Positions 1-64,000 of a stretch of DNA of 64,000 nt are shown one piece after another. The notes under the pieces were generated by a model. That model had not been told where the DNA came from. It made no database searches and was given only the letters and a program-made list of their open reading frames with translations. The first letter of the stretch is position 1. Each line of letters begins with the position of its first letter. The stretch comes from an uncultured Bacteroidota bacterium (GTDB lineage: Bacteria; Bacteroidota; Bacteroidia; Flavobacteriales; Flavobacteriaceae). The DNA is taken from contig CACMJT010000002.1 of the NCBI GenBank assembly GCA_902614065.1, positions 62,001-126,000 of the forward strand, written 5' to 3'. Position numbers and translations under genes: made by a program.

Positions 1-380
1 AAGTGTATAGATTAGGTCCTGGAAGTAGTGGAGCTTCAAATGAGTTCAACGAGGCCAACTTCAAACTAGCTTTAAATCTTGAATACAGATTTAATATTCT
101 TGGAAGATTTAATGGAGCATTATTTACCGACTTGGGTAATATTTGGAATGTTCTTGACGACACCGAAGATAAAAAAAGAACATTTGTAGGCTTCAAGGAC
201 CTAAATGAGATTGCAATAGGATCTGGATTTGGCCTGAGGTATGATTCGAGTTTATTTATTTTTAGGTTAGATATGGGCCTAAAAACCTATAACCCAGCTG
301 CTGTAAAAAATAGACGTTGGTTGAAAGATTTTTCACTCAAAAAAGCTGTTTTTAATATTGGCTTAAATTATCCTTTCTAA
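1..380 (+). CDS. BamA/TamA-family outer-membrane barrel protein, C-terminal fragment
   Basis: The reading frame is open from the left edge and ends at TAA 378-380, so only the last ~126 residues are present. They show alternating amphipathic beta strands, the segment YRLGPGSSG, a strand ending in TDLGNIW, and a C-terminal phenylalanine (NIGLNYPF), as expected for the last strands of a BamA/TamA (surface antigen D15) barrel. Such proteins insert or translocate outer-membrane proteins. In Flavobacteriia the copy beside fbaA and accD is usually the TamA-like lipoprotein form (TamL), but the N-terminal POTRA or lipobox region lies outside the window, so that subtype is inference from context. The GTG at position 3 is internal to the gene, not its start. 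Confidence 0.75.
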   Translation, partial: VYRLGPGSSGASNEFNEANFKLALNLEYRFNILGRFNGALFTDLGNIWNVLDDTEDKKRTFVGFKDLNEIAIGSGFGLRYDSSLFIFRLDMGLKTYNPAAVKNRRWLKDFSLKKAVFNIGLNYPF

Positions 381-401
381 CTAACATATTTCTTATTACT
401 T

Positions 402-409
402 TAGCTTTG
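402..409 (+). promoter_or_regulatory. Putative TAnnTTTG promoter element for fbaA
   Basis: TAGCTTTG matches the Bacteroidota -7 consensus TAnnTTTG and lies 7 nt before the fbaA ATG, so transcription would begin at or next to the start codon and the mRNA would be nearly leaderless. No good -33 TTG is visible about 20 nt upstream, so this is a moderate call. Confidence 0.4.
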
Positions 410-416
410 ACTTTTT

Positions 417-1466
417 ATGGGTGTTGTAACAGGAAATGATGTTCAAAAACTTTTTGATTTAGCAAAGAGAAAAAACTTTGCGATCCCAGCTGTTAATGTA
501 GTTGGTTCTAATTCAATCAATGCTACCCTTGAAACTGCGAAAAAACTCAATGCCCCCGTAATAATACAGTTTTCTAATGGAGGAGCACTTTTCAATGCTG
601 GTAAAAGCCTTAGAAACGAAAATCAAAATGCAGCAGTTGCAGGAGCCATATCAGGTGCGAAACATGTTCATGAAATTAGCAAACTTTACGGTTGTCAAGT
701 GATTTTACATACTGATCATGCAGCTAGAAAACTTTTGCCTTGGATTGACGGTATGATGATTGAAAATGAAAAAAACTTCAAAGATTATGGATACCCTTTA
801 TTCAGCTCACACATGATAGATCTTTCAGAGGAAAGCATAGAAGAAAATATTAGAACATGTGAATACTATCTTGAAAGAATGTCGAAAATTGGTATAACTC
901 TTGAAATTGAACTAGGTGTTACCGGAGGAGAGGAAGATGGCGTTGACAATACTGATATCGATAGCTCAAAATTATATACTCAGCCAGAAGAGGTAGCATA
1001 TGCTTATGAAAGATTGATTAAGATAAGTAATAAGTTCACAATTGCAGCTGCTTTTGGAAATGTTCATGGTGTATACCGACCAGGGAATGTTAAACTAACA
1101 CCAAAAATTTTAAAAAATTCTCAAGATTATGTTTCTAATAAATTTAATTTAGATAACAACACAATAAATTTTGTTTTTCATGGAGGATCAGGATCCTCAG
1201 TTGATGAAATTCGTGAAGCCATTTCTTATGGAGCTGTAAAAATGAATATTGACACTGACATGCAATATGCGTTTATGTCAGGGAGCAGAGATTATTTTTC
1301 GAAAAACGCTCAATATTTAAAATCACAAATAGGAAACCCTGATGGAGATGATATACCAAACAAAAAGTATTATGATCCAAGGGTTTGGCTACGAAAGTCT
1401 GAGGAAGCTTTTGTTAACAGGCTTGAAAAAGCTTTTAGAGATTTAAATAATATCAACACTTTGTAA
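417..1466 (+). CDS. fbaA: Class II fructose-bisphosphate aldolase
   Basis: Cytoplasmic Zn-dependent enzyme that interconverts fructose 1,6-bisphosphate with dihydroxyacetone phosphate and glyceraldehyde 3-phosphate in glycolysis and gluconeogenesis. Visible motifs are LHTDHAARKLLPWID (residues ~97-111; Asp100 proton donor and His101 zinc ligand by comparison with E. coli FbaA), LEIELGVTGGEEDGVDN, NVHGVY, FHGGSGSS and the phosphate-binding NIDTDMQ. At 349 aa it has the normal length of the E. coli-like class IIA type. The ATG follows a T-run; there is no Shine-Dalgarno, as is usual here. accD starts immediately after its stop codon, so the two are co-transcribed. Confidence 0.96.
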   Translation: MGVVTGNDVQKLFDLAKRKNFAIPAVNVVGSNSINATLETAKKLNAPVIIQFSNGGALFNAGKSLRNENQNAAVAGAISGAKHVHEISKLYGCQVILHTDHAARKLLPWIDGMMIENEKNFKDYGYPLFSSHMIDLSEESIEENIRTCEYYLERMSKIGITLEIELGVTGGEEDGVDNTDIDSSKLYTQPEEVAYAYERLIKISNKFTIAAAFGNVHGVYRPGNVKLTPKILKNSQDYVSNKFNLDNNTINFVFHGGSGSSVDEIREAISYGAVKMNIDTDMQYAFMSGSRDYFSKNAQYLKSQIGNPDGDDIPNKKYYDPRVWLRKSEEAFVNRLEKAFRDLNNINTL

Positions 1467-2333
1467 ATGGCTTGGTTTCGAAGGAAATTAAAGGGTATTA
1501 GGACCGAGACTAAAGAAAAAAAAGACACACCAGAGGGTCTATGGCACAAGACACCATCCGGAAATATTGTTGATAATGATGAATTAATTAAAAATAATTT
1601 TGTTTCACCAGCTGATAATTTTCACTTAAGAATTGGTTCAGATGAATACTTTAAAATCATTTTTGATGACAATTATGAAGTTCTTTTTGAAAATCTTAAA
1701 AGCACTGATCCACTCGAATTCAAAGATTCAAAAAGTTATAAAGACAGAATAAAGCAAGCCAAAGATAAAAGTGGTTTAAACGAGGCAATTAAGGTTGGAT
1801 ATGGAAAGTCTTACTCAAAAAATATAACAATCGCTGCAATGGACTTTAAATACATTGGAGGTTCGATGGGCTCTGTTGTCGGCGAAAAAATTGCTAGAGC
1901 AGTTGATCATTCTATAAAAAACAAGAGTCCTCTTCTAATAATTTCAAAATCTGGCGGAGCAAGAATGATGGAAGGTGCAATATCTTTAATGCAAATGGCT
2001 AAAACCTCTGCAAAACTAACTCAACTTTCAGACAAGAAAATCCCTTACATATCTTTATGCACTGACCCAACAACAGGTGGAACTACTGCTTCATTTGCTA
2101 TGTTGGGGGATATTATTATTTCAGAGCCTGGAGCATTGATTGGCTTTGCAGGCCCAAGAGTTGTTAAAGATACGACTGGGCAAGATCTTCCACCCGGATT
2201 TCAAAGTTCAGAATTCTTATTAGAACATGGTTTTATCGATTTTATTGCTCACAGAAATGATTTAAAATTTAAGATCAATTTTTTTATTGATTTAATTCAA
2301 AATAAACCATTAAGAAATTACAATCATAACTAA
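1467..2333 (+). CDS. accD: Acetyl-CoA carboxylase carboxyltransferase subunit beta
   Basis: Half of the carboxyltransferase that moves CO2 from carboxybiotin to acetyl-CoA to make malonyl-CoA for fatty-acid synthesis; it needs AccA, not seen here. The crotonase-fold core is clear: [13 protein letters not shown]-like segment, [42 protein letters not shown] and the C-terminal [13 protein letters not shown]. The N-terminal Cys4 zinc ribbon of the family is degenerate: the ligand positions read Thr29, Gly32, Ser47 and Asp50, and the whole protein has one Cys. The residues around the lost ligands ([20 protein letters not shown]) are otherwise conserved. The ATG directly abuts the fbaA stop, with no gap. 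Confidence 0.95.
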
Positions 2334-2343
2334 AAAAAAATTT

Positions 2344-2351
2344 TATATTTG
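2344..2351 (+). promoter_or_regulatory. TAnnTTTG promoter element for rpsO-pnp
   Basis: TATATTTG followed by CCGC lies 16 nt before the rpsO ATG in the short gap after accD. It is an exact match to the Bacteroidota -7 element and predicts a transcript leader of about 10 nt. A -33 TTG is not evident. Confidence 0.55.
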
Positions 2352-2367
2352 CCGCACAATTTGAAAG

Positions 2368-2637
2368 ATGTACCTAACTAATAAAGTAAAAGAAGAAATT
2401 TTCAAAGAGAATGGTAGCTCAGAGAAAGACTCTGGTTCAGCAGAAGGGCAAGTGGCACTTTTTACAACCAGAATCAATCACCTAACCAAACATTTAAAGA
2501 ATAATAAAAAAGATTTTAACACAGAAAGATCTTTATTAAAGATGGTTGGTAAACGTAAGAGTCTACTAAATTATTTGAAAAATAAAGACATAAAAAGATA
2601 TAGAGCAATTATCAAAAAGCTCAGTCTTAGAAAATAA
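2368..2637 (+). CDS. rpsO: 30S ribosomal protein S15
   Basis: Primary 16S rRNA-binding protein of the small-subunit platform. The protein has the exact family length (89 aa) and the S15 signature region GSAEGQVALFTTRINHLTKHLK followed here in pieces: GSAEGQVALFTTRINHLTKH at residues ~23-42 and the basic C-terminal KMVGKRKSLLNYLKNKDIKR. It sits just upstream of pnp, the classic rpsO-pnp arrangement found across bacteria, and 34 nt downstream of accD. Confidence 0.98.
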   Translation: MYLTNKVKEEIFKENGSSEKDSGSAEGQVALFTTRINHLTKHLKNNKKDFNTERSLLKMVGKRKSLLNYLKNKDIKRYRAIIKKLSLRK

Positions 2638-2695
2638 TAAAAGAATACAAGTTTTCATTGGTTCTACTCTCACAACAATTAATTAATGAAAACAA

Positions 2696-4810
2696 ATGAA
2701 ATACAAAGTACATAAGAAAGAAATAAATCTACCTGATGGTAGACAAATCACAATTGAAACTGGAAAATTAGCAAAACAAGCCGATGGTTCAGCAGTAATT
2801 CAAATGGGAAATGCTATGCTTTTAGCTACCATTGTTTCATCCAGAACTAAAAGCCCTGTTGATTTTCTTCCACTTACTGTGGATTACAGAGAAAAATTTG
2901 CCGCAGCTGGTAAATTTCCCGGAGGTTTTTTTAAAAGAGAAGCTAGACCCTCTAATGAGGAAATTCTTACGATGAGGCTTGTAGATAGGGTTTTACGTCC
3001 ATTATTTCCTAAGGATTATCACTATGAAACACAAGTTATGATTCAGTTGATGTCTCACGATGAAGATGTTATGCCTGACTCATTAGCTGGACTTGCCGCA
3101 TCCACTGTTATTCAGCTTTCAGATATTCCTTTTGAATACCCAATATCAGAAGTTAGGGTAGGTAGAATTGAAGGAGAATTCATTATTAACCCGAGTAGAG
3201 CTCAATTAAAAGAATCTGATATTGATATTATGGTTGGTGCAAGCCATGATTCAGTTTCAATGGTTGAGGGTGAATTTGATGAAATTTCAGAAGAAGAAAT
3301 GACTGATGCAATTAAGTTTGGACATGAAGCAATTAAAAATCAAATCCAAGCCCAAACTGAATTAGTAAATGAAGTTGGTAAGAAAGAAACGAGAGAATAC
3401 GATTCTGGATTAGATGATGAAGATCTTTTGAAAAATATTCATGACAAATGTTACAAGGATTGTTATGAAGTTGCAAAAAAAGGCCTTAGTAAAAAAGAAA
3501 GATCTAAAAATTTTTCAGCTATAAAAGAAAAGCTTTTAGAGTCATTCAGTGAAGAAGAAATTGAAGAAAAAGGTAATTTAATTAATAGCTATTTTTCAAA
3601 AGTAGAAAAAGATGCTGTTAGAGAGCTAGTATTGAGTGAGGGTATTAGATTGGATGGTAGGAAAACAGACGACATTAGACCAATTTGGTGTGAAGTAAAC
3701 TACCTACCATCAACTCACGGTTCATCAATATTTACTAGAGGAGAAACTCAAGCTCTAGCAACAGTAACATTAGGTACGTCAAGGGATGCTAATATTATTG
3801 ATTCACCAACACAGCAGGGTGAAGAAAATTTTTATTTACATTATAATTTCCCCCCCTTCTCAACTGGTGAAGCCAGACCTCTGAGAGGAACTTCTAGACG
3901 AGAAATTGGTCATGGAAATTTGGCTCAAAGAGCACTTACAAAAGTTTTCCCATCTGATTGTCCATACACTGTTAGAGTTGTTTCTGAGGTTTTGGAATCT
4001 AATGGTTCATCATCAATGGCAACAGTGTGTTCAGGTACTATGGCACTAATGGATGCAGGAGTTAAAATTAGTAAACCTGTATCAGGAATTGCTATGGGAT
4101 TAATTTCAGATGGAAAAAGATATTCAGTTCTTTCAGATATTCTTGGTGATGAGGACCACCTCGGCGATATGGACTTCAAAGTTACTGGTACCGAAGATGG
4201 AATTACAGCATGTCAAATGGATATCAAAATTAAAGGACTTTCTTATGAAATTCTTGAAAAAGCATTAGAACAAGCAAAAGACGGGAGGCTTAAAATTTTG
4301 AATGAAATGACTAAAACAATTGAGAAACCATCTGATGAAGTTAAAGAACATGCTCCAAAGATGGTCAAAATAGAAATTGATGGCAGCTATATTGGTGCAG
4401 TAATTGGTCCTGGGGGAAAGGTAATTCAAGAAATGCAAAAAGAGACTGGGACAACAATTGTTATTGAAGAAGAAGACGAAAAAGGAATCATTGAAATTTT
4501 GGGTACTGATCAAAATATGATTGACTCAGTAATTCAAAAAATAGAAGACATAACTTTTAAACCTGAAGTAGGTAAGACATATAATGTTAAGGTAATCAAG
4601 ATTTTAGATTTTGGAGCTGTTGTTGAATTTAGACCCAGCAAAGAAGTTTTACTTCACGTGTCTGAAATTGATTGGAAACGTGTTGAGAAAGTTGAAGATT
4701 ATTTAAAAATTGGTGATAGGATCGATGTTAAATATATGGGAATTGATCCAAGAACAAAAAAGCAAAAGGTATCAAGAAAAGTATTAATTGAAAAACCAGA
4801 AAAAAAATAA
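2696..4810 (+). CDS. pnp: Polyribonucleotide nucleotidyltransferase (PNPase)
   Basis: Phosphorolytic 3'-5' exoribonuclease of RNA turnover, acting as a cytoplasmic trimer. Domain order is complete in 704 aa: first RNase PH domain (residues ~1-145, with [15 protein letters not shown]), helical linker, second RNase PH domain (~315-550, with [36 protein letters not shown] and SGIAMGLI), KH domain (~555-615, with [15 protein letters not shown] carrying the GxxG loop) and C-terminal S1 domain (~620-695, with [20 protein letters not shown]). The start at 2696 fits family N-termini ([17 protein letters not shown]). An overlapping ATG at 2686 is out of frame. It lies 58 nt after rpsO. Confidence 0.97.
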
Positions 4811-4819
4811 TTATTTTTG
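4788..4819 (+). promoter_or_regulatory. Promoter TTG-N21-TATTTTTG for rpoD
   Basis: TTG (4788-4790), 21 nt, then TATTTTTG (4812-4819) match the Bacteroidota -33/-7 promoter pattern. The -33 part is inside the 3' end of pnp. The leader before the rpoD GTG would be about 35-40 nt. The housekeeping sigma gene would therefore have a promoter of its own class. Confidence 0.55.
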
Positions 4820-4862
4820 AAACCTTTTTTAATTTTTAGCGTATAATCTATAAAGTACAATA

Positions 4863-5726
4863 GTGAGACAATTAAAAATTACAAAACAAGTAACCAATAG
4901 AGAAACAGCTTCTCTTGATAAATATTTACAAGAAATTGGAAAAGTTGACCTAATCACCGCTGAAGAGGAGGTAGAATTAGCTCAAAGAATTAAAGCCGGT
5001 GATGAAGTTGCACTTGATAAGTTAACCAAAGCCAATTTAAGGTTTGTAGTTTCAGTTGCAAAACAATATCAAAATCAGGGCTTAACATTACCTGATTTAA
5101 TCAACGAGGGAAATCTAGGTTTAATTAAGGCCGCTAAGAGATTTGATGAAACTAGAGGTTTTAAATTTATCTCGTACGCAGTGTGGTGGATCAGACAGTC
5201 TATTCTTCAAGCTCTAGCTGAACAATCTAGGATTGTCAGATTGCCCTTAAACAAAATCGGTTCTATCAACAAAATCAATAAGATGTATGCTTTTCTTGAG
5301 CAAGCAAATGAAAGAGTGCCGTCTGCAGAAGAAATTGCAAAAGAACTTGACATGACTGTCTCCGATGTGAAGGAGTCTATGAAAAATTCAGGTAGACATG
5401 TTTCAATGGACGCACCTTTAGTTGAAGGTGAGGACTCAAACCTTTACGATGTCTTGAGAAGCGGTGAGTCCCCCAACCCTGATAAAAAATTGTTACACGA
5501 ATCATTGAAAACTGAAATTGAAAGATCTTTAGAAACCTTAACACCCAGAGAAGCTGATGTTGTAAGATTATATTTTGGATTAGGAGATCAACATGCAATG
5601 ACACTTGAGGAAATTGGAGAGACATTTGATCTAACAAGAGAAAGAGTTAGACAAATTAAAGAAAAAGCCATTAGGCGGCTTAAGCACACATCCAGAAGTA
5701 AAATTCTTAAAACATATTTAGGATAG
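4863..5726 (+). CDS. rpoD: RNA polymerase primary sigma factor (short Bacteroidota sigma-70)
   Basis: Directs RNA polymerase to housekeeping promoters. At 287 aa it has the usual Bacteroidota length: no region 1.1, region 1.2 at ~10-45 ([20 protein letters not shown]), region 2 at ~55-130 ([53 protein letters not shown]), region 3 and region 4.2 helix-turn-helix near the C-terminus ([20 protein letters not shown]). The start is GTG; homologues of this family begin MRQLKITKQ as here, and no in-frame ATG lies upstream. This class recognises -7 TAnnTTTG promoters, consistent with those seen across the window. Confidence 0.97.
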
Positions 5727-5731
5727 TATTA

Positions 5732-6388
5732 ATGAAAATTATAGCTCCTTCTATGCTTTCTTCTGACTTTGGAAGATTAATAGATGAAATTGAGCTCATA
5801 AATAAGAGCAATGCGGATTGGTTTCACTTAGACGTCATGGATGGTGTTTTTGTTCCTAATATTACATTTGGCTCACCTGTACTTGATATTTTTAAAAATT
5901 ATGCAAAAAAACCCCTGGATATTCATTTAATGATTGTAAATCCGGAAAATTATATTGATAAATTTTCTAGCTATAATCCCGATATAATAACAATCCACAT
6001 GGAAGCAGTTAATGATATAAGTGCAGTGTTAAAAAAGATAAAAAATCTAAATATTAAAGCTGGTTTAGCAATTAATCCTGATACACCAATCAAACATCTT
6101 GAACCATATATAAATGAAATTGATATGGTTTGTTTGATGGGTGTTTTTCCTGGATTCTCAGGTCAAAAATTCATCAATAAAACAAATTCAAGATTAAGAG
6201 ACTTAAAAAATTTAATAGAATCTAAAAAATCAAAAGTCTTAATACAAGTTGATGGAGGAGTTGATTTAAGTAATGTAAAAGAGTTATCCAGATTGGGAGC
6301 AGATATTTTAGTTTCAGGTAGTTGTATTTTTAAATCAAAAAACCCAAGCAAAATAATTGATTCTTTAAAGAAAGAATCAAAGGTTTAA
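5732..6388 (+). CDS. rpe: Ribulose-phosphate 3-epimerase
   Basis: TIM-barrel enzyme interconverting ribulose 5-phosphate and xylulose 5-phosphate in the pentose phosphate pathway. Motifs: PSMLSSDFGRL near the start, WFHLDVMDGVFVPNITFG (~31-48, catalytic Asp and metal-binding His), LDIHLMI, ITIHMEA, and QVDGGVD with VSGSCIF for phosphate binding. Length 218 aa is normal. The phosphate-loop motif, usually VNPGFGGQ, reads VFPGFSGQ, a mild divergence. The gene follows rpoD by 5 nt and precedes anmK by 5 nt. Confidence 0.94.
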   Translation: MKIIAPSMLSSDFGRLIDEIELINKSNADWFHLDVMDGVFVPNITFGSPVLDIFKNYAKKPLDIHLMIVNPENYIDKFSSYNPDIITIHMEAVNDISAVLKKIKNLNIKAGLAINPDTPIKHLEPYINEIDMVCLMGVFPGFSGQKFINKTNSRLRDLKNLIESKKSKVLIQVDGGVDLSNVKELSRLGADILVSGSCIFKSKNPSKIIDSLKKESKV

Positions 6389-6393
6389 CTTTT

Positions 6394-7482
6394 ATGTCGT
6401 CGAGTCTGTTGTACGGTCTTGGTGTAATGAGCGGGACTTCCCTTGACGGGATAGACATTTGTTATGTCGAATTTAAAAAAGAGGATGATAGTTACTTCAG
6501 GATAATAAATTCTAAAACATATAAATACAATTCCATTTGGACAAATAAACTGGGTGATATTCACTTAAAAAATGATTTAGAAATAAAAAAAATAGATTTG
6601 GATTATGGTATTTTGATCTCACAAAAAATCCTGGAATTTTTAAACGACAACAATATTTCAAATTTAGATTTTATTTCATCACATGGACACACTGTAAAGC
6701 ATAAACCACCTTATTACAGTATACAAATTGGAAATGGCAAAATTATACGTGAATTAACTAATGTAACAACCATCAACGATTTTAGATTCCAGGATATAAG
6801 ACTTGGTGGCCAAGGTGCGCCTTTGGTTCCAATTGGTGACAAATATTTATTTGGGAACTATGATTCATGTTTGAATTTGGGAGGAATTGCAAATATTTCT
6901 TTTGGTAACATTGGAAGCACTAAAGCTTTTGATATATGCGGATGTAATATTTTATTAAATAAGTATTCTAAAATTTATGATAAAGAATTTGATGAATTTG
7001 GTAAATTATCTTCAAAAGGGAAAGTTATTCCTGAATTGATTGAACGTTTAGATTCAATAAGATACAGCTCAATTAAAGGACCGAAATCTTTGGATAAGGA
7101 AAAATTACTCAATGATAATTATAAATTAATTGATGACTATTTAGCTAATAAAAGTGATATAGATTTGAAAAAAACAGGGCATAATGTTTTAGCAACAATT
7201 GTAGAGCATATTTCAAATGAAATTTTTAATGTCGTAAGCAAACAAAATAATTTAAAAAATATTTTAATAACAGGCGGTGGAGCAAAAAATAATTTTTTGA
7301 TTGATCAAATAAAAATAAAGTTAAACTGTTCAGTTATAATACCAGAGGAAAAAATAGTTGATTATAAAGAAGCTTTGATCTTTGCTTTTATGGGTAAACT
7401 TCGTTTACAAAATAAAATTAATTGTTTAAAAACTGTGACTGGTGCAAAAAAAGATCACTCATCAGGCACTATATTTCATTAA
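6394..7482 (+). CDS. anmK: Anhydro-N-acetylmuramic acid kinase
   Basis: Cytoplasmic kinase that hydrolyses and phosphorylates 1,6-anhydro-MurNAc to MurNAc-6-phosphate in cell-wall recycling. The N-terminal ATP-binding motif GVMSGTSLDGIDI is clear at residues ~10-22, followed by SSHGHTVKH, TINDFRFQDIRLGGQGAPLVP, LNLGGIANIS and a C-terminal ITGGGAKN nucleotide-binding turn. Length 362 aa matches the short flavobacterial form. It closes the rpoD-rpe-anmK run; a 132-nt gap with its own promoter precedes the next gene. Confidence 0.94.
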   Translation: MSSSLLYGLGVMSGTSLDGIDICYVEFKKEDDSYFRIINSKTYKYNSIWTNKLGDIHLKNDLEIKKIDLDYGILISQKILEFLNDNNISNLDFISSHGHTVKHKPPYYSIQIGNGKIIRELTNVTTINDFRFQDIRLGGQGAPLVPIGDKYLFGNYDSCLNLGGIANISFGNIGSTKAFDICGCNILLNKYSKIYDKEFDEFGKLSSKGKVIPELIERLDSIRYSSIKGPKSLDKEKLLNDNYKLIDDYLANKSDIDLKKTGHNVLATIVEHISNEIFNVVSKQNNLKNILITGGGAKNNFLIDQIKIKLNCSVIIPEEKIVDYKEALIFAFMGKLRLQNKINCLKTVTGAKKDHSSGTIFH

Positions 7483-7561
7483 GAAACCTTGAAAAAATTT
7501 TTTAAATTTCGGATGTGAGAATATCTTTTATGATTTTTACTAATCTTAAAATCAAACACTA

Positions 7562-7569
7562 TATTTTTG
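7562..7569 (+). promoter_or_regulatory. TAnnTTTG promoter element for the M14 peptidase gene
   Basis: TATTTTTG lies 45 nt upstream of the ATG at 7615, in the 132-nt gap after anmK. No clear -33 TTG is present. The rest of the gap (7483-7561) is AT-rich and I see no gene, terminator hairpin or RNA in it. Confidence 0.4.
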
Positions 7570-7614
7570 CATAAAAGAAGAAAAATTTGAAAATTAATAA
7601 AGTTTAAATCATAG

Positions 7615-10086
7615 ATGAAAAATTATATTTTACTAGCCCTTGTGCTTACCCACTCATTAAATTTATATTCTCAAGAACTCGAATTAAGTTATTATCTACC
7701 TAAATCAAATAGTTATAATCAAGACATTCCAAAGCCAAGTGAAATAATTGGTCATGAGGTTGGCGAGTGGCATGTTACGCACGATAAGCTAGTTCAATAT
7801 ATGTATGCTGTAGCCAATTCATCGGATAGAATTATCATTGAAGAAACTGGGAAAACCTATGAAAACAGGCCTTTACTGATTTTAAAAGTTTCATCAGAGG
7901 AAAATATTAAAAATTTAACTTCGATCAGAGAAAGTCATCTAGAGATCTCTAATGGAGTCAAAAAATCTGACTTTAAAAATATGCCAGCAATTGTTTATCA
8001 AGGTTATTCTGTTCACGGAAATGAGGCAAGTGCATCTAATGCAGCTTTATTAGGAATATATTATTTGGCAGCATCTAATGATCCTGAAACTTTAGAAATC
8101 TTGAATAATAGTGTTATTTTATTTGACCCATGTTTAAACCCTGATGGATTACAAAGATTTGCAAATTGGGTTAATTCAAATAAAAATTTAGTACCAAACC
8201 CTGATAATAATGACAGAGAATTTAGCGAAGTTTGGCCTGGCGGAAGGACAAATCACTATTGGTTTGATTTAAACCGTGACTGGCTACCTGTTCAACTTCC
8301 TGAGTCTCAAGCTAGGGTTAAGACATATACAGATTGGTTACCTAATATTGTTACTGATCATCACGAAATGGGTACAAATTCTACATTCTTTTTCCAGCCT
8401 GGTATTCCCTCTAGAGTAAATCCATTGATACCTAATTTAAATCAAAAATTAACTGAAAAAGTTGCAAAATATCATGCAAATTTCTTAGATAAGATTGGAA
8501 GCTTATACTATAGCAAGGAAAATTATGATGATTTCTATTTTGGAAAGGGTTCAACCTATCCTGATGCTAATGGAGGCATTGGGATTTTATTTGAGCAAGG
8601 TAGTTCAAGAGGCCACATTCAAAATAGTCAAAATGGAGTACTAACATTTCCTTTTACAATAAGAAATCAATTAACTACAACATTGTCTACATTAAAGGCT
8701 GCGAGTGAACTAAGGATTGAACTTCTTTCTTATATGAATGACTTTTATGTTAATAACTTTAATGATTCTAGTAAATCAAAATTTAAAGGAATTGGATTTG
8801 GTAATAGTCACGATAATACAAGTAGTTATGAATTAGCCAGCATTCTCAAAGCCCATAAAATTAGAGTTATTGAAACCGATGGAAAAAAATTTAAATATTT
8901 TGTGCCATTACAACAAAAAAAGTCAAAGCTCATAAAAGCGATGTTTGATACTCAAACCAAATTTGAAGACAGTCTATTTTATGATGTTTCTGCATGGACT
9001 TTTCCTCTAGCCTTTAATTTAAATTATGAATTTCTAAAGGAAAACTTAAGTGGGAATGAGTTGTTTAATAAACGTTCTGGAAAAATTAGCGGTTTTTCAA
9101 GTTATGGATATTTAATAAAGCCGTATGATTACAACATCCCAAAATTTATTAATTTTTTACAAGAAAATGGTATCAGATTAAAATCAAGCAGTAAAATATT
9201 TAAAATAAAAAATAGTTATTTTGATTATGGGACATTGCTAATACCTGTTGTTGGACAATCAAAAAAACCTGAAAAAATCTTTGAGTTGCTAACTGAAATT
9301 TCAGAAAAAACTGGCATAGATGTTTATTCTTTATCAAGTGGCTATGAAGATAATATCGGTTTTGGTTCCAATTCTTTCACGACAATAAAAAAACCAAAGA
9401 TAGGATTAATTGTAGGTAATGGTGTAAGGTCGTATGATGCGGGTGAAATATGGCATCTTTTTGATACAAGATATGGTATTCCTATAACTAAATTAGATGT
9501 TAAAAATTTAAATCGAACTAACCTCACAGAGTATTCTCACATAATTTTGCCAAGTTATTCTGGAAGCAGTGTAAATATTGATATAATAAAAGACTATTTA
9601 AAAGGTGGTGGTAATATAGTTGCTTATAGAAATTCAATTAACTGGCTAGAAAAAAATAAAATTGTAAGTGTTGATTTTCTTAAAAATGAAAGATATGCGT
9701 CCGATGTATCCTTTGAAGATAGGGGCAAATTTACCGGATCACAAGTCATTGGTGGTACGATTTTTAATACAAAAATTGATAAGAGCCATCCAATTAATTT
9801 TGGAATAAAAAATAATGATCTGCCAATCTTTAAAAACAACACTATTTTTATGAAACCAGACGAAAATAGTTACAACAATCCTATTACTTATTCGAAAAAT
9901 CCACTACTTAGTGGATACATCTCAGATGAAAATTTAGAATTATTAAAAAAAAGTGTTCCATTCAAAATAAAAAGATATTCTGCTGGAAAAATTTTCTTGT
10001 TTTCCGATAATACAAACTTTAGAGCCTTTTGGTATGGAACAAATAGATTATTGATGAATTCTATTTATTTATCAAATAAAATGTAA
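7615..10086 (+). CDS. Exported M14-family zinc carboxypeptidase with C-terminal amidotransferase-like domain
   Basis: A Sec signal peptide occupies residues 1-20 (hydrophobic run ending NLYSQ). The M14 catalytic domain follows: zinc ligands His134 and Glu137 in SVHGNEASA, the specificity segment DPCLNPDGLQRF, NHYWFDLNRDW, a downstream DHHEMG that can supply the third zinc ligand, and catalytic-type Glu327 in ILFEQGSSRG. Residues ~580-700 (KIGLIVGNGVRSYDAGEIWH, YSHIILPSYSG, LKGGGNIVAYRNS) look like a class I glutamine-amidotransferase-like fold without an obvious nucleophile Cys. This layout is typical of large Bacteroidota zinc carboxypeptidases that act in the periplasm or outside the cell. 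The substrate is unknown. Confidence 0.88.
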   Translation: MKNYILLALVLTHSLNLYSQELELSYYLPKSNSYNQDIPKPSEIIGHEVGEWHVTHDKLVQYMYAVANSSDRIIIEETGKTYENRPLLILKVSSEENIKNLTSIRESHLEISNGVKKSDFKNMPAIVYQGYSVHGNEASASNAALLGIYYLAASNDPETLEILNNSVILFDPCLNPDGLQRFANWVNSNKNLVPNPDNNDREFSEVWPGGRTNHYWFDLNRDWLPVQLPESQARVKTYTDWLPNIVTDHHEMGTNSTFFFQPGIPSRVNPLIPNLNQKLTEKVAKYHANFLDKIGSLYYSKENYDDFYFGKGSTYPDANGGIGILFEQGSSRGHIQNSQNGVLTFPFTIRNQLTTTLSTLKAASELRIELLSYMNDFYVNNFNDSSKSKFKGIGFGNSHDNTSSYELASILKAHKIRVIETDGKKFKYFVPLQQKKSKLIKAMFDTQTKFEDSLFYDVSAWTFPLAFNLNYEFLKENLSGNELFNKRSGKISGFSSYGYLIKPYDYNIPKFINFLQENGIRLKSSSKIFKIKNSYFDYGTLLIPVVGQSKKPEKIFELLTEISEKTGIDVYSLSSGYEDNIGFGSNSFTTIKKPKIGLIVGNGVRSYDAGEIWHLFDTRYGIPITKLDVKNLNRTNLTEYSHIILPSYSGSSVNIDIIKDYLKGGGNIVAYRNSINWLEKNKIVSVDFLKNERYASDVSFEDRGKFTGSQVIGGTIFNTKIDKSHPINFGIKNNDLPIFKNNTIFMKPDENSYNNPITYSKNPLLSGYISDENLELLKKSVPFKIKRYSAGKIFLFSDNTNFRAFWYGTNRLLMNSIYLSNKM

Positions 10087-10088
10087 TA

Positions 10089-11453
10089 TTGAATTTTTTA
10101 AAGCCTTACTCCAAAGAGTTTTCTTATAATTTAAAATTAGCATACCCAGTAATAATTGGGATGATTGGCCATACATTGGTAGGGTTCGTTGATAATGCAA
10201 TGGTGGGCCAATTGGGAACATCAGAACTAGCTGCGATTTCTCTAGGAAATAGTTTTGTGTTTTTGGCTATGTCATTTGGTATTGGATTTTCAACTGCAAT
10301 TACACCCTTAATTGCTGAAAGCGATGCTCGAAATGACAAAAATAAAACAAAATCTATTCTTTCAAATGGTATAATAATATGTTCTATTTTAGGACTAATT
10401 TTGACTGCCCTAGTTTTAATTTTTAAGCCAATAATATATTACATGGGTCAGCCAGAAATAGTTGTTAGTCTCGCTTATCCTTACATTACGCTCGTTGCAA
10501 TTTCATTATTTCCATTAATTATTTTTCAATCATTCAAACAATTTTCAGACGGATTATCATTTACAAAAATTGCGATGATTTCTACTGTCATTGCAAACAT
10601 CATAAATGTTGTCTTAAACTACATCCTTATTTATGGTGAGTTTGGTTTTCCAACGTTGGAGTTAGTCGGAGCCGGGATAGGAACCTTAATTTCAAGATTT
10701 ATCATGGTACTGCTGATTATTTATTTGATCAAATCCAACCCCAAAACAAATCAGTACATAAACAATTTGTTTAGTTTTGAATATTCTTCAAAAATCATAA
10801 AAAAAATTTTCAATATCGGCTACCCATCTGCTTTACAAATGATGTTTGAAGTTGGATTTTTTATTTCAGGCATATGGGTTTGTGGGATTATTGGGATAAA
10901 TTATCAAGCAGCAAATCAAATTGCACTAAATCTATCATCATTAACCTTCATGGTTGCATTAGGATTAAGTGTTGCTGCAACGATCAGGGTTGGAAATCAA
11001 AAAGGACTGAATGATTATAAAAATCTAAAACGTATTGCGATATCAATTTTCTTAATTACAATTTTGATTGAATTGGTTTTTGCTCTAATTTTCATTTTTT
11101 TCTCTGACTTACTACCCTGGCTGTATTTAGATAATAATAGTAGTACCGATGTTCTTGAAACTGTCACTTTAGCTTCAAAATTATTAATAGTCGTAGCTCT
11201 ATTTCAAATTTTTGATGGAGTACAAATTGTTGCACAGGGTGCATTACGTGGCATTCAAGATGTAAAAATACCCTCAATTATTTGTTTTTTATCTTATGTA
11301 ATTTTTGGCATACCAATAATGATTTACCTAGGATTATACACAGAACTCAAAGCCACTGGTGTTTGGATTGGTTTTTTTATTGGATTATTGATTGCATCAA
11401 TTCTACTTTCAATAAGATTCTTTAAAAAATGTAACATCGAAATTAAAAAATGA
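10089..11453 (+). CDS. MATE-family multidrug/sodium exporter
   Basis: Twelve-helix inner-membrane antiporter. The N-terminus AYPVIIGMIGHTLVGFVDNAMVGQLGTSELAA is the characteristic first repeat of MATE proteins (seen in pieces: VGFVDNAMVGQLGTSELAA), and the second repeat is recognisable from ~residue 240 (GYPSALQMMFEVGFF, followed by YQAANQIALNLSS). Length 454 aa is usual for the NorM/DinF group. The start codon is TTG, 2 nt after the stop of the M14 gene; no in-frame ATG is better placed. Substrate cannot be told from sequence; drugs or metabolites with Na+ or H+ exchange are the family norm. Confidence 0.9.
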   Translation: MNFLKPYSKEFSYNLKLAYPVIIGMIGHTLVGFVDNAMVGQLGTSELAAISLGNSFVFLAMSFGIGFSTAITPLIAESDARNDKNKTKSILSNGIIICSILGLILTALVLIFKPIIYYMGQPEIVVSLAYPYITLVAISLFPLIIFQSFKQFSDGLSFTKIAMISTVIANIINVVLNYILIYGEFGFPTLELVGAGIGTLISRFIMVLLIIYLIKSNPKTNQYINNLFSFEYSSKIIKKIFNIGYPSALQMMFEVGFFISGIWVCGIIGINYQAANQIALNLSSLTFMVALGLSVAATIRVGNQKGLNDYKNLKRIAISIFLITILIELVFALIFIFFSDLLPWLYLDNNSSTDVLETVTLASKLLIVVALFQIFDGVQIVAQGALRGIQDVKIPSIICFLSYVIFGIPIMIYLGLYTELKATGVWIGFFIGLLIASILLSIRFFKKCNIEIKK

Positions 11454-11456
11454 ATC

Positions 11457-12134
11457 TTAGTTATATTTCTTAGACATAGATATTGACTCACTTATCTGAA
11501 CAAAAAAATATAACAAAATACTTATAACAATCATCTTCTGAGAAGATACTTGAATTAATAATGATCGATTATCTAAAAATGGATTTGGGCCATACTCCAT
11601 AACAATTATAAAAATGAGAAGTATAAAGCAGAAAATTGAGGAACTTATAAGCATTGTTTTACTAAGATTGCTTTTATAAACAATAAATAATTGAATAAAA
11701 CAATGAATAAATAAGACTCTAAATGCGACTTTTACAAAAAAAACATGAATATCAAAAGTGGAATTATCAGCAGAAAATACTGCTACCAAAACAAAGGAAA
11801 CTAATGATATAATAATTGTAGACAAAGAAAAAAAATTCAATATTTTATTTCTATTAAATTTTAATTGAATTCTCAAATAAGACACGTAAAATAAAAAGTA
11901 TGATATGGCTAAAATTAGCATTGAAGAGTTGAATAGATATGCTGAAACTATATTATCCTCACCATTTTTTGCCGTTGACTCACCAAGGTTACTTAAAAAG
12001 TTATAGAAAAAAGAGTATCCTTTTGTTTCAGGCTCAATAATAGTACCTCCAGGATAAATCACCATTGAAATAAAATTTAAAATAACAAATAGAAATATAC
12101 CTACATAACCTTGTTTTATTAATATATTGCTCAT
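11457..12134 (-). CDS. DUF998-like integral membrane protein
   Basis: A 225-aa protein with about six hydrophobic helices. The first helix starts at ~12 and the next segment carries YPGGTIIEPETKGYSFFYNFLSNLGES; a FLSNLG element after helix 1 and the overall six-helix size resemble the DUF998 family, whose function is unknown. No catalytic motif is visible. It converges on the MATE gene with only 3 nt between stop codons and is followed upstream by tRNA-Arg. Family assignment is tentative. Confidence 0.6.
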   Translation of the reverse strand: MSNILIKQGYVGIFLFVILNFISMVIYPGGTIIEPETKGYSFFYNFLSNLGESTAKNGEDNIVSAYLFNSSMLILAISYFLFYVSYLRIQLKFNRNKILNFFSLSTIIISLVSFVLVAVFSADNSTFDIHVFFVKVAFRVLFIHCFIQLFIVYKSNLSKTMLISSSIFCFILLIFIIVMEYGPNPFLDNRSLLIQVSSQKMIVISILLYFFVQISESISMSKKYN

Positions 12135-12213
12135 ATTAATGTGACTTAAATTAAATTCATTTCAATTTAACGAAAAGTCACCCATTTGATAAATTATTTT
12201 AGTTAGTAATTAG

Positions 12214-12287
12214 TGAGGGAGAGAGGATTCGAACCCCTAACCAACAGAGCCGAAATCTGTTATTCTATCCAGTTGAACTACTCCCCC
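12214..12287 (-). tRNA. tRNA-Arg (anticodon TCG)
   Basis: On the minus strand the sequence folds as a complete cloverleaf: acceptor GGGGGAG with CTCCCTC (one G-T pair), anticodon stem ACAGA/TCTGT with loop TTTCGGC giving anticodon TCG (reads CGA), and T arm AGGGG-TTCGAAT-CCTCT. The discriminator base is A and CCA is not encoded. It lies between yqeY and the DUF998-like gene. Confidence 0.95.
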
Positions 12288-12309
12288 ATGAATAAATCAT
12301 CAAATCGTC

Positions 12310-12762
12310 TCAATTATTTAAATTTTTTCTTACGATTTGCGATATTGTCTTACCATCAGCTTTTCCTGATAGTTCTTTAGTTGCCATACCCATAACTTTT
12401 CCCATATCTTTCATTCCAGATGAGTTAGTTTGTTTAATTATTGATAAAACTATATCCTCAATCTCTTTTTCATTTAATTGCTTGGGTAAATATTTGGAAA
12501 TGAATTCTGACTGAGCAATTTCTTTATCAGCCAAATCATTTCGATTTTGACTCTCAAAAATTTGGGCACTTTCTTTTCTTTGTTTTACAAGTCTTTGTAG
12601 AATTTTAATTTCATCAGACTCATTTAATTCATTCGAACTTGAATCTTTAGTTTCAAATAAAATAATTGCAGATTTTATTGCTCTAAGTGACTCTAATTTA
12701 ATAGTATCTTTTTCTTTCATTGCAGATTTTATATCTGAATTTATGGTGATTTTTAGCGACAT
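12310..12762 (-). CDS. yqeY: GatB/YqeY domain protein
   Basis: A 150-aa protein of the YqeY family, a domain shared with the tail of the amidotransferase subunit GatB and thought to bind tRNA. Typical features are the N-terminal basic helix, LESLRAIKSAI, EIKILQRLVKQRKESAQIFE, SEFISKYLPKQL and the C-terminal DMGKVMGMATKELSGKADG. It is 10 nt downstream of ftsZ and so is probably the last gene of the dcw transcript, a common order in Flavobacteriia. Its cellular role is not established. Confidence 0.9.
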   Translation of the reverse strand: MSLKITINSDIKSAMKEKDTIKLESLRAIKSAIILFETKDSSSNELNESDEIKILQRLVKQRKESAQIFESQNRNDLADKEIAQSEFISKYLPKQLNEKEIEDIVLSIIKQTNSSGMKDMGKVMGMATKELSGKADGKTISQIVRKNLNN

Positions 12763-12772
12763 ATTTTAGTAA

Positions 12773-14530
12773 TTAATCAACATTATCGTGGAGAAATGTA
12801 TTATTAGACTTGATATCCATATTTCCATTTTTATCATCAGTTAGTGTGGATGACGACATTGAGTTTATACCCTCATCATCCAAGCTTATACCAGCTCTTT
12901 TATAGGCAGGTTCGCTATCCATTTCACCTACTACTCTTGATTTGGTAAATTTATAATTATATTCCTTGAGTTTAATTCTTCTTTGATCAGTTCTCTTAGC
13001 CAATCCTTCAACAATCGGACTATCAATTGGATTAAATTTATGATTTTTTTCATTTTCTAGGTTGTCCTCTGCATTTTTACTGTAAGAATTATTTTCAAGC
13101 GTAACATATGGAATTATGTGCACAGGTTCTATAACCTCAATATCATTTATATCAACCTTTAAAAAATGTTTATAATCATTGTTATCATTTGAAAAAATTT
13201 TTTCCCCATCATCTAAAACTTGAATTGGATCAATAACATCAATTTCCTCCAATTTTTTTATTATTAACTCCTCATCAAGTTTACTATCAACTGCATCATT
13301 TATATCCTTTTTAATTAACTCATAATCCACATCAATGTCCAAAATCTCCTCTTTTGTGATATCATGATTTTCACTAGTTTGTATTGTGTCAATATCAAAA
13401 TTGATGTTTTTAAAATCTATTGATTGAGATGCGTTATCAAACTGTAGAGGTTTTTGTTTTTTTTCTACATTTTCAGAAATTTCATTTTCATCCTCAAGAC
13501 TATATATCGTCTTTTTTGGTTCAATATGTAAAATTTCATCTTGCTGTTTCATGTCAAATCCAGTAGCAATTACAGTTACAGCAATTTCTTCAGTTAATGA
13601 ATTATCCTCACCAATACCCATGATAATATTAGCTTTATTACCAGCTTTTTCCTGTATGTGATCGTTAATTATTCCTATTTCGTCAATGGTAATTTCGCTC
13701 AATCCGGAAACTATTAATAATAGAACATTCTGCGCACCATCAATTCGGTTGTCGTTTAAAAGAGGAGAATCTAATGCATTTGTAACAGCTTTAAGCGCTC
13801 TTTTCTCTCCCGAAGCACTGTAAGAACCCATAATAGCATTACCGCTTTTAGACAAGACTGTTTTAGCATCTTTTAAATCAATATTTTGAGTGTAGTGATT
13901 AGTTATCACCTCTGCAATTCCTTTTGCTGCTGTTGCAAGAACTTCATCCGCCTTTGTAAAACCTTCCTTTACCCCAAGGTTACCATATATTTCTCTCAAT
14001 TTATTATTATTGATCACAACCAAAGAATCAACACTATTCCGAAGTCTTTCCAAGCCTAAATTAGCTTGGTCTGTTCTAACCTTTCCCTCAAAAACAAATG
14101 GCATTGTTACTATCCCAACAGTTAAAATACCCATCTCCATGGCTAGATTTGAAATAATTGGAGCAGCACCTGTTCCAGTTCCACCACCCATCCCAGCTGT
14201 TACAAAAACCATCTTGGTATTTTTATCAAGCATTTTTTTTAATACATCTAAACTTTCAATTGCTGCTTTTTCTCCAATTTTTGGATCAGCTCCAGCACCC
14301 ATACCCTCGGTTAGATTAATACCAAGTTGGACTTTATTTGGAACTGGGCTATTTTCTAACGCTTGAGCATCAGTATTACATATAACATAATCAACCCCAT
14401 TAATACCTTTATTATACATATAATTAATAGCATTACTACCTCCTCCACCTACTCCAATTACTTTGATTACATTGCTTTGGTTCTTGGGTAAATCCCAAGA
14501 TAAATTTTCATATTGATTTTCCATATTCAT
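12773..14530 (-). CDS. ftsZ: Cell division protein FtsZ
   Basis: Tubulin-like GTPase that forms the Z ring. The N-terminal GTPase domain has VIGVGGGGSNAIN, the tubulin signature GGGTGTG at residues 115-121, and the T7 synergy loop NIDLKDAK (N-x-D-x-x-D). The core ends near residue 320; the remaining ~265 residues form a long, very acidic, presumably disordered linker with short echoes such as IDVIDPI and IEVIEPV, then a basic stretch, an EPAYKRAGI element and the extreme C-terminus NNTFLHDNVD, a tail seen in flavobacterial FtsZ. At 585 aa it is far longer than the ~380 aa of E. coli. It lies 7 nt after ftsA. Confidence 0.96.
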   Translation of the reverse strand: MNMENQYENLSWDLPKNQSNVIKVIGVGGGGSNAINYMYNKGINGVDYVICNTDAQALENSPVPNKVQLGINLTEGMGAGADPKIGEKAAIESLDVLKKMLDKNTKMVFVTAGMGGGTGTGAAPIISNLAMEMGILTVGIVTMPFVFEGKVRTDQANLGLERLRNSVDSLVVINNNKLREIYGNLGVKEGFTKADEVLATAAKGIAEVITNHYTQNIDLKDAKTVLSKSGNAIMGSYSASGEKRALKAVTNALDSPLLNDNRIDGAQNVLLLIVSGLSEITIDEIGIINDHIQEKAGNKANIIMGIGEDNSLTEEIAVTVIATGFDMKQQDEILHIEPKKTIYSLEDENEISENVEKKQKPLQFDNASQSIDFKNINFDIDTIQTSENHDITKEEILDIDVDYELIKKDINDAVDSKLDEELIIKKLEEIDVIDPIQVLDDGEKIFSNDNNDYKHFLKVDINDIEVIEPVHIIPYVTLENNSYSKNAEDNLENEKNHKFNPIDSPIVEGLAKRTDQRRIKLKEYNYKFTKSRVVGEMDSEPAYKRAGISLDDEGINSMSSSTLTDDKNGNMDIKSNNTFLHDNVD

Positions 14531-14537
14531 ATTTTTA

Positions 14538-15842
14538 TTATTCTGCGTTCTCTAAAAATTTTTTTAATTTTTCAGTAAATTTTTCAAAGATTGATTTTTG
14601 TTTTGAAGTTCCTGAAATACTGTCAATCTCCTGTGTCTCATTTTCAACTTCCGTTGTTTCTAATTTTTCATCGTTATTAACATAGTTATCCCTAGCATTC
14701 ATAACTAGACCAACAGCTGTTGCGTATGTTGGATTTGAAATTTCTATTAAATTATTTCCAGCCAAATGTTCATTCGGAGACCCAAGTCTAGTATCCATTC
14801 CTGTTATGTACTCAACTAATTGTTTTAGATGTTTTAATTGACTACCACCACCAGTCAAAACAATTCCTGCAATAAGTTTCTTTTTTTGCTCTTCATGTCC
14901 ATAGTTTTTAATTTCTAAATAAACATGCTCTATAATTTCAACAACCCTTGCATGAATGATTTTTGATAGATTTTTCAAAGTTATTTCCTTGGGTTCCCGT
15001 CCCCTAAGACCTGGAATTGAAACAATTTCATTTTCTTTATTTTCACCGGGCCATGCGGATCCAAACTTCACTTTTAGTAATTCAGCTTGTTTCTCGATAA
15101 TTGAGCAACCTTCTTTAATATCCTCAGTTATTATATTTCCACCAAAAGGTATAACTGATGTATGCCTTATAATTCCATCTTTAAAAATTGCGAGATCTGT
15201 CGTTCCTCCCCCAATATCAATAAGGGCAACACCTGCTTCTTTTTCTTCTTTACTTAATACGGCATCAGCTGATGCCAAAGGTTCTAAGGTTATACCATGA
15301 AAATCAATCCCTGAACTTTTTACACATCTTGCAATATTCTTTATTGAACTAACCTGACCTACAACAACATGGAAGTTAGCTTCCAATCTTCCACCAAACA
15401 TTCCAATTGGCTCTTTTATTTCTCCTTGTCCATCAACCTTATATTCTTGAGGCAGAACATGGATAATTTCCTCACCAGGTAGCATTACCAACTTATAAAC
15501 TTGATTTATCACATCATTAACATCTTTTTCTTCAATTACTTGGTCAGAATTTTGTCTAGTTATATAATCACTGTGTTGTAAACTTCTAATATGCTGTCCC
15601 GCGATTCCAACAACAACCTTGTCTATTTTGTATCCAGATGTTTTTTCTGCTTCATTGACTGCAGATTGGATTGATTGAATTGTTTGTGTAATGTTATTAA
15701 CAACACCGCGGTGAACACCTAAACTTTCAGACCTTCCCAATCCAATAATTTTTAGCTTACTATACTCATTAACATGTCCAATCATTGCAACAATCTTGGT
15801 TGTTCCAATGTCTAAACCTATAAAAAGCTCATTGTTTTTCAT
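14538..15842 (-). CDS. ftsA: Cell division protein FtsA
   Basis: Actin-like ATPase that tethers FtsZ to the inner membrane and recruits late division proteins. Motifs: phosphate-1 LFIGLDIGTTKIVAMIG (~6-22), phosphate-2 LIDIGGGTTDLAIF (~205), adenosine motif IVLTGGGSQLKHL (~325). The last residues (SIFEKFTEKLKKFLENAE) form an amphipathic helix suitable as the membrane-targeting sequence. Length 434 aa. The start ATG overlaps the ftsQ stop by one base (TAATG), indicating translational coupling. Confidence 0.96.
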   Translation of the reverse strand: MKNNELFIGLDIGTTKIVAMIGHVNEYSKLKIIGLGRSESLGVHRGVVNNITQTIQSIQSAVNEAEKTSGYKIDKVVVGIAGQHIRSLQHSDYITRQNSDQVIEEKDVNDVINQVYKLVMLPGEEIIHVLPQEYKVDGQGEIKEPIGMFGGRLEANFHVVVGQVSSIKNIARCVKSSGIDFHGITLEPLASADAVLSKEEKEAGVALIDIGGGTTDLAIFKDGIIRHTSVIPFGGNIITEDIKEGCSIIEKQAELLKVKFGSAWPGENKENEIVSIPGLRGREPKEITLKNLSKIIHARVVEIIEHVYLEIKNYGHEEQKKKLIAGIVLTGGGSQLKHLKQLVEYITGMDTRLGSPNEHLAGNNLIEISNPTYATAVGLVMNARDNYVNNDEKLETTEVENETQEIDSISGTSKQKSIFEKFTEKLKKFLENAE

Positions 15843-16549
15843 TAATTTAATTTTTCGATTACTACTTGATTTTTAAAGCTTAGATTAATATTCTTTACAT
15901 TAGAAAATAAATCTGACTTATATTTTGCAGCATAGAAAATCTTATATTTTTTTAGTTTGCTGCTAATGCGTTTAAAGTTTCCAAAGTTTATTAAAAAATT
16001 TTCATTCACTGGTTTTAGATTCATATGAATTGAATCTAAAAAAATGTAATCGATATGTTTATTCAAGAAATCATCATTTTTTATTTGAGAACTGACTTCC
16101 AGAGCATTAATTAAATTGATAGAATCTATCTGACCTACAAAATATACAGTCTCAGGCCTGTAGATTTTTGATAATGGAATCATTTTACCTTTAGAATCAA
16201 GATATCTATTTTGATACTCTAAAAACATCACAGCATCCTTTTCATTGATTTGAAGATTTATTTTTGAATCTACGGTTCTGTAAACATTAGAATTATCGAA
16301 GTAATCAATATTTTCGAGATGTTTTTCAAGTTTAGTAAAACTAAATTCATGATTAAATAATGAGTCAATAATAAATTTATTTTCAACTAAATTTATTTTT
16401 AAAGAATCAAGATCAATGTAGTTTAACGTTAAATAATTTAAGTCATCATATACTAAAACATCTCTTTTATCATTAACTACATTTGCCCAAATTGCTATGC
16501 AAACAATTAAAATCATAAGTGTGGACAAAAAAATATTTTTAAATAACAT
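15842..16549 (-). CDS. ftsQ: FtsQ-like division protein
   Basis: A 235-aa protein with one N-terminal transmembrane helix (residues ~4-23, NIFLSTLMILIVCIAIWANV) and a periplasmic part of ~210 residues. Sequence similarity to FtsQ is weak, as is usual in Bacteroidota, but the position between murC and ftsA, the topology, and the block VYRTVDSKINLQINEKDAVMFLE with a following DSKGKMIPLS (the FtsQ beta domain that precedes the processed loop) support the call. It links FtsB/FtsL to the septal machinery. It overlaps the murC end by 11 nt. Confidence 0.85.
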   Translation of the reverse strand: MLFKNIFLSTLMILIVCIAIWANVVNDKRDVLVYDDLNYLTLNYIDLDSLKINLVENKFIIDSLFNHEFSFTKLEKHLENIDYFDNSNVYRTVDSKINLQINEKDAVMFLEYQNRYLDSKGKMIPLSKIYRPETVYFVGQIDSINLINALEVSSQIKNDDFLNKHIDYIFLDSIHMNLKPVNENFLINFGNFKRISSKLKKYKIFYAAKYKSDLFSNVKNINLSFKNQVVIEKLN

Positions 16550-17891
16550 TTTGTAAAATCAATTTTTTTATACTTTCAACTTTTTCAGAAATATCACCTG
16601 CTCCCAAAGTGATAATTATTTCTGAGTTATCTTTTTTAATTTTATTTAACAACTCATTATCAGCAATGATATTTTTATTTTTATTTTGTATTTTTTCTAA
16701 TAATATTCTAGAATCAATACCAGGAATGGGATCTTCGCGAGCTGGATATATATCTAATAAAAATATTTTGTCGAATTTTTCTAAAGCTTTTGCAAACTCA
16801 TTCATAAAATCTTTAGTTCGGGAAAAAAGATGTGGTTGAAAAACTACAAGATTAGATTTTTGTGGGTACATTTTTTTAACTGAGCTAACGATTGATTCAA
16901 TCTCATTAGGGTGGTGAGCATAATCATCAATAAAAATTTTAGGAGATTTAGTAATAATTGAAAATCTCCGATGGATACCATTAAAGGATTCAATAGCATG
17001 AATAATTTTTTTTGGATTTAAGTCTAGATTAATTGCTATTGAAAAAGCAGCTAAAGCATTGAGAGCATTATGTTCACCGGGCATTTTAAATACTACCTTT
17101 CCATAATTATTTTTCTGAGATTTTATTTCGAATTGAGTTTCAAATGGACCATGAATTAATTTATCAATAAAATAATCGGATTCATTATTCAACCCATATT
17201 TACAGCCATCAAATTCTAAATTTTCATTCTGGAAAACAATTCCATCTTTTTTTAAATTTCCAACAAAGTTTTTAAACGTACTTTTAAGATTTTGATAATT
17301 TTTATATATATCTAGATGGTCAGCGTCAATATTGTTAATACATATTATGTCAGGTTTAAGTTGCAAAAAAGACTTGTCAAATTCATCAGCTTCAACAACG
17401 AAAATTTTGTTTCCATTATTTAATAAATTCGAGTCATAATCATTCATAATTCCACCTACAAACGATGTGAATTCTAAGTTAAATTGAAATAAAATGTGAC
17501 TTAATAACGAACTTATAGTTGTTTTTCCATGAGTGCCTGAAATAGCAATACAAAAACCCTCATTGACAATTTCTGAAAGAATTTTTGCTCTTTTAACTAA
17601 TGTGAATTTTTTATCCAGACAATATTGCAATATTTTGTTATCATGACTAATAGCGGGAGTATAGACAATGAGTGTATTTTTTGGATTTAATCTTTTTAAT
17701 TCAGTCAATGATTTATTAAATATGTATGAAATATCAATTCCCGCCTTCACTAGTTGATCAGTAATTTTTGACTGAGCCCTATCATATCCATAAATAGTTT
17801 TATTGTTTTGAAATAAATATTTGGCTAAAGCAGACATTCCAATACCTCCAATTCCAACAAAAAAATAATTTTTGTATTCTATGTATTTCAT
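16539..17891 (-). CDS. murC: UDP-N-acetylmuramate--L-alanine ligase
   Basis: ATP-dependent Mur ligase that adds L-Ala to UDP-MurNAc, the first peptide step in peptidoglycan precursor synthesis. The UDP-binding Rossmann motif FVGIGGIGMSALA is at ~11-23, the ATP P-loop GTHGKTT at 119-125, and the family block FIDDYAHHPNEI is in the C-terminal half. Length 450 aa is normal. The start overlaps the murG stop by 4 nt. Confidence 0.96.
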   Translation of the reverse strand: MKYIEYKNYFFVGIGGIGMSALAKYLFQNNKTIYGYDRAQSKITDQLVKAGIDISYIFNKSLTELKRLNPKNTLIVYTPAISHDNKILQYCLDKKFTLVKRAKILSEIVNEGFCIAISGTHGKTTISSLLSHILFQFNLEFTSFVGGIMNDYDSNLLNNGNKIFVVEADEFDKSFLQLKPDIICINNIDADHLDIYKNYQNLKSTFKNFVGNLKKDGIVFQNENLEFDGCKYGLNNESDYFIDKLIHGPFETQFEIKSQKNNYGKVVFKMPGEHNALNALAAFSIAINLDLNPKKIIHAIESFNGIHRRFSIITKSPKIFIDDYAHHPNEIESIVSSVKKMYPQKSNLVVFQPHLFSRTKDFMNEFAKALEKFDKIFLLDIYPAREDPIPGIDSRILLEKIQNKNKNIIADNELLNKIKKDNSEIIITLGAGDISEKVESIKKLILQNVI

Positions 17892-18988
17892 TTTAAAAAA
17901 TATTCAATTTCATTTATGATTGTTTTTACAGCATCTTTTTTTGAGATTGACTTAATTTTTTTTGAAAGACTAGTTCTGTATACATCGCTTACAATTAGTT
18001 TATTTATAATGGGTGTTAATTTAAATTCCAGTTCATCCTCATTAATAAATTCACATGCACCTTTATCATAAATTTTTCTGGCATTTTTGGTCTGGTGATC
18101 ATCAACTACATTAGGTGAGGGAATAAATATTACAGGTTTACCAACTATACATAGTTCAGAAATAATGCTTGCACCTGACCTTGATACTATCAGATCCGAG
18201 ACAGAGTATAGTTCTTCAATTTTATCAATAAAAGGAATAATTATTAAATTTTTATTTTCAAATCTTTTATAGGTTTTATAATACCTATTGCCAGTTTGTA
18301 AAATAACTTGTAAGTCATTTTTGACAAAAAAATCAATTGAATCAACTATAGACTTGTTGATTGCATCAGCTCCTTGACTTCCTCCCAATACTAGAATTGT
18401 TTTTTTATTTCTTAATAGATTTAATTTCTTATAAATCTCATTATTCTTTAACGATTTAAAAATTTTAATTGATTCTCTTACTGGATTTCCCGAATATATT
18501 ATTTTTCTACTATCAAAAAATTTATCCATTCCATCATATGCAACAAAAATTTTCTTTGAATATTTACCCAAAATTTTATTCGTTAAACCTGGATAGGAAT
18601 TTTGCTCTTGAATGAAAGTTGGTAACTTTAGCAAACTCGATACAAATAAAATTGGACCACTTGCAAAACCACCTGTTCCAATCACTAGGTTTGGTTTAAA
18701 CTTTAGAATTATAACCAAGGATTGAATCAAACTAATAAATAACCTGAAAGGCAATAACAAATTAGAAAAAGAAAATTTTCTTTTAAAACCTAAAATATTT
18801 AACCCCTTAATTTTGTAGCCCCTTTCAGGAATTATTTTCATTTCCATTTTATTTTTTGAGCCTACAAAAAGTAATTCACTATTTATGAATTTATTTTTTA
18901 AACCATCAGCAATACTTAAAGCTGGGTAGATATGACCACCAGAACCACCGCCTGAAATAATAAATCTATATTCTTTTTTATTAATCAT
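17888..18988 (-). CDS. murG: Undecaprenyl-PP-MurNAc-pentapeptide GlcNAc transferase
   Basis: Peripheral inner-membrane GT28 glycosyltransferase that converts lipid I to lipid II. The N-terminal glycine loop GGGSGGHIYPALSIA is at residues 13-27, with the second G loop TGGFASGP near 105 and VLGGSQGADAIN near 200. The C-terminal domain carries SRSGASIISELCIVGKPVIFIP for UDP-GlcNAc binding. Length 366 aa is normal. It overlaps ftsW by 8 nt. Confidence 0.96.
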   Translation of the reverse strand: MINKKEYRFIISGGGSGGHIYPALSIADGLKNKFINSELLFVGSKNKMEMKIIPERGYKIKGLNILGFKRKFSFSNLLLPFRLFISLIQSLVIILKFKPNLVIGTGGFASGPILFVSSLLKLPTFIQEQNSYPGLTNKILGKYSKKIFVAYDGMDKFFDSRKIIYSGNPVRESIKIFKSLKNNEIYKKLNLLRNKKTILVLGGSQGADAINKSIVDSIDFFVKNDLQVILQTGNRYYKTYKRFENKNLIIIPFIDKIEELYSVSDLIVSRSGASIISELCIVGKPVIFIPSPNVVDDHQTKNARKIYDKGACEFINEDELEFKLTPIINKLIVSDVYRTSLSKKIKSISKKDAVKTIINEIEYFLK

Positions 18989-20129
18989 CTATAGCTACTG
19001 TATTATATTTTATTTTATTCTTACTAACACTTAATAGAATTCCCATGGCCAAAAAAGTTATCCAGATAGATGTTCCACCTGTACTAACTAGTGGAAGAGG
19101 TTGACCTGTAACTGGAATTAGTTGAACAGCAACTGCCATATTTGTAAAAGCTTGAAAAACAACAGGGATACCAACTGCAACAGATACTAGTTGTCCAAAT
19201 TTTGTTTGAGACCTGTATGAGGTAATTATAATTCTAAATAGTAATACCACATATAATAACAATATAATTAAGGAAACTATAATTCCATACTCCTCAGCAA
19301 TAATGGAGAAAATAAAATCAGAGGTGCTTTGCGGCAAGATATACTTCATAGAGCTTTTTCCAGCACCTACACCAAATATTTTTCCATTTGCTATTGCTGC
19401 TTTAGCTCTATTTATTTGATAATTTGATGTATCATCAATATCATTATTTACAAAATTTTCAATTCTATTAGTCCATGTATCAACTCGATTAGGGATAATG
19501 TCAGGAAATTTATTAACAGCATATAAAAACGATGAAATCAGAAAAATAAATAATAAAAACAGTGCTGTTAGATGTTTTAACTTATAGCCTGCGATGAAGA
19601 TTATCATTGTAGACATAATGAATATTAATAATGCTGTAGAAAAATTAGATGGAAGAATTAATCCAACAACTAATATTATTGGAAGCCACATTAATAAGAA
19701 TGTTTTTGTGAGGCTAAGATTTTTATTTTTTTCTTTAGACAAAAAATTTGATAAGTAGATCAATAAAAAAATTGATGCCAATGTGGAAGGTTGAAATGAA
19801 ATATCAAGTATAGGTATATTTAACCATCTGTTTGCATTTGCACCATCAATGACATTGCCCTGAAAAGATGCAAAAAATAACAAAAAAATCACCAATGGCA
19901 GGACAATTAATGAAAGACCTTTAAAATATTTATAGTCGAGCAAATGTGTTGAATACATTATCATAATACCAATAAATATTATTGATACATGTTTTATGAT
20001 ATTTGAAAAAATTAAATTTACTCCAAAGTTTGAGCTGGCACTGTAAACAGGTAAGAATGAAAATATTGCTAAAGCAATAACCACAATCCAAATTGCCTTG
20101 TCTCCACCAATCTTTTTAGCTGCACTCAT
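18981..20129 (-). CDS. ftsW: Septal SEDS glycosyltransferase FtsW
   Basis: SEDS-family polytopic inner-membrane protein (about ten helices) that polymerises lipid II at the septum with its partner FtsI, encoded four genes upstream. Recognisable SEDS segments are GANANRWLNIPILDISFQPS (~94-113), the periplasmic loop with NGKIFGVGAGKSSMKYILPQ, SDFIFSIIAEEYG (~265) and the C-terminal LPLVSTGGTS. Length 382 aa. It overlaps murD by 4 nt. Confidence 0.95.
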   Translation of the reverse strand: MSAAKKIGGDKAIWIVVIALAIFSFLPVYSASSNFGVNLIFSNIIKHVSIIFIGIMIMYSTHLLDYKYFKGLSLIVLPLVIFLLFFASFQGNVIDGANANRWLNIPILDISFQPSTLASIFLLIYLSNFLSKEKNKNLSLTKTFLLMWLPIILVVGLILPSNFSTALLIFIMSTMIIFIAGYKLKHLTALFLLFIFLISSFLYAVNKFPDIIPNRVDTWTNRIENFVNNDIDDTSNYQINRAKAAIANGKIFGVGAGKSSMKYILPQSTSDFIFSIIAEEYGIIVSLIILLLYVVLLFRIIITSYRSQTKFGQLVSVAVGIPVVFQAFTNMAVAVQLIPVTGQPLPLVSTGGTSIWITFLAMGILLSVSKNKIKYNTVAIDD

Positions 20130-21478
20130 AATTTTCTAACTTGCTCCTTAAATAAATTTCCCCTTTGCTCAAAATTTTCAAATAAATCAAAACTTGCACA
20201 TGCTGGTGACAATAAAACGATATCACCTTGTTTTGAGATATCATACGCGCTTTTAACTGCATCAACCATTTTGTTTGTAGAAACAATAAGATTACAGTGT
20301 TGAGAAAATGTTGAAATTATTTTGTCATTATCACTGCCCAGGCAAATAATTGCTTTAACATTACTCTTAACCAAGGGAACTAATTGACTATAATCATTTC
20401 CCTTATCTACGCCACCAACTATCCAAACTATTGGTTTTTTAAATGAATTTAAAGCGTAAAAGGTTGCGTTTACATTTGTTGCTTTTGAATCATTTACATA
20501 TTTAACTTTATGAATTGTTAGAAAATGTTCCAATCTATGTGGCACGTTCTGAAAAGTTTTAAGACTTTCTATGATTTTTTTATTTGAAATATTTAAAATT
20601 TCTGAAACAGCAATGGCTGCCATTGAATTTTTTACATTGTGTAACCCAGTTAATGAGCTTTTAGTAATATCTATCATGTTTTCATTGTTATTTATGGATG
20701 ATTTAATTTTGTTTTTGTGATGAATTAAATAGTTGTTTTGTTGATTTTTATTCTTGCTACTGTGTAAGGAAATTGCAGAAGCTTTACTGTTTATACTGTT
20801 AATTTTATTTGTCGTAATTGAACAATCGCCATTGTAAATAAAGAAATCTGAGCTTTTCTGATTTCTTATTATATTGAATTTTGCCTCAGCATAACTTTCC
20901 AATTTATTGTCATACCTATCTAAATGATCAGGGCTGATATTAGTTATGATTGAAATATCTGGCCTAAAATTTATAATATGATCAAGTTGAAAACTGCTAA
21001 GCTCTAGAACATAATAATCAAATTGATTTTCTACTATTGACTCAGAAAAACTATATCCAATGTTTCCTGCTAAGCCAACATTAAATCCACTATTTTTTAA
21101 TATGTGGTAAATGAGTTTTGATGTTGTTGTTTTTCCATTTGTCCCAGTGACAGCAATAATAAATGCATTAGTATATCTCGAAGCAAATTCAACTTCTGAT
21201 ATAATTTTCTTTTTTTTAAGTGACGGTTTAGATTTAATTAGTGATCTTAAATCAATACCAGGACTAATTATAATTTCGTTTGAGTCCTTGATTAAATTTT
21301 CAGTATGTCCTGATTCCTCATATTTTACTTCCAACTTTGACAAAAGTTTTTTTGTTTCTGATTTTATATTTTTTGAATCTGAAAGAAAGATCTCTAAGCC
21401 TTTTTCTTGTGCCAACTTTACAGCTCCAATTCCACTTACACCAGAACCTAGAATAACTGTTTTGCTTTTTTCCATCAT
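20126..21478 (-). CDS. murD: UDP-N-acetylmuramoylalanine--D-glutamate ligase
   Basis: Adds D-Glu to UDP-MurNAc-L-Ala. [16 protein letters not shown] lies at the N-terminus, the P-loop GTNGKTTTS at ~112-120, [10 protein letters not shown] and HRLEHF further on. I place the start at the ATG at 21478, which forms an ATGA overlap with the mraY stop and gives 450 aa. The ATG at 21475 is equally possible. The frame stays open to an ATG at 21532, but the 18 extra residues match no Mur ligase N-terminus and are mraY coding sequence in another frame. Confidence 0.94.
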
Positions 21479-22668
21479 CTTAATTTTAACGTTATTAGAG
21501 TTAGTATTGCAAGTAAAATTGACACAATCCAAAATCTGGAAACTATTTTTGTTTCACTTAATCCTTTTTTTTGAAAATGGTGATGAATTGGACTCATTAA
21601 AAAAATCCTTTTTCCAATTCCATATTTTCTCTTTGTATATTTAAAAAAACTTACTTGTACTATTACTGACAATGTCTCAACAAGAAAAACACCACATAAT
21701 ATTGGCAACATCAATTCTTTCCTTACAAGAATTGCAATCACTGCAATGATTCCTCCAACTGATAAACTTCCCGTATCACCCATAAAAATTTGAGCAGGAA
21801 AAGTATTATACCATAAAAAACCAATCAGACCGCCTAGAAGAGCAGAGACAAAAACAAGTATTTCGCCTATTCCTGGTATGTACATAATATTTAAGTAGTC
21901 AGAAAAAATAATATTACCAGAAACCCATGCTAAAATTCCTAGAATAAAAACAACAATTGCTGAAGTTCCAGCTGCTAAACCATCTAGACCATCTGTAAGA
22001 TTAGATCCGTTTGAAACTGCAATTATTATAAATGCTATAACTAGGACATAAAAAATCCAATTATAATTATTTTTTGAAATTTTAAATATTTCAACATAAT
22101 CTAACTCGTTGTTTTTAATGAAAGGGATTGTTGTTTTTAATGACTTTTGATTGGTTGTTACACTTTCATAGGTATTAAAATCCTGATTTTGCTTGACTTC
22201 AATTTCAGGATGAAAGTACACTGTTAATCCAATAAACAACCCTAAAATAGTTTGACCAATAATTTTTACCCAACTATTTATTCCAGATTTTCTTTTCTTA
22301 AAAACTTTAATGTAATCATCGATAAATCCAATGATAGATAACCAAAGCAAAGAAAATATTAAAATCAAGATATATATATTCTTAAAATCACTAAACAATA
22401 AAATGGGAATTATGGTTGATAAAATTATTATTAAGCCTCCCATTGTTGGTGTTCCTTCTTTATCTTTTTCACCTGGTAAATTGAGCTCTCTGGTATTATC
22501 TCCTATTTGTTTTTTTCTCAATAAGTTTATTATTTTTTTACCAAAAATTGTTGAAATTAAAAGAGAAAGAATAAAACTAATTGCAGATCTAAATGATATG
22601 TATTGGAATAAACTAGCACCCATCAATTGGTACTCTTTTTCTAATATTTCAAATAAATAATATAGCAT
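21475..22668 (-). CDS. mraY: Phospho-MurNAc-pentapeptide translocase
   Basis: Ten-helix inner-membrane enzyme that transfers phospho-MurNAc-pentapeptide to undecaprenyl phosphate, making lipid I. Signatures: [14 protein letters not shown] (~69-82), [15 protein letters not shown] (~114-128), [16 protein letters not shown] (~219-234), [11 protein letters not shown] and the cytoplasmic [11 protein letters not shown] near the C-terminus. An insert of about 40 residues before the NLTDGLDGL block contains a hydrophilic loop; MraY of Flavobacteriia commonly carries one. Length 397 aa. It overlaps murE by 1 nt. Confidence 0.96.
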
Positions 22669-24125
22669 CAGACAGCAATTTTTAATGATTTTTTTACAAC
22701 GTGTGAGTCATTGAATTCAATTTTTTTTGATTTGATAATTTGGTAATTTTCATGTCCCTTTCCTGCAATTAGAACAATACATTTTTCATCTATCATGGAT
22801 AAAGCAAGCTTTATTGCTATCTCTCTATCTAACTCAATAAATACTTTTTTTAATTGAATTGTATCAATGCCTGAAATCATATCTTCAATTATTTTTTCAG
22901 GATTCTCGTCCCTAGGATTATCAGACGTAAAAACAGAAAATGAACTATGATTTACAGCTATTAAACCCATTTTTTTTCTCTTTTTCATATCTCTACCTCC
23001 ACCACAACCTATTACTGTAATTACTTTTGATTTATTAATATTTACTTGATTAATCGTACTCAAAACATTAAGTAATGCATCTGGTGTGTGAGCATAATCG
23101 ACAATAGCTGTTATATTTTTGGATGAAATTATTTCAAATCTTCCGGACGGTGGTTTTAATAGGGTTATACTTCGGTAAATATTTTTTTCATTCAAATTAA
23201 GTAGTTTGGCTATCGAGAATACTGCTAGCAAATTATATGCGTTAAAATTTCCAATTATTGATGTTTGAATTTCTGTATTGTTAATTATTAATTTCATTCC
23301 ATTTATGGTGTTTTCTAATACACGCAATGTGAAATCTGCTGGTTTTTTCATCGACATGGTATAAGTTTTTGAGGCTGTATTCTGAGTCATATAAATACCG
23401 TTCTTATCATCAATATTCACCAATGACTTTTGATTTTTTTTTAGCCTATCGAATAGTCTTTTTTTTGTGTTTAGATAACTTCTAAAATTTCCGTGGTAAA
23501 TTAAATGATCGTGAGTTATGTTAGTAAATACACAGAGAAAAAATTCTAGCGAGTTAATTCTTTCTTGATCAATTGAATGTGAGGATACTTCCATAAAGCA
23601 AAAGTCAATTTCTAGATCAACCATTTTTCTCAAGTATAGATTAGTGTCATATGAATCTGGTGTAGTTAAAGATGTTTCATACTCCTCATTATTAATTTTA
23701 ATTGTGTTTGTTGAAATCAAACCACTTTTATAACCCATATTTAAAATTAAATCGTGTGATAGTGAGACTGTTGTTGTTTTTCCATTTGTACCTGTTACCC
23801 CAATTAGTTTTAACTTTTTTGATGGGTTTCCAAAAAAATTACAACATATTTTGGCGTATGATTTTCTACTAGATTTTACTTTTATGTAGGTAATATTTTT
23901 AACCAAACTTTTTGGTAGTTTTTGACAAAGAATTGAAGAAGCACCTTTGTCAATAGCATTTTGAATATAACTGTGTCCATCATGCTCATTGCCCTCAATT
24001 GCAACAAATAAATAATTAGTATCGACATTGTTTGAATTTTTTGAGATATCCTTTATGACTAAATCAACTTTACCAATCACTTGAATTGTATCAATGCCAC
24101 CAATTATGAGTTCAAGTTTTTTCAT
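22668..24125 (-). CDS. murE: UDP-MurNAc-tripeptide ligase (meso-diaminopimelate-adding)
   Basis: Adds the third residue of the peptidoglycan stem. The ATP P-loop GTNGKTTTV is at 112-120, preceded by KLIGV. The C-terminal substrate motif reads DNPRDENP; the DNPR form is known to mark meso-diaminopimelate specificity rather than lysine, so A1-gamma-type peptidoglycan is inferred. Length 485 aa is normal. It overlaps ftsI by 4 nt. Confidence 0.95.
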
Positions 24126-25930
24126 TGATTTGTACTAACTATTTTGTTATTAATTAATTCATTCTCAATTTCCTCAATTGTATATTCGAGATAATTAGGG
24201 TGTTTTGACATAATTTTTTCTGCAATATTTTTAAAAACAGGACCAGCCACACTTGATCCATAGTATCCTAATTGTTTATTGGGCTTATTAATCATTATTA
24301 TACAGGAATACTTCGGTTCTTCGGAGGGAAAAAACCCTACAAAACTTGAATTATAGTTTATATTATCTGAATTGTAATCAACCTGAGAAGTACCTGTTTT
24401 TCCAGACATATTAAAATATTTAGATTTAATATTATAAGCTGTTCCATTTGGATGCTGAACAACATCGTAAAGCATTTTATTTATTATATCTAAGGTTTTT
24501 TTTGAGCAAATAGATGAATTCATTACCTCTTTTTTGAACTCATAATCATAGCCAAAAGAGCTAACTACCTTTTCCAAAAATTTAGGTTTTACCATTTCTC
24601 CATTATTAGCTATTGAATTATAAAATGTTAAAATTTGAAGAGGTGTCAGTGATATTCCATAGCCATATGCCATCCACGGCAATGACAATCCATTCCAACT
24701 TTTATCATCTGGGTGAGGAAATTTAGGTATGGGCTCTCCCTTGATTTCTATTCCCAGAGCCTTATCAATTCCGATATTTGAAATTCTATCTACAAATTTT
24801 CTTGGATTCTCTTCATAAAAATTGTTAACTGCTGATACAATCCCAGTGTTTGAGGATAGTCTAAAAATATCCATCAAATTTATTTCTCCATAGCCACCCT
24901 CCTTTGAATCTCTTACATCATACCCGTAAAAATTTAATTTACCATTTTTTGTATCTATTTTTTGAAGCGTATCTAGTGCGTTATCTTCCAATAACGAGAT
25001 AATAGACATTAATTTAAAAGTTGAGCCTGGTTCTATAGATTCTCCAACTGCATAATTTAATTTTTCGTAATATTTACCTTCATTAGTTCTTCCAAAATTT
25101 GATATTGCTTTAATTTTACCAGTGCTTACTTCCATTACAATCGCTGATGAATGATCTGCTTCAAAATTGATAGTTTGCTGCAGAAGATTATCATGAACTA
25201 TATCCTGAATCTCAACATCAATTGTAGAAAAAACATGTGAACCATTAATTGGGTTTTTATTTAAATTATTATCTAAAATTTTCCACTGTCCATTAGAAAT
25301 TTTTCTCTTTGTTACAATACCATTTTTGCCTCTCAAAAAATTTCCATAGGCATGTTCCAGACCAACTCCTTTGAAATTTCCATTCTCATCAACTCTTTCG
25401 TATCCAATGGTTCTTTCAGCAATTTTTCCAAAGGGATATTCTCTAGTAATTTTATTTTCTACTATAAATCCTCCCTTTATTGTTCCATATTTAAGTATTG
25501 GAAAACTTTTAATTTTTTCGAGCGATTTATTGTCGATATTTCTGAAAATATTCAAATATCTATTGTTATTTTTTCGAGCTATTTTTATTCTTCTGCACTC
25601 ATCAATAGAACTAGTTTTTTTGAATTTTGAGATTTTTTCACAAAGAGAACTTAACTCAGTTTGAAAGATTTTTTCTGATATTATTTTGGTATCAATATAT
25701 ATATCATACTTTGAAATTGTAGTCGCTAGTATACTGCCATCATTCGAATATAAATTACCCCTGATGGGCTTCGCTATAAAATTCTTAACCGTTTTATCCT
25801 CAGCTAACTTTCTGTATTTATCTCCGTCTATAAATTGTATTTGGAATAACTTGTAAAATATACCTATGGAAAAAATTAACATTAAGAAACCAACAACGTA
25901 AAGTCTAATTAAAAAATTATTTTCCATCAT
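24122..25930 (-). CDS. ftsI: Septal penicillin-binding protein (transpeptidase) FtsI
   Basis: Class B PBP that cross-links septal peptidoglycan with FtsW. One N-terminal transmembrane helix (~9-28), the PBP dimerisation domain (RGNLYSNDGSILATT at ~58), and a transpeptidase domain with the active-site tetrad STFK (Ser303, Lys306), the SSN motif in LSSNTG and the KTG motif in SGKTGTSQ. At 602 aa it ends shortly after the transpeptidase fold and lacks the PASTA domain that many flavobacterial homologues carry. It overlaps ftsL by 4 nt. Confidence 0.95.
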   Translation of the reverse strand: MMENNFLIRLYVVGFLMLIFSIGIFYKLFQIQFIDGDKYRKLAEDKTVKNFIAKPIRGNLYSNDGSILATTISKYDIYIDTKIISEKIFQTELSSLCEKISKFKKTSSIDECRRIKIARKNNNRYLNIFRNIDNKSLEKIKSFPILKYGTIKGGFIVENKITREYPFGKIAERTIGYERVDENGNFKGVGLEHAYGNFLRGKNGIVTKRKISNGQWKILDNNLNKNPINGSHVFSTIDVEIQDIVHDNLLQQTINFEADHSSAIVMEVSTGKIKAISNFGRTNEGKYYEKLNYAVGESIEPGSTFKLMSIISLLEDNALDTLQKIDTKNGKLNFYGYDVRDSKEGGYGEINLMDIFRLSSNTGIVSAVNNFYEENPRKFVDRISNIGIDKALGIEIKGEPIPKFPHPDDKSWNGLSLPWMAYGYGISLTPLQILTFYNSIANNGEMVKPKFLEKVVSSFGYDYEFKKEVMNSSICSKKTLDIINKMLYDVVQHPNGTAYNIKSKYFNMSGKTGTSQVDYNSDNINYNSSFVGFFPSEEPKYSCIIMINKPNKQLGYYGSSVAGPVFKNIAEKIMSKHPNYLEYTIEEIENELINNKIVSTNQ

Positions 25931-26241
25931 TCTTTTGTAATTATAATTTTGGTAGGTGGATTTAATGATGGTCCAATTCCTCTTTCAGATAATTGAACTT
26001 TTATATTTGATTCCATTTTTAATTTTACAACCTGTTTTCTTTTGTCAATGAAATCATTTTCAACGGATACTAGCATCTGGGATAAATCATTTAGTTTGTA
26101 AATTTTGGTATCAACACTGTGCGATGAATAGATCATGATGACGGCAAGAAAAAATAGGAACATAATAAACCTTATATTTTCCTGATTTGTTTTTTCAATT
26201 ATAAACTTTCCATTAATTAAGTCGAATAATTTTTTTCTCAT
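25927..26241 (-). CDS. ftsL: FtsL-like division protein
   Basis: A 104-aa bitopic protein: basic cytoplasmic segment, one transmembrane helix at ~23-40 (NIRFIMFLFFLAVIMIYSSH) and a periplasmic heptad-like coiled-coil stretch (~45-85) that could pair with an FtsB partner. Bacteroidota FtsL proteins are poorly conserved; the call rests mainly on position between rsmH and ftsI, size and topology. It overlaps both neighbours by 4 nt. Confidence 0.85.
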   Translation of the reverse strand: MRKKLFDLINGKFIIEKTNQENIRFIMFLFFLAVIMIYSSHSVDTKIYKLNDLSQMLVSVENDFIDKRKQVVKLKMESNIKVQLSERGIGPSLNPPTKIIITKE

Positions 26242-27134
26242 ATTTTAATTGCTGATCTTAATTTTGCACTTCTAGATCTAGTATTTAATTTTAATTCTGA
26301 TTCACTTGGTTTCAAGAATTGAAATTTTAGTTTAAACGGATTTAGAGAATTTCCAAATTTGTCTTTAACAGGCTCATCATTAAAGCAACCATTTTTAAAA
26401 AATCTTTTCACCAAGCGATCCTCTGCAGAGTGGTAAGTAATAACAGAAATAATTCCATTTTTTGATAAAAGTTTTTTTGACTGAGTTAATATTTCTTTTA
26501 AAAATTCTAGTTCTTTGTTTACTTCAATCCTAATAGACTGGTATACCCTGGCTAGAAAACTATTTTTAGTCTTTTCCGAGAAGAATGTTTCCAAAACAAA
26601 GTTTAAGTGATTAGTCATAACAATTTTTTTATTTTTCCTTTCCGCACATATCTTCTTTGCAATCTTTCTTGAATTTTTTAAATCTCCGTTCAGAAAAAAC
26701 AGATTTGATAACTCATGCTCTGAATAACTATTAATTACCTCAATAGCATCAATATTTTGTTTTTGATTCATTCTCATGTCCAACCTATGTCCAGGATGAA
26801 AACTAAATCCTCTGCTTTTTTTGTCTAATTGATGGGATGAAACACCTAAGTCAGCCAATATTCCATCAACTTTTTTAACATTTAAATACTCCAATGTCTG
26901 CATTAAAAAAATATTGTTTTGTCTAAAAAAAAATAATCGCTCATCATCAATTATATTTCTTTGTGAGTCCAAATCTTGATCAAAAGCAATCAACTTGCCC
27001 TTACTCCCCAATTTTTTTAGTATTTCACGTGAATGACCTCCGCCACCATATGTCATATCAACATAAATTCCGTTGTCGCGAATTTCCAAACTATCTACAC
27101 TTTGACTTAAGAGCACAGGGTTATGATAACTCAT
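26238..27134 (-). CDS. rsmH: 16S rRNA (cytosine-1402-N4)-methyltransferase
   Basis: SAM-dependent methyltransferase acting on C1402 of 16S rRNA in the small-subunit decoding centre. Features: YHNPVLLSQSVDSL at the N-terminus, SAM motif VDMTYGGGGHSREIL (~25-39), DGILADLGVSSHQLD, RGFSFHPGHRLDMRM and the C-terminal ISVITYHSAEDRLVK with LNTRSRSAKLRSA. Length 298 aa. Its start overlaps the mraZ end by 14 nt, the usual first pair of a dcw cluster. Confidence 0.96.
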   Translation of the reverse strand: MSYHNPVLLSQSVDSLEIRDNGIYVDMTYGGGGHSREILKKLGSKGKLIAFDQDLDSQRNIIDDERLFFFRQNNIFLMQTLEYLNVKKVDGILADLGVSSHQLDKKSRGFSFHPGHRLDMRMNQKQNIDAIEVINSYSEHELSNLFFLNGDLKNSRKIAKKICAERKNKKIVMTNHLNFVLETFFSEKTKNSFLARVYQSIRIEVNKELEFLKEILTQSKKLLSKNGIISVITYHSAEDRLVKRFFKNGCFNDEPVKDKFGNSLNPFKLKFQFLKPSESELKLNTRSRSAKLRSAIKI

Positions 27135-27585
27135 TGTTTTGATTACCCATAACTTGTTCAGTCAACTTTACAAAATCAATATTTTTATCATTGATTGATT
27201 TTTCGTAATTGTCTTTATCCCATATTTCAATAATGTTAATAGCAGATGCCATAACAATATTTTTTTTTAAATCTGAGTTGTTAATTAGATCGATTGGAAC
27301 CAAAAACCTTCCATTAGAATCCAATTCGAGTGTTCTTACACCTGCGCTAAAAATCCTTATAAAATCGTTGTTTTTTTTGATGAATCTATTTAGAGAATTT
27401 ATCTTATCCATAACATTTTTCCACTCAGCCATTGGATATAACTCTAGGCAGGACTGAAATACCGACCTTTTAATAACAAAGCCATCTTTTAAATTTCCAT
27501 CAAGTTGTTTTTTTAACTGAGATGGTAAAAGAATTCTTCCCTTATTATCAATTTTACACTCGAAAGTTCCAGTTAGTTTTGTCAT
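27121..27585 (-). CDS. mraZ: Transcriptional regulator MraZ
   Basis: DNA-binding protein with two SpoVT/AbrB-type repeats that regulates the dcw operon it heads. Repeat 1 has GTFECKIDNKGRILLPSQLK (~5-24) and repeat 2 GVRTLELDSNGRFLVPIDL (~83-101). The start is placed at the ATG at 27585 (MTKLTGTFECK, 154 aa), which matches family N-termini; the frame is open for 17 more codons upstream, but these run through the promoter and operator. Three GTGGG boxes upstream are the expected MraZ binding site. Confidence 0.94.
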   Translation of the reverse strand: MTKLTGTFECKIDNKGRILLPSQLKKQLDGNLKDGFVIKRSVFQSCLELYPMAEWKNVMDKINSLNRFIKKNNDFIRIFSAGVRTLELDSNGRFLVPIDLINNSDLKKNIVMASAINIIEIWDKDNYEKSINDKNIDFVKLTEQVMGNQNNELS

Positions 27586-27603
27586 ATTCGAAACACCTTC
27601 TCT

Positions 27604-27611
27604 CAAATATA
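27604..27611 (-). promoter_or_regulatory. TAnnTTTG promoter element of the dcw operon
   Basis: On the minus strand TATATTTG lies 18 nt before the mraZ ATG. No -33 TTG is seen; the place where it should be is filled by the GTGGG boxes, so MraZ binding would cover the promoter. Confidence 0.6.
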
Positions 27612-27621
27612 TATATTTTCT

Positions 27622-27646
27622 CCCACTTTTACCCACTTTTTCCCAC
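27622..27646 (-). promoter_or_regulatory. MraZ operator: three GTGGG boxes at 10-bp spacing
   Basis: On the minus strand GTGGG occurs at 27646-27642, 27636-27632 and 27626-27622, exactly 10 bp apart, with A/T spacers. MraZ is known in E. coli and mycoplasmas to bind three or more G-rich boxes of this kind with helical periodicity in front of its own gene. The remainder of the 208-bp gap (27647-27793) is AT-rich; I see no other gene there and no convincing promoter for the divergent hydrolase gene. Confidence 0.85.
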
Positions 27647-27793
27647 TTTGTTGATAAATATATATGGGTTATGATTTTATATATTTAATTATTTGATTAT
27701 CAGATTATTAAAAATGAAATTTTAATTTTTTTTAATAAAAAATTATGTTTTAATAAAAAGTGTTTTGTATATGATTACTTTAGCAACGGCAAT

Positions 27794-28558
27794 TTGAATT
27801 ATTTTTTTATGTCAAATACAAAATTTCAATACTTGTCAAAAGGCGATGGCCAACCCATCGTAATTCTTCATGGTTTAATGGGTGGGCTGAGTAATTTTAA
27901 AGATGTATTTGATTTCTTTCCTTCGGCTGGATATCAAGTTATTGCACCTGAACTCCCGATTTACAGTTCAAATATAATCGATACAAATTTGAAACATTTT
28001 TCAAAATACTTATTATCATTTGTTAAACATTTGAAATTAAAAGACATTATACTTCTTGGGAACTCAATGGGTGGGCATGTCGGATTAATATTTACAAAAA
28101 TTTATCCAAACCTAGTAAAGGGTCTTGTGCTGACTGGCAGTTCAGGGCTATATGAAAATTCAATGGGTGATTCATATCCAAAAAGGGAAGACTATAACTT
28201 CATCAAAACAAAAACAGAAGGTGTTTTTTATAGCCCAAAAATTGCAACAAAGGAAATTGTAGATGAAGTTTATCAAACTGTTAATGATCGTAAAAAATTA
28301 ATTAAAATCCTTGCTCTAGCTAAAAGTGCAATTAGACATAACATGTCAAAAGATTTACCCAAAATTAAAGTACCTACAGCATTAATATGGGGAAAAAACG
28401 ATAGTGTAACACCACCTGAGGTTGCATTAGAGTTTGAAAAATTAATGCCAATGTCAGACTTATTTTGGATTGATAAGTGCGGACATGCACCCATGATGGA
28501 GCATCCTAGAAAATTTAATAAAATTTTAAAATCATGGTTATTAAAAAATAACTTTTAA
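27794..28558 (+). CDS. Alpha/beta-fold hydrolase
   Basis: A 254-aa cytoplasmic hydrolase without signal peptide. The oxyanion-hole region is VILHGLMGGLSNF (~23-35), the nucleophile elbow is GNSMGG with Ser near residue 97, the acid lies in WGKNDSVTPP and the His in DKCGHAPMMEHP, so the triad is complete. The substrate is unknown; the gene is commonly paired with engB and placed divergent to mraZ in Flavobacteriia. The frame starts at TTG 27794; an ATG five codons later (27809) is an alternative start. The longer form keeps the usual spacing to the first beta strand, but I am not certain. Confidence 0.85.
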   Translation: MNYFFMSNTKFQYLSKGDGQPIVILHGLMGGLSNFKDVFDFFPSAGYQVIAPELPIYSSNIIDTNLKHFSKYLLSFVKHLKLKDIILLGNSMGGHVGLIFTKIYPNLVKGLVLTGSSGLYENSMGDSYPKREDYNFIKTKTEGVFYSPKIATKEIVDEVYQTVNDRKKLIKILALAKSAIRHNMSKDLPKIKVPTALIWGKNDSVTPPEVALEFEKLMPMSDLFWIDKCGHAPMMEHPRKFNKILKSWLLKNNF

Positions 28559-29139
28559 TGAAAATTTCAAAAATTAATTTTTTAAAAAGCAGTCCAAATT
28601 CAAGTGAATGCCCTAAAAACAATTTAAAGGAATTTGCATTTATTGGGAGGTCAAATGTTGGAAAATCTAGCTTAATTAATATGCTTTTTGACAATAAGAA
28701 TCTTGCCAAAATTTCGAAAAAACCTGGAAAAACAAAATTGATTAACCATTTTATTATAAACGATAAAATCTTATTAGCTGACCTGCCAGGATATGGGTAT
28801 GCAAAGCTTTCAAAATTTGAATCAAAAAAAATTAATATTCTAATTCATGATTACATAGAAAATAGGAATAATCTATTCAAGGTATTTTTATTGATTGATA
28901 TTAGACATGAGCCAATCAAAACAGACTTGAAATTTATTGAATATCTAAGCAATATTAGAAAAGATTTTCACATAATTTTCACTAAATCTGATAAAATTAA
29001 AAAATCAGAGTTAGCAAAAAAATCAAAAAACTACATTGAAAAAATTGATTCACACTATTTAGATAAAAAGTTTTTCATAAGCTCTTCATCTACTAATAGT
29101 GGAAGGGAAGAAATTTTAAATTTTATTATTTCAGATTAA
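28558..29139 (+). CDS. engB: Ribosome-biogenesis GTPase EngB/YsxC
   Basis: TRAFAC-class GTPase needed for assembly of the large ribosomal subunit. G1 is GRSNVGKSS (residues 30-38), G2 region GKTKLINHF, G3 DLPGYGYAK, G4 TKSDK and G5 ISSSS. Length 193 aa is normal. The start overlaps the hydrolase stop by one base (TAATG), so the two are translationally coupled. It converges on gldC with 3 nt between stops. Confidence 0.95.
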   Translation: MKISKINFLKSSPNSSECPKNNLKEFAFIGRSNVGKSSLINMLFDNKNLAKISKKPGKTKLINHFIINDKILLADLPGYGYAKLSKFESKKINILIHDYIENRNNLFKVFLLIDIRHEPIKTDLKFIEYLSNIRKDFHIIFTKSDKIKKSELAKKSKNYIEKIDSHYLDKKFFISSSSTNSGREEILNFIISD

Positions 29140-29142
29140 AAT

Positions 29143-29478
29143 TTAATTTTTTTTAAGGTCTAATTTTTCAGCAAAATAGTCGCAGAAATCGGAAAAATCT
29201 TTAAATATTTTTTCATTATTAGTAGATCTTAAATGAGTTTTTGACAAGCTAACGAGAGTTTGATAAATAAATATATTCATATGATCGAGTGGCATATCTT
29301 TAGTCCACAAATCTATTTTTAAAGTCTCTTTTTTATCAAAATCCCAAGTACTTAAAATTAATGCTTTTACATCTTGATTAGTTACACCCCCATCTTCAGC
29401 TGACCACTTTATATTCTCAGGAATCTTATTTTCATCAAGCTCAACATTTATAATAATATCTTTTTTTGGTTTTTTCAT
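29143..29478 (-). CDS. gldC: Gliding motility protein GldC
   Basis: A 111-aa soluble protein with the conserved GldC features VELDENKIPENIKWSAEDGG in two parts (NVELDENKIPENIKW at ~10-24, then EDGGVTNQ), STWDFDKKETLKIDLWTKDM and a C-terminal CDYFAEKLDLKK. In Flavobacterium johnsoniae gldC stimulates, but is not absolutely needed for, gliding; its biochemical role is unknown. The start overlaps the gldB stop by 4 nt (gldB-gldC operon). Confidence 0.93.
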   Translation of the reverse strand: MKKPKKDIIINVELDENKIPENIKWSAEDGGVTNQDVKALILSTWDFDKKETLKIDLWTKDMPLDHMNIFIYQTLVSLSKTHLRSTNNEKIFKDFSDFCDYFAEKLDLKKN

Positions 29479-30434
29479 TTTCTTGGGCTATAGTTAGACT
29501 TCAAATATAAATCATATTCATTCATGGTGACTAAATTTTTGAGCTCAACACTTTGTTTTTTTTGATAAGATTTAACAATATTATAACCAATCCATTTACC
29601 TACCATAGGACTGGACTCAAAATCTATTGATAATCCAAACTTTGAATATGGAGCATCATGAATAAATCTTTTATCAAGCGAAATATCAGTGGAAAAAATT
29701 AAGTTGTTTTTAACAAAATACTCCCAAATTTCATCCTCATTTTCAGTTAACCAATTTAAATTTTCTTGACTAATACCAATAATTTGTTCAAGATTGAAAT
29801 CAGTTATTTTATTCATTGAATAAATAAGTTTACCGTGGTAAATAATTTTTGATATAAATCTTCTATCTACAGGGTATTTAATAAAATCTAGAAGAAATGA
29901 CTCGGTGATATCTTTCACAAAGTAATCTACATTCATTTTCATTGAAATGTAGTTAGGAATTGATTTATAATGAATATTATCTCCTAAGTAGCAGTCAGTG
30001 GAAACCAAAAGCAGAGAGTCTGACTTTACAATATTGTAGTTGTAATCGATACCATTATTGATCGTAATGATTTTTGGTATATAAAAATCACCAAACTCTT
30101 GTTGTATCTCTTTTATATTTTTTGAAATTTCGATTTTATATGGATTAAAACTTTTAAAAACTTGATTAGACTTGTTAAAAATATCTCTTCTCAAAGTATC
30201 CTTATAAATACTCATCCAATCGTTGGTTGAAAACTGTTTGGGGAATAAGTAAGGAAATTTCTTTTTTAGAGATGAAATTGAGTCAAAATTGTACTCAAAA
30301 AAAAGTTTTTCAAACCTAATTACATCAATTTCTTTTGTATAATCATTATCTTCATTTTTTAAGTTTTTACATGAAAAAAAACTTAAAATGAGAACTAAAA
30401 AAATAAAGGAAAAATAGTGTTTGAAAAAAAACAT
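29475..30434 (-). CDS. gldB: Gliding motility lipoprotein GldB
   Basis: Predicted cell-envelope lipoprotein, required for gliding in Flavobacterium johnsoniae. I start it at the ATG at 30434 (MFFFKHYF..., 319 aa) because this gives a canonical lipoprotein signal ending LSFFSC with the lipidated Cys at 22. The frame is open to 30503, but that would add 23 hydrophilic residues before the signal and overlap nadE. The body contains VIRFEKLFFEYNFD, VSTDCYLGDN and the C-terminal APYSKFGLSIDFESSPMVGK region typical of GldB. It forms an operon with gldC and is divergent from nadE. Confidence 0.9.
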   Translation of the reverse strand: MFFFKHYFSFIFLVLILSFFSCKNLKNEDNDYTKEIDVIRFEKLFFEYNFDSISSLKKKFPYLFPKQFSTNDWMSIYKDTLRRDIFNKSNQVFKSFNPYKIEISKNIKEIQQEFGDFYIPKIITINNGIDYNYNIVKSDSLLLVSTDCYLGDNIHYKSIPNYISMKMNVDYFVKDITESFLLDFIKYPVDRRFISKIIYHGKLIYSMNKITDFNLEQIIGISQENLNWLTENEDEIWEYFVKNNLIFSTDISLDKRFIHDAPYSKFGLSIDFESSPMVGKWIGYNIVKSYQKKQSVELKNLVTMNEYDLYLKSNYSPRK

Positions 30435-30468
30435 TTGGCAAGTAATTTGATCAATCCTAATTGAGCTC

Positions 30469-31284
30469 ATGTTTAAAGATAATTCAAAAATAATCAACTT
30501 CATAGTAGACTGGCTAAACGATTACTGTGTTCAGAATTCAGTCGAGGGATTTGTTGTGGGTGTGTCTGGCGGAATCGATTCTGCTCTAACTTCCACCCTA
30601 TGTTCCATGACTAAAAAACCTGTTTTATGTATTCAAATGCCAATACACCAATCAAAAAATGAAATCACAAGATCAACAAACCATATTAAATGGCTAGAGA
30701 AAAATTTTACAAATGTTATCTCTGTTGAAGACAATCTGTCATCATTTTATGATGAATTTGTGAAATCTAAAATTAATGCAACAAGCTCACTAACTTATTC
30801 GGACGAAAAGAAACAATTAGCTTTTGCCAACACAAGATCAAGACTTAGAATGGTAAATCTATATTTCCACGCAACATCCAATAATTATATAGTAGCAGGA
30901 ACTGGAAATAAAGTTGAAGATTTTGGTGTAGGTTTCTACACAAAATACGGAGATGGTGGTGTTGATATTTCACCAATTGCTGATCTTATGAAAAGTGAAG
31001 TAAGATCCCTTGCAAATTTTTTAAAAATTAATAGTGAAATTATTTTAGCTAAACCAACCGATGGTCTTTGGGATGACACCAGGACAGATGAAGAGCAAAT
31101 TGGAGCAAATTATGATGAACTAGAATGGGCAATGAACCAAATTGAAAAAGGAAAAAAGTCTGTTGATTTCAGCGGTCGAAAGAAAGAGGTAATTGAAATA
31201 TTAACAGAATTTAATTCTAAAAACAATCATAAAATGATTCCTATACCAATTTGTAAGATTCCCGAGTATCTAAAGACTAAATAA
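30469..31284 (+). CDS. nadE: NH3-dependent NAD synthetase
   Basis: Converts nicotinate adenine dinucleotide, ATP and ammonia to NAD. The PP-loop ATP pyrophosphatase motif VSGGIDSALT is at residues 32-41; further landmarks are ANTRSRLRMVNLYF, VAGTGNKVEDFGVGFYTKYG and KPTDGLWDDTRTDEEQIGA. At 271 aa it is the single-domain form without the N-terminal nitrilase (glutaminase) domain, hence ammonia-dependent. The first 34 nt upstream separate it from gldB on the other strand. Its 3' end overlaps the convergent dnaG by 8 nt. Confidence 0.95.
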   Translation: MFKDNSKIINFIVDWLNDYCVQNSVEGFVVGVSGGIDSALTSTLCSMTKKPVLCIQMPIHQSKNEITRSTNHIKWLEKNFTNVISVEDNLSSFYDEFVKSKINATSSLTYSDEKKQLAFANTRSRLRMVNLYFHATSNNYIVAGTGNKVEDFGVGFYTKYGDGGVDISPIADLMKSEVRSLANFLKINSEIILAKPTDGLWDDTRTDEEQIGANYDELEWAMNQIEKGKKSVDFSGRKKEVIEILTEFNSKNNHKMIPIPICKIPEYLKTK

Positions 31285-33205
31285 CTCTATTTAACTTTTT
31301 TGATAACAACGATTTTAATTGATAATAATTAACAATTTCTTCGAGCAACTCGTCCCCTTCATCACTACTTGATTCTTTGGTTTTTTTGCTTAGTTCGGAT
31401 ACTTTTTTATTTATCAATAAAGTTCTTAATGTTAGAATTGACTCTGTTACAAGTTGGGTTATTTTCTTTTTTTTGTCTTTGACGAAAACGTTTTTGGATT
31501 GCCAATTGTGCAAGTGATACAAGTCATTATTCATTACTATAGATGTTACTTTAGTGGATAAATTTGGACTAAGATTATTGATAAATGTTTTCAAGTCAAA
31601 ACTCTTATTTTTTTGGAAATCATCGATTAATAATTTATAAATTTTTTTAAAATCTTCATTCGCAAATTCAATTTCATCTGCTTGAAGATCTAAATATATT
31701 TTTTCATGAACTTTTGACTCTTGTGTAGTTGGCACATATGTCAATTCTCCATCATTTCCTTTAATCATGGAAATTTCATCAAAAACAACTTTATGATTTC
31801 CATAAAGCAACAATATTTCTATAATTTTTTCTTCAAGTATTTCTATTTGATCTAGTTTTTCTGATTTTTTAGTAACAGCAGGCTTTTTTTCAAATTGTTT
31901 ATTTGGAAGTTTAAGATGCTTAATTTGTGCTAAAGAATTAAATAAAACTGACTCTGAAATATTCAATAACAAAGAACAGTCTTTAATATATATTTCTTGT
32001 TTAATTGGATCGGCAACTTTGGATATTAGGTTAATGATTTCATTGACAATTTTAGTTTTTTGCGACGGAGAATTTTTAACAGATTGTCCCAACATACTTG
32101 ACTTGAACTGAATAAAATCAACTGAGTTTTCTAGTACATACTTATTTATTTCATCATAAGTTTTATTTCTCCCAAAAGAATCAGGGTCTTCACCGTTAGG
32201 CAAAATACATATATCAATGTTCATACCTTGTGAAAGTAAGAGCTCTATAGCTCTCTCAGTTGCATTAACTCCAGCTTTGTCAGAATCGAACAACATGGTA
32301 ACATTTTTGGTCAATCTTCTTATTAGGCTTATTTGATTCACTGTCAGAGCAGTTCCTGATGATGAAACAATATTATTTATTCCAATTTGATGGAACCTCA
32401 TTACGTCTGTGTAACCCTCGGCAATTAAACAACTATCTTTTTTTACGATTTCATTTTTTGAATTGTACAACCCAAATAAAACATTGCTCTTGTTATAGAT
32501 TTTAGACTCAGGACTATTAATGTATTTTGCTGATTTTTTATTATTGTCTAATATTCTTGCTCCAAAGCCAATTGTCCTGCCTGAAATCGATTTGATCGGA
32601 AATATCAATCTAGATCTGTAAATATCCATTTGGTTCTTTGCAGAGACTAGTCCCAAAGCCTCCAAATCTTCAATATTATATCCGTTTGACAAACAATGAT
32701 CCCTCAAATTATATTTTTCACTACCCAATGATCCAATGTCAAATTTTTCTAGCGTTTCATCATCAAATCCTCTTTCATCAAAGTATGTACGTGCAATTGT
32801 TCTCCCAAAGTTAGACTCATTAAATTGGGTTTTAAAATAATTTTTAACAAAATCACAAATAAGAAATAGCTTTTCTTTTATATTATTATCATCTTTTTGT
32901 TTATCAGTTAATTCTGTTTCAATAATTTCTATATTATATTTATCAGCTAAATATCTTATGGCTTGGGGATATGAATATTGTTCATGTTCCATTAAAAAAG
33001 CAATCACATTACCCCCCTTCCCACTACTAAAATCCTTCCAGATTTGTTTAGTTGGTGAAACCATAAAACTTGGTGTTTTTTCGTTTGTAAATGGACTCAA
33101 ACCCTTGTAATTAGAACCTGATTTCTTTAACTGTATGAAATCACCAACCACTTCTTCCACAAGTGCGGTTTGAAATACTTTATCTATTGTTACTTTTGAA
33201 ATCAT
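31277..33205 (-). CDS. dnaG: DNA primase DnaG
   Basis: Synthesises RNA primers for replication. The N-terminal domain aligns with the CHC2 zinc ribbon (YKGLSPFTNEKTPSF, IWKDFSSGKGGNVIAFLMEHE) but all four ligands are replaced: Ser37, Thr40, Asp58, Ser61. The catalytic RNAP basic motif/TOPRIM core is intact: IGFGARILDN, EGYTDVMRFHQIG (~262-274), TMLFDSDKAGVNA and the DPDSFGR-type segment GEDPDSFGRN. The C-terminal ~230 residues form the helical DnaB-interaction region. Length 642 aa. It lies 1 nt after the polyprenyl synthase gene in the queA operon. Confidence 0.95.
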   Translation of the reverse strand: MISKVTIDKVFQTALVEEVVGDFIQLKKSGSNYKGLSPFTNEKTPSFMVSPTKQIWKDFSSGKGGNVIAFLMEHEQYSYPQAIRYLADKYNIEIIETELTDKQKDDNNIKEKLFLICDFVKNYFKTQFNESNFGRTIARTYFDERGFDDETLEKFDIGSLGSEKYNLRDHCLSNGYNIEDLEALGLVSAKNQMDIYRSRLIFPIKSISGRTIGFGARILDNNKKSAKYINSPESKIYNKSNVLFGLYNSKNEIVKKDSCLIAEGYTDVMRFHQIGINNIVSSSGTALTVNQISLIRRLTKNVTMLFDSDKAGVNATERAIELLLSQGMNIDICILPNGEDPDSFGRNKTYDEINKYVLENSVDFIQFKSSMLGQSVKNSPSQKTKIVNEIINLISKVADPIKQEIYIKDCSLLLNISESVLFNSLAQIKHLKLPNKQFEKKPAVTKKSEKLDQIEILEEKIIEILLLYGNHKVVFDEISMIKGNDGELTYVPTTQESKVHEKIYLDLQADEIEFANEDFKKIYKLLIDDFQKNKSFDLKTFINNLSPNLSTKVTSIVMNNDLYHLHNWQSKNVFVKDKKKKITQLVTESILTLRTLLINKKVSELSKKTKESSSDEGDELLEEIVNYYQLKSLLSKKLNRVI

Positions 33206-33206
33206 A

Positions 33207-34184
33207 TTAAAAGTCTCTTTGGATTACATAATTAATCATTTCTGTTAGTGAACTCTTGAACTCGTTGTCAGGTAATTTATTTAGGTCATCTAAGGCGATT
33301 TTATGGAAATAATTCATTTTTTCAATAGCATATTCCAAACCACCTGTTTCTTTTACCAAAGAAATTATTTCTTTGATTATAGACTTGTCTCTGTTATGTT
33401 TCCTTATTGAATTAATAATCCATTTCTTCTTCCTGTTATCTACTTCATTCAAAGTATATATTAAAGGTAGTGTTAATTTTTTTTCTTTGATATCAATACC
33501 TCTTGGTTTACCAATCTTTCTTTTTCCATAGTCAAATAAATCATCTTTGATTTGAAAAGCAATACCAATATTCTCACCAATCTTAGAAACAGATTCTATA
33601 ATTTTTTTTTGTTTTGTTACTGAAACTGCTGCTATTTTACAGCATGAACTAATTAATGAAGCTGTTTTCTTTTTTATAATCTCAAAGTAAACTGTCTCAT
33701 CAATATCTAACGAACGGCTTTTTTCAATCTGAAGTAATTCACCTTCGCTCATTTTTTTTACAGACTCAGAAATAATGTCTAAATGGTCATAATCTTTATT
33801 TTCTATGCATAATATCATGCCTCTGGATAATAAAAAGTCCCCAACTAATACTGCAATTTTATTTTTCCAAATAGCATTAATTGAAAAAAATCCTCTTCTT
33901 CTCTTACTATCATCAACAACATCATCATGAATAAGTGTTGCTGTATGAATCAGCTCAATCACAGAAGCTCCTCTGTATACTTTTTCATTAATAATTCCCT
34001 GATTTAATAATTTAGAAAACAAAAAAATAAACATTGGTCTCATCTGTTTGCCTTTCCTCTTTATTATGTAATGAGTTATTCGATTCAAAAGAGGCACATT
34101 TGAAAGCATCAGCTTAGAAAATTTTTCCTCAAAAATTTCCATTTCAAGATTTATTGGTTTTCTAATACTATATAGTTTATTCAA
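33207..34184 (-). CDS. Polyprenyl diphosphate synthase (trans, long-chain type)
   Basis: All-trans prenyl chain elongation enzyme. The first aspartate-rich motif is DDVVDD at residues 87-92 with downstream RRRG, the second is IKDDLFDYG near 215, and KGKQMRPMFIF lies at ~44-54. No small-residue or two-residue insertion pattern before the first motif marks a short-chain product, so a long-chain quinone side chain (octaprenyl-like) is the likely product, but chain length cannot be read reliably. Length 325 aa. It sits 3 nt after rlmN. Confidence 0.92.
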   Translation of the reverse strand: MNKLYSIRKPINLEMEIFEEKFSKLMLSNVPLLNRITHYIIKRKGKQMRPMFIFLFSKLLNQGIINEKVYRGASVIELIHTATLIHDDVVDDSKRRRGFFSINAIWKNKIAVLVGDFLLSRGMILCIENKDYDHLDIISESVKKMSEGELLQIEKSRSLDIDETVYFEIIKKKTASLISSCCKIAAVSVTKQKKIIESVSKIGENIGIAFQIKDDLFDYGKRKIGKPRGIDIKEKKLTLPLIYTLNEVDNRKKKWIINSIRKHNRDKSIIKEIISLVKETGGLEYAIEKMNYFHKIALDDLNKLPDNEFKSSLTEMINYVIQRDF

Positions 34185-34187
34185 AAT

Positions 34188-35225
34188 TTATATTTTATTT
34201 GCTAATTGTCCACAAGCGGCATTTATATCTTCACCTCTTGATCTTCTTACGGTAACAGAAATATTATTAAACTCAAGAATTTCAATGTATTTTTTAATCC
34301 ATCTATTATTTGCATTTTTAAACTTTAGATTACCAATATCATTAAATTGAATTAAGTTAACTTTTGAAGGTACTCTCTTACAAAAATTAACCAAACTATT
34401 TATATGATTGATATTGTCATTGATAGCTTCCCAAACTAAATATTCTATTGTGATTTTTGATTTGGTTTTTTGATACCAATAATTTAGACTATCTACGAGT
34501 CCCGAAAGAGGAAAATCTTTTGAAAAGGGCATGATTTCGTTTCTTGTTTTTTCAATGGCAGAATGGAGGGAAACTGCCAAATTAAATTTTACATTTTTAT
34601 CCGCCAATATTTTAATAATTTTTGACATTCCAGATGTTGAGACAGTTATCTTTTTTTTTGAGATTCCAATGCCATTTTTTGAGCATATCATTTCAATAGA
34701 TTTTAGCACATTTTTATAATTTAGCAATGGTTCACCCATACCCATAAAGACAATATTTGATATAGATCTGCCAAATAATTTAAGAGATTCAAAATTTAGA
34801 ATCATTAACTGATCGAAAATTTCATAAAAGTCAAGATTTCTCATTCTCTTAATTTTTGCGGTTGCACAAAAATCACAATCCAAACTACAACCTACCTGAC
34901 TGGAAACACAAGCGGTGATTCTTTTTTCAGTTGGTATTAATACAGCCTCAATTACATTATTATCAAACAAAGAAATTAGAAACTTTACTGTACCATCGGT
35001 ACTTTTTTTGATCAATTTTATAACAGCACCATTTATTATAAATCTGGAATTTAAAAAATGAATCAATTCTTTGGGCAAATTTTTCATCTCCTCAAAAGAA
35101 CGAACATTACCCTTGTTCAACCAATCAAAAATTTGGGATGCTCTGTACTTTTCAAAATTTTCCTTTAACAAAATTTTTTCAAGGTTACTTATACTTAAAG
35201 ATCTTATGTCAGAGCTTACTTGCAT
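34188..35225 (-). CDS. rlmN: Dual-specificity 23S rRNA A2503 / tRNA A37 C2-methyltransferase
   Basis: Radical-SAM enzyme that methylates adenine C2 in 23S rRNA and some tRNAs. The Fe-S cluster motif is GCSLDCDFCATA with Cys113, Cys117 and Cys120 (C-x3-C-x2-C), followed by FMGMGEPLLNY; the methyl-carrying catalytic Cys is Cys338 in the C-terminal AACGQLA. Length 345 aa is normal. It starts 1 nt after queA stops, so the pair of RNA-modification genes is co-transcribed. Confidence 0.96.
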   Translation of the reverse strand: MQVSSDIRSLSISNLEKILLKENFEKYRASQIFDWLNKGNVRSFEEMKNLPKELIHFLNSRFIINGAVIKLIKKSTDGTVKFLISLFDNNVIEAVLIPTEKRITACVSSQVGCSLDCDFCATAKIKRMRNLDFYEIFDQLMILNFESLKLFGRSISNIVFMGMGEPLLNYKNVLKSIEMICSKNGIGISKKKITVSTSGMSKIIKILADKNVKFNLAVSLHSAIEKTRNEIMPFSKDFPLSGLVDSLNYWYQKTKSKITIEYLVWEAINDNINHINSLVNFCKRVPSKVNLIQFNDIGNLKFKNANNRWIKKYIEILEFNNISVTVRRSRGEDINAACGQLANKI

Positions 35226-35226
35226 A

Positions 35227-36276
35227 TTAAATTATCAACATTGCATCACCATAAGAATAAAATCTGTATTTCTTTTTAACAGCCTCAGAGTAGGCTTCCA
35301 TCATAAAATCATGGCCACAAAATGCTGAAACCATCATCAGTAGTGTTGATTTTGGCATATGAAAATTAGTAATAAGAGAGTCTGCTATACTAAACTTATA
35401 TGGTGGGAATATAAATTTGTGTGTCCAACCTTTGTAAGGATTCAAGGTACCCATTGATGAGACTGAACTTTCGAGTCCCCTCATGACTGTAGTTCCAACT
35501 GCACATATTTTGTTTTTATTTTTAAGAGCATTATTAACACAATTTGAGGCTTCTGTATCAATAAATAACTCTTCTGAATCCATTTTGTGTTTAGATAAAT
35601 CCTCAACCTCTACGGGGCTAAATGTTCCTAACCCAACATGTAATGTGATTTCTGCTAGGTCAATTCCTTTTATTTGTAATCTCTTCAACAGGTGTTTTGA
35701 AAAATGTAAACCTGCTGTGGGAGCAGCTACTGCACCTTCGTGTTTGGCATATATTGTTTGATATCTTTCTTTGTCAAACTCTTCTTCATTCCTCTTTATA
35801 TATTTTGGTAGCGGTGTTTGACCTAGGTCAAGAAGTTTTGATCTAAAATCTTCATAATTACCATCAAATAAAAAACGCAATGTTCTTCCACGAGAGGTCG
35901 TGTTATCAATAACCTCCGCAACAAGACTATCATCATCTCCAAAGTATAATTTATTTCCAATCCTTATTTTTCTTGCTGGATCAACCAATACATCCCAAAG
36001 CCTTTGCTCACGATTCAATTCCCGCAACAGAAAAACCTCAATACTTGCTCCAGTTTTTTCTTTGTTACCCATTAAACGAGCAGGAAAAACTTTTGTGTTA
36101 TTTAGAACAAAAACATCACCATCATTGAAGTAGTCTATTAAATCCTTAAATGTCTTATGTTCAATTTTTTGATTTTTTCTGTCCAATACCATCAACTTAG
36201 ATTCATCACGTTGATCTGAGGGATATTCTGCCAATAAACCCTTTGGCAGTTCATAATTAAAATTAGATAGTTTCAT
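35227..36276 (-). CDS. queA: S-adenosylmethionine:tRNA ribosyltransferase-isomerase
   Basis: Builds epoxyqueuosine on tRNA from preQ1 and SAM. Typical segments: [19 protein letters not shown] in the first 30 residues, [17 protein letters not shown] (~54-70), [13 protein letters not shown] (~180), [11 protein letters not shown] and [16 protein letters not shown] near the C-terminus. Length 349 aa is normal. It is the first gene of the queA-rlmN-prenyl synthase-dnaG run, with its own promoter in the 61-nt gap after aroA. Confidence 0.96.
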
Positions 36277-36293
36277 ATGTAAATTTGAATGGG

Positions 36294-36325
36294 CAAATAT
36301 ACATCTTGGAGATAGGGGTTGTCAA
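36294..36325 (-). promoter_or_regulatory. Promoter TTG-N21-TATATTTG for the queA operon
   Basis: On the minus strand TTG (36325-36323), 21 nt and TATATTTG (36301-36294) lie 17 nt before the queA ATG. This is a full match to the Bacteroidota -33/-7 pattern and separates the queA run from the aromatic operon. Confidence 0.65.
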
Positions 36326-36337
36326 GAAAAAAAGTGA

Positions 36338-37573
36338 TTAATTATCAAATTCTAAATCAAAATTTAATTTTTGTAAAATAGTCCAATACTCAGGAAAAGA
36401 TTTGGATATAACGCCATAATCATTGATAACTAATTTAACCAAAACTGATAAGGGTGAAAAAGCAAGTGCCATTCTGTGGTCATGATAGGTGTCTATTTCA
36501 ATATTTTCAGGAAGTGCTTTTGGAAAGTTATTAATTTCAATGGATTGATCATCAATTATTACATCAGTGTTGAATTTAGAAATTTCATTTTTTAATGCAA
36601 CTAGCCTGTCAGTTTCTTTAATCTTTAAAGTATTTAGTCCTGTTAATTTTGTGTGAATGGACAAACCAAGGCTGGTAACTATTATTGTTTGTGCTAAGTC
36701 AGGATTATCAATTAGGTCTAATTCAATAAATTTTTTCATTCTATGTGATTTTGACCTTTTTAATATAATTTCATCATTTTTAAAATATGTTTTAACTCCG
36801 AAATTTTCATAAAGTTTAGATAATTTACTATCGCCTTGTAAACTGTTAGATTTAAATGAAGATAGCTTTAAATCGATACCAGAGAGGGCAACAATTGAAT
36901 ATAAATATGAGGCGGAGCTCCAATCAGATTCTACAGAATAATTTTTTATTGACACTTTTTTGTTGGGTTTTATTTTTATTTCATCCTTATTAATAATGCA
37001 ACTAAAACCGAACCTTTTCAATATTTCACATGTTAATAATATATAAGGTTTTGAAAAAATATTTCCAACTAATTTTATTTGTAAACCATCATTTAGATAG
37101 GGAGCAACTAACATAAGTGAGGAGGCAAATTGACTGCTAATATCAGATCTTAACTCAATTAATTTATTCGTTTGATTAAAACCATTAAATCTTAATGGAG
37201 GGTAACCTATTTCTTTCTCATAAATAATATCTGCACCCAAACTTTTTAATGAATTAACAAGTTCTTCCACAGGCCTTTGTAGCATTCTATCGGAACCTGT
37301 CAATATTATATTTTTCTTGTTAGTTACAGCAAAAAGTGATGTTAAAAATCTCATAGCTGTACCAGCATGATCGATATCAACTATGCCAGTTTGATTTTCT
37401 AAAGCCTTTGATAAAACTTTTGTATCGTCTGAGCTAGATAAATTATCAATGATTATGTCTGTATTAAATAAATATTTGAGAATTAATACTCTGTTTGATT
37501 CACTTTTTGACCCAGAAATAATAATCTTTTTCTTTGAATTTATATTAAAGCCTGAAATTTTTAGACTATTCAC
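36338..37573 (-). CDS. aroA: 3-phosphoshikimate 1-carboxyvinyltransferase (EPSP synthase)
   Basis: Sixth step of the shikimate pathway: joins phosphoenolpyruvate to shikimate 3-phosphate. The N-terminal ISGSKSESNRVLILKYL carries the Lys-Ser phosphate-binding motif; AGTAMRFLTSLFAV, SDISSQFASSLMLVAP, DWSSASYLYSI, LKIKETDRLVALKNEI and DHRMALAFSPL follow in order. Length 411 aa is near the short end. It overlaps the MazG-like gene by 4 nt and ends the aromatic operon. Confidence 0.95.
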   Translation of the reverse strand: MNSLKISGFNINSKKKIIISGSKSESNRVLILKYLFNTDIIIDNLSSSDDTKVLSKALENQTGIVDIDHAGTAMRFLTSLFAVTNKKNIILTGSDRMLQRPVEELVNSLKSLGADIIYEKEIGYPPLRFNGFNQTNKLIELRSDISSQFASSLMLVAPYLNDGLQIKLVGNIFSKPYILLTCEILKRFGFSCIINKDEIKIKPNKKVSIKNYSVESDWSSASYLYSIVALSGIDLKLSSFKSNSLQGDSKLSKLYENFGVKTYFKNDEIILKRSKSHRMKKFIELDLIDNPDLAQTIIVTSLGLSIHTKLTGLNTLKIKETDRLVALKNEISKFNTDVIIDDQSIEINNFPKALPENIEIDTYHDHRMALAFSPLSVLVKLVINDYGVISKSFPEYWTILQKLNFDLEFDN

Positions 37574-37896
37574 TTGAGTTTAGGATTATCCTTGTGTCTT
37601 GATTTATCTCGCGTTGTTTTTTGTTCTAATTTTTCTTTAAATGATGATTCTAAATCGATACCCGTTTGATTTGCAATACAAATTAAAACAAATAAAACAT
37701 CCGCAAGCTCCTCACCCAAATCTGACAATTCTTCATTTTCTTTAAGTGATTGTTCACCATATTTTCTAGATATAATTCTAGCAACTTCACCAACTTCCTC
37801 AGTTAATTGGGCCATATTAGTCAGTTCATCAAAATATCTAACTCCATGATCTTTAATCCAATTATCTACAATTATTTGTAAGTTTTTCAAGTCCAT
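37570..37896 (-). CDS. MazG-like nucleotide pyrophosphohydrolase
   Basis: All-alpha NTP pyrophosphohydrolase of the MazG/DUF85 type, probably cleaving an aberrant (d)NTP. The metal-binding acidic pattern is present: LTEEVGEVARIISRKYGE (EExxE), then LGEELADVLFVLICIAN (ExxD). The start is set at the ATG at 37896 (MDLKNLQ, 108 aa), 1 nt after the dtd stop; the open frame extends 16 codons further upstream only within dtd. The preferred substrate is unknown. Confidence 0.88.
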   Translation of the reverse strand: MDLKNLQIIVDNWIKDHGVRYFDELTNMAQLTEEVGEVARIISRKYGEQSLKENEELSDLGEELADVLFVLICIANQTGIDLESSFKEKLEQKTTRDKSRHKDNPKLK

Positions 37897-37897
37897 A

Positions 37898-38350
37898 CTA
37901 TTCCTTTGATTTGGAGTCAATAACGATAGTAACAGGTCCATCATTATTTAAAACAATATTCATACTAGCACCAAATTTACCAGTTTTTACTTTAAACTTA
38001 TAAAGTCTATTAACCATATCTACAAAATCTGAGTATGATTTTTCTGCAAAATTACCACTAGCAGATTTAATAAATGATGGTCTGTTACCCTTTTTGGTTG
38101 ATGCGTAAAGTGTAAATTGACTAACAATCATTATTTCTCCATCAACCTCATCAACTGAGCGGTTCATTTGATTCTTTTCATCATTAAAAATTCTCAAATT
38201 CACCAATTTATTGGCCATCCAATTTATATCCTCATGTTTATCATATTTTGATACTGCAACTAAGACCAACAAACCTGATCCAATTTTTGAGTAAAACTTA
38301 TTTTCAACAAAAAGTTCTGCACTCTTTACTCTCTGAATAACTACTTTCAT
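37898..38350 (-). CDS. dtd: D-aminoacyl-tRNA deacylase
   Basis: Removes D-amino acids (and glycine from mischarged tRNA-Ala) from tRNA; D-Tyr-tRNA is the classic substrate. Family motifs: MKVVIQRVKSAEL at the N-terminus, GLLVLVAVSKYD, MIVSQFTLYAST (~79-90) and the C-terminal Gly-Pro chirality loop NNDGPVTIVID. Length 150 aa is normal. It lies 6 nt after rsgA inside the aromatic amino-acid operon, a position that makes sense if D-Tyr/D-Phe proofreading is induced with synthesis; that link is inference. Confidence 0.95.
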   Translation of the reverse strand: MKVVIQRVKSAELFVENKFYSKIGSGLLVLVAVSKYDKHEDINWMANKLVNLRIFNDEKNQMNRSVDEVDGEIMIVSQFTLYASTKKGNRPSFIKSASGNFAEKSYSDFVDMVNRLYKFKVKTGKFGASMNIVLNNDGPVTIVIDSKSKE

Positions 38351-38356
38351 TTTATG

Positions 38357-39268
38357 TCAAACACTATTTAAATCGGATAAAAGTTCCAAATAATTTTTGT
38401 ATCTGCTTTTCGCGATAAGCCCCTTATCAACTGCTAACTTTACATCACAGCCTGGTTCATCTTTGTGTAAACAGTCGTTATACTTACAGTTTTTGTATTT
38501 CAAAAATTCCATAAAACAATCTTTAAGCTGAGCCTCATCAAAATCATATAGTCCGAACCCTTTAATTCCTGGTGTATCAATTATTTTTGAACCATTTTTT
38601 AAATCATACATTTTTGTGAATGTGGTGGTGTGTTGACCTGTCAGATTTGAGCTTGAGATTGGAGATGTTTTAATATTTAATGAATCATCTATTGAGTTTA
38701 GTAAAGTTGATTTACCAGAGCCACTGTGACCTGTAAATACACAGGTTTTATTTTTCATTTCCCCCTCCAATGACTTAAGATTTAATAATTTTTTACCTGA
38801 GATCTTAAAACATTTGTAACCTATACTGGTATACAAATCAAATAATTCATCTAAGTTGGATTTTTCTTCAATGTCCAAGTCATCAATCTTATTAAACAAA
38901 AGGCATGTATCAATATTGTATGCAAAATTGGATGCCAAAAATCTATCAACAAACATTTTAGAAGTTAGAGGTCTATTAACAGTTATTATCAAAAAACATA
39001 AATCTATATTAGAAGCTATTATTTGATACTGTTTTGACAATTTAACTGACTTTCTTATTATGTAATTTTTTCTGTTTAAAACCGATTCTATAACAGGTGT
39101 TTTATTTTTATCAATTTTTATATTTACAAAGTCGCCGGCACATACAGGATTTGTAGACTTTAAATCTGAATTCCTCAGTTTTCCGGCAAGCTTACATTCA
39201 ATAAAACTATTTTTTTTATCTTTAACCAAGTACCAGCTTCCTGTTGACTTGTAAACTAAACCTTGCAT
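38357..39268 (-). CDS. rsgA: Small ribosomal subunit biogenesis GTPase RsgA
   Basis: Circularly permuted GTPase of late 30S maturation. An OB fold occupies ~1-75, then the permuted order G4 (LLFNKIDD), G1 (GHSGSGKSTLLN, ~180-191), G3 (DTPGIKGFG). The C-terminal zinc site is intact: Cys-x4-Cys-x-His-x5-Cys in NCKYNDCLHKDEPGC. Length 303 aa. It overlaps the DAHP synthase stop by one base. Confidence 0.95.
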   Translation of the reverse strand: MQGLVYKSTGSWYLVKDKKNSFIECKLAGKLRNSDLKSTNPVCAGDFVNIKIDKNKTPVIESVLNRKNYIIRKSVKLSKQYQIIASNIDLCFLIITVNRPLTSKMFVDRFLASNFAYNIDTCLLFNKIDDLDIEEKSNLDELFDLYTSIGYKCFKISGKKLLNLKSLEGEMKNKTCVFTGHSGSGKSTLLNSIDDSLNIKTSPISSSNLTGQHTTTFTKMYDLKNGSKIIDTPGIKGFGLYDFDEAQLKDCFMEFLKYKNCKYNDCLHKDEPGCDVKLAVDKGLIAKSRYKNYLELLSDLNSV

Positions 39269-40350
39269 TAGTTTTTCAAAATTTTTTCTTGATGATTAAT
39301 TGATTCTTGATGAATAGCTTTAAATATTTTTAAAATAAAATCTTCACTTAATCCCCTTTGTTTACCATCGGAGATCATTTTTTTTAATATGTTCTTCCAT
39401 CTTTCTGATTGAAGAATTGCAACATTTTGTTTTTTCTTGATTTTACCAATTTCATCAGAAACCTTCATCCTGATTCCAAGTATATCCAAAATTTGAGAGT
39501 CTGCATCATCAATTTTAATCCTTAAGTTTTCTAATTCTTTAATGAAACTTCTTTCATGAACTGACTCTTTTCTAATTACCAAATCCTTCATAAGCTTAAT
39601 TAACGTTTTTGGTGTTATTTGCTGTGAGGCGTCGCTCCAAGCATTATCAGGATCATTATGGGTTTCGATCATTAAACCATCAAAGTTTAGGTCCAACGCT
39701 TTTTGTGATGTTTCCTCAATAATATCTCTTCTACCGCATATGTGAGATGGATCACAAATCAAAGGCAAATCAGGAAACTTATTTTGTAACTCAATTGGAA
39801 TTTGCCACTCTGGATTATTTCTAAATTTAGTCTTTGAGTAAGTGGAAAAACCTCGGTGAATGACACCTAGTTTTTTAATATTTGCACTATACAACCTTTC
39901 AATTCCACCATACCAAAGCGAAAGATCAGGGTTTACAGGATTTTTCAAAAGCACAATTTTATCAGTATTTTGTAGTGCGTCTGCAATTTCTTGAACTATA
40001 AATGGACTAACAGTTGATCTGGCTCCAATCCATAAAACATCTACATCATGATCAAGGGCAATCTTAACATGATTAGCATTTGCAACCTCTGTTGTAATTA
40101 AAAGTCCCGTTTCCTTTTTAACTTTCTGAAGCCACTTCAAGCCAATAGATCCAACACCTTCAAAATTTCCAGGGCGTGTTCTAGGCTTCCAAATGCCAGC
40201 TCTAAAAATTGATACATCACTATTTTTTAGGTCGTGAGCAATTTGCAAGACCTGGGATTCTGTCTCAGCACTACATGGACCTGCAATGACCAACGGATGA
40301 TCAAGATTCAAATCGTCTAACCAACTCCTCAGTTTACTATTATTTTTCAT
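39268..40350 (-). CDS. Bifunctional DAHP synthase / chorismate mutase
   Basis: First step of aromatic synthesis (PEP plus erythrose 4-phosphate to DAHP) fused to chorismate mutase. Residues ~15-260 are a KdsA-like (type I-beta) DAHP synthase: VIAGPCSAETESQVLQIA, FRAGIWKPRTRPGNFEG, IGARSTVSPF, LLKNPVNPDL, CDPSHICGRRD and MIETHNDPDNAWSDA. Residues ~270-355 are an all-helical AroQ-type chorismate mutase (ELENLRIKIDDADSQILDIL). The C-terminal mutase is the usual Bacteroidota arrangement and often gives feedback control by prephenate. It is 1 nt after tyrA. Confidence 0.94.
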   Translation of the reverse strand: MKNNSKLRSWLDDLNLDHPLVIAGPCSAETESQVLQIAHDLKNSDVSIFRAGIWKPRTRPGNFEGVGSIGLKWLQKVKKETGLLITTEVANANHVKIALDHDVDVLWIGARSTVSPFIVQEIADALQNTDKIVLLKNPVNPDLSLWYGGIERLYSANIKKLGVIHRGFSTYSKTKFRNNPEWQIPIELQNKFPDLPLICDPSHICGRRDIIEETSQKALDLNFDGLMIETHNDPDNAWSDASQQITPKTLIKLMKDLVIRKESVHERSFIKELENLRIKIDDADSQILDILGIRMKVSDEIGKIKKKQNVAILQSERWKNILKKMISDGKQRGLSEDFILKIFKAIHQESINHQEKILKN

Positions 40351-40351
40351 T

Positions 40352-41206
40352 TTATTTAATTTTAATTCCTGATAAAACTTTTCTTATTAAATTGATTTTG
40401 CTAAGCTCATCAAAAAGCAAATCACTCTGACTCTTTTCGATTAGACTTTTTATATAATTCAAGTTATCAATATATTCATTTAATGCTTCAACAAGATTAG
40501 ACTTATTGTCATTGAAAATTGAACCCCATGTTTCAGGCGAACTTTTTGCTAACCTCACTGTTGACTCAAACCCACTGCCTGCCAAGTCAAAAATATTTTT
40601 TCTAACCAATTTCTTTTCGAGAACGGTTTTAGCTAACATAAAAGATGAGATGTGAGACAAATGTGACACATATGCAATATTTTTATCATGTTCCAAGGGG
40701 TCCATATTAATAATTTTCATCCTTAACTTTTTAAATAATTTCAATGCTCTTTCAAGCAATTCTGACCTGGTTTTATCTGACTCACATACAATATTTATGG
40801 AATTTGTATATAGGCCTTTGATAGCAGATTTTGGACCACTATTCTCAGTACCTGCAATTGGATGTGATGCCAAGAATTGATCTCTTTTAGGATGATTATT
40901 TAAAGCATTACAAATACTATTTTTGGTTGAACCCACATCAATCACTAATGTATTAGGCCCAACAAAATCTAGATACTTTTTAACAACATCAGGTATGATA
41001 TGAACAGGAACTGAAACAATAAGAAAATCTAAATCTTTACAATTTGTTTCACTCAATAATTCATCTACTATTTTATTATCAATTGAATATTGAAAATTTT
41101 TTATATCAACATCAAAGCCATAAATTTTTGAATCTTTATATATTGATCGGAAATCAAGGGCAAAAGACCCTCCCATTAAGCCAACACCAATTATACCAAT
41201 CTTCAT
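40352..41206 (-). CDS. tyrA: Prephenate dehydrogenase
   Basis: NAD(P)-dependent oxidative decarboxylation of prephenate to 4-hydroxyphenylpyruvate on the tyrosine branch. The nucleotide-binding motif GIIGVGLMGGSFALDF lies at residues 3-18; DVGSTKNSI, SHPIAGTENSGP and the catalytic-His block YVSHLSHISSFML follow. Length 284 aa, without an ACT or mutase domain. It overlaps the aminotransferase gene by 4 nt. Confidence 0.94.
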   Translation of the reverse strand: MKIGIIGVGLMGGSFALDFRSIYKDSKIYGFDVDIKNFQYSIDNKIVDELLSETNCKDLDFLIVSVPVHIIPDVVKKYLDFVGPNTLVIDVGSTKNSICNALNNHPKRDQFLASHPIAGTENSGPKSAIKGLYTNSINIVCESDKTRSELLERALKLFKKLRMKIINMDPLEHDKNIAYVSHLSHISSFMLAKTVLEKKLVRKNIFDLAGSGFESTVRLAKSSPETWGSIFNDNKSNLVEALNEYIDNLNYIKSLIEKSQSDLLFDELSKINLIRKVLSGIKIK

Positions 41207-42351
41207 AGTAATTTATTTAATGCATCATTTAATTTGTCTTGACTCAAACAAAGCGAAAGCCTAACGTAACCTTCACCATTTGTTCCAAAAATTGATCCTG
41301 GAGTAATGAAAATTTCTCTATTATAGAGAAGATTGTCAACAAATTCCATTGAGGATGTATCTGGACTATTAATTTTTGCCCAAACAAACATTCCGGTTAA
41401 GTTTTTGTCATAAGTCAAGCCTAACTTATCACAAATTTTATAAACAATTTCTCTTCTTTCTCTGTAAATTTTATTCATTGATCTGTACCATGAGCTATCT
41501 AAACACAATGCCTCAATAGCACCCTTTTGAATACCGTAATACATACCAGAATCGATATTTGATTTAACCTTGAGAATTGTATCTATATTATTTTTGGATC
41601 CCACAAGCATACCAACTCTCCATCCTGCCATGTTGTGGGACTTACTCAATGAATTAAGTTCCAAACAATGATCAAAACTGGAATCAACAGACAAGAAACT
41701 CACAGGGTTATCATTTAAAATAAAGCTGTATGGATTATCATTAATAACAAGAATATCGTTAGAAACTGCAAAATCATATATTTTTTTAAAAAACTCAATA
41801 TTTGAATTTTTTCCAGTTGGCATATTAGGGTAATTTATCCACATCAATTTTACTTTATCTGAAATTAATAATTTGAGTGAATCTAAATCAGGAAGCCAAC
41901 TATTTTTTTCAAGAAGAGGATAAAATAATGGCTCTGCACCTACTAATTTTGTTATTGATTGATAGCTTGGATAACCTGGGTTTGGTATTAAAACTTTATC
42001 CCCTTTATTAAGAAATGCCAATGAGATATGCATTATCCCTTCTTTTGAACCGATTAGAGGTAAAATATTTTTATCAGAATCCAATGATACATTATAATTT
42101 TTTTTGTAAAAATCTGAGATACTTATCCTCAGTTGATTGATGCCCTTGTAAGGCTGATACTTGTGCGAACCGTTATCATTTGTGGCTTTTTTAAGTGCAT
42201 TCGTCACGTTTTCTGGAGGTGACAAATCTGGATTACCAATTCCCATATTAATTATATTTTTTCCACGTCTATTAAGCTCACTAATCTCCCTCAGCTTTGT
42301 TGAAAAGTAGTACTCTTTAATATCTTTTAATCTTTGCGCAGGTTTTATCAT
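41203..42351 (-). CDS. PLP-dependent class I/II aminotransferase
   Basis: Fold-type I aminotransferase of 382 aa. Substrate-binding N-terminal segment NMGIGNPDLSPP (~36-47), WINYPNMPTGKNSN, INDNPYSFIL and the Schiff-base lysine in LNSLSKSHNMAGWRVG (~232-247) are clear, with RLSLCLS near the C-terminus. Its place between pheA and tyrA suggests it transaminates phenylpyruvate and 4-hydroxyphenylpyruvate (or prephenate) as the last Phe/Tyr step; aspartate specificity is an alternative. It overlaps pheA by 4 nt. Confidence 0.9.
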   Translation of the reverse strand: MIKPAQRLKDIKEYYFSTKLREISELNRRGKNIINMGIGNPDLSPPENVTNALKKATNDNGSHKYQPYKGINQLRISISDFYKKNYNVSLDSDKNILPLIGSKEGIMHISLAFLNKGDKVLIPNPGYPSYQSITKLVGAEPLFYPLLEKNSWLPDLDSLKLLISDKVKLMWINYPNMPTGKNSNIEFFKKIYDFAVSNDILVINDNPYSFILNDNPVSFLSVDSSFDHCLELNSLSKSHNMAGWRVGMLVGSKNNIDTILKVKSNIDSGMYYGIQKGAIEALCLDSSWYRSMNKIYRERREIVYKICDKLGLTYDKNLTGMFVWAKINSPDTSSMEFVDNLLYNREIFITPGSIFGTNGEGYVRLSLCLSQDKLNDALNKLL

Positions 42352-43166
42352 TTTTTAAAATTATTATAAACCCCAAACTCTTTAATATCATCAGAAACAG
42401 ACATTAAATCATTGAAGCAATTTTTATAATTCTTCAAACTCGGAAAAGTTAAGTCAACAAAAAAAGAATATTTCCAGGGTGACTCAACAATTGGAATACT
42501 TTGAATTTTTGTAAGATTTATATCGTACTCTGCAATTATATTTAAAACCTTTGCAAGACTTCCATTTCTGTGACTCAAGACAAATTTAATGGAGGCTTTA
42601 TTTGCTAATTGTTTAGTTTTTTGATCAACTTTTTTTGATATTATTACAAAACGTGTTTGATTATAGTTTACAGATTGTATGTTTTTTTCCAAAATTTTCA
42701 ATCCATAAATTTTTGCTGCATTTTTGCTTGCGATTGCAGCAAGATTTTTTAATTTTTGTTCCGAAATTAATTTTGCCACTTGAGCAGTATCGACATCTTC
42801 AATTAGGATTTTATCAATTTGTTTTAAGTAATCCTTACACTGTAAAAATGCCATAGGGTGAGAGGATATCTTTTCAACATCAGAAATTTTCACTCCCTTG
42901 TAAACTAATAAGTTATGATTTATATTGATGTAATACTCACCCACAATCTTTAAATTTAGTTTATCAATTATGGCATAGTTTGGAATTATAGAACCTGCTA
43001 TTGAGTTTTCAATTGCCATAATTCCTATTTCTGCTTTAGATTCAAAAACACTTTCTGCCATTTTATCAAATGAGAGACATTCTAAAATATTTACATCGTC
43101 ACCGTATAACGCACACGCAACATCATGATGATAAGAACCTTTTATACCTTGAATAGATACCAACAT
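42348..43166 (-). CDS. pheA: Prephenate dehydratase
   Basis: Converts prephenate to phenylpyruvate. The periplasmic-binding-like catalytic domain covers ~1-185 (SIQGIKGSYHHDVA, MAIENSIAGSIIPNY, SHPMAFLQCKDYL, and the catalytic TRF in NQTRFVIISKK). A C-terminal ACT domain (~195-270) has GSLAKVLNIIAEYDINLTKI and VESPWKYSFFVDL, the Phe-sensing region, so feedback inhibition is likely. I start it at the ATG at 43166 (272 aa); the open frame reaches a TTG at 43172, which lies inside the terminator T-run. The start codon is 4 nt after that run, so attenuation directly controls this gene. Confidence 0.95.
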   Translation of the reverse strand: MLVSIQGIKGSYHHDVACALYGDDVNILECLSFDKMAESVFESKAEIGIMAIENSIAGSIIPNYAIIDKLNLKIVGEYYININHNLLVYKGVKISDVEKISSHPMAFLQCKDYLKQIDKILIEDVDTAQVAKLISEQKLKNLAAIASKNAAKIYGLKILEKNIQSVNYNQTRFVIISKKVDQKTKQLANKASIKFVLSHRNGSLAKVLNIIAEYDINLTKIQSIPIVESPWKYSFFVDLTFPSLKNYKNCFNDLMSVSDDIKEFGVYNNFKK

Positions 43167-43170
43167 AATC

Positions 43171-43198
43171 AAAAAAAAAAGTCCTGATAATCAGGACT
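43171..43198 (-). terminator. Intrinsic terminator (attenuator) in the pheA leader
   Basis: On the minus strand an 8-bp stem AGTCCTGA / TCAGGACT (43198-43191 and 43187-43180) closes a 3-nt loop and is followed by ten T residues (43180-43171). This is a complete rho-independent terminator directly upstream of pheA. It could also end transcription arriving from the receptor gene upstream, but the leader ORF and alternative pairing before it point to an attenuator. Confidence 0.88.
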
Positions 43199-43221
43199 CC
43201 TTGCTTAAATTTTTACATTTA

Positions 43222-43296
43222 TTAACAAAAAATCCTGAACTTATACTGGTAGTAAAAGAAAAAAGAAAAATTTTGATAATAAATTTTTGTTAACAT
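43222..43296 (-). CDS. Phe/Tyr-rich leader peptide of the aromatic operon
   Basis: A 24-codon ORF (ATG 43296-43294, TAA 43224-43222) in the 180-nt gap between the receptor gene and pheA. It encodes six Phe (codons 10, 12, 13, 14, 20, 23) and five Tyr (6, 7, 15, 16, 18), with the core FSFFFYYQY. It begins 5 nt after a consensus -7 element, so its mRNA would be leaderless or almost so. Eleven aromatic codons of the two end products among 24, in front of a terminator and pheA, are the mark of an attenuation leader peptide. I have not seen a name for it; it is analogous to pheL of enterobacteria. Confidence 0.85.
   Translation of the reverse strand: MLTKIYYQNFSFFFYYQYKFRIFC
43231..43238 (-). promoter_or_regulatory. 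Antiterminator segment of the aromatic leader
   Basis: TCAGGATT within codons 20-22 of the leader peptide can pair over 8 bases (one G-U) with the 5' arm AGTCCTGA of the terminator at 43198-43191. Stalling at the Phe/Tyr codons 6-18 would leave it free and block the terminator; a ribosome reaching the stop codon at 43222 would cover it. A further possible 10-bp stem pairs 43293-43284 with 43231-43222 around the aromatic codons; it is AT-rich and less certain. Confidence 0.7.
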
Positions 43297-43301
43297 GTCC
43301 T

Positions 43302-43331
43302 CAAATGTAATACAGTATTTAGTTATCACAA
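43302..43331 (-). promoter_or_regulatory. Promoter TTG-N19-TACATTTG of the aromatic operon
   Basis: On the minus strand TTG (43331-43329), 19 nt, then TACATTTG (43309-43302) is an optimal Bacteroidota -33/-7 promoter. It begins about 20 nt after the receptor gene stop and predicts a start site at or within a few bases of the leader-peptide ATG. Confidence 0.75.
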
Positions 43332-43352
43332 AATTAATTAACTAAAATATTA

Positions 43353-46109
43353 TCATTTAAGACGACCTCCTCCAGAGTTGCCTCTTCTACTTTTTTGTTG
43401 GTTTCGGTCGTTTTTTTTCTCTTTACCTCCAAAAAGTGTCAAATCATATTTAAGTTTAAAAAGAATATATCTGGGTTGAATGATATAACTTCTTGTTTGA
43501 GTAAAAAACTGATTGAAAGAGTCTCTGTTAGTGGAAGTGTCATTTAGCAAATTAGTTACAGCGACTGAATACTCCCATTTTGAACCTTCCTTATTATAAG
43601 AAATATCCGCATCAAGGAACCTAAAGTAATTCAAAACTTGATCTTGATTTTTGTATTTATTGTAACTGTACTCTGCTGTGAATACAAATCCTCTTCCGAA
43701 GTAAGCATCAGTCCTGATAAAAGGTGTTTCTCTAATGAATTTATTCTCGATGTTTGCATTCTTATAATTATTAAGGTTGTATTTTAATCCGATCTCAAAG
43801 TTTGGCTTGTCTCTAAAGTTTGTTTCCAAGCTAGCTTCATAGTCTTGATTAAAGCTCTCAGCATTATTGACCACATCATTAATTATGTTTGAAAATTCAC
43901 TGTATCTAAAATTGGCACTCAGATTTAACTTAATATTTTTAAACCTCCTATCTAATCTGGCCCTAGCAGAATAAGTTTCCCTTGGAAATATTGAATTATC
44001 CGCAGTTCTGACTGAGTTAATGCCATCTATTGCAGCTCTTGATTGAATAGAGTTTTCTCTTTTAGAATAAGATATGTTCGAATATATATTTGTGAAAGTA
44101 AATTGGTTAATACTCCTGTAATTCAAATTGTATGAATTAACTATTGCCGCTTCCAACTCTCTATTTCCTCTGAATATACTATTGTAATTATTAAAAATAT
44201 AACCCTCTGAAATATTATTAACATCTGTGAATTGAGTATTTTTTCTGTATGTAAACCTTAAATTTTCATTCTTTTTGAACTGCATATTAACTCTTAGGTT
44301 TGGTCTTAAATCTGAGATGTCTTTTGCAAATGTCTGACCCAATTGAATGTTGTTGTTGTCATAAAAATGAAGTGTTAAGCCTGGATCAATAGTAAATATT
44401 CCAGTTCTAACTCTGTAGTTGAGGGCAAAATAAAGATCCTTGAAACTAAAATCTACATCATTATTAAATTGCTCATCATCAAATGAATTTGTTGTGCCAT
44501 CGTCTAAAGTCTGATTAAAGTTTGATAAGTAATTCTGATCCACATTGGTAAAACCTATACTTAGGTTGATGTTTGACTGATCATTAATTAGGTAAAAATA
44601 GTCCAATTTTGCTTCAAGTTTTTGTGTTTCAATAAACCTGTATTGAGAAATATCAAATCTCTGTACATTAGAGTCAAAAGGAATTAATGATAAGAATGGG
44701 TTCCTTTCTCTCACTGCTCTGCCAATTGGATCTTCTGTTTGGTCCAAGTGCTGTGCTTCAAATGAAAAGATGTGGTCTTCATTTAAGGTATAATAAACTT
44801 TTAATTCCTGGTTCAGAGCTTTGGGAGTTTGCGTCCTCGTTAAATCAAGGTTTTCCTCTAATCGATTATTTAATCTACCATAAATCGAAGTCAGATCATT
44901 AACCTCAGACTGGTCAGAACTGTTGAATAATATATTGTATTCCAGCTGAAAAATTTCACTTGGTTCGTACTCAAGACTAAATTTGTAAAGTTCAAGTGTA
45001 CTTTTTTGAAGTGAATATTCACTAGTATTTTCAACCACCTCAGTGGCGTTGTAAGTTCTTTTTATTTGCTCCTCAATATCATTGGTAACTGTTGTAAAAA
45101 CACTAAAACCAGAAATTTCAAGTCCTTTATCATTATTAACAGAAAAATTAGCTGCACCGAATTCAGATTCTATCAACTTTGCTCTGTTGTTTTGTAGACT
45201 TCCTATTCCTGCTAAATCCGAGCTAATATTGATTGAAGTTCCAGCTCTTGAGTTAAGATTATTAAATCCGCCCGAAAACCTGTAAAAATCTCTTCTACTT
45301 AAAGCAGGGGCACCCACATCATTTGAATTACCAAGTACACTAAAATTAAATTTTTTGTCATAGTAGAATATTTTTGGCGCAATCAAATGAATATCGTCCG
45401 GTCCTGTTCCAGCTAAAATTTCGCCAAACCAAAATTTATCTTTGCCATCCTTGAGCCTGATGTTAATTGCGAAGTTGTCTTCATTATTTTGAACGCTTCT
45501 TAGTTGTCCAACCTCTGTAAAGTTTCTTAAAACTTCAACTTTTCCAACAGCCTTGGCTGGTAAATTTTGAGCAGCTAGTTTTGTATCACCATCAAAAAAA
45601 TCTTTACCCTCAATTTGTATTTTTCTAACCTCTTGTCCCTCTACTTCAATTCTTCCATCTTCATTAACTTCGATTCCAGGCATATTTGCTAAAACATCCG
45701 ATAATTTTTTCTCAGTTCCTGTATTAAAAGCATCGGCGCTGTATACAATTGTGTCGCCTTTGATTTCTACTGGCATTTCATAAACCAACTCAACTTCATC
45801 AAGTGCCTCAGCCTGTTCCTCAAGAATAAAGTCTTTAACTAAATCTTCACTGAGTGATATATTCAATTCAATAGGCTTATATCCAATGAATGTGATTTTG
45901 ATGTTAAATTCTGTGTCCTTTTTTAAATTAAGGCTGAAATACCCATTGTCATTTGAAATACCGAATCCATCTAAAATTTGAGTCTCATTATTGACAGCAA
46001 TAATGTTAGCTCCCATAATTGGATAACCAGTCTGGTCTTTAATTTCTCCACTTATATTAACTTGAGAAAAGATGAGATATGGAAATAGAAAAATTATAAT
46101 ATATTTCAT
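43353..46109 (-). CDS. TonB-dependent-receptor-like outer-membrane beta-barrel protein
   Basis: A 918-aa outer-membrane protein: signal peptide (~1-16, ending IFSQ), carboxypeptidase-regulatory-like Ig domain (~17-95, ISGEIKDQTGYPIMGANIIA), plug-like region (~125-215, GTEKKLSDVLANMPGIEVNE, DGRIEVEGQEVRKIQIEGKDFF) and a large beta barrel rich in aromatic/aliphatic alternation. It belongs to the OMP_b-brl_3 type of TonB-receptor relatives. The C-terminus is an unusual basic Gly/Arg/Lys tail (KSRRGNSGGGRLK) after the barrel. The gene is directly downstream of the GLPGLI-family gene with no gap, a recurrent pair in Flavobacteriia. The ligand is unknown. Confidence 0.88.
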   Translation of the reverse strand: MKYIIIFLFPYLIFSQVNISGEIKDQTGYPIMGANIIAVNNETQILDGFGISNDNGYFSLNLKKDTEFNIKITFIGYKPIELNISLSEDLVKDFILEEQAEALDEVELVYEMPVEIKGDTIVYSADAFNTGTEKKLSDVLANMPGIEVNEDGRIEVEGQEVRKIQIEGKDFFDGDTKLAAQNLPAKAVGKVEVLRNFTEVGQLRSVQNNEDNFAINIRLKDGKDKFWFGEILAGTGPDDIHLIAPKIFYYDKKFNFSVLGNSNDVGAPALSRRDFYRFSGGFNNLNSRAGTSINISSDLAGIGSLQNNRAKLIESEFGAANFSVNNDKGLEISGFSVFTTVTNDIEEQIKRTYNATEVVENTSEYSLQKSTLELYKFSLEYEPSEIFQLEYNILFNSSDQSEVNDLTSIYGRLNNRLEENLDLTRTQTPKALNQELKVYYTLNEDHIFSFEAQHLDQTEDPIGRAVRERNPFLSLIPFDSNVQRFDISQYRFIETQKLEAKLDYFYLINDQSNINLSIGFTNVDQNYLSNFNQTLDDGTTNSFDDEQFNNDVDFSFKDLYFALNYRVRTGIFTIDPGLTLHFYDNNNIQLGQTFAKDISDLRPNLRVNMQFKKNENLRFTYRKNTQFTDVNNISEGYIFNNYNSIFRGNRELEAAIVNSYNLNYRSINQFTFTNIYSNISYSKRENSIQSRAAIDGINSVRTADNSIFPRETYSARARLDRRFKNIKLNLSANFRYSEFSNIINDVVNNAESFNQDYEASLETNFRDKPNFEIGLKYNLNNYKNANIENKFIRETPFIRTDAYFGRGFVFTAEYSYNKYKNQDQVLNYFRFLDADISYNKEGSKWEYSVAVTNLLNDTSTNRDSFNQFFTQTRSYIIQPRYILFKLKYDLTLFGGKEKKNDRNQQKSRRGNSGGGRLK

Positions 46110-46940
46110 TTATCGAAGTCTTGCAGTCGATGATTGTCTTCTTTGCCTTGATTGTCTCCACATTTCAGCAGCTTCTGATCTTTTTTTGTCCTGTAGTGCA
46201 ACAAAATCTTGATTAGAGATAACTTTTCCTTTTTTTGGTCTTTTTATCTTTGTTTTTTCTTTAGGATTCATTACAATTTTTGTGCAAAGTATCGTCGTAT
46301 CATCATCACTAACCTCTAGAATTAGACCTGGTAAACCTTGGTACCATGATGGGCCGCTAGAAACAGGTATTTCAGGTGTAAACCAAGCAACAACTTCAAC
46401 ATCTCTCATTTTTTTTGGCTTTTTAGGTTGGTTGGTTCCATTAGTTTGATTCCAACTACCGAACGAGAATACTTTTTCTTCAACTTGTTTGGTGTAAGTA
46501 GCCTTGTAACAAGTATATTGCCCTATTTTTTTAGATTCACCAGACATTTTCCATTTTGCATTTTCAAGGTTTTCTGTTACCAAAAAGAATTTACCCATCA
46601 TCTCCGTCTCATTAATTGAAATTTTGTCTTGTGCATTTTTATATATTTTTCCGATATTCTCACCTACATAATTGGCCATCCAGTTATAACCTTGACCCTC
46701 AGCTTCTAATTTTTCGATTTGTTTATATGTAGATTCGATGGAATTAAATTCCAAAACATAATCTTTTTCAGTATTTCTTTTAATCATATCATTCATATAG
46801 CCTTTTCTGGAAGCAAACCTAGGGTTATCAAGCCAAGATTTGTCAACTGAAATTTTAGACATGTAGTATGCCTTCCCTTGGAAATCTTGAGACTGATTAA
46901 GGATTGGATATAATAAAAATAGACAAAGTAGTTTTTTCAT
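46110..46940 (-). CDS. GLPGLI-family exported protein
   Basis: A 276-aa protein with a Sec signal (~1-17, KKLLCLFLLYPILNQSQ) and the diagnostic block SSGPSWYQGLPGLILEV in the second half, preceded by VVAWFTPEIPVSSGP. GLPGLI proteins are small periplasmic or surface proteins of Bacteroidota that are usually encoded beside a TonB-receptor-like barrel, as here; their function is not established. The last ~25 residues are strongly basic and end RRQSSTARLR, resembling the basic tail of the partner. Start ATG at 46940; upstream 92 nt holds no clear promoter. Confidence 0.88.
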   Translation of the reverse strand: MKKLLCLFLLYPILNQSQDFQGKAYYMSKISVDKSWLDNPRFASRKGYMNDMIKRNTEKDYVLEFNSIESTYKQIEKLEAEGQGYNWMANYVGENIGKIYKNAQDKISINETEMMGKFFLVTENLENAKWKMSGESKKIGQYTCYKATYTKQVEEKVFSFGSWNQTNGTNQPKKPKKMRDVEVVAWFTPEIPVSSGPSWYQGLPGLILEVSDDDTTILCTKIVMNPKEKTKIKRPKKGKVISNQDFVALQDKKRSEAAEMWRQSRQRRQSSTARLR

Positions 46941-47032
46941 ATTTTTTTGTATTAATTGTTTGACAGAAAAAAATTTAAAAAGTTTAAAAATTTTTCAATT
47001 TTATATTTTACATTTATTAATAATCAAAAATC

Positions 47033-47647
47033 ATGCATTTAGCTATAGCAGGAAATATAGGAGCTGGAAAAACAACACTAACTAAAATGCTGTCGAAGCA
47101 CTACGGTTGGGAGCCTTTCTTCGAGGATGTTCTTAAAAACCCTTATTTAGATGACTTCTACGAAAGAATGGAAAGGTGGTCATTTAATCTCCAAATTTAT
47201 TTTCTTAACAGTCGGTTTAACCAAATGATAGATTGTGCTAACAATGAAAAAGATACAATTCAGGACAGAACGATTTATGAAGATGCTAATATATTTGCTC
47301 CCAATTTGTTATCAATGGGGCTTATGACAAATCGTGATTATAAAAATTACGAATCAATTTTTAAGACACTGAAGTCATACATAAAAAATCCTGACCTACT
47401 AATATACTTACGCAGTGGTATTCCAAACCTTGTTGATCAAATACACAAGAGAGGAAGAGATTATGAAAATTCAATCAGCATTGAATATCTAAGTAGATTG
47501 AATGAAAGATATGAGGCTTGGATTGAAAAATATGACAGCAGTAATTTACTTATTATCGAAGTCGATGATATTGATTTTGTAGAAAATAAATCTGACTTCA
47601 AATTAATTACGGAAATGATCGATAAAAAACTAGAAAGTATATTCTAA
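47033..47647 (+). CDS. Deoxynucleoside kinase
   Basis: Salvage kinase of the dNK/dGK/dCK family, phosphorylating deoxynucleosides in the cytoplasm. P-loop GNIGAGKTTL at residues 7-16, EPFFEDVLKNPYLDDFY (substrate Glu region), QDRTIYEDANIFA (the DR-E-type motif, ~76-88), YLRSGIPNLVDQIHKRGRDYE with the Arg-rich LID. Length 204 aa. Base specificity (dA, dG or pyrimidines) cannot be told. It stands alone, converging on hppA with 3 nt between stops. Confidence 0.92.
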   Translation: MHLAIAGNIGAGKTTLTKMLSKHYGWEPFFEDVLKNPYLDDFYERMERWSFNLQIYFLNSRFNQMIDCANNEKDTIQDRTIYEDANIFAPNLLSMGLMTNRDYKNYESIFKTLKSYIKNPDLLIYLRSGIPNLVDQIHKRGRDYENSISIEYLSRLNERYEAWIEKYDSSNLLIIEVDDIDFVENKSDFKLITEMIDKKLESIF

Positions 47648-47650
47648 CTT

Positions 47651-50017
47651 TTAATTACCCTCTCTAATTTGGGCAACTTTCAAAAGAAGTTCGGCCTTTG
47701 AACCATAACATTTTTCAGTATCCTCAACTATTACCCCATTAAGATTAGATTTAGTTGTAATAACTAATGTACTTTCATCTGGGTTTTCTTCATTTAGTTC
47801 AAGAATGACACTTTTATTAATATTATCATAATCATTGAATGCCGACATGTCACTTCCGTGATCTCCTAAAATTGGAGCGATGACCAATCCTACTAAACAA
47901 GTGAGTTTAATTAAAATATTCATTGAGGGACCGGATGTATCCTTGAACGGATCGCCAACAGTATCTCCAGTCACGGCTGCTTTGTGTGCATCTGAGCCCT
48001 TTTTTTCTATTTTACCATTTATTTCAACTCCTGCTTCAAAAGATTTTTTTGCATTGTCCCAAGCACCTCCAGCGTTGTTTTGGAAAATAGCCCACAAAAC
48101 ACCAGAAACAGCAACACCTGCCATATAACTTCCCAATGACTCTGGACCCATTAAAAAACCGATTATTACAGGTGTTACAATTGTTAGTACACCAGGTAGT
48201 AGCATTTCTTTAAGAGCAGCATTAGTTGATATTTCAACACACTTTTCATAATCAGGTTTGGATTTTCCCTCTAAAATTCCTGGTATTTCTTTAAACTGTC
48301 TCCTAACCTCTTGAACCATTTTCATTGCTGCCTTTCCAACTGATTCCATTGCTAATGCAGAAAAGATAACTGGAATCATTCCCCCAATAAAAAGTGCAGC
48401 AAGTACGTCAGCTTTAAAAATATTGATTCCATCTATACCTGTAAATGTGACGTATGCTGCAAAAAGGGCAAGCGCAGTAAGTGCAGCCGAAGCAATAGCA
48501 AAACCCTTTCCTGTTGCAGCTGTCGTATTACCAACAGAGTCTAAAATATCAGTTCTCTCACGTACTTCTTTTGGTAACTCGCTCATTTCGGCAACACCAC
48601 CAGCGTTATCAGATATAGGGCCAAAAGCATCGATAGCTAATTGCATTGCAGTTGTAGCCATCATAGCAGATGCAGAAATGGCAACCCCATAAAAACCGCC
48701 AAGTTCGTAAGCACCCCATATTGCAACTGCAAATAATATTACAGATGAAAATGTTGACTTCATCCCTGTCGCAAGGCCTGCAATTATGTTAGTTGCAGCA
48801 CCTGTAGATGAGTTTTGAACAATATTTAAAACAGGTTTTTTACCTAAAGCTGTGTAATATTCAGTGAAAGCGGAAATCAAATACCCAACGGCTAATCCAA
48901 CTATTGTTGAATAGAAGATGTTTCGACTTGGAATATTTTTAGGATCTTCACCAAAAAATTTCATTCCATTTATTGTATCAGGAAGCAATAAGTCAATCAA
49001 AAACCAACATGAAAACAGCGTAATCAGTATTGATATTAAATTCCCTAAATTTAGTGAGCTCTGAACTTGAGCTTCTTTCGCATCATTATTTTTTATCCTG
49101 ATAAATAATGTTCCAATTATTGAGGCAACAATTCCTACCCCTGCTATGAATAAAGGTAGAAGAATAGGACCTATACCACCGAATGGATCGTCAAATTGTT
49201 GTTGGGCATAGTCACTCATGTCCTTAATAATATAATTTCCCAAAACCATGGAAGCCAAAACAGTTGCAACATAACTTCCAAATAAATCAGCGCCCATTCC
49301 AGCAACATCACCAACATTGTCGCCTACATTATCAGCAATCGTGGCAGGATTTCTTGGATCATCCTCAGGAATACCTGCTTCGACTTTTCCTACTAAATCA
49401 GCACCTACATCAGCAGCTTTTGTGTAAATACCACCCCCAACTCTAGCAAATAGTGCAATGGACTCAGCACCCAATGAGAAACCAGCTAATGCCTCAAGGA
49501 CTACAGTCATATCATTATAAAAATTTCCTTCATTGGATGTCATAAACTGATGCATAAATAACATAAAGAACAAGCTTAATCCAAGCACAGCCAGACCAGC
49601 AACACCAAGCCCCATGACGGTACCACCACCAAATGCAATATTCAATGCTTTTGGCAAACTAGTTCTAGCGGCTTGAGTTGTTCGACTGTTTGCGTCTGTT
49701 GCTATTCTCATACCAATATTTCCAGCCAAGCCAGAAAAAACAGCACCAACAATGAATGCTGGTATGATCATCCAACTCGTGGTTTCAACCATTAATGAAA
49801 TACCAAAAAGGGCAAGGGAAGCAACAACAACAAAAATAAATAACAACCTGTATTCAGCATTTAAAAAAGCAAGCGCTCCTTTTTTAATTGCAGAACTAAT
49901 TGATACCATTTTATCATTACCTGGATCTTGTTTTTTAACCCATTTGGCTTTAAAAAACATAAAAATTAATCCTATTAGTGATAAAACGATTGGAACAAAT
50001 ATTGGGTTGAAATTCAT
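47651..50017 (-). CDS. hppA: Membrane-bound ion-pumping pyrophosphatase
   Basis: Couples pyrophosphate hydrolysis to Na+ and/or H+ export across the inner membrane; 788 aa with about 16 helices. The catalytic loops are conserved: [20 protein letters not shown] (~208-227), [20 protein letters not shown] (~228-247), [20 protein letters not shown], and [17 protein letters not shown] near the C-terminus. The segment [10 protein letters not shown] carries Ala where K+-independent enzymes have Lys, so a K+-dependent enzyme is inferred; Na+ versus H+ transport is not resolved. The C-terminal ~60 residues after the last helix form a small soluble tail. Confidence 0.95.
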
Positions 50018-50036
50018 TTTTTTAAATTTTAGGGCT

Positions 50037-50044
50037 CAAAAATA
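50037..50044 (-). promoter_or_regulatory. TAnnTTTG promoter element for hppA
   Basis: On the minus strand TATTTTTG lies in the 31-nt gap after pdhB, 19 nt before the hppA ATG. No -33 TTG is evident. Confidence 0.45.
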
Positions 50045-50048
50045 GAAT

Positions 50049-51029
50049 TTATTTTTGATATAAAACTTTCTTAACAGATTTAATTACGTCGCTTTGATTT
50101 GGGAGCCACTCTGCAAGTAAAACCGGTGAATATGGAGCTGGTGTATCAGCAGTATTCAATTTTTCTATTGGAGCATCCAAATAATCAAAACATTTATTTT
50201 GAATTTGATGAGATATTTCAGTTGACACATTTCCAAACGGCCAAGCTTCCTCAACTATCAATAATCTGTTTGTTTTCTTGACTGATTTAATAATTGTTTC
50301 TATGTCAAGTGGTCTAATTGTCCTGAGATCAATAATCTCTATATCAATATTTTCTTCTTTCAATTTTTCAGAAGCTTTAAAGACCTCTTTTATTATTTTT
50401 CCAAAGGAGACAACTGTAACATCACTACCATGTTTTTTTACCTCAGCTTCACCAATTGGTATTGTATATTCCTCTTCGGGTACTTGTCCTTTGTCCCCAT
50501 ACATTTGCTCTGATTCCATGAAAATAACAGGGTCATTGTCTCGAATTGCCGATTTTAATAAACCTTTTGCATCATATGGGTTTGACGGAACAATTACCTT
50601 TAGACCTGGACAATTTGCAAACCAATTATCAAACGCTTGTGAATGTGTTGCTGCGAGTTGTCCTGCAGAACCAGTTGGTCCTCTAAAAACAATAGGACAA
50701 GGGAACTGTCCAGCAGACATTTGCCTTATTTTTGCGGCATTATTTATTATTTGGTCAATTCCAACAAGGGAAAAGTTGAAAGTCATGAATTCAATAATTG
50801 GTCTGTTTCCAGTCATAGTAGAACCTACTCCAATTCCAGCAAAACCCAATTCACTAATTGGAGTATCAATAACTCTTGAATCTCCAAATTCGTCAAGCAT
50901 ACCTTTAGATGCTTTATAAGCGCCATTATATTCTGCAACTTCCTCTCCCATCAGATAGACAGTTTCATCTCTTCTCATTTCCTCAGACATGGCTTCACAT
51001 ATAGCTTCTCTAAATTGAATTTCTCTCAT
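50049..51029 (-). CDS. pdhB: Pyruvate dehydrogenase E1 component subunit beta
   Basis: Beta chain of the thiamine-diphosphate E1 heterotetramer that feeds the pyruvate dehydrogenase complex. Characteristic: QFREAICEAMSEEMRRDETV (N-terminus), MGEEVAEYNGAYKASKG, DTPISELGFAGIGVGSTMTG, FRGPTGSAGQLAATHSQ, VIVPSNPYDAKGLLKSAIRD, and the C-terminal LIVEEAWPFGNVSTEI. Length 326 aa is normal. The alpha subunit and E2 genes are not in the window, so the gene stands apart from them as it does in other Flavobacteriia. Confidence 0.94.
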   Translation of the reverse strand: MREIQFREAICEAMSEEMRRDETVYLMGEEVAEYNGAYKASKGMLDEFGDSRVIDTPISELGFAGIGVGSTMTGNRPIIEFMTFNFSLVGIDQIINNAAKIRQMSAGQFPCPIVFRGPTGSAGQLAATHSQAFDNWFANCPGLKVIVPSNPYDAKGLLKSAIRDNDPVIFMESEQMYGDKGQVPEEEYTIPIGEAEVKKHGSDVTVVSFGKIIKEVFKASEKLKEENIDIEIIDLRTIRPLDIETIIKSVKKTNRLLIVEEAWPFGNVSTEISHQIQNKCFDYLDAPIEKLNTADTPAPYSPVLLAEWLPNQSDVIKSVKKVLYQK

Positions 51030-51036
51030 TTCATTG

Positions 51037-51044
51037 CAAAAATA
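51037..51044 (-). promoter_or_regulatory. TAnnTTTG promoter element for pdhB
   Basis: On the minus strand TATTTTTG is 7 nt upstream of the pdhB ATG, again implying a very short or absent transcript leader. A TTG at 51070-51068 is 23 nt further upstream, at the edge of allowed spacing. Confidence 0.5.
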
Positions 51045-51071
51045 TAAATATTTATTTTAAAAATATTCAAA

Positions 51072-51089
51072 TACTATGCGTGCATAGTA
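51072..51089. promoter_or_regulatory. Perfect 18-bp palindrome between pdhB and etfB (candidate operator)
   Basis: TACTATGC and GCATAGTA flank a 2-bp centre (GT). It sits in the 93-nt divergent gap, 2 nt upstream of the candidate pdhB -33 and 33 nt before the etfB ATG. The size and symmetry fit a TetR- or MarR-type dimer site. There is no T-run on either side, so it is not a terminator. Confidence 0.6.
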
Positions 51090-51122
51090 AATTGATTTTT
51101 ATTATATTTATATAGGGGAAAA

Positions 51123-51869
51123 ATGAAGATTTTAGTATGTATAAGTTGTGTGCCTGATACAACTTCAAAAATAAATTTTAAAAATAATGACACGGAATTT
51201 GATAATAGTCAAATTCAATACATTATAAACCCAAATGATGAGTTTGGACTGACCAGAGCAGTATGGTTTAAAGAAAATGATGGTGCTGAAATTGACGTTG
51301 TTTCAGTAGGATTAGATAATAATGACCAAATTTTGAGAAAGGCTTTGGCAATTGGTGCAGACAGTGCCTTTAGAATTAATCAAGAAGCTCTAGACAGTTT
51401 TCAAGTTGCCAAACTATTATCAGCTCATATATCAAATAATAATTATGATTTAGTCATAGCTGGAAGAGAATCAATCGATTACAACGGAGGGATGGTCCCA
51501 GGAATTATTGCTGAAATTTTAAACTTTAATTATGTTACGAATTGTGTTGGCTTAGAAATAACTGACAGTTCAGCAGAAATCAAAAGAGAAATTGAAGGTG
51601 GAGTCGAAACACTGACCTGCAAACTACCATTGATAATCGGAGCTCAAAAGGGACTTGTTGAGGAATCTGATTTAAAGATCCCCAACATGAGAGGAATAAT
51701 GCAAGCTCGTCAAAAACCTTTTGAAATTATTCAAGGTAAAACAGAAGAAACTAAAACCAAAACATTTAAGTTTGAAAAACCAGAAAGCAATAAAGAAATA
51801 AAATTAGTATCACCAGACAATTTAGATGAACTAATTCAATATCTACACAATGAGGCTAAAGTGATTTAA
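51123..51869 (+). CDS. etfB: Electron transfer flavoprotein subunit beta
   Basis: With EtfA it forms the FAD/AMP heterodimer that takes electrons from acyl-CoA dehydrogenases and passes them to the quinone pool. Beta-subunit landmarks: MKILVCISCVPDTTSKI, INPNDEFGLTRAV, ALAIGADSAFRI, IAGRESIDYNGGMVPG (the AMP-binding loop region) and the C-terminal recognition-loop segment KIPNMRGIMQARQKP. Length 248 aa. etfA starts 1 nt after it. Confidence 0.95.
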   Translation: MKILVCISCVPDTTSKINFKNNDTEFDNSQIQYIINPNDEFGLTRAVWFKENDGAEIDVVSVGLDNNDQILRKALAIGADSAFRINQEALDSFQVAKLLSAHISNNNYDLVIAGRESIDYNGGMVPGIIAEILNFNYVTNCVGLEITDSSAEIKREIEGGVETLTCKLPLIIGAQKGLVEESDLKIPNMRGIMQARQKPFEIIQGKTEETKTKTFKFEKPESNKEIKLVSPDNLDELIQYLHNEAKVI

Positions 51870-51870
51870 G

Positions 51871-52833
51871 ATGAGTATTTTAGTTTACATAGAATCTAAC
51901 CAAAATCAAATAAAAAAAAGTTCATTTGAATCTCTATCCTATGCCAAAAAATTATCAAAATTAATTTCATTAGATGTTATTGCAGTCGTAATTAATTGCT
52001 CCGAACTTGCTCCCCTCAGTGATTTTGGACCAGACAAGATTATTTCAATTAATGAAAAAAAACTAGAGACGTTTAATGCTCACAATTATGCTGATGTAAT
52101 TTCAAATGTATCAAAAAGTGTGAGTGCAAAAAATATTATAATTTCTGATAGTATAAATTGTAAGTACTTAGCTTCCCTACTTTCTGTGAAACTTGATGCT
52201 GCATTTGTTTCAAATGTTGTATCACTACCTAATTCCACAAACCCCTTTGTTGTAAAAAGAAGTACTTTTTCAAATAAGGCATTTTGTGATATCGAAATTA
52301 ATTCTGAAATCAGAATTTTGAGCATTTCAAAAAATTCAATTGGTTTGAATGAGAATAAATCAGAACCAATCATAATAAACCCTGATATTAACTTTACTGA
52401 ATCAAAATTAACTAGCGAATCAATCAAAGTTTCCGAAGAAAAAGTAAGTATTGAAGATGCCGACGTGGTAGTATCTGCAGGTCGAGGTTTGAAAGGCCCT
52501 GAAAATTGGAACATTGTTGAGGATCTTGCCAAAACATTAAATGCTGCTACTGCATGCTCTAAACCTGTGTCAGATATGGGTTGGAGACCACACAGCGAGC
52601 ATGTAGGTCAAACTGGAAAACCTGTTTCAACCAACCTATACATTGCAATAGGAATTTCTGGTGCTATTCAGCATTTAGCTGGTGTTAGTTCCTCAAAAGT
52701 AAAAGTTGTAATTAATAATGACCCTGAAGCACCATTTTTTAAGGTTGCTGATTATGGAATTGTTGGGGATGCATTTGAAGTTGTTCCTAAATTAAATGAA
52801 AAACTTAAGGCTTTCCAAGCTGAAAATAATTAA
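51871..52833 (+). CDS. etfA: Electron transfer flavoprotein subunit alpha
   Basis: FAD-holding partner of EtfB. The C-terminal FAD domain carries VVSAGRGLKGPENW (~203-216), SDMGWRPHSEHVGQTGKPVS in place, YIAIGISGAIQHLAG (~277-291) and INNDPEAPFFKVADYGIVGD. Length 320 aa is normal. The first gene of the operon is etfB; the bifunctional nuclease gene follows after 25 nt. Confidence 0.95.
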   Translation: MSILVYIESNQNQIKKSSFESLSYAKKLSKLISLDVIAVVINCSELAPLSDFGPDKIISINEKKLETFNAHNYADVISNVSKSVSAKNIIISDSINCKYLASLLSVKLDAAFVSNVVSLPNSTNPFVVKRSTFSNKAFCDIEINSEIRILSISKNSIGLNENKSEPIIINPDINFTESKLTSESIKVSEEKVSIEDADVVVSAGRGLKGPENWNIVEDLAKTLNAATACSKPVSDMGWRPHSEHVGQTGKPVSTNLYIAIGISGAIQHLAGVSSSKVKVVINNDPEAPFFKVADYGIVGDAFEVVPKLNEKLKAFQAENN

Positions 52834-52858
52834 CTTTCTGTAGTTATTTTAATCTATC

Positions 52859-53425
52859 GTGAGCTTAATTGAATTAAAAGTTAATAGAATATCATATAGC
52901 CAATCACAAAATGGTGCGTATGCACTTATTCTTGAGGAAAATGATGGTGAAAGAAAACTCCCAATTGTTATTGGTGGTTTCGAAGCACAATCTATCGCAA
53001 TCGCATTAGAAAAAAACATCGAACCACCTCGGCCTCTTACTCATGATCTATTTAAAAAATTTGCAAAGAATTTTGAAATTAGGATTAAACAAGTAATTAT
53101 TCACAAGTTGATTGATGGTATTTTTTATTCAAGCATCATATGTGAAAGAGACAGTATTGAGGAAATACTTGATGCAAGAACATCAGATGCTATTGCGTTA
53201 GCTTTAAGATTTGATTCGCCAATTTACACTTATGATAAAATTTTAGAAAAAGCTGGTATAATTTTAAACAAAGAAATTTCTAAAAAAAATATAAAAAATG
53301 ATCTTCACGATGATTTTAAAAAGTACAGTAAAAAACAACTTGCTAAAAAAATTGAAAATGCAATCGAAGCCGAAAATTATGAATTAGCAGCAAGATTGAG
53401 AGATGAAATAAATTCCAGAAAATAA
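52859..53425 (+). CDS. Bifunctional nuclease (BFN/DUF151) family protein with UVR motif
   Basis: A 188-aa protein: BFN domain at ~1-130 (KLPIVIGGFEAQSIAIALE, ARTSDAIALALRFDSPIYT) and a C-terminal UvrB/UvrC-type helical hairpin (LAKKIENAIEAENYELAARL, ~155-185). A plant member of the BFN family was reported to have RNase and DNase activity; the bacterial role is not settled. The start is GTG at 52859. It lies in the etfBA-nuclease-nupC-thyA run. Confidence 0.88.
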   Translation: MSLIELKVNRISYSQSQNGAYALILEENDGERKLPIVIGGFEAQSIAIALEKNIEPPRPLTHDLFKKFAKNFEIRIKQVIIHKLIDGIFYSSIICERDSIEEILDARTSDAIALALRFDSPIYTYDKILEKAGIILNKEISKKNIKNDLHDDFKKYSKKQLAKKIENAIEAENYELAARLRDEINSRK

Positions 53426-53428
53426 TTT

Positions 53429-54772
53429 ATGTTAAATTTTTTATCGTTCATTGAACAAAGTATTCCCAACACAGGCTTTACATTTGATAGCTTTTCAAGA
53501 GGAATTCTTGGGCTTGTTACTATACTAATTGTTGCATATTTCTTTAGTAACAACAAGAAAAAAATTAATTGGAGAACTGTGTTTATTGCATTGTTTTCAC
53601 AAATCATACTCGCAATTCTAATTTTAAAAGTTGGTTTTATTCAAAAGTTATTTGAGGGTGCAGGCTATGCTTTCGTAAAACTGATTGATTTTACAAGAGA
53701 GGGAACACTATTTGTTTTTGGGGACTTATTAAAACCAAATTCAACCAGCTATATATGGGCATTTGAAATTCTACCCACTGTGATTTTTTTCTCAGCTATT
53801 ACATCTATTCTATTTTATTTTAATGTGATTCAGGTCGTGGTTAAGTTTTTCGCAAAACTCTACACTAGATTTTTAAAAATATCCGGTTCTGAAAGTCTGT
53901 CTGTCATTGGTAATATTTTTCTTGGTCAAACGGAAGCACCTCTAATGATCAAAGCATATTTACCCAAAATGAATAAATCTGAAATATTACTCGTTATGGT
54001 GGGGGGAATGGCGACTGTGGCTGGAGGTGTTTTGGCCGCGTATATTGCCTTTTTAGGTGGTGATGATCCAGTAAAACAAGTCGAGTTTGCGAAGCACTTA
54101 TTGACAGCATCCGTTATGGCGGCACCAGGTGCAATACTTATATCAAAAATTTTATATCCACAAACAGAAAAAATTGAGAGTGATGTCAAAGTATCTGACT
54201 ATAAGGCTGGTTCTAATATTTTAGACGCAATATCAAATGGAACTATTGAAGGCATCAAACTTGCCGTAAACATTGGTGCAATGGTATTAGTTTTTATTGC
54301 ATTTATAGCATTAATTAATTACCTGTTTTTGAGTTTTGGTGAAGTAACTGGAATTAATGCCCTTCTGAAAGAAAATACCATTTATGAATCTTTATCATTG
54401 GAAGCCATTATGGGTTTTGTGTTTGCTCCACTCATGTGGCTTATCGGTATTGCAAGTGTGGATATCATGCCGATGGGACAGCTCTTGGGCATAAAACTGT
54501 CAATTAACGAGTTTATAGCTTACATGCAACTTGCAGATTTTCAAAGTAGTTCAGGCCTTGTAAATTTAAAGTATCAAAAATCTGTTATTATGGCTACTTA
54601 CATGTTGTGTGGATTTGCAAACTTTTCATCAATAGGTATCCAAATTGGAGGTATTGGTTCATTAGCTCCTAACCAAAGAAAAACACTATCTGAATTCGGT
54701 ATAAAAGCATTGATAGGTGGAGCCCTTGCATCACTACTTTCAGCAACAATTGCAGGAATGCTAATTGGTTAA
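53429..54772 (+). CDS. Concentrative nucleoside transporter (NupC/CNT family)
   Basis: Cation-coupled nucleoside importer in the inner membrane, 447 aa. Helix-rich with CNT signatures: FLGQTEAPLMIKAYLPKMNK (~169-188), VGGMATVAGGVLAAYIAFLG (~192-211), NGTIEGIKLAVNIGAMVLVF and the C-terminal TYMLCGFANFSSIGIQIGGI. It starts 3 nt after the nuclease gene. Together with thyA downstream and the deoxynucleoside kinase nearby it suggests uptake and salvage of nucleosides. Confidence 0.92.
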   Translation: MLNFLSFIEQSIPNTGFTFDSFSRGILGLVTILIVAYFFSNNKKKINWRTVFIALFSQIILAILILKVGFIQKLFEGAGYAFVKLIDFTREGTLFVFGDLLKPNSTSYIWAFEILPTVIFFSAITSILFYFNVIQVVVKFFAKLYTRFLKISGSESLSVIGNIFLGQTEAPLMIKAYLPKMNKSEILLVMVGGMATVAGGVLAAYIAFLGGDDPVKQVEFAKHLLTASVMAAPGAILISKILYPQTEKIESDVKVSDYKAGSNILDAISNGTIEGIKLAVNIGAMVLVFIAFIALINYLFLSFGEVTGINALLKENTIYESLSLEAIMGFVFAPLMWLIGIASVDIMPMGQLLGIKLSINEFIAYMQLADFQSSSGLVNLKYQKSVIMATYMLCGFANFSSIGIQIGGIGSLAPNQRKTLSEFGIKALIGGALASLLSATIAGMLIG

Positions 54773-54826
54773 TATCTTTTTATTTTTTTTAATTTTTCTC
54801 GTCATACATTTTATAATTTTACAGAT

Positions 54827-55651
54827 ATGAAACAGTATCTTGATCTTGTAAAACATGTTCTTAAAAATGGTGATTACAAGGGCGACAGAACCGGAACTGG
54901 AACAAAAAGCGTATTTGGTTATCAAATGCGCTTTGATTTAAATGACGGTTTTCCACTTGTTACAACAAAAAAACTACATCTTAAATCCATAATCCATGAA
55001 CTTTTGTGGTTTATTAATGGAGAAACCAACATAAAGTACTTGAAAGATAATGGAGTTAAAATATGGGACGCATGGGCTGATGAAAATGGAAATTTAGGAC
55101 CAGTCTATGGATCACAGTGGAGAAATTGGAATAACGAAAAAATTGATCAAATCTCACAATTAATTGATTTGATAAAAAATAATCCTGAAAGTAGAAGAAT
55201 GTTAGTTTCTGCTTGGAATCCTAGTGTTCTTCCAGATACAAAAAAAAGTTTCAGCGAAAATGTGATGAATGGAAAAGCAGCATTACCGCCATGCCACGCC
55301 TTCTTTCAGTTTTATGTTTCCAATAATAAATTATCTTGTCAATTGTATCAAAGAAGTGCAGATATTTTTCTTGGTGTACCTTTTAATATAGCCTCATACG
55401 CTTTATTTACACATATGATAGCACATGTTTGCAATTTAGATGTAGGAGATTTTGTTCACACATTTGGAGATGCACATATCTATAGTAATCACACTCAGCA
55501 AATTGAACTACAACTCTCAAGAAAGCCAAGAAAATTACCTACATTAAACATTAAACGTAAAGTGGGTAGTATTTTTGATTTTAAATTTGAAGATTTTGAA
55601 ATTACTAACTACGATCCCCATCCCCACATCAAAGGCAAAGTTTCCGTGTAG
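54827..55651 (+). CDS. thyA: Thymidylate synthase
   Basis: Methylates dUMP to dTMP with methylenetetrahydrofolate. [18 protein letters not shown] (folate/dUMP loop, ~22-39), [15 protein letters not shown], the catalytic Cys156 in [33 protein letters not shown] and a C-terminal DYxPHP-like [14 protein letters not shown]. Length 274 aa is normal. It follows the nucleoside transporter by 54 nt and is probably the last gene of the etf operon. Confidence 0.96.
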
Positions 55652-55653
55652 TT

Positions 55654-55691
55654 TGGCATTGAGTTTGTTAATATAAATGGCATTGATTTTG
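55654..55691 (+). repeat. Direct repeat in the leader of the first giant exported-protein gene
   Basis: TGGCATTGAGTTTG (55654-55667) and TGGCATTGATTTTG (55678-55691) differ at one of 14 bases and are 24 bp apart, immediately after the thyA stop and 45 nt before the next start. They could bind an activator, but this may also be a short chance duplication. The rest of the gap (55692-55735) has only a weak TATTTTTA as a possible -7 element. Confidence 0.5.
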
Positions 55692-55735
55692 CAATCTATT
55701 TTTAGGTAAAATATTTATTTTAATTTAAATTTATA

Positions 55736-58700
55736 GTGTTGAAAATAAACAAGACAATCCTCACAGTTTTTACTCTCTTTTCATTAATTATATTGATGGA
55801 CTATCTTCACGTGTCCAATGATGAAATGAGAATTATGCACAAGGATAATTTGGAGAAATCAAAACTGGGTAAAACAAATAATTTAGACAAAAAAATAAGA
55901 AAAGGTTTGGAGCTTCCTCCAAATCCGTATTATGAAAAAATGCTTGAACTTTCAATGAATCCATTAACTGGAAGAGCAGAACCTGAAAAATTATTTGAAT
56001 TAAGAAAACAACTTGAAAATCAAAGTGACAGAATAAGTTCCAGAGCAGGTGCAGTTCCTGGTGAAAATGAAGAAATGCAATGGATTCAAAGAGGCCCAGT
56101 AAATGTAGGTGGAAGAACCAAAGGGATTATGTTTGACCCCAATGATCCTAGCAACGAAACAGTTTTTGCTGGTGGAGTAAGCGGTGGAATTTTTAAGAAT
56201 ACTAACATATCCAACCCAGACTCTGAATGGACATTGGTAACTAAAAATATTCCTCAAAATATTGCAGTTTCATCACTTGCATATGATCCAAATAATACTC
56301 AAATTTTTTATGCAGGGACTGGAGAGTCATATACTGCTGGCGATGCTCTAGGAAATGGATTGTGGCAATCTAAAGATGGTGGTGACACCTGGAACAAAGT
56401 TTTTGGAGGTGATACCGATAATCCATCAACATTTATCAGCGAACCTGATGTTGTTGAAATTATTGATCCATCAACTAATAGAACCTACAATTACGGTAGT
56501 GCTGATTATGGACCCCCCGTGCCCTCCGAGCCAATTGTTGCAAATGCTGTATTAGGTAATCCAATTTTAGGGTGTAGTAATTTTTCTAACCCTGCTGAAA
56601 TAAAAGATAAAATTGTAATTGTTGATCGGGGAGATTGTTATTTTTCAAACAAAAGCTACGCAGCAACAGTTGCTGGTGCTAAATTACTAATTGTAGTAAA
56701 TCAAGATAATGGTTCTGGTGATTGGCAAGATGGTATTTTCACCATGACATCTCCAGGTGCAGATGCTGACCCTCCTCTTACTTATGATTTAAATTGGATT
56801 ACAATTCCCTCAATTATGATTTCCCGTGCTGATGGTAATCACCTAAAATCATTGATTGGTAATGGCGACGTAAGGCTGTCCATAAAAAAATCAAGTGTTC
56901 AAATCCAGGGTTACAGAATTGTTCCAGGTACATTTTATATCAACGATGTTGCTGTTAGATTCAGTGACCAAATAGGTAAATCTGAAGTTTTAGTCGCTGC
57001 AGGAACTTCATCATACAGAGACGCCTCTCGAACTATATTTGGTAGTGATGGTGACTATGGATTTTTCAAAGGCACTGAAAATGATAGTGGTGAATGGACC
57101 TGGCAAAGAATTCCCATTTATGCCGACAACAGCAACATATTAGTACAACCCATAGATATTGAAATCAGCCCTGCTGATGAAAGAGTTTGGATTTCAACAA
57201 CTCGATGGAGGGGTCAAGGAGGTGGTGCAGTGTATGTAGCCAATGAGGACGTGACTTCTTTTGAGAAGAAATTTCAGGTGACAGAAGATACAAATGATGA
57301 TGGGCTTGTAGATGCAAATGATCTGGGTGGTGGAAGAAGAACTGAGATCGATATATCATCCAACAATACCGTTTGGGTTTTAAGTCAGATTGAGAATGCC
57401 AATGGTGGTCTTTCAACCCCGCCTGTAGGAATATTTAAAGCACCCAATGCATTTGAAGGAACAGTCACTAGAATCGAACTTCCATCTGACATAGATAATG
57501 GTATAAGTGATGATGATTTTACAAGAGGGCAATCATTTTATGATTTGATGATTAAAGCGGATCCAAGTAATCCAAATGTCGCTTATGTTGGTGGTATAGA
57601 CCTGTTTAGGACTGATAATGGAGGAGATAGTAATGGCTCCAATAATCCGTGGAATCAAATTTCTCATTGGTATGGGATGTCAGGACTCCAGTTTGCTCAC
57701 GCTGATCAACATAGTTCTGTCATTTCGAGTGCAGACTCCAACAAAATCTTATTTGGAAATGATGGTGGTATATTTTACAGTAACAACCAGGGAACTAATC
57801 TTGGCTCACGTAATTACAATTACCATACATCCCAATACTATACAATTGCTGTTGCTCCATCAACAATGTTTGAAAACCACTCTGTCACACAAAGAGGTAC
57901 TGATAGAAGTGTTAATAGGTCTAGCTCCGTTTTTATTTCTAGAACAGGTCCAAATCAAGATGTTTTTGTAGGTGGTCTCCAAGATAATGGTACAATGTTT
58001 CAAGCAGATAGAGGAAATGCAAAAACCAGAGCAGTTGATGTTTCAGGTGGAGATGGTGCTGCAACCATGTTCTCTCAAAATGTGAACAACAAGTATTATA
58101 TAACAAATTATGTCTATAATCGTGCTGTTGAGGCAGTCAATTTGAATGGTGATACGTCTAGAACTTGGAGATTGAACTCAGAGGGTAGTACAAATGGTGA
58201 TTTCATAACGGTTCAAGATTTAGATTCAAATCGTGGTGTTGTTTATTCTAATTACAGATCGGGTGGTACAAACAGAATTATTGCATATCACAGCTGGGAT
58301 GATTTTGAAGATGCCGACCGAAACACAAATGCCCCTAACATTATAATGACAGGTTCACTTGATGGCAATGTTTCTGCCATCAAAGTTTCCCCTTATACAA
58401 CAGATAGCTCAACAATTTTTGTTGGAACTGAATCCGGAAGTGTTTTTAAAGTAACCAATGCTGACACAGCAGATGCCAATGATAATTCAACTGCAAATTG
58501 GTCTAATATAACGGGTGGTCAATTTCTAGGTAGTGTATCAGACATAGAATTTGGAAAAGACGAGAATCATCTTTTTGTTACGTTTCATAACTACGGAGTA
58601 GAGAATATTTTTTACTCTGAAGATGGTGGACAATCCTGGACTGAGAAAGAAGGGAATCTTCCCGACATTCCTGTAAGATGTATTTTACAGAATCCTTTGT

Positions 58701-60076
58701 CATTGAACGAGGTGATAATTGGAACTGAATTAGGCGTTTGGTATACGAAGAATTTTGAATCAGACAACCCAGACTGGTCAAGAGCAAATTCTGGAATGAG
58801 TGATGTGAGAATTACAGATTTGGACATGAGAGATGATTACAAAGTTTTTGCAGCCACATATGGTTTAGGAATATATTCTGGCGTTTTCACAGAAGAGGAA
58901 GTTGTTGTAGAACCTTCTTTGTCCATTAGTGTTGATCCAAAAGTTTTAAAAATTGGACAAGGAAATTCGGACACCTTTGATATTAATTATGAAGTCAAGG
59001 GAGGTTTTAATGAAGAAGTAACATTTGATGTAATCAACCTACCATCCCTAACTACTGAATCATACAATCCGAGTGATATAATTACCATAAGTGAGGATGG
59101 AACTGTAGTTGTTACTATTGATGTTGGTGGTGAGGAAGTTTCGGGATCATACGATCTTGAAGTAACTGCCAAAAGCTCAACCCAATCACTTAGCGCAAAT
59201 ATTACATTAGATATATTGTCTGATGATTTTGACAACGATGGCATATTTAATGAAAATGATAACTGCCCTTCCACATCTAACCCTGATCAGTCAGACTTAG
59301 ATAATGATGGAGTTGGTGATGTTTGTGATCCTAATCCGATACCACAAAATGTATTCACTCTTCAAACGACTGATGAATCCTGCAAATCGTCTGATGATGG
59401 TAGATTGAGTATTTCAATTTTAGAAGATGATATTCCTGGAATCAAGTTTTCAGTTCATGTGAAAAGTGGTCCTGTTAGTTTCTTACACAACCCTGAATCC
59501 ATTTTGGGTAACAAATGGTCATTAGGTAATCTTGAGTCAGGTAGTTATGAAGTATGCCTAACCTCAACCTCACTCCCCAATTATGAACAATGCTTTAATG
59601 TTTTAATCAACGAGCCAGATGATATTTCAGTTTTCACTGAAAAAAGAGAAGATACTCAGGAGTTAAATATTAATCTAAATGGAAGTGCCAACTATAACAT
59701 TATTCATAATAACAAATACTATACAACCTCTGACTCTGAATTTATACTTACTCTTGATAAGGGGCTAAACTTTATTAAGGTTGTTGGCGACAAAGAATGC
59801 CAAGGCACATATGAAGAAACCATTTTTAATTCTGAGGAAATTCTCTTGAGTCCTAATCCGACTGTTAATTCATCTACGCTTTGGGTTGGTGGTAATGATG
59901 CAGAGGTAAATATTAGTATGTTTGATAGTGCTGGTAGGTTATTGTGGGTAAGGTCAAATGGTATGAACGGTTCAAGAAACATAGATATACAAGTCTCTAA
60001 TTTAAGACCTGGTTTGTATTATATAAAAGTTGATTCAGAAACAGTTAAAAAGACTGCAAAACTTATTAAAAAATAA
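55736..60076 (+). CDS. Giant T9SS-secreted protein: sortilin-like propeller, PA domain, TSP3, type A sorting domain
   Basis: A 1446-aa exported protein. Order: N-terminal hydrophobic signal (~7-25); a helical segment with LPPNPYYEKMLELSMNPLTG (~60-79); VPS10/BNR-like beta-propeller repeats (GRTKGIMFDPNDPSN, SKDGGDTWN, later EDGGQSWTEK) spanning ~115-1045; a protease-associated (PA) domain inserted at ~265-385 with the paired Cys280 and Cys301 (RGDCYF); an Ig-like domain (~1055-1160); a thrombospondin type 3 Ca2+ repeat (~1162-1203, DNDG, DNDGVGDVCDPNP); a further domain; and a T9SS type A C-terminal domain (~1368-1446, LSPNPTVNSS, NLRPGLYYIKV). No peptidase active site is evident, so a binding or adhesive role is likely. 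The start is GTG (or the adjacent TTG). Confidence 0.88.
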   Translation: MLKINKTILTVFTLFSLIILMDYLHVSNDEMRIMHKDNLEKSKLGKTNNLDKKIRKGLELPPNPYYEKMLELSMNPLTGRAEPEKLFELRKQLENQSDRISSRAGAVPGENEEMQWIQRGPVNVGGRTKGIMFDPNDPSNETVFAGGVSGGIFKNTNISNPDSEWTLVTKNIPQNIAVSSLAYDPNNTQIFYAGTGESYTAGDALGNGLWQSKDGGDTWNKVFGGDTDNPSTFISEPDVVEIIDPSTNRTYNYGSADYGPPVPSEPIVANAVLGNPILGCSNFSNPAEIKDKIVIVDRGDCYFSNKSYAATVAGAKLLIVVNQDNGSGDWQDGIFTMTSPGADADPPLTYDLNWITIPSIMISRADGNHLKSLIGNGDVRLSIKKSSVQIQGYRIVPGTFYINDVAVRFSDQIGKSEVLVAAGTSSYRDASRTIFGSDGDYGFFKGTENDSGEWTWQRIPIYADNSNILVQPIDIEISPADERVWISTTRWRGQGGGAVYVANEDVTSFEKKFQVTEDTNDDGLVDANDLGGGRRTEIDISSNNTVWVLSQIENANGGLSTPPVGIFKAPNAFEGTVTRIELPSDIDNGISDDDFTRGQSFYDLMIKADPSNPNVAYVGGIDLFRTDNGGDSNGSNNPWNQISHWYGMSGLQFAHADQHSSVISSADSNKILFGNDGGIFYSNNQGTNLGSRNYNYHTSQYYTIAVAPSTMFENHSVTQRGTDRSVNRSSSVFISRTGPNQDVFVGGLQDNGTMFQADRGNAKTRAVDVSGGDGAATMFSQNVNNKYYITNYVYNRAVEAVNLNGDTSRTWRLNSEGSTNGDFITVQDLDSNRGVVYSNYRSGGTNRIIAYHSWDDFEDADRNTNAPNIIMTGSLDGNVSAIKVSPYTTDSSTIFVGTESGSVFKVTNADTADANDNSTANWSNITGGQFLGSVSDIEFGKDENHLFVTFHNYGVENIFYSEDGGQSWTEKEGNLPDIPVRCILQNPLSLNEVIIGTELGVWYTKNFESDNPDWSRANSGMSDVRITDLDMRDDYKVFAATYGLGIYSGVFTEEEVVVEPSLSISVDPKVLKIGQGNSDTFDINYEVKGGFNEEVTFDVINLPSLTTESYNPSDIITISEDGTVVVTIDVGGEEVSGSYDLEVTAKSSTQSLSANITLDILSDDFDNDGIFNENDNCPSTSNPDQSDLDNDGVGDVCDPNPIPQNVFTLQTTDESCKSSDDGRLSISILEDDIPGIKFSVHVKSGPVSFLHNPESILGNKWSLGNLESGSYEVCLTSTSLPNYEQCFNVLINEPDDISVFTEKREDTQELNINLNGSANYNIIHNNKYYTTSDSEFILTLDKGLNFIKVVGDKECQGTYEETIFNSEEILLSPNPTVNSSTLWVGGNDAEVNISMFDSAGRLLWVRSNGMNGSRNIDIQVSNLRPGLYYIKVDSETVKKTAKLIKK
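59300..59355 (+). repeat. 56-bp block shared with the downstream paralog (copy 1)
   Basis: Identical at 53 of 56 positions to 63658-63713, covering the end of the thrombospondin type 3 repeat and the NPIPQNV linker in both paralogous genes. Flanking sequence is much more diverged. Confidence 0.8.
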
Positions 60077-60093
60077 AATATATTTATTGATCC

Positions 60094-63000
60094 ATGTTTG
60101 AAAAAAAAATAAAGCATATTGCCCTCTTAATTGTCCTAATAGCTTTTATTTATGAGCCTAATTACAATAATGAAATTGAGAATTTAAGAGAACTACATCA
60201 AATTAATTTAAAAAATAGCCCTTTTAAACATACTAAAAAGCTCTCCAAATCAGAAAGAAAAGAACTTAAACTACCACCAAATCCATACAATGACAGGATA
60301 TGGGAATTAACAATGGATCCAGTTCTTGGAAGACCGAGAACAGAAAACTTGTTTAAAATACAGGAAGATTTAGAAGGCTTAGAAAAAATTAGAGTTGCAG
60401 GTGTGCCAGGAGAAAATCCAGACATGGCTTGGGTTCCTAGGGGTCCCACTAACATTGCGGGAAGAACCAACGGAATTATGTTCGATCCCAACGACTCATC
60501 CAATAAGAAGGTTTTTGCTGGAGGTGTAAGTGGTGGGATTTTTGTTAATGAAAATATTGAAGATGAAAATTCTGAGTGGAACATGGTTCAGGGAGTACCA
60601 AGAAATTTACCCATATCAGTATTGACATACGATCCAAATAATACAACGACTTTTTATGCTGGTACAGGTGAGCATTACACTGGAGGAGATGCCTTAGGAA
60701 ATGGTCTTTGGAGATCTACTGATGCTGGTGCTACTTGGGAAAATATTTTTGGTGGTAGATCAGACTCCGAGGAGGTTTTTAAGAGTGAAGTTAATGAACT
60801 AGTTATTACAACACAAACAGATGAAAATCCAATAAGCTTCCTTCAGGCTAGTTTTGGACCAAATCTTCCAGGTCCGCCACTAAGTTATCTTGAAAATGAG
60901 ATAATTGTTGCCAATCCAATTGATGGATGCTCTACATTATCAAATTCAAATGATATTCAAGGAAAAATAGTACTGATAGAAGATGGCTCAATTAATTCAA
61001 GCAATTGTGATTATTTCAAAAAAATCACTGAAGGACAAAACGCTGGAGCCAAAGCTGTAATCGTATATAACAAAGATACTGGAGAATCAGGATGGACTGA
61101 CGATCTAATTACCATGGGTCCAGGAAGTGGTGATATATCTTCAATCACAATACCATCAATCTATATAAAATCTGCTGATGGAAATAAAATAAAAAATTAC
61201 ATCTCAAACAGTAAAACAGATGTTAGAATTATCAAAAAGACCAATATTGGTGTTTCAGGTCTAGATGTTGTGCCAGGGCTTTTCTTTATAAATGATGTTA
61301 TTGTTAGAGACAATGAAGGTACATCGGAGGTCTACGTTGCTGCTGCTTCAAGATTATGGACAAGAATTCTTGGAACAAGGGGTACTGATCAAAGCACCGT
61401 TCTAGGATCAGCACATGATGGCATTTACAAGACTACTGATGGAATCAACTGGACTAAAATAGAACTTTATCATCCGATAGATGCTGATAATGACATTCAC
61501 AATAAAACTGTCGTGCCAATGGACATGGAACTTGATAAAGACAATAGACTTTGGGTGTCATCGACGATGAGCTCAGAATACAAACTGGTTGGTGATTGGA
61601 TAAATAATCCACCCAAAGGCGGGGGAAAAATTTATCGATTAAATGAAGAAGGTTCCGCTGCAACTTTTATTAATGAAATCAGAGGACATGATAATGATCC
61701 TGCAAGAAGAACAGAAATTACCTTCACAGCTGATAATAAACTAATTGCCTTAGCAATAGCTCCAAAAAGTACAGGAGATGGATTCATTAGGGTAGTCCCA
61801 AACATATACAGAGGAACTATTGCTGATTGGATAGCAGGAAATTTTCAAGCTCTTGATCCACCAGTAGACCCTGATTCAAGTGTGCCAGATTATGATTTTG
61901 GTCGAGGCCAATCATATTACAGTATATCTCTCGGTGCCCATCCAACAGACCCAGCCATCGCATTCATTGGAGGAATTAATTTATTTCAATCAACCAATCA
62001 AGGAAATGACTGGGGAGTTTTAACAAATAGAAGCGGTAGAGACGCCCAATATTTACACGCTGATCAACACTCAGTTATTTTTAATGATAAAAACCCTAAC
62101 CTTGTTCTTTTCGGAAACGATGGTGGAATTGGATACTTTAGTGGAGGTTCAATTTTACCTAGAAATAACAAATTTCATACTGCTCAGTATTATACTGTTG
62201 CTGTCGCACCAGTAGGAATGTTTGATAATTATACAACCAATGTCTACGGTGATGATCCGTTAGTTGGTTCATGGGACCCCACAGCTGATAATGGTGATGG
62301 AGGATATGTTTACACACTGGTTACTACAATCAGTGGTCACAAAGATGTTTTCGCTGGTGGTATGCAAGATAACGGAACGTCCATTCAGGCAGATAACGAT
62401 AATGGATTTAGTATAGGAAATGACTTTGGTAGTGGTGATGGTGCGGGGACAATGTTTTCTCAAAAAAATGACAATAAATACATAGTTTATGCTCACACAT
62501 ACAACAACTCCAACTACGTTTTGAACATGAACAACCCCGGAACAAATAATCGAAGTCTTTGGTGGAGAATATCCTCAAATGATGATGATGAAGGAGATTT
62601 TATAAATAAACAAGCACTTGACTCAAACTTTGGAATCATATATTCTAATGCTGGTAATGGTAATGTCAGAGCTTACCATAATTGGGATGATTTTACTGGT
62701 AGCAGAGGAACAGTTAAAGACACGTATGTAATTAATGGTTTGGGCACAAGTACTTCTGCATTAACTGTTTCACCTTTTAATACACAATCATCCATACTTT
62801 ATGTTGGTAGTGATGCTGGTCAACTTTACAAAGTAAGTAATGCAAATAACCCAAATAATCAACAAAAAGTACAAATTACTGGGGATGGTTTTGTTGGTAG
62901 TATTTCTGATATCGAATTTGGTAAAGATGAAAACCACATATTTGTGACATTCTACAATTACGGGGTAGAAAGTATATGGTATAGTGATGATGGAGGAGAA

Positions 63001-64000
63001 AATTGGTCAGCCAAAGAAGGCGACTTGCCAGATCTTCCAGTTTATAATATCATTCAGAGTCCGCTTGATGAAGACGAGGTTATTGTCGGAACTGAACTTG
63101 GAGTTTGGTTTACAAATAATTTTAGTTCAAGTAATCCTACATGGAAGCAAGCATATGCGGGGATGAAAGATGTAAGGGTCACTGATATGGACTTAAGAAA
63201 AGGTGATAACAAAGTCTTTGCTTCAACTTATGGACTTGGAATTTACTCAGGAGTTTTTCAAAATAGCGAGCCTACTTTCACAATAAATTCCAATACAACA
63301 TATTTAGAAATTCTTAAGGGAACATCAAAAAGTTTTGATGTAAACTATAATGTTTACAATGATTTTAATGAGGAAGTTGAATTTTCTATTGAGGGTCTTC
63401 CTGCAAATTCAACAGTAAATTATACACCTAGTCAAAAATATATTATTGACTCGGATGGAACTCTTAGTGTAGAAATTGGTATTAGTAATGATGCAAATCT
63501 TGGTACCTATGATTTGAAATTTAAGGCTACATCAGAAAGTAAATCGAGAGAATTTGATATCAGCCTAAAAGTGACATCAAATGATAATGATGAGGATGGT
63601 ATTAATAATGATATTGATAACTGTCCTGAAACTCCTAATACAGATCAATCTGATATTGATAATGATGGAATTGGAGATGTTTGTGATTCTAATCCGATAC
63701 CACAAAATGTATTTTCATTAAATACAAAAAATGAGACATGTAGAAGTTCTAACAATGGTGAGATAAATCTATCGATTAATTCAGATGTTATTCCAAATGA
63801 TATGAAATTCACGATTTCAATTAGTGGTGGGCCAAGTGGTTTTAATTTTGCTCCAGAGCTAATCCAATCGAATGAATGGTCAAAAAATAACATTGAGGCC
63901 GGTGACTATAGAATATGTTTTACTACGAGCTCAATACCCAACTTTGAACAATGTTTTAATGTTGTGATTACTGAACCACAAGATATCACAGTCCTATCAG
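60094..64000 (+). CDS. Second giant exported paralog (partial, cut by window end)
   Basis: The frame opens at ATG 60094, 17 nt after the first giant gene, and stays open to the right edge (~1302 residues). It repeats the architecture of its neighbour: hydrophobic signal (~7-20), LPPNPYNDRIWELTMDPVLG, VPGENPDMAWVPRGPTNIAG, propeller repeats (STDAGATWEN, SDDGGENWSAK), an inserted PA-like domain (~267-373, ending YIKSADGNKIKNYI), Ig-like domain, thrombospondin type 3 repeat (~1163-1203) and the domain that precedes the sorting signal (NETCRSSNNGEINLSI). The T9SS sorting domain itself is presumably beyond the window. Function unknown; tandem duplication is evident. Confidence 0.88.
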   Translation, partial: MFEKKIKHIALLIVLIAFIYEPNYNNEIENLRELHQINLKNSPFKHTKKLSKSERKELKLPPNPYNDRIWELTMDPVLGRPRTENLFKIQEDLEGLEKIRVAGVPGENPDMAWVPRGPTNIAGRTNGIMFDPNDSSNKKVFAGGVSGGIFVNENIEDENSEWNMVQGVPRNLPISVLTYDPNNTTTFYAGTGEHYTGGDALGNGLWRSTDAGATWENIFGGRSDSEEVFKSEVNELVITTQTDENPISFLQASFGPNLPGPPLSYLENEIIVANPIDGCSTLSNSNDIQGKIVLIEDGSINSSNCDYFKKITEGQNAGAKAVIVYNKDTGESGWTDDLITMGPGSGDISSITIPSIYIKSADGNKIKNYISNSKTDVRIIKKTNIGVSGLDVVPGLFFINDVIVRDNEGTSEVYVAAASRLWTRILGTRGTDQSTVLGSAHDGIYKTTDGINWTKIELYHPIDADNDIHNKTVVPMDMELDKDNRLWVSSTMSSEYKLVGDWINNPPKGGGKIYRLNEEGSAATFINEIRGHDNDPARRTEITFTADNKLIALAIAPKSTGDGFIRVVPNIYRGTIADWIAGNFQALDPPVDPDSSVPDYDFGRGQSYYSISLGAHPTDPAIAFIGGINLFQSTNQGNDWGVLTNRSGRDAQYLHADQHSVIFNDKNPNLVLFGNDGGIGYFSGGSILPRNNKFHTAQYYTVAVAPVGMFDNYTTNVYGDDPLVGSWDPTADNGDGGYVYTLVTTISGHKDVFAGGMQDNGTSIQADNDNGFSIGNDFGSGDGAGTMFSQKNDNKYIVYAHTYNNSNYVLNMNNPGTNNRSLWWRISSNDDDEGDFINKQALDSNFGIIYSNAGNGNVRAYHNWDDFTGSRGTVKDTYVINGLGTSTSALTVSPFNTQSSILYVGSDAGQLYKVSNANNPNNQQKVQITGDGFVGSISDIEFGKDENHIFVTFYNYGVESIWYSDDGGENWSAKEGDLPDLPVYNIIQSPLDEDEVIVGTELGVWFTNNFSSSNPTWKQAYAGMKDVRVTDMDLRKGDNKVFASTYGLGIYSGVFQNSEPTFTINSNTTYLEILKGTSKSFDVNYNVYNDFNEEVEFSIEGLPANSTVNYTPSQKYIIDSDGTLSVEIGISNDANLGTYDLKFKATSESKSREFDISLKVTSNDNDEDGINNDIDNCPETPNTDQSDIDNDGIGDVCDSNPIPQNVFSLNTKNETCRSSNNGEINLSINSDVIPNDMKFTISISGGPSGFNFAPELIQSNEWSKNNIEAGDYRICFTTSSIPNFEQCFNVVITEPQDITVLS
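63658..63713 (+). repeat. 56-bp block shared with the upstream paralog (copy 2)
   Basis: Counterpart of 59300-59355, differing at three bases; see that entry. It lies at the end of the thrombospondin type 3 repeat of the second giant gene. Confidence 0.8.

Follow-up and report, generated by a model that had tools for sequence, protein, structure and literature searches.

Candidate leader-peptide attenuators with mixed aromatic codons upstream of the pheA operon in Flavobacteriaceae and other Bacteroidota

Introduction

Leader-peptide attenuators couple the translation of a short peptide to the choice between alternative RNA helices. The enterobacterial phenylalanine leader encodes a peptide with Phe codons and follows the 1:2, 2:3 and 3:4 pairing logic. 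Multivalent attenuators such as thrL (Thr/Ile) and ilvL (Ile/Val/Leu) read several amino acids of one operon with a single leader. In Bacteroidota, the Bacteroid-trp motif (Rfam RF01692) is presumably a leader-peptide attenuator as well. It is listed as a cis-regulatory motif of this phylum, named for trp, in Table 1 of PMC2864571, which also lists a 'pheA' motif in Actinobacteria. For Bacteroides thetaiotaomicron, PMC7366714 mentions short ORFs that resemble leader peptides. The closest description comes from Flavobacterium psychrophilum. According to section 19 of PMC9723704, strong clues point to attenuation by leader peptides ahead of its amino-acid operons; the same paper describes a 5' element before pheA that is shared with other genera and has no Rfam hits.

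The present work concerns the window, a stretch of 64,000 nucleotides from an uncultured bacterium of the Flavobacteriaceae. An earlier note made from its sequence proposed a Phe/Tyr leader-peptide attenuator before an aromatic amino-acid operon, and knew of no described example in Flavobacteriia. The latter statement was wrong in outline, given the F. psychrophilum element in PMC9723704 and RF01692 for trp in Bacteroidota. The proposal itself gains support from relatives, covariation and geometry. With a probability of about 0.88, the element is a ribosome-mediated transcription attenuator that would sense the charging of tRNA-Phe and tRNA-Tyr, with tRNA-Trp added in many relatives, for a Phe/Tyr operon committing carbon to the shikimate pathway.

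Materials and methods

Matches to PheA were obtained in 72 of 100 relatives and in 270 of 299 genomes of the family. Together with 80 named records and samples of the order and the phylum, they supplied 215 loci with 206 distinct upstream regions; the set leans to near kin because the loci are mostly best matches. Among the short ORFs preceding a terminator, a scoring script took the one richest in aromatic codons and called it a leader when it held at least five of them. The leader ORF is thereby the most aromatic candidate and region 2 the best-fitting segment, choices which favour both. For stalling geometry, the ribosome footprint was assumed to end about 12 nt past the A-site, its limits being taken over from E. 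coli.

Operon, leader ORF and promoter in the window

The operon lies on the minus strand and opens with pheA, encoding prephenate dehydratase with an ACT domain (42348..43166; Pfam PDT 7.8e-52, ACT 9.6e-8). This gene is followed by a class I/II aminotransferase (41203..42351; Pfam 4.7e-60), the prephenate dehydrogenase gene tyrA (40352..41206; PDH_N 1.3e-27) and a DAHP synthase fused to chorismate mutase (39268..40350; DAHP_synth_1 9.1e-39, CM_2 1.5e-21). Judged by its sequence, the element upstream of this aromatic operon is a classical leader-peptide attenuator. Its promoter, leader ORF and terminator all fit on the minus strand between 43353, where a same-strand gene for an outer-membrane beta-barrel-like protein ends, and the pheA ATG at 43166.

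The leader peptide MLTKIYYQNFSFFFYYQYKFRIFC is encoded by 24 codons plus a stop (43222..43296, minus strand; ATG 43296-43294, TAA 43224-43222), is kept in relatives and contains six Phe and five Tyr codons, as the earlier note had stated. An ORF with at least 11 Phe and Tyr codons arose in 7 of 2000 dinucleotide shuffles of 43173-43400. Among the 853 ATG ORFs of 10-40 codons in the 64-kb window, nested ORFs included, the leader has the highest Phe+Tyr density; by count, one longer ORF exceeds it (12/35).

The promoter proposed upstream of this ORF was found again at 43302..43332 on the minus strand. It consists of a TTTG at 43332-43329, which we take to be the flavobacterial -33 element, a gap of 19 nt and the box TACATTTG at 43309-43302. 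This -7 box agrees with the consensus for flavobacteria given in PMC9723704, whose section 15 places the sigma-A box TAnnTTTG of F. psychrophilum at -12 to -5. Because of this spacing, transcription is predicted to start at 43297, which would leave the leader a 5' UTR of about 1 nt. A generic sigma-70 scan ranked nothing special at 43302-43332. Close spacing recurs within the genus, where a pattern-matching -7 box precedes the ATG by 5 nt in L001-L006 and by 6-7 nt in L014-L015; just these 8 of 17 same-genus leaders have a box within 7 nt, and the other nine lack one there. Among the remaining 165 leaders, a distance of 18 nt between box and ATG is the most frequent (42 leaders), and 27 have no matching box.

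Alternative helices and ribosome geometry

Folding predicts three alternative hairpins on the minus strand of the window. The intrinsic terminator (43171..43202; -13.6 kcal/mol) comprises region 3 (43198-43191), a loop (43190-43188), region 4 (43187-43180) and ten T (43180-43171), the first of which also closes the core. The 8-bp core and the T run ending 4 nt before the pheA ATG at 43166 agree with the earlier description, and outer pairs extend the stem to 12 bp. The antiterminator (43191..43238) starts region 2 at 43238 and ends region 3 at 43191. The 8-base pairing originally noticed, of TCAGGATT at 43238-43231 with AGTCCTGA at 43198-43191, holds with one U-G pair, and its length was underestimated: the hairpin has 15 pairs plus five more inside, and reaches -19.6 kcal/mol (z -4.3), a value that none of 200 shuffles attains. 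As it overlaps the terminator at 43198-43171, the two structures are mutually exclusive in the manner of leader attenuators. New relative to the earlier note is a protector hairpin at 43217..43284, in which region 1 (43284-43271) pairs with region 2 (43230-43217) at -12.2 kcal/mol. By shuffling, this 1:2 helix is weak in the window (z -1.3), and it covaries in 13 same-genus leaders.

Geometry fits these structures, under the assumed footprint. With the A-site at codons 6-16 the antiterminator stays intact (-19.4 to -21.5 kcal/mol); at codon 17 it weakens to -13.9 kcal/mol, and from codon 18 (-5.7 kcal/mol) onward it is lost. The suggestion that stalls at codons 6-18 would free the antiterminator thus stands for codons 6-16 and fails for the last two. 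With this effective stall window and the assumed footprint, 8 of the 11 aromatic codons are competent. Across relatives and with the same footprint, 178 of 182 leaders have four or more aromatic codons at which a stalled ribosome would keep clear of region 2. The idea that translation to the stop at 43222 would cover the antiterminator agrees with the geometry, as a terminating ribosome of the assumed footprint would span half or more of region 2 in 166 of 182 leaders and less than half in 16.

The computed ORF, helices, covariation, codon conservation and geometry suggest the following sequence of events. RNA polymerase would start about 1 nt 5' of the leader ATG. When Phe or Tyr is scarce, the ribosome would stall while its A-site holds one of the aromatic codons in the stretch 6-16, and would mask region 1; region 2 would then pair with region 3 (-19.6 kcal/mol), no terminator would form, and pheA would be transcribed. 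When both amino acids are plentiful, a ribosome at the stop codon would cover region 2, so that regions 3 and 4 pair and transcription ends at the T run. If the leader is not translated, region 1 would pair with region 2 and the terminator would form again.

Otherwise alike Flavobacterium-type leaders (L052, L062, L065, L079 and others) end at one of two stop sites, either before region 2 (..FFFRK) or after it (..SRSKDCAMVI). These two positions may serve as a natural experiment on the position required of the terminating ribosome.

Occurrence among relatives

The aromatic-rich ORF is conserved upstream of pheA in relatives, together with helix arms that covary. The script scored a leader in 182 of the 206 distinct regions, namely 152 of 155 in the family and 30 of 51 outside it. 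Seven of the 24 regions missed by the script carry a leader on reading (L029, L056, L132, L201, L203, L206, L210). In 20 further family genomes, hand-picked from rows without a locus and judged on ORFs alone without stem scoring, an aromatic ORF was present in all 20. Leaders occur in 15 families, reached through the order (f1, f2, f3, f9, f15), the class (f17, f18, f19, f22, f23) and the phylum (f29, f32, f41, f47, f51). In families with distant pheA genes (20 loci) a single convincing leader was found, at L267; ORFs at L248, L252, L255 and L262 were rejected on reading.

The gene order pheA-aminotransferase-tyrA-DAHP synthase/chorismate mutase is present in 75 of the 76 named loci that extend 4.3 kb or more downstream, and the leader goes with the operon. 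In the 40 loci L176-L215, 26 of 30 loci with the operon have a leader (four of the 26 by reading), vs 0 of 10 without it. The script finds no leader at L164-L166, where pheA lies behind aroA, at L180 and L185, or at ten loci with pheA outside the operon. It finds none either at L183 and L184, from genomes of about 600 kb that keep the pheA-aminotransferase-tyrA-DAHP synthase operon; here, regulation was perhaps lost before the pathway.

This distribution bears on a simpler explanation, in which the hairpin is a plain terminator of the upstream outer-membrane gene and the ORF is due to chance. That gene does share the strand of the operon, and its end lies at 43353. Nevertheless, a promoter and an ORF intervene, the upstream sequence varies among relatives while leader and terminator stay (by reading), and the leader keeps company with the operon in L176-L215, so that the explanation has very little left in its favour. 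An attenuator belonging to the pheA operon is the preferred reading.

A covariance model, R1, built from 38 leaders of one length class was rejected as a census tool. It matches 48 of 60 family genomes and misses the window's own genome, being too narrow for a census on that account; the weak second matches inspected in four genomes were mostly plain terminators.

Some pheA genes are preceded by two leader-plus-terminator units in series. By script, these were found in 9 of 55 loci scanned in f19 and f23, all nine from f19 (L300, L302, L304, L305, L306, L308, L310, L315, L320), the second ORFs of L304 and L320 being doubtful. By reading, they were also seen at L205, L208/L281, L210 and L273, with some in f23. 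Two such units would be serial attenuators for one operon. A further oddity is L050, a record titled Rhizobium sp. whose pheA and leader are Flavobacterium-like, for which reason the bin is probably mislabelled or contaminated.

Helix statistics and covariation

The 2:3 pairing is stronger than expected by chance across the 182 leaders, with a median duplex energy of -12.9 kcal/mol vs a shuffle mean of -7.6 and a mean z of -3.0. It lies below all 60 shuffles in only 85 of 182 leaders, and at most three shuffles are as low in 132. A swap test matters here, because region 2 was picked by best fit: a leader's own region 3 beats a foreign one in 88% of swaps on average, and in more than half of the swaps for 174 of 182 leaders. 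In one column, read as arm 3/arm 4/arm 2, the combinations are C/G/G in 121 leaders, T/A/A in 37 and G/C/C in 9, both partners thus following the terminator arm, with region 2 again a best-fit choice.

Alignment of the 38 leaders of one length class gave 92.4% paired positions for the terminator, 92.4% for the antiterminator and 85.8% for the protector, vs maxima of 54.3, 58.2 and 48.6% when the arms were slid. The antiterminator has nine double-change cells (0 of 500 shuffles) and four double-change pairs, a number that 36 of 500 shuffles attain; for the protector, the counts are 37 cells (0 of 500) and six pairs (attained by 441 of 500). Within the window's genus (13 leaders), 86.9% of the protector is paired and 12 cells show double changes (0 of 500 shuffles), while the antiterminator is without covariation, 301 of 500 shuffles being as well paired. 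A test of the protector on region 2 alone had suggested that no 1:2 helix exists (mean z -0.83; 32 of 182 below -2). This was reversed once the segment was extended past the stop codon: over 177 leaders the mean z is -1.99, with 81 below -2, and own arms beat foreign ones in 86%.

Codon content of the pheA leaders

The 182 leaders contain 4371 codons, among them 1016 Phe, 620 Tyr and 86 Trp. Every leader has both Phe and Tyr codons, in keeping with the original match of the mixed code to an operon making both amino acids; beyond the earlier note, 84 of 182 also have a Trp codon. In 40 leaders of 23 codons, selected for length and tail, the ten aromatic columns comprise 400 positions, of which 393 are Phe, Tyr or Trp and none is Leu. 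Column 7 of the same leaders has Trp in 24, Tyr in 8, Phe in 7 and Asn in 1. The conserved property is 'aromatic', of any of the three kinds, and Phe, Tyr and Trp interchange. Leaders without tyrA directly behind pheA (L162, L167, L168, L171, L173, L191, L194, L197, L198) keep Tyr codons.

The excess of Phe over Tyr (1016 vs 620 of 4371 codons), and the Phe-only pheL of E. coli would suit a sensor that effectively reads Phe with the Tyr codons as passengers. Such a sensor is unlikely, since Tyr codons occur in all 182 scored leaders, Tyr columns swap almost solely with other aromatic codons (four Thr in one column), and the leaders of two phenylalanine hydroxylase genes are rich in Tyr with 0 or 1 Phe. 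We infer a sensor of both amino acids, in which Phe and Tyr would each carry some weight.

A nascent aromatic-rich peptide might instead arrest its own ribosome when it binds a small molecule, in the manner of TnaC, and the strong conservation of an FYFYFFF motif within one leader class would agree with this. From family to family, on the other hand, the aromatic run differs widely in length, order and flanks, aromatic residues swap, and codon identity differs with the gene behind the leader, making an arrest peptide quite improbable beside codon reading by tRNA.

Leaders before DAHP synthase and phenylalanine hydroxylase

R1 matched two genomes without a PheA match, G055 and G103, and for this reason DAHP synthase/chorismate mutase genes were inspected in genomes of that kind. 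Of the 29 family genomes without PheA match, 20 were examined, and 16 had the full gene. Leaders with adjacent Trp codons (Trp-Trp) precede it in six (G049, G055, G115, G134, G135, G139). The other ten comprise a single-Trp leader (G162), a decayed Phe/Tyr ORF (G116), two genes near a contig edge (G123, G176), one of them with an apparent tyrA end just upstream, and six without a leader. An automatic scan for leaders before DAHP synthase found 2 of 25; the remaining Trp leaders were found by reading, followed by an objective Trp-Trp count. Of 23 loci scanned (14 from the family, 9 from the order), six, all in the family, have a Trp-Trp ATG ORF before DAHP synthase, vs 13 of 4600 shuffles. Such an ORF occurs in none of the 182 pheA leaders (Fisher 1e-10, the seven Trp leaders having been chosen by reading).

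The chorismate mutase part is retained in the DAHP synthases with Trp leaders. On a tree of 71 DAHP synthases, covering part of the loci, Trp-Trp leaders are interspersed with Phe/Tyr leaders. The tree requires three changes, two of them forced by supported branches, and the Trp-Trp leaders are therefore not a single clade, although one gain followed by losses may also account for them. L354 (G055) is a long branch on this tree. The 2:3 pairing of Trp/Tyr leaders outside pheA is weak: only two of nine place among the best 6 of 200 shuffles, and the leader of G134 scores worse than the average shuffle.

Short-type phenylalanine hydroxylase genes were found at four loci among 100 family genomes. 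Two of them, in G103 and G150 (both without PheA match), have terminators and Tyr leaders, MKNLNNTYYYYPILTRRIGQ and MKTNRIYTIYMYTFYHRWRAR, with four Tyr and 0 or 1 Phe each; no leader was found at the other two, L374 and L375. Codon content seems to track the product, as Trp-Trp stands before a lone DAHP synthase and Tyr before phenylalanine hydroxylase.

A second likely attenuator was seen in the window's own genome (L237, G000:C7), upstream of a chorismate-binding gene, perhaps trpE. It has a GTG ORF, MKILLKNIWWQVS (GTG read as M), and is nearly leaderless, with the box TATATTTG 4 nt before the ORF. Its terminator has nine pairs and nine T, its 2:3 pairing reaches -11.5 kcal/mol, and it has no Rfam match. 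HisG has no match in the same genome, which leaves no his leader for comparison.

Discussion

These leaders probably form one class of aromatic attenuators, spread over 15 families of Bacteroidota, whose regulatory codons act as an evolvable address. Its members would carry Phe/Tyr(/Trp) codons on the full operon, Trp-Trp where DAHP synthase lacks adjoining pheA and tyrA (not one clade) and Tyr on phenylalanine hydroxylase; sometimes they come as two serial copies, and in the window's genus they would have essentially no 5' UTR. The result resembles a natural codon-swap experiment, in which the same regulatory chassis seems to read differing amino acids depending on the gene product. If this is true, the output of a pathway could be read from its leader codons as an annotation, in a phylum where little regulation is known, and dual sensing could be tested directly in culturable hosts. 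Additionally, the predicted near-leaderless start raises the question of how ribosomes load and keep pace with polymerase when there is neither a Shine-Dalgarno sequence nor a 5' UTR.

No Rfam family fits the leaders at gathering or relaxed thresholds. The sole match in the whole window at gathering scores is a tRNA, with no T-box or other riboswitch. RF01692, which belongs to the same phylum and is a trp-named cis motif, is found in 12 of 60 relatives, 9 of them over the cut-off, and in 0 of 23 same-genus genomes; over its gathering threshold it appears neither in the window nor in 20 relatives' loci nor in 10 loci with Trp/Tyr leaders. Mixed aromatic code, spread and Trp swap have no account in the mostly open-access literature searched; Lopatovskaya 2010 and Vitreschak 2004 may bear on this.

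The mechanism as read here is a textbook one, and PMC9723704 is the one direct precedent found in the literature searched. Its F. psychrophilum element concerns the same gene in the same family as the window's leader; the text on that element names no peptide, codons, helices or role for Tyr or Trp, and states the spread within the family (main text, Table S7 apart). The Rfam Phe_leader family RF01859 scores 18.3 bits in the window, below its gathering score of 55. Its likeness to the window's leader lies in a leader with Phe codons and in the 1:2, 2:3 and 3:4 logic, whereas the window's leader differs by the mixed Phe/Tyr/Trp codons of its class, by tyrA and DAHP synthase in the operon, and by the near absence of a predicted 5' UTR. 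Like thrL and ilvL, the window's leader would be multivalent, for other amino acids and in another phylum.
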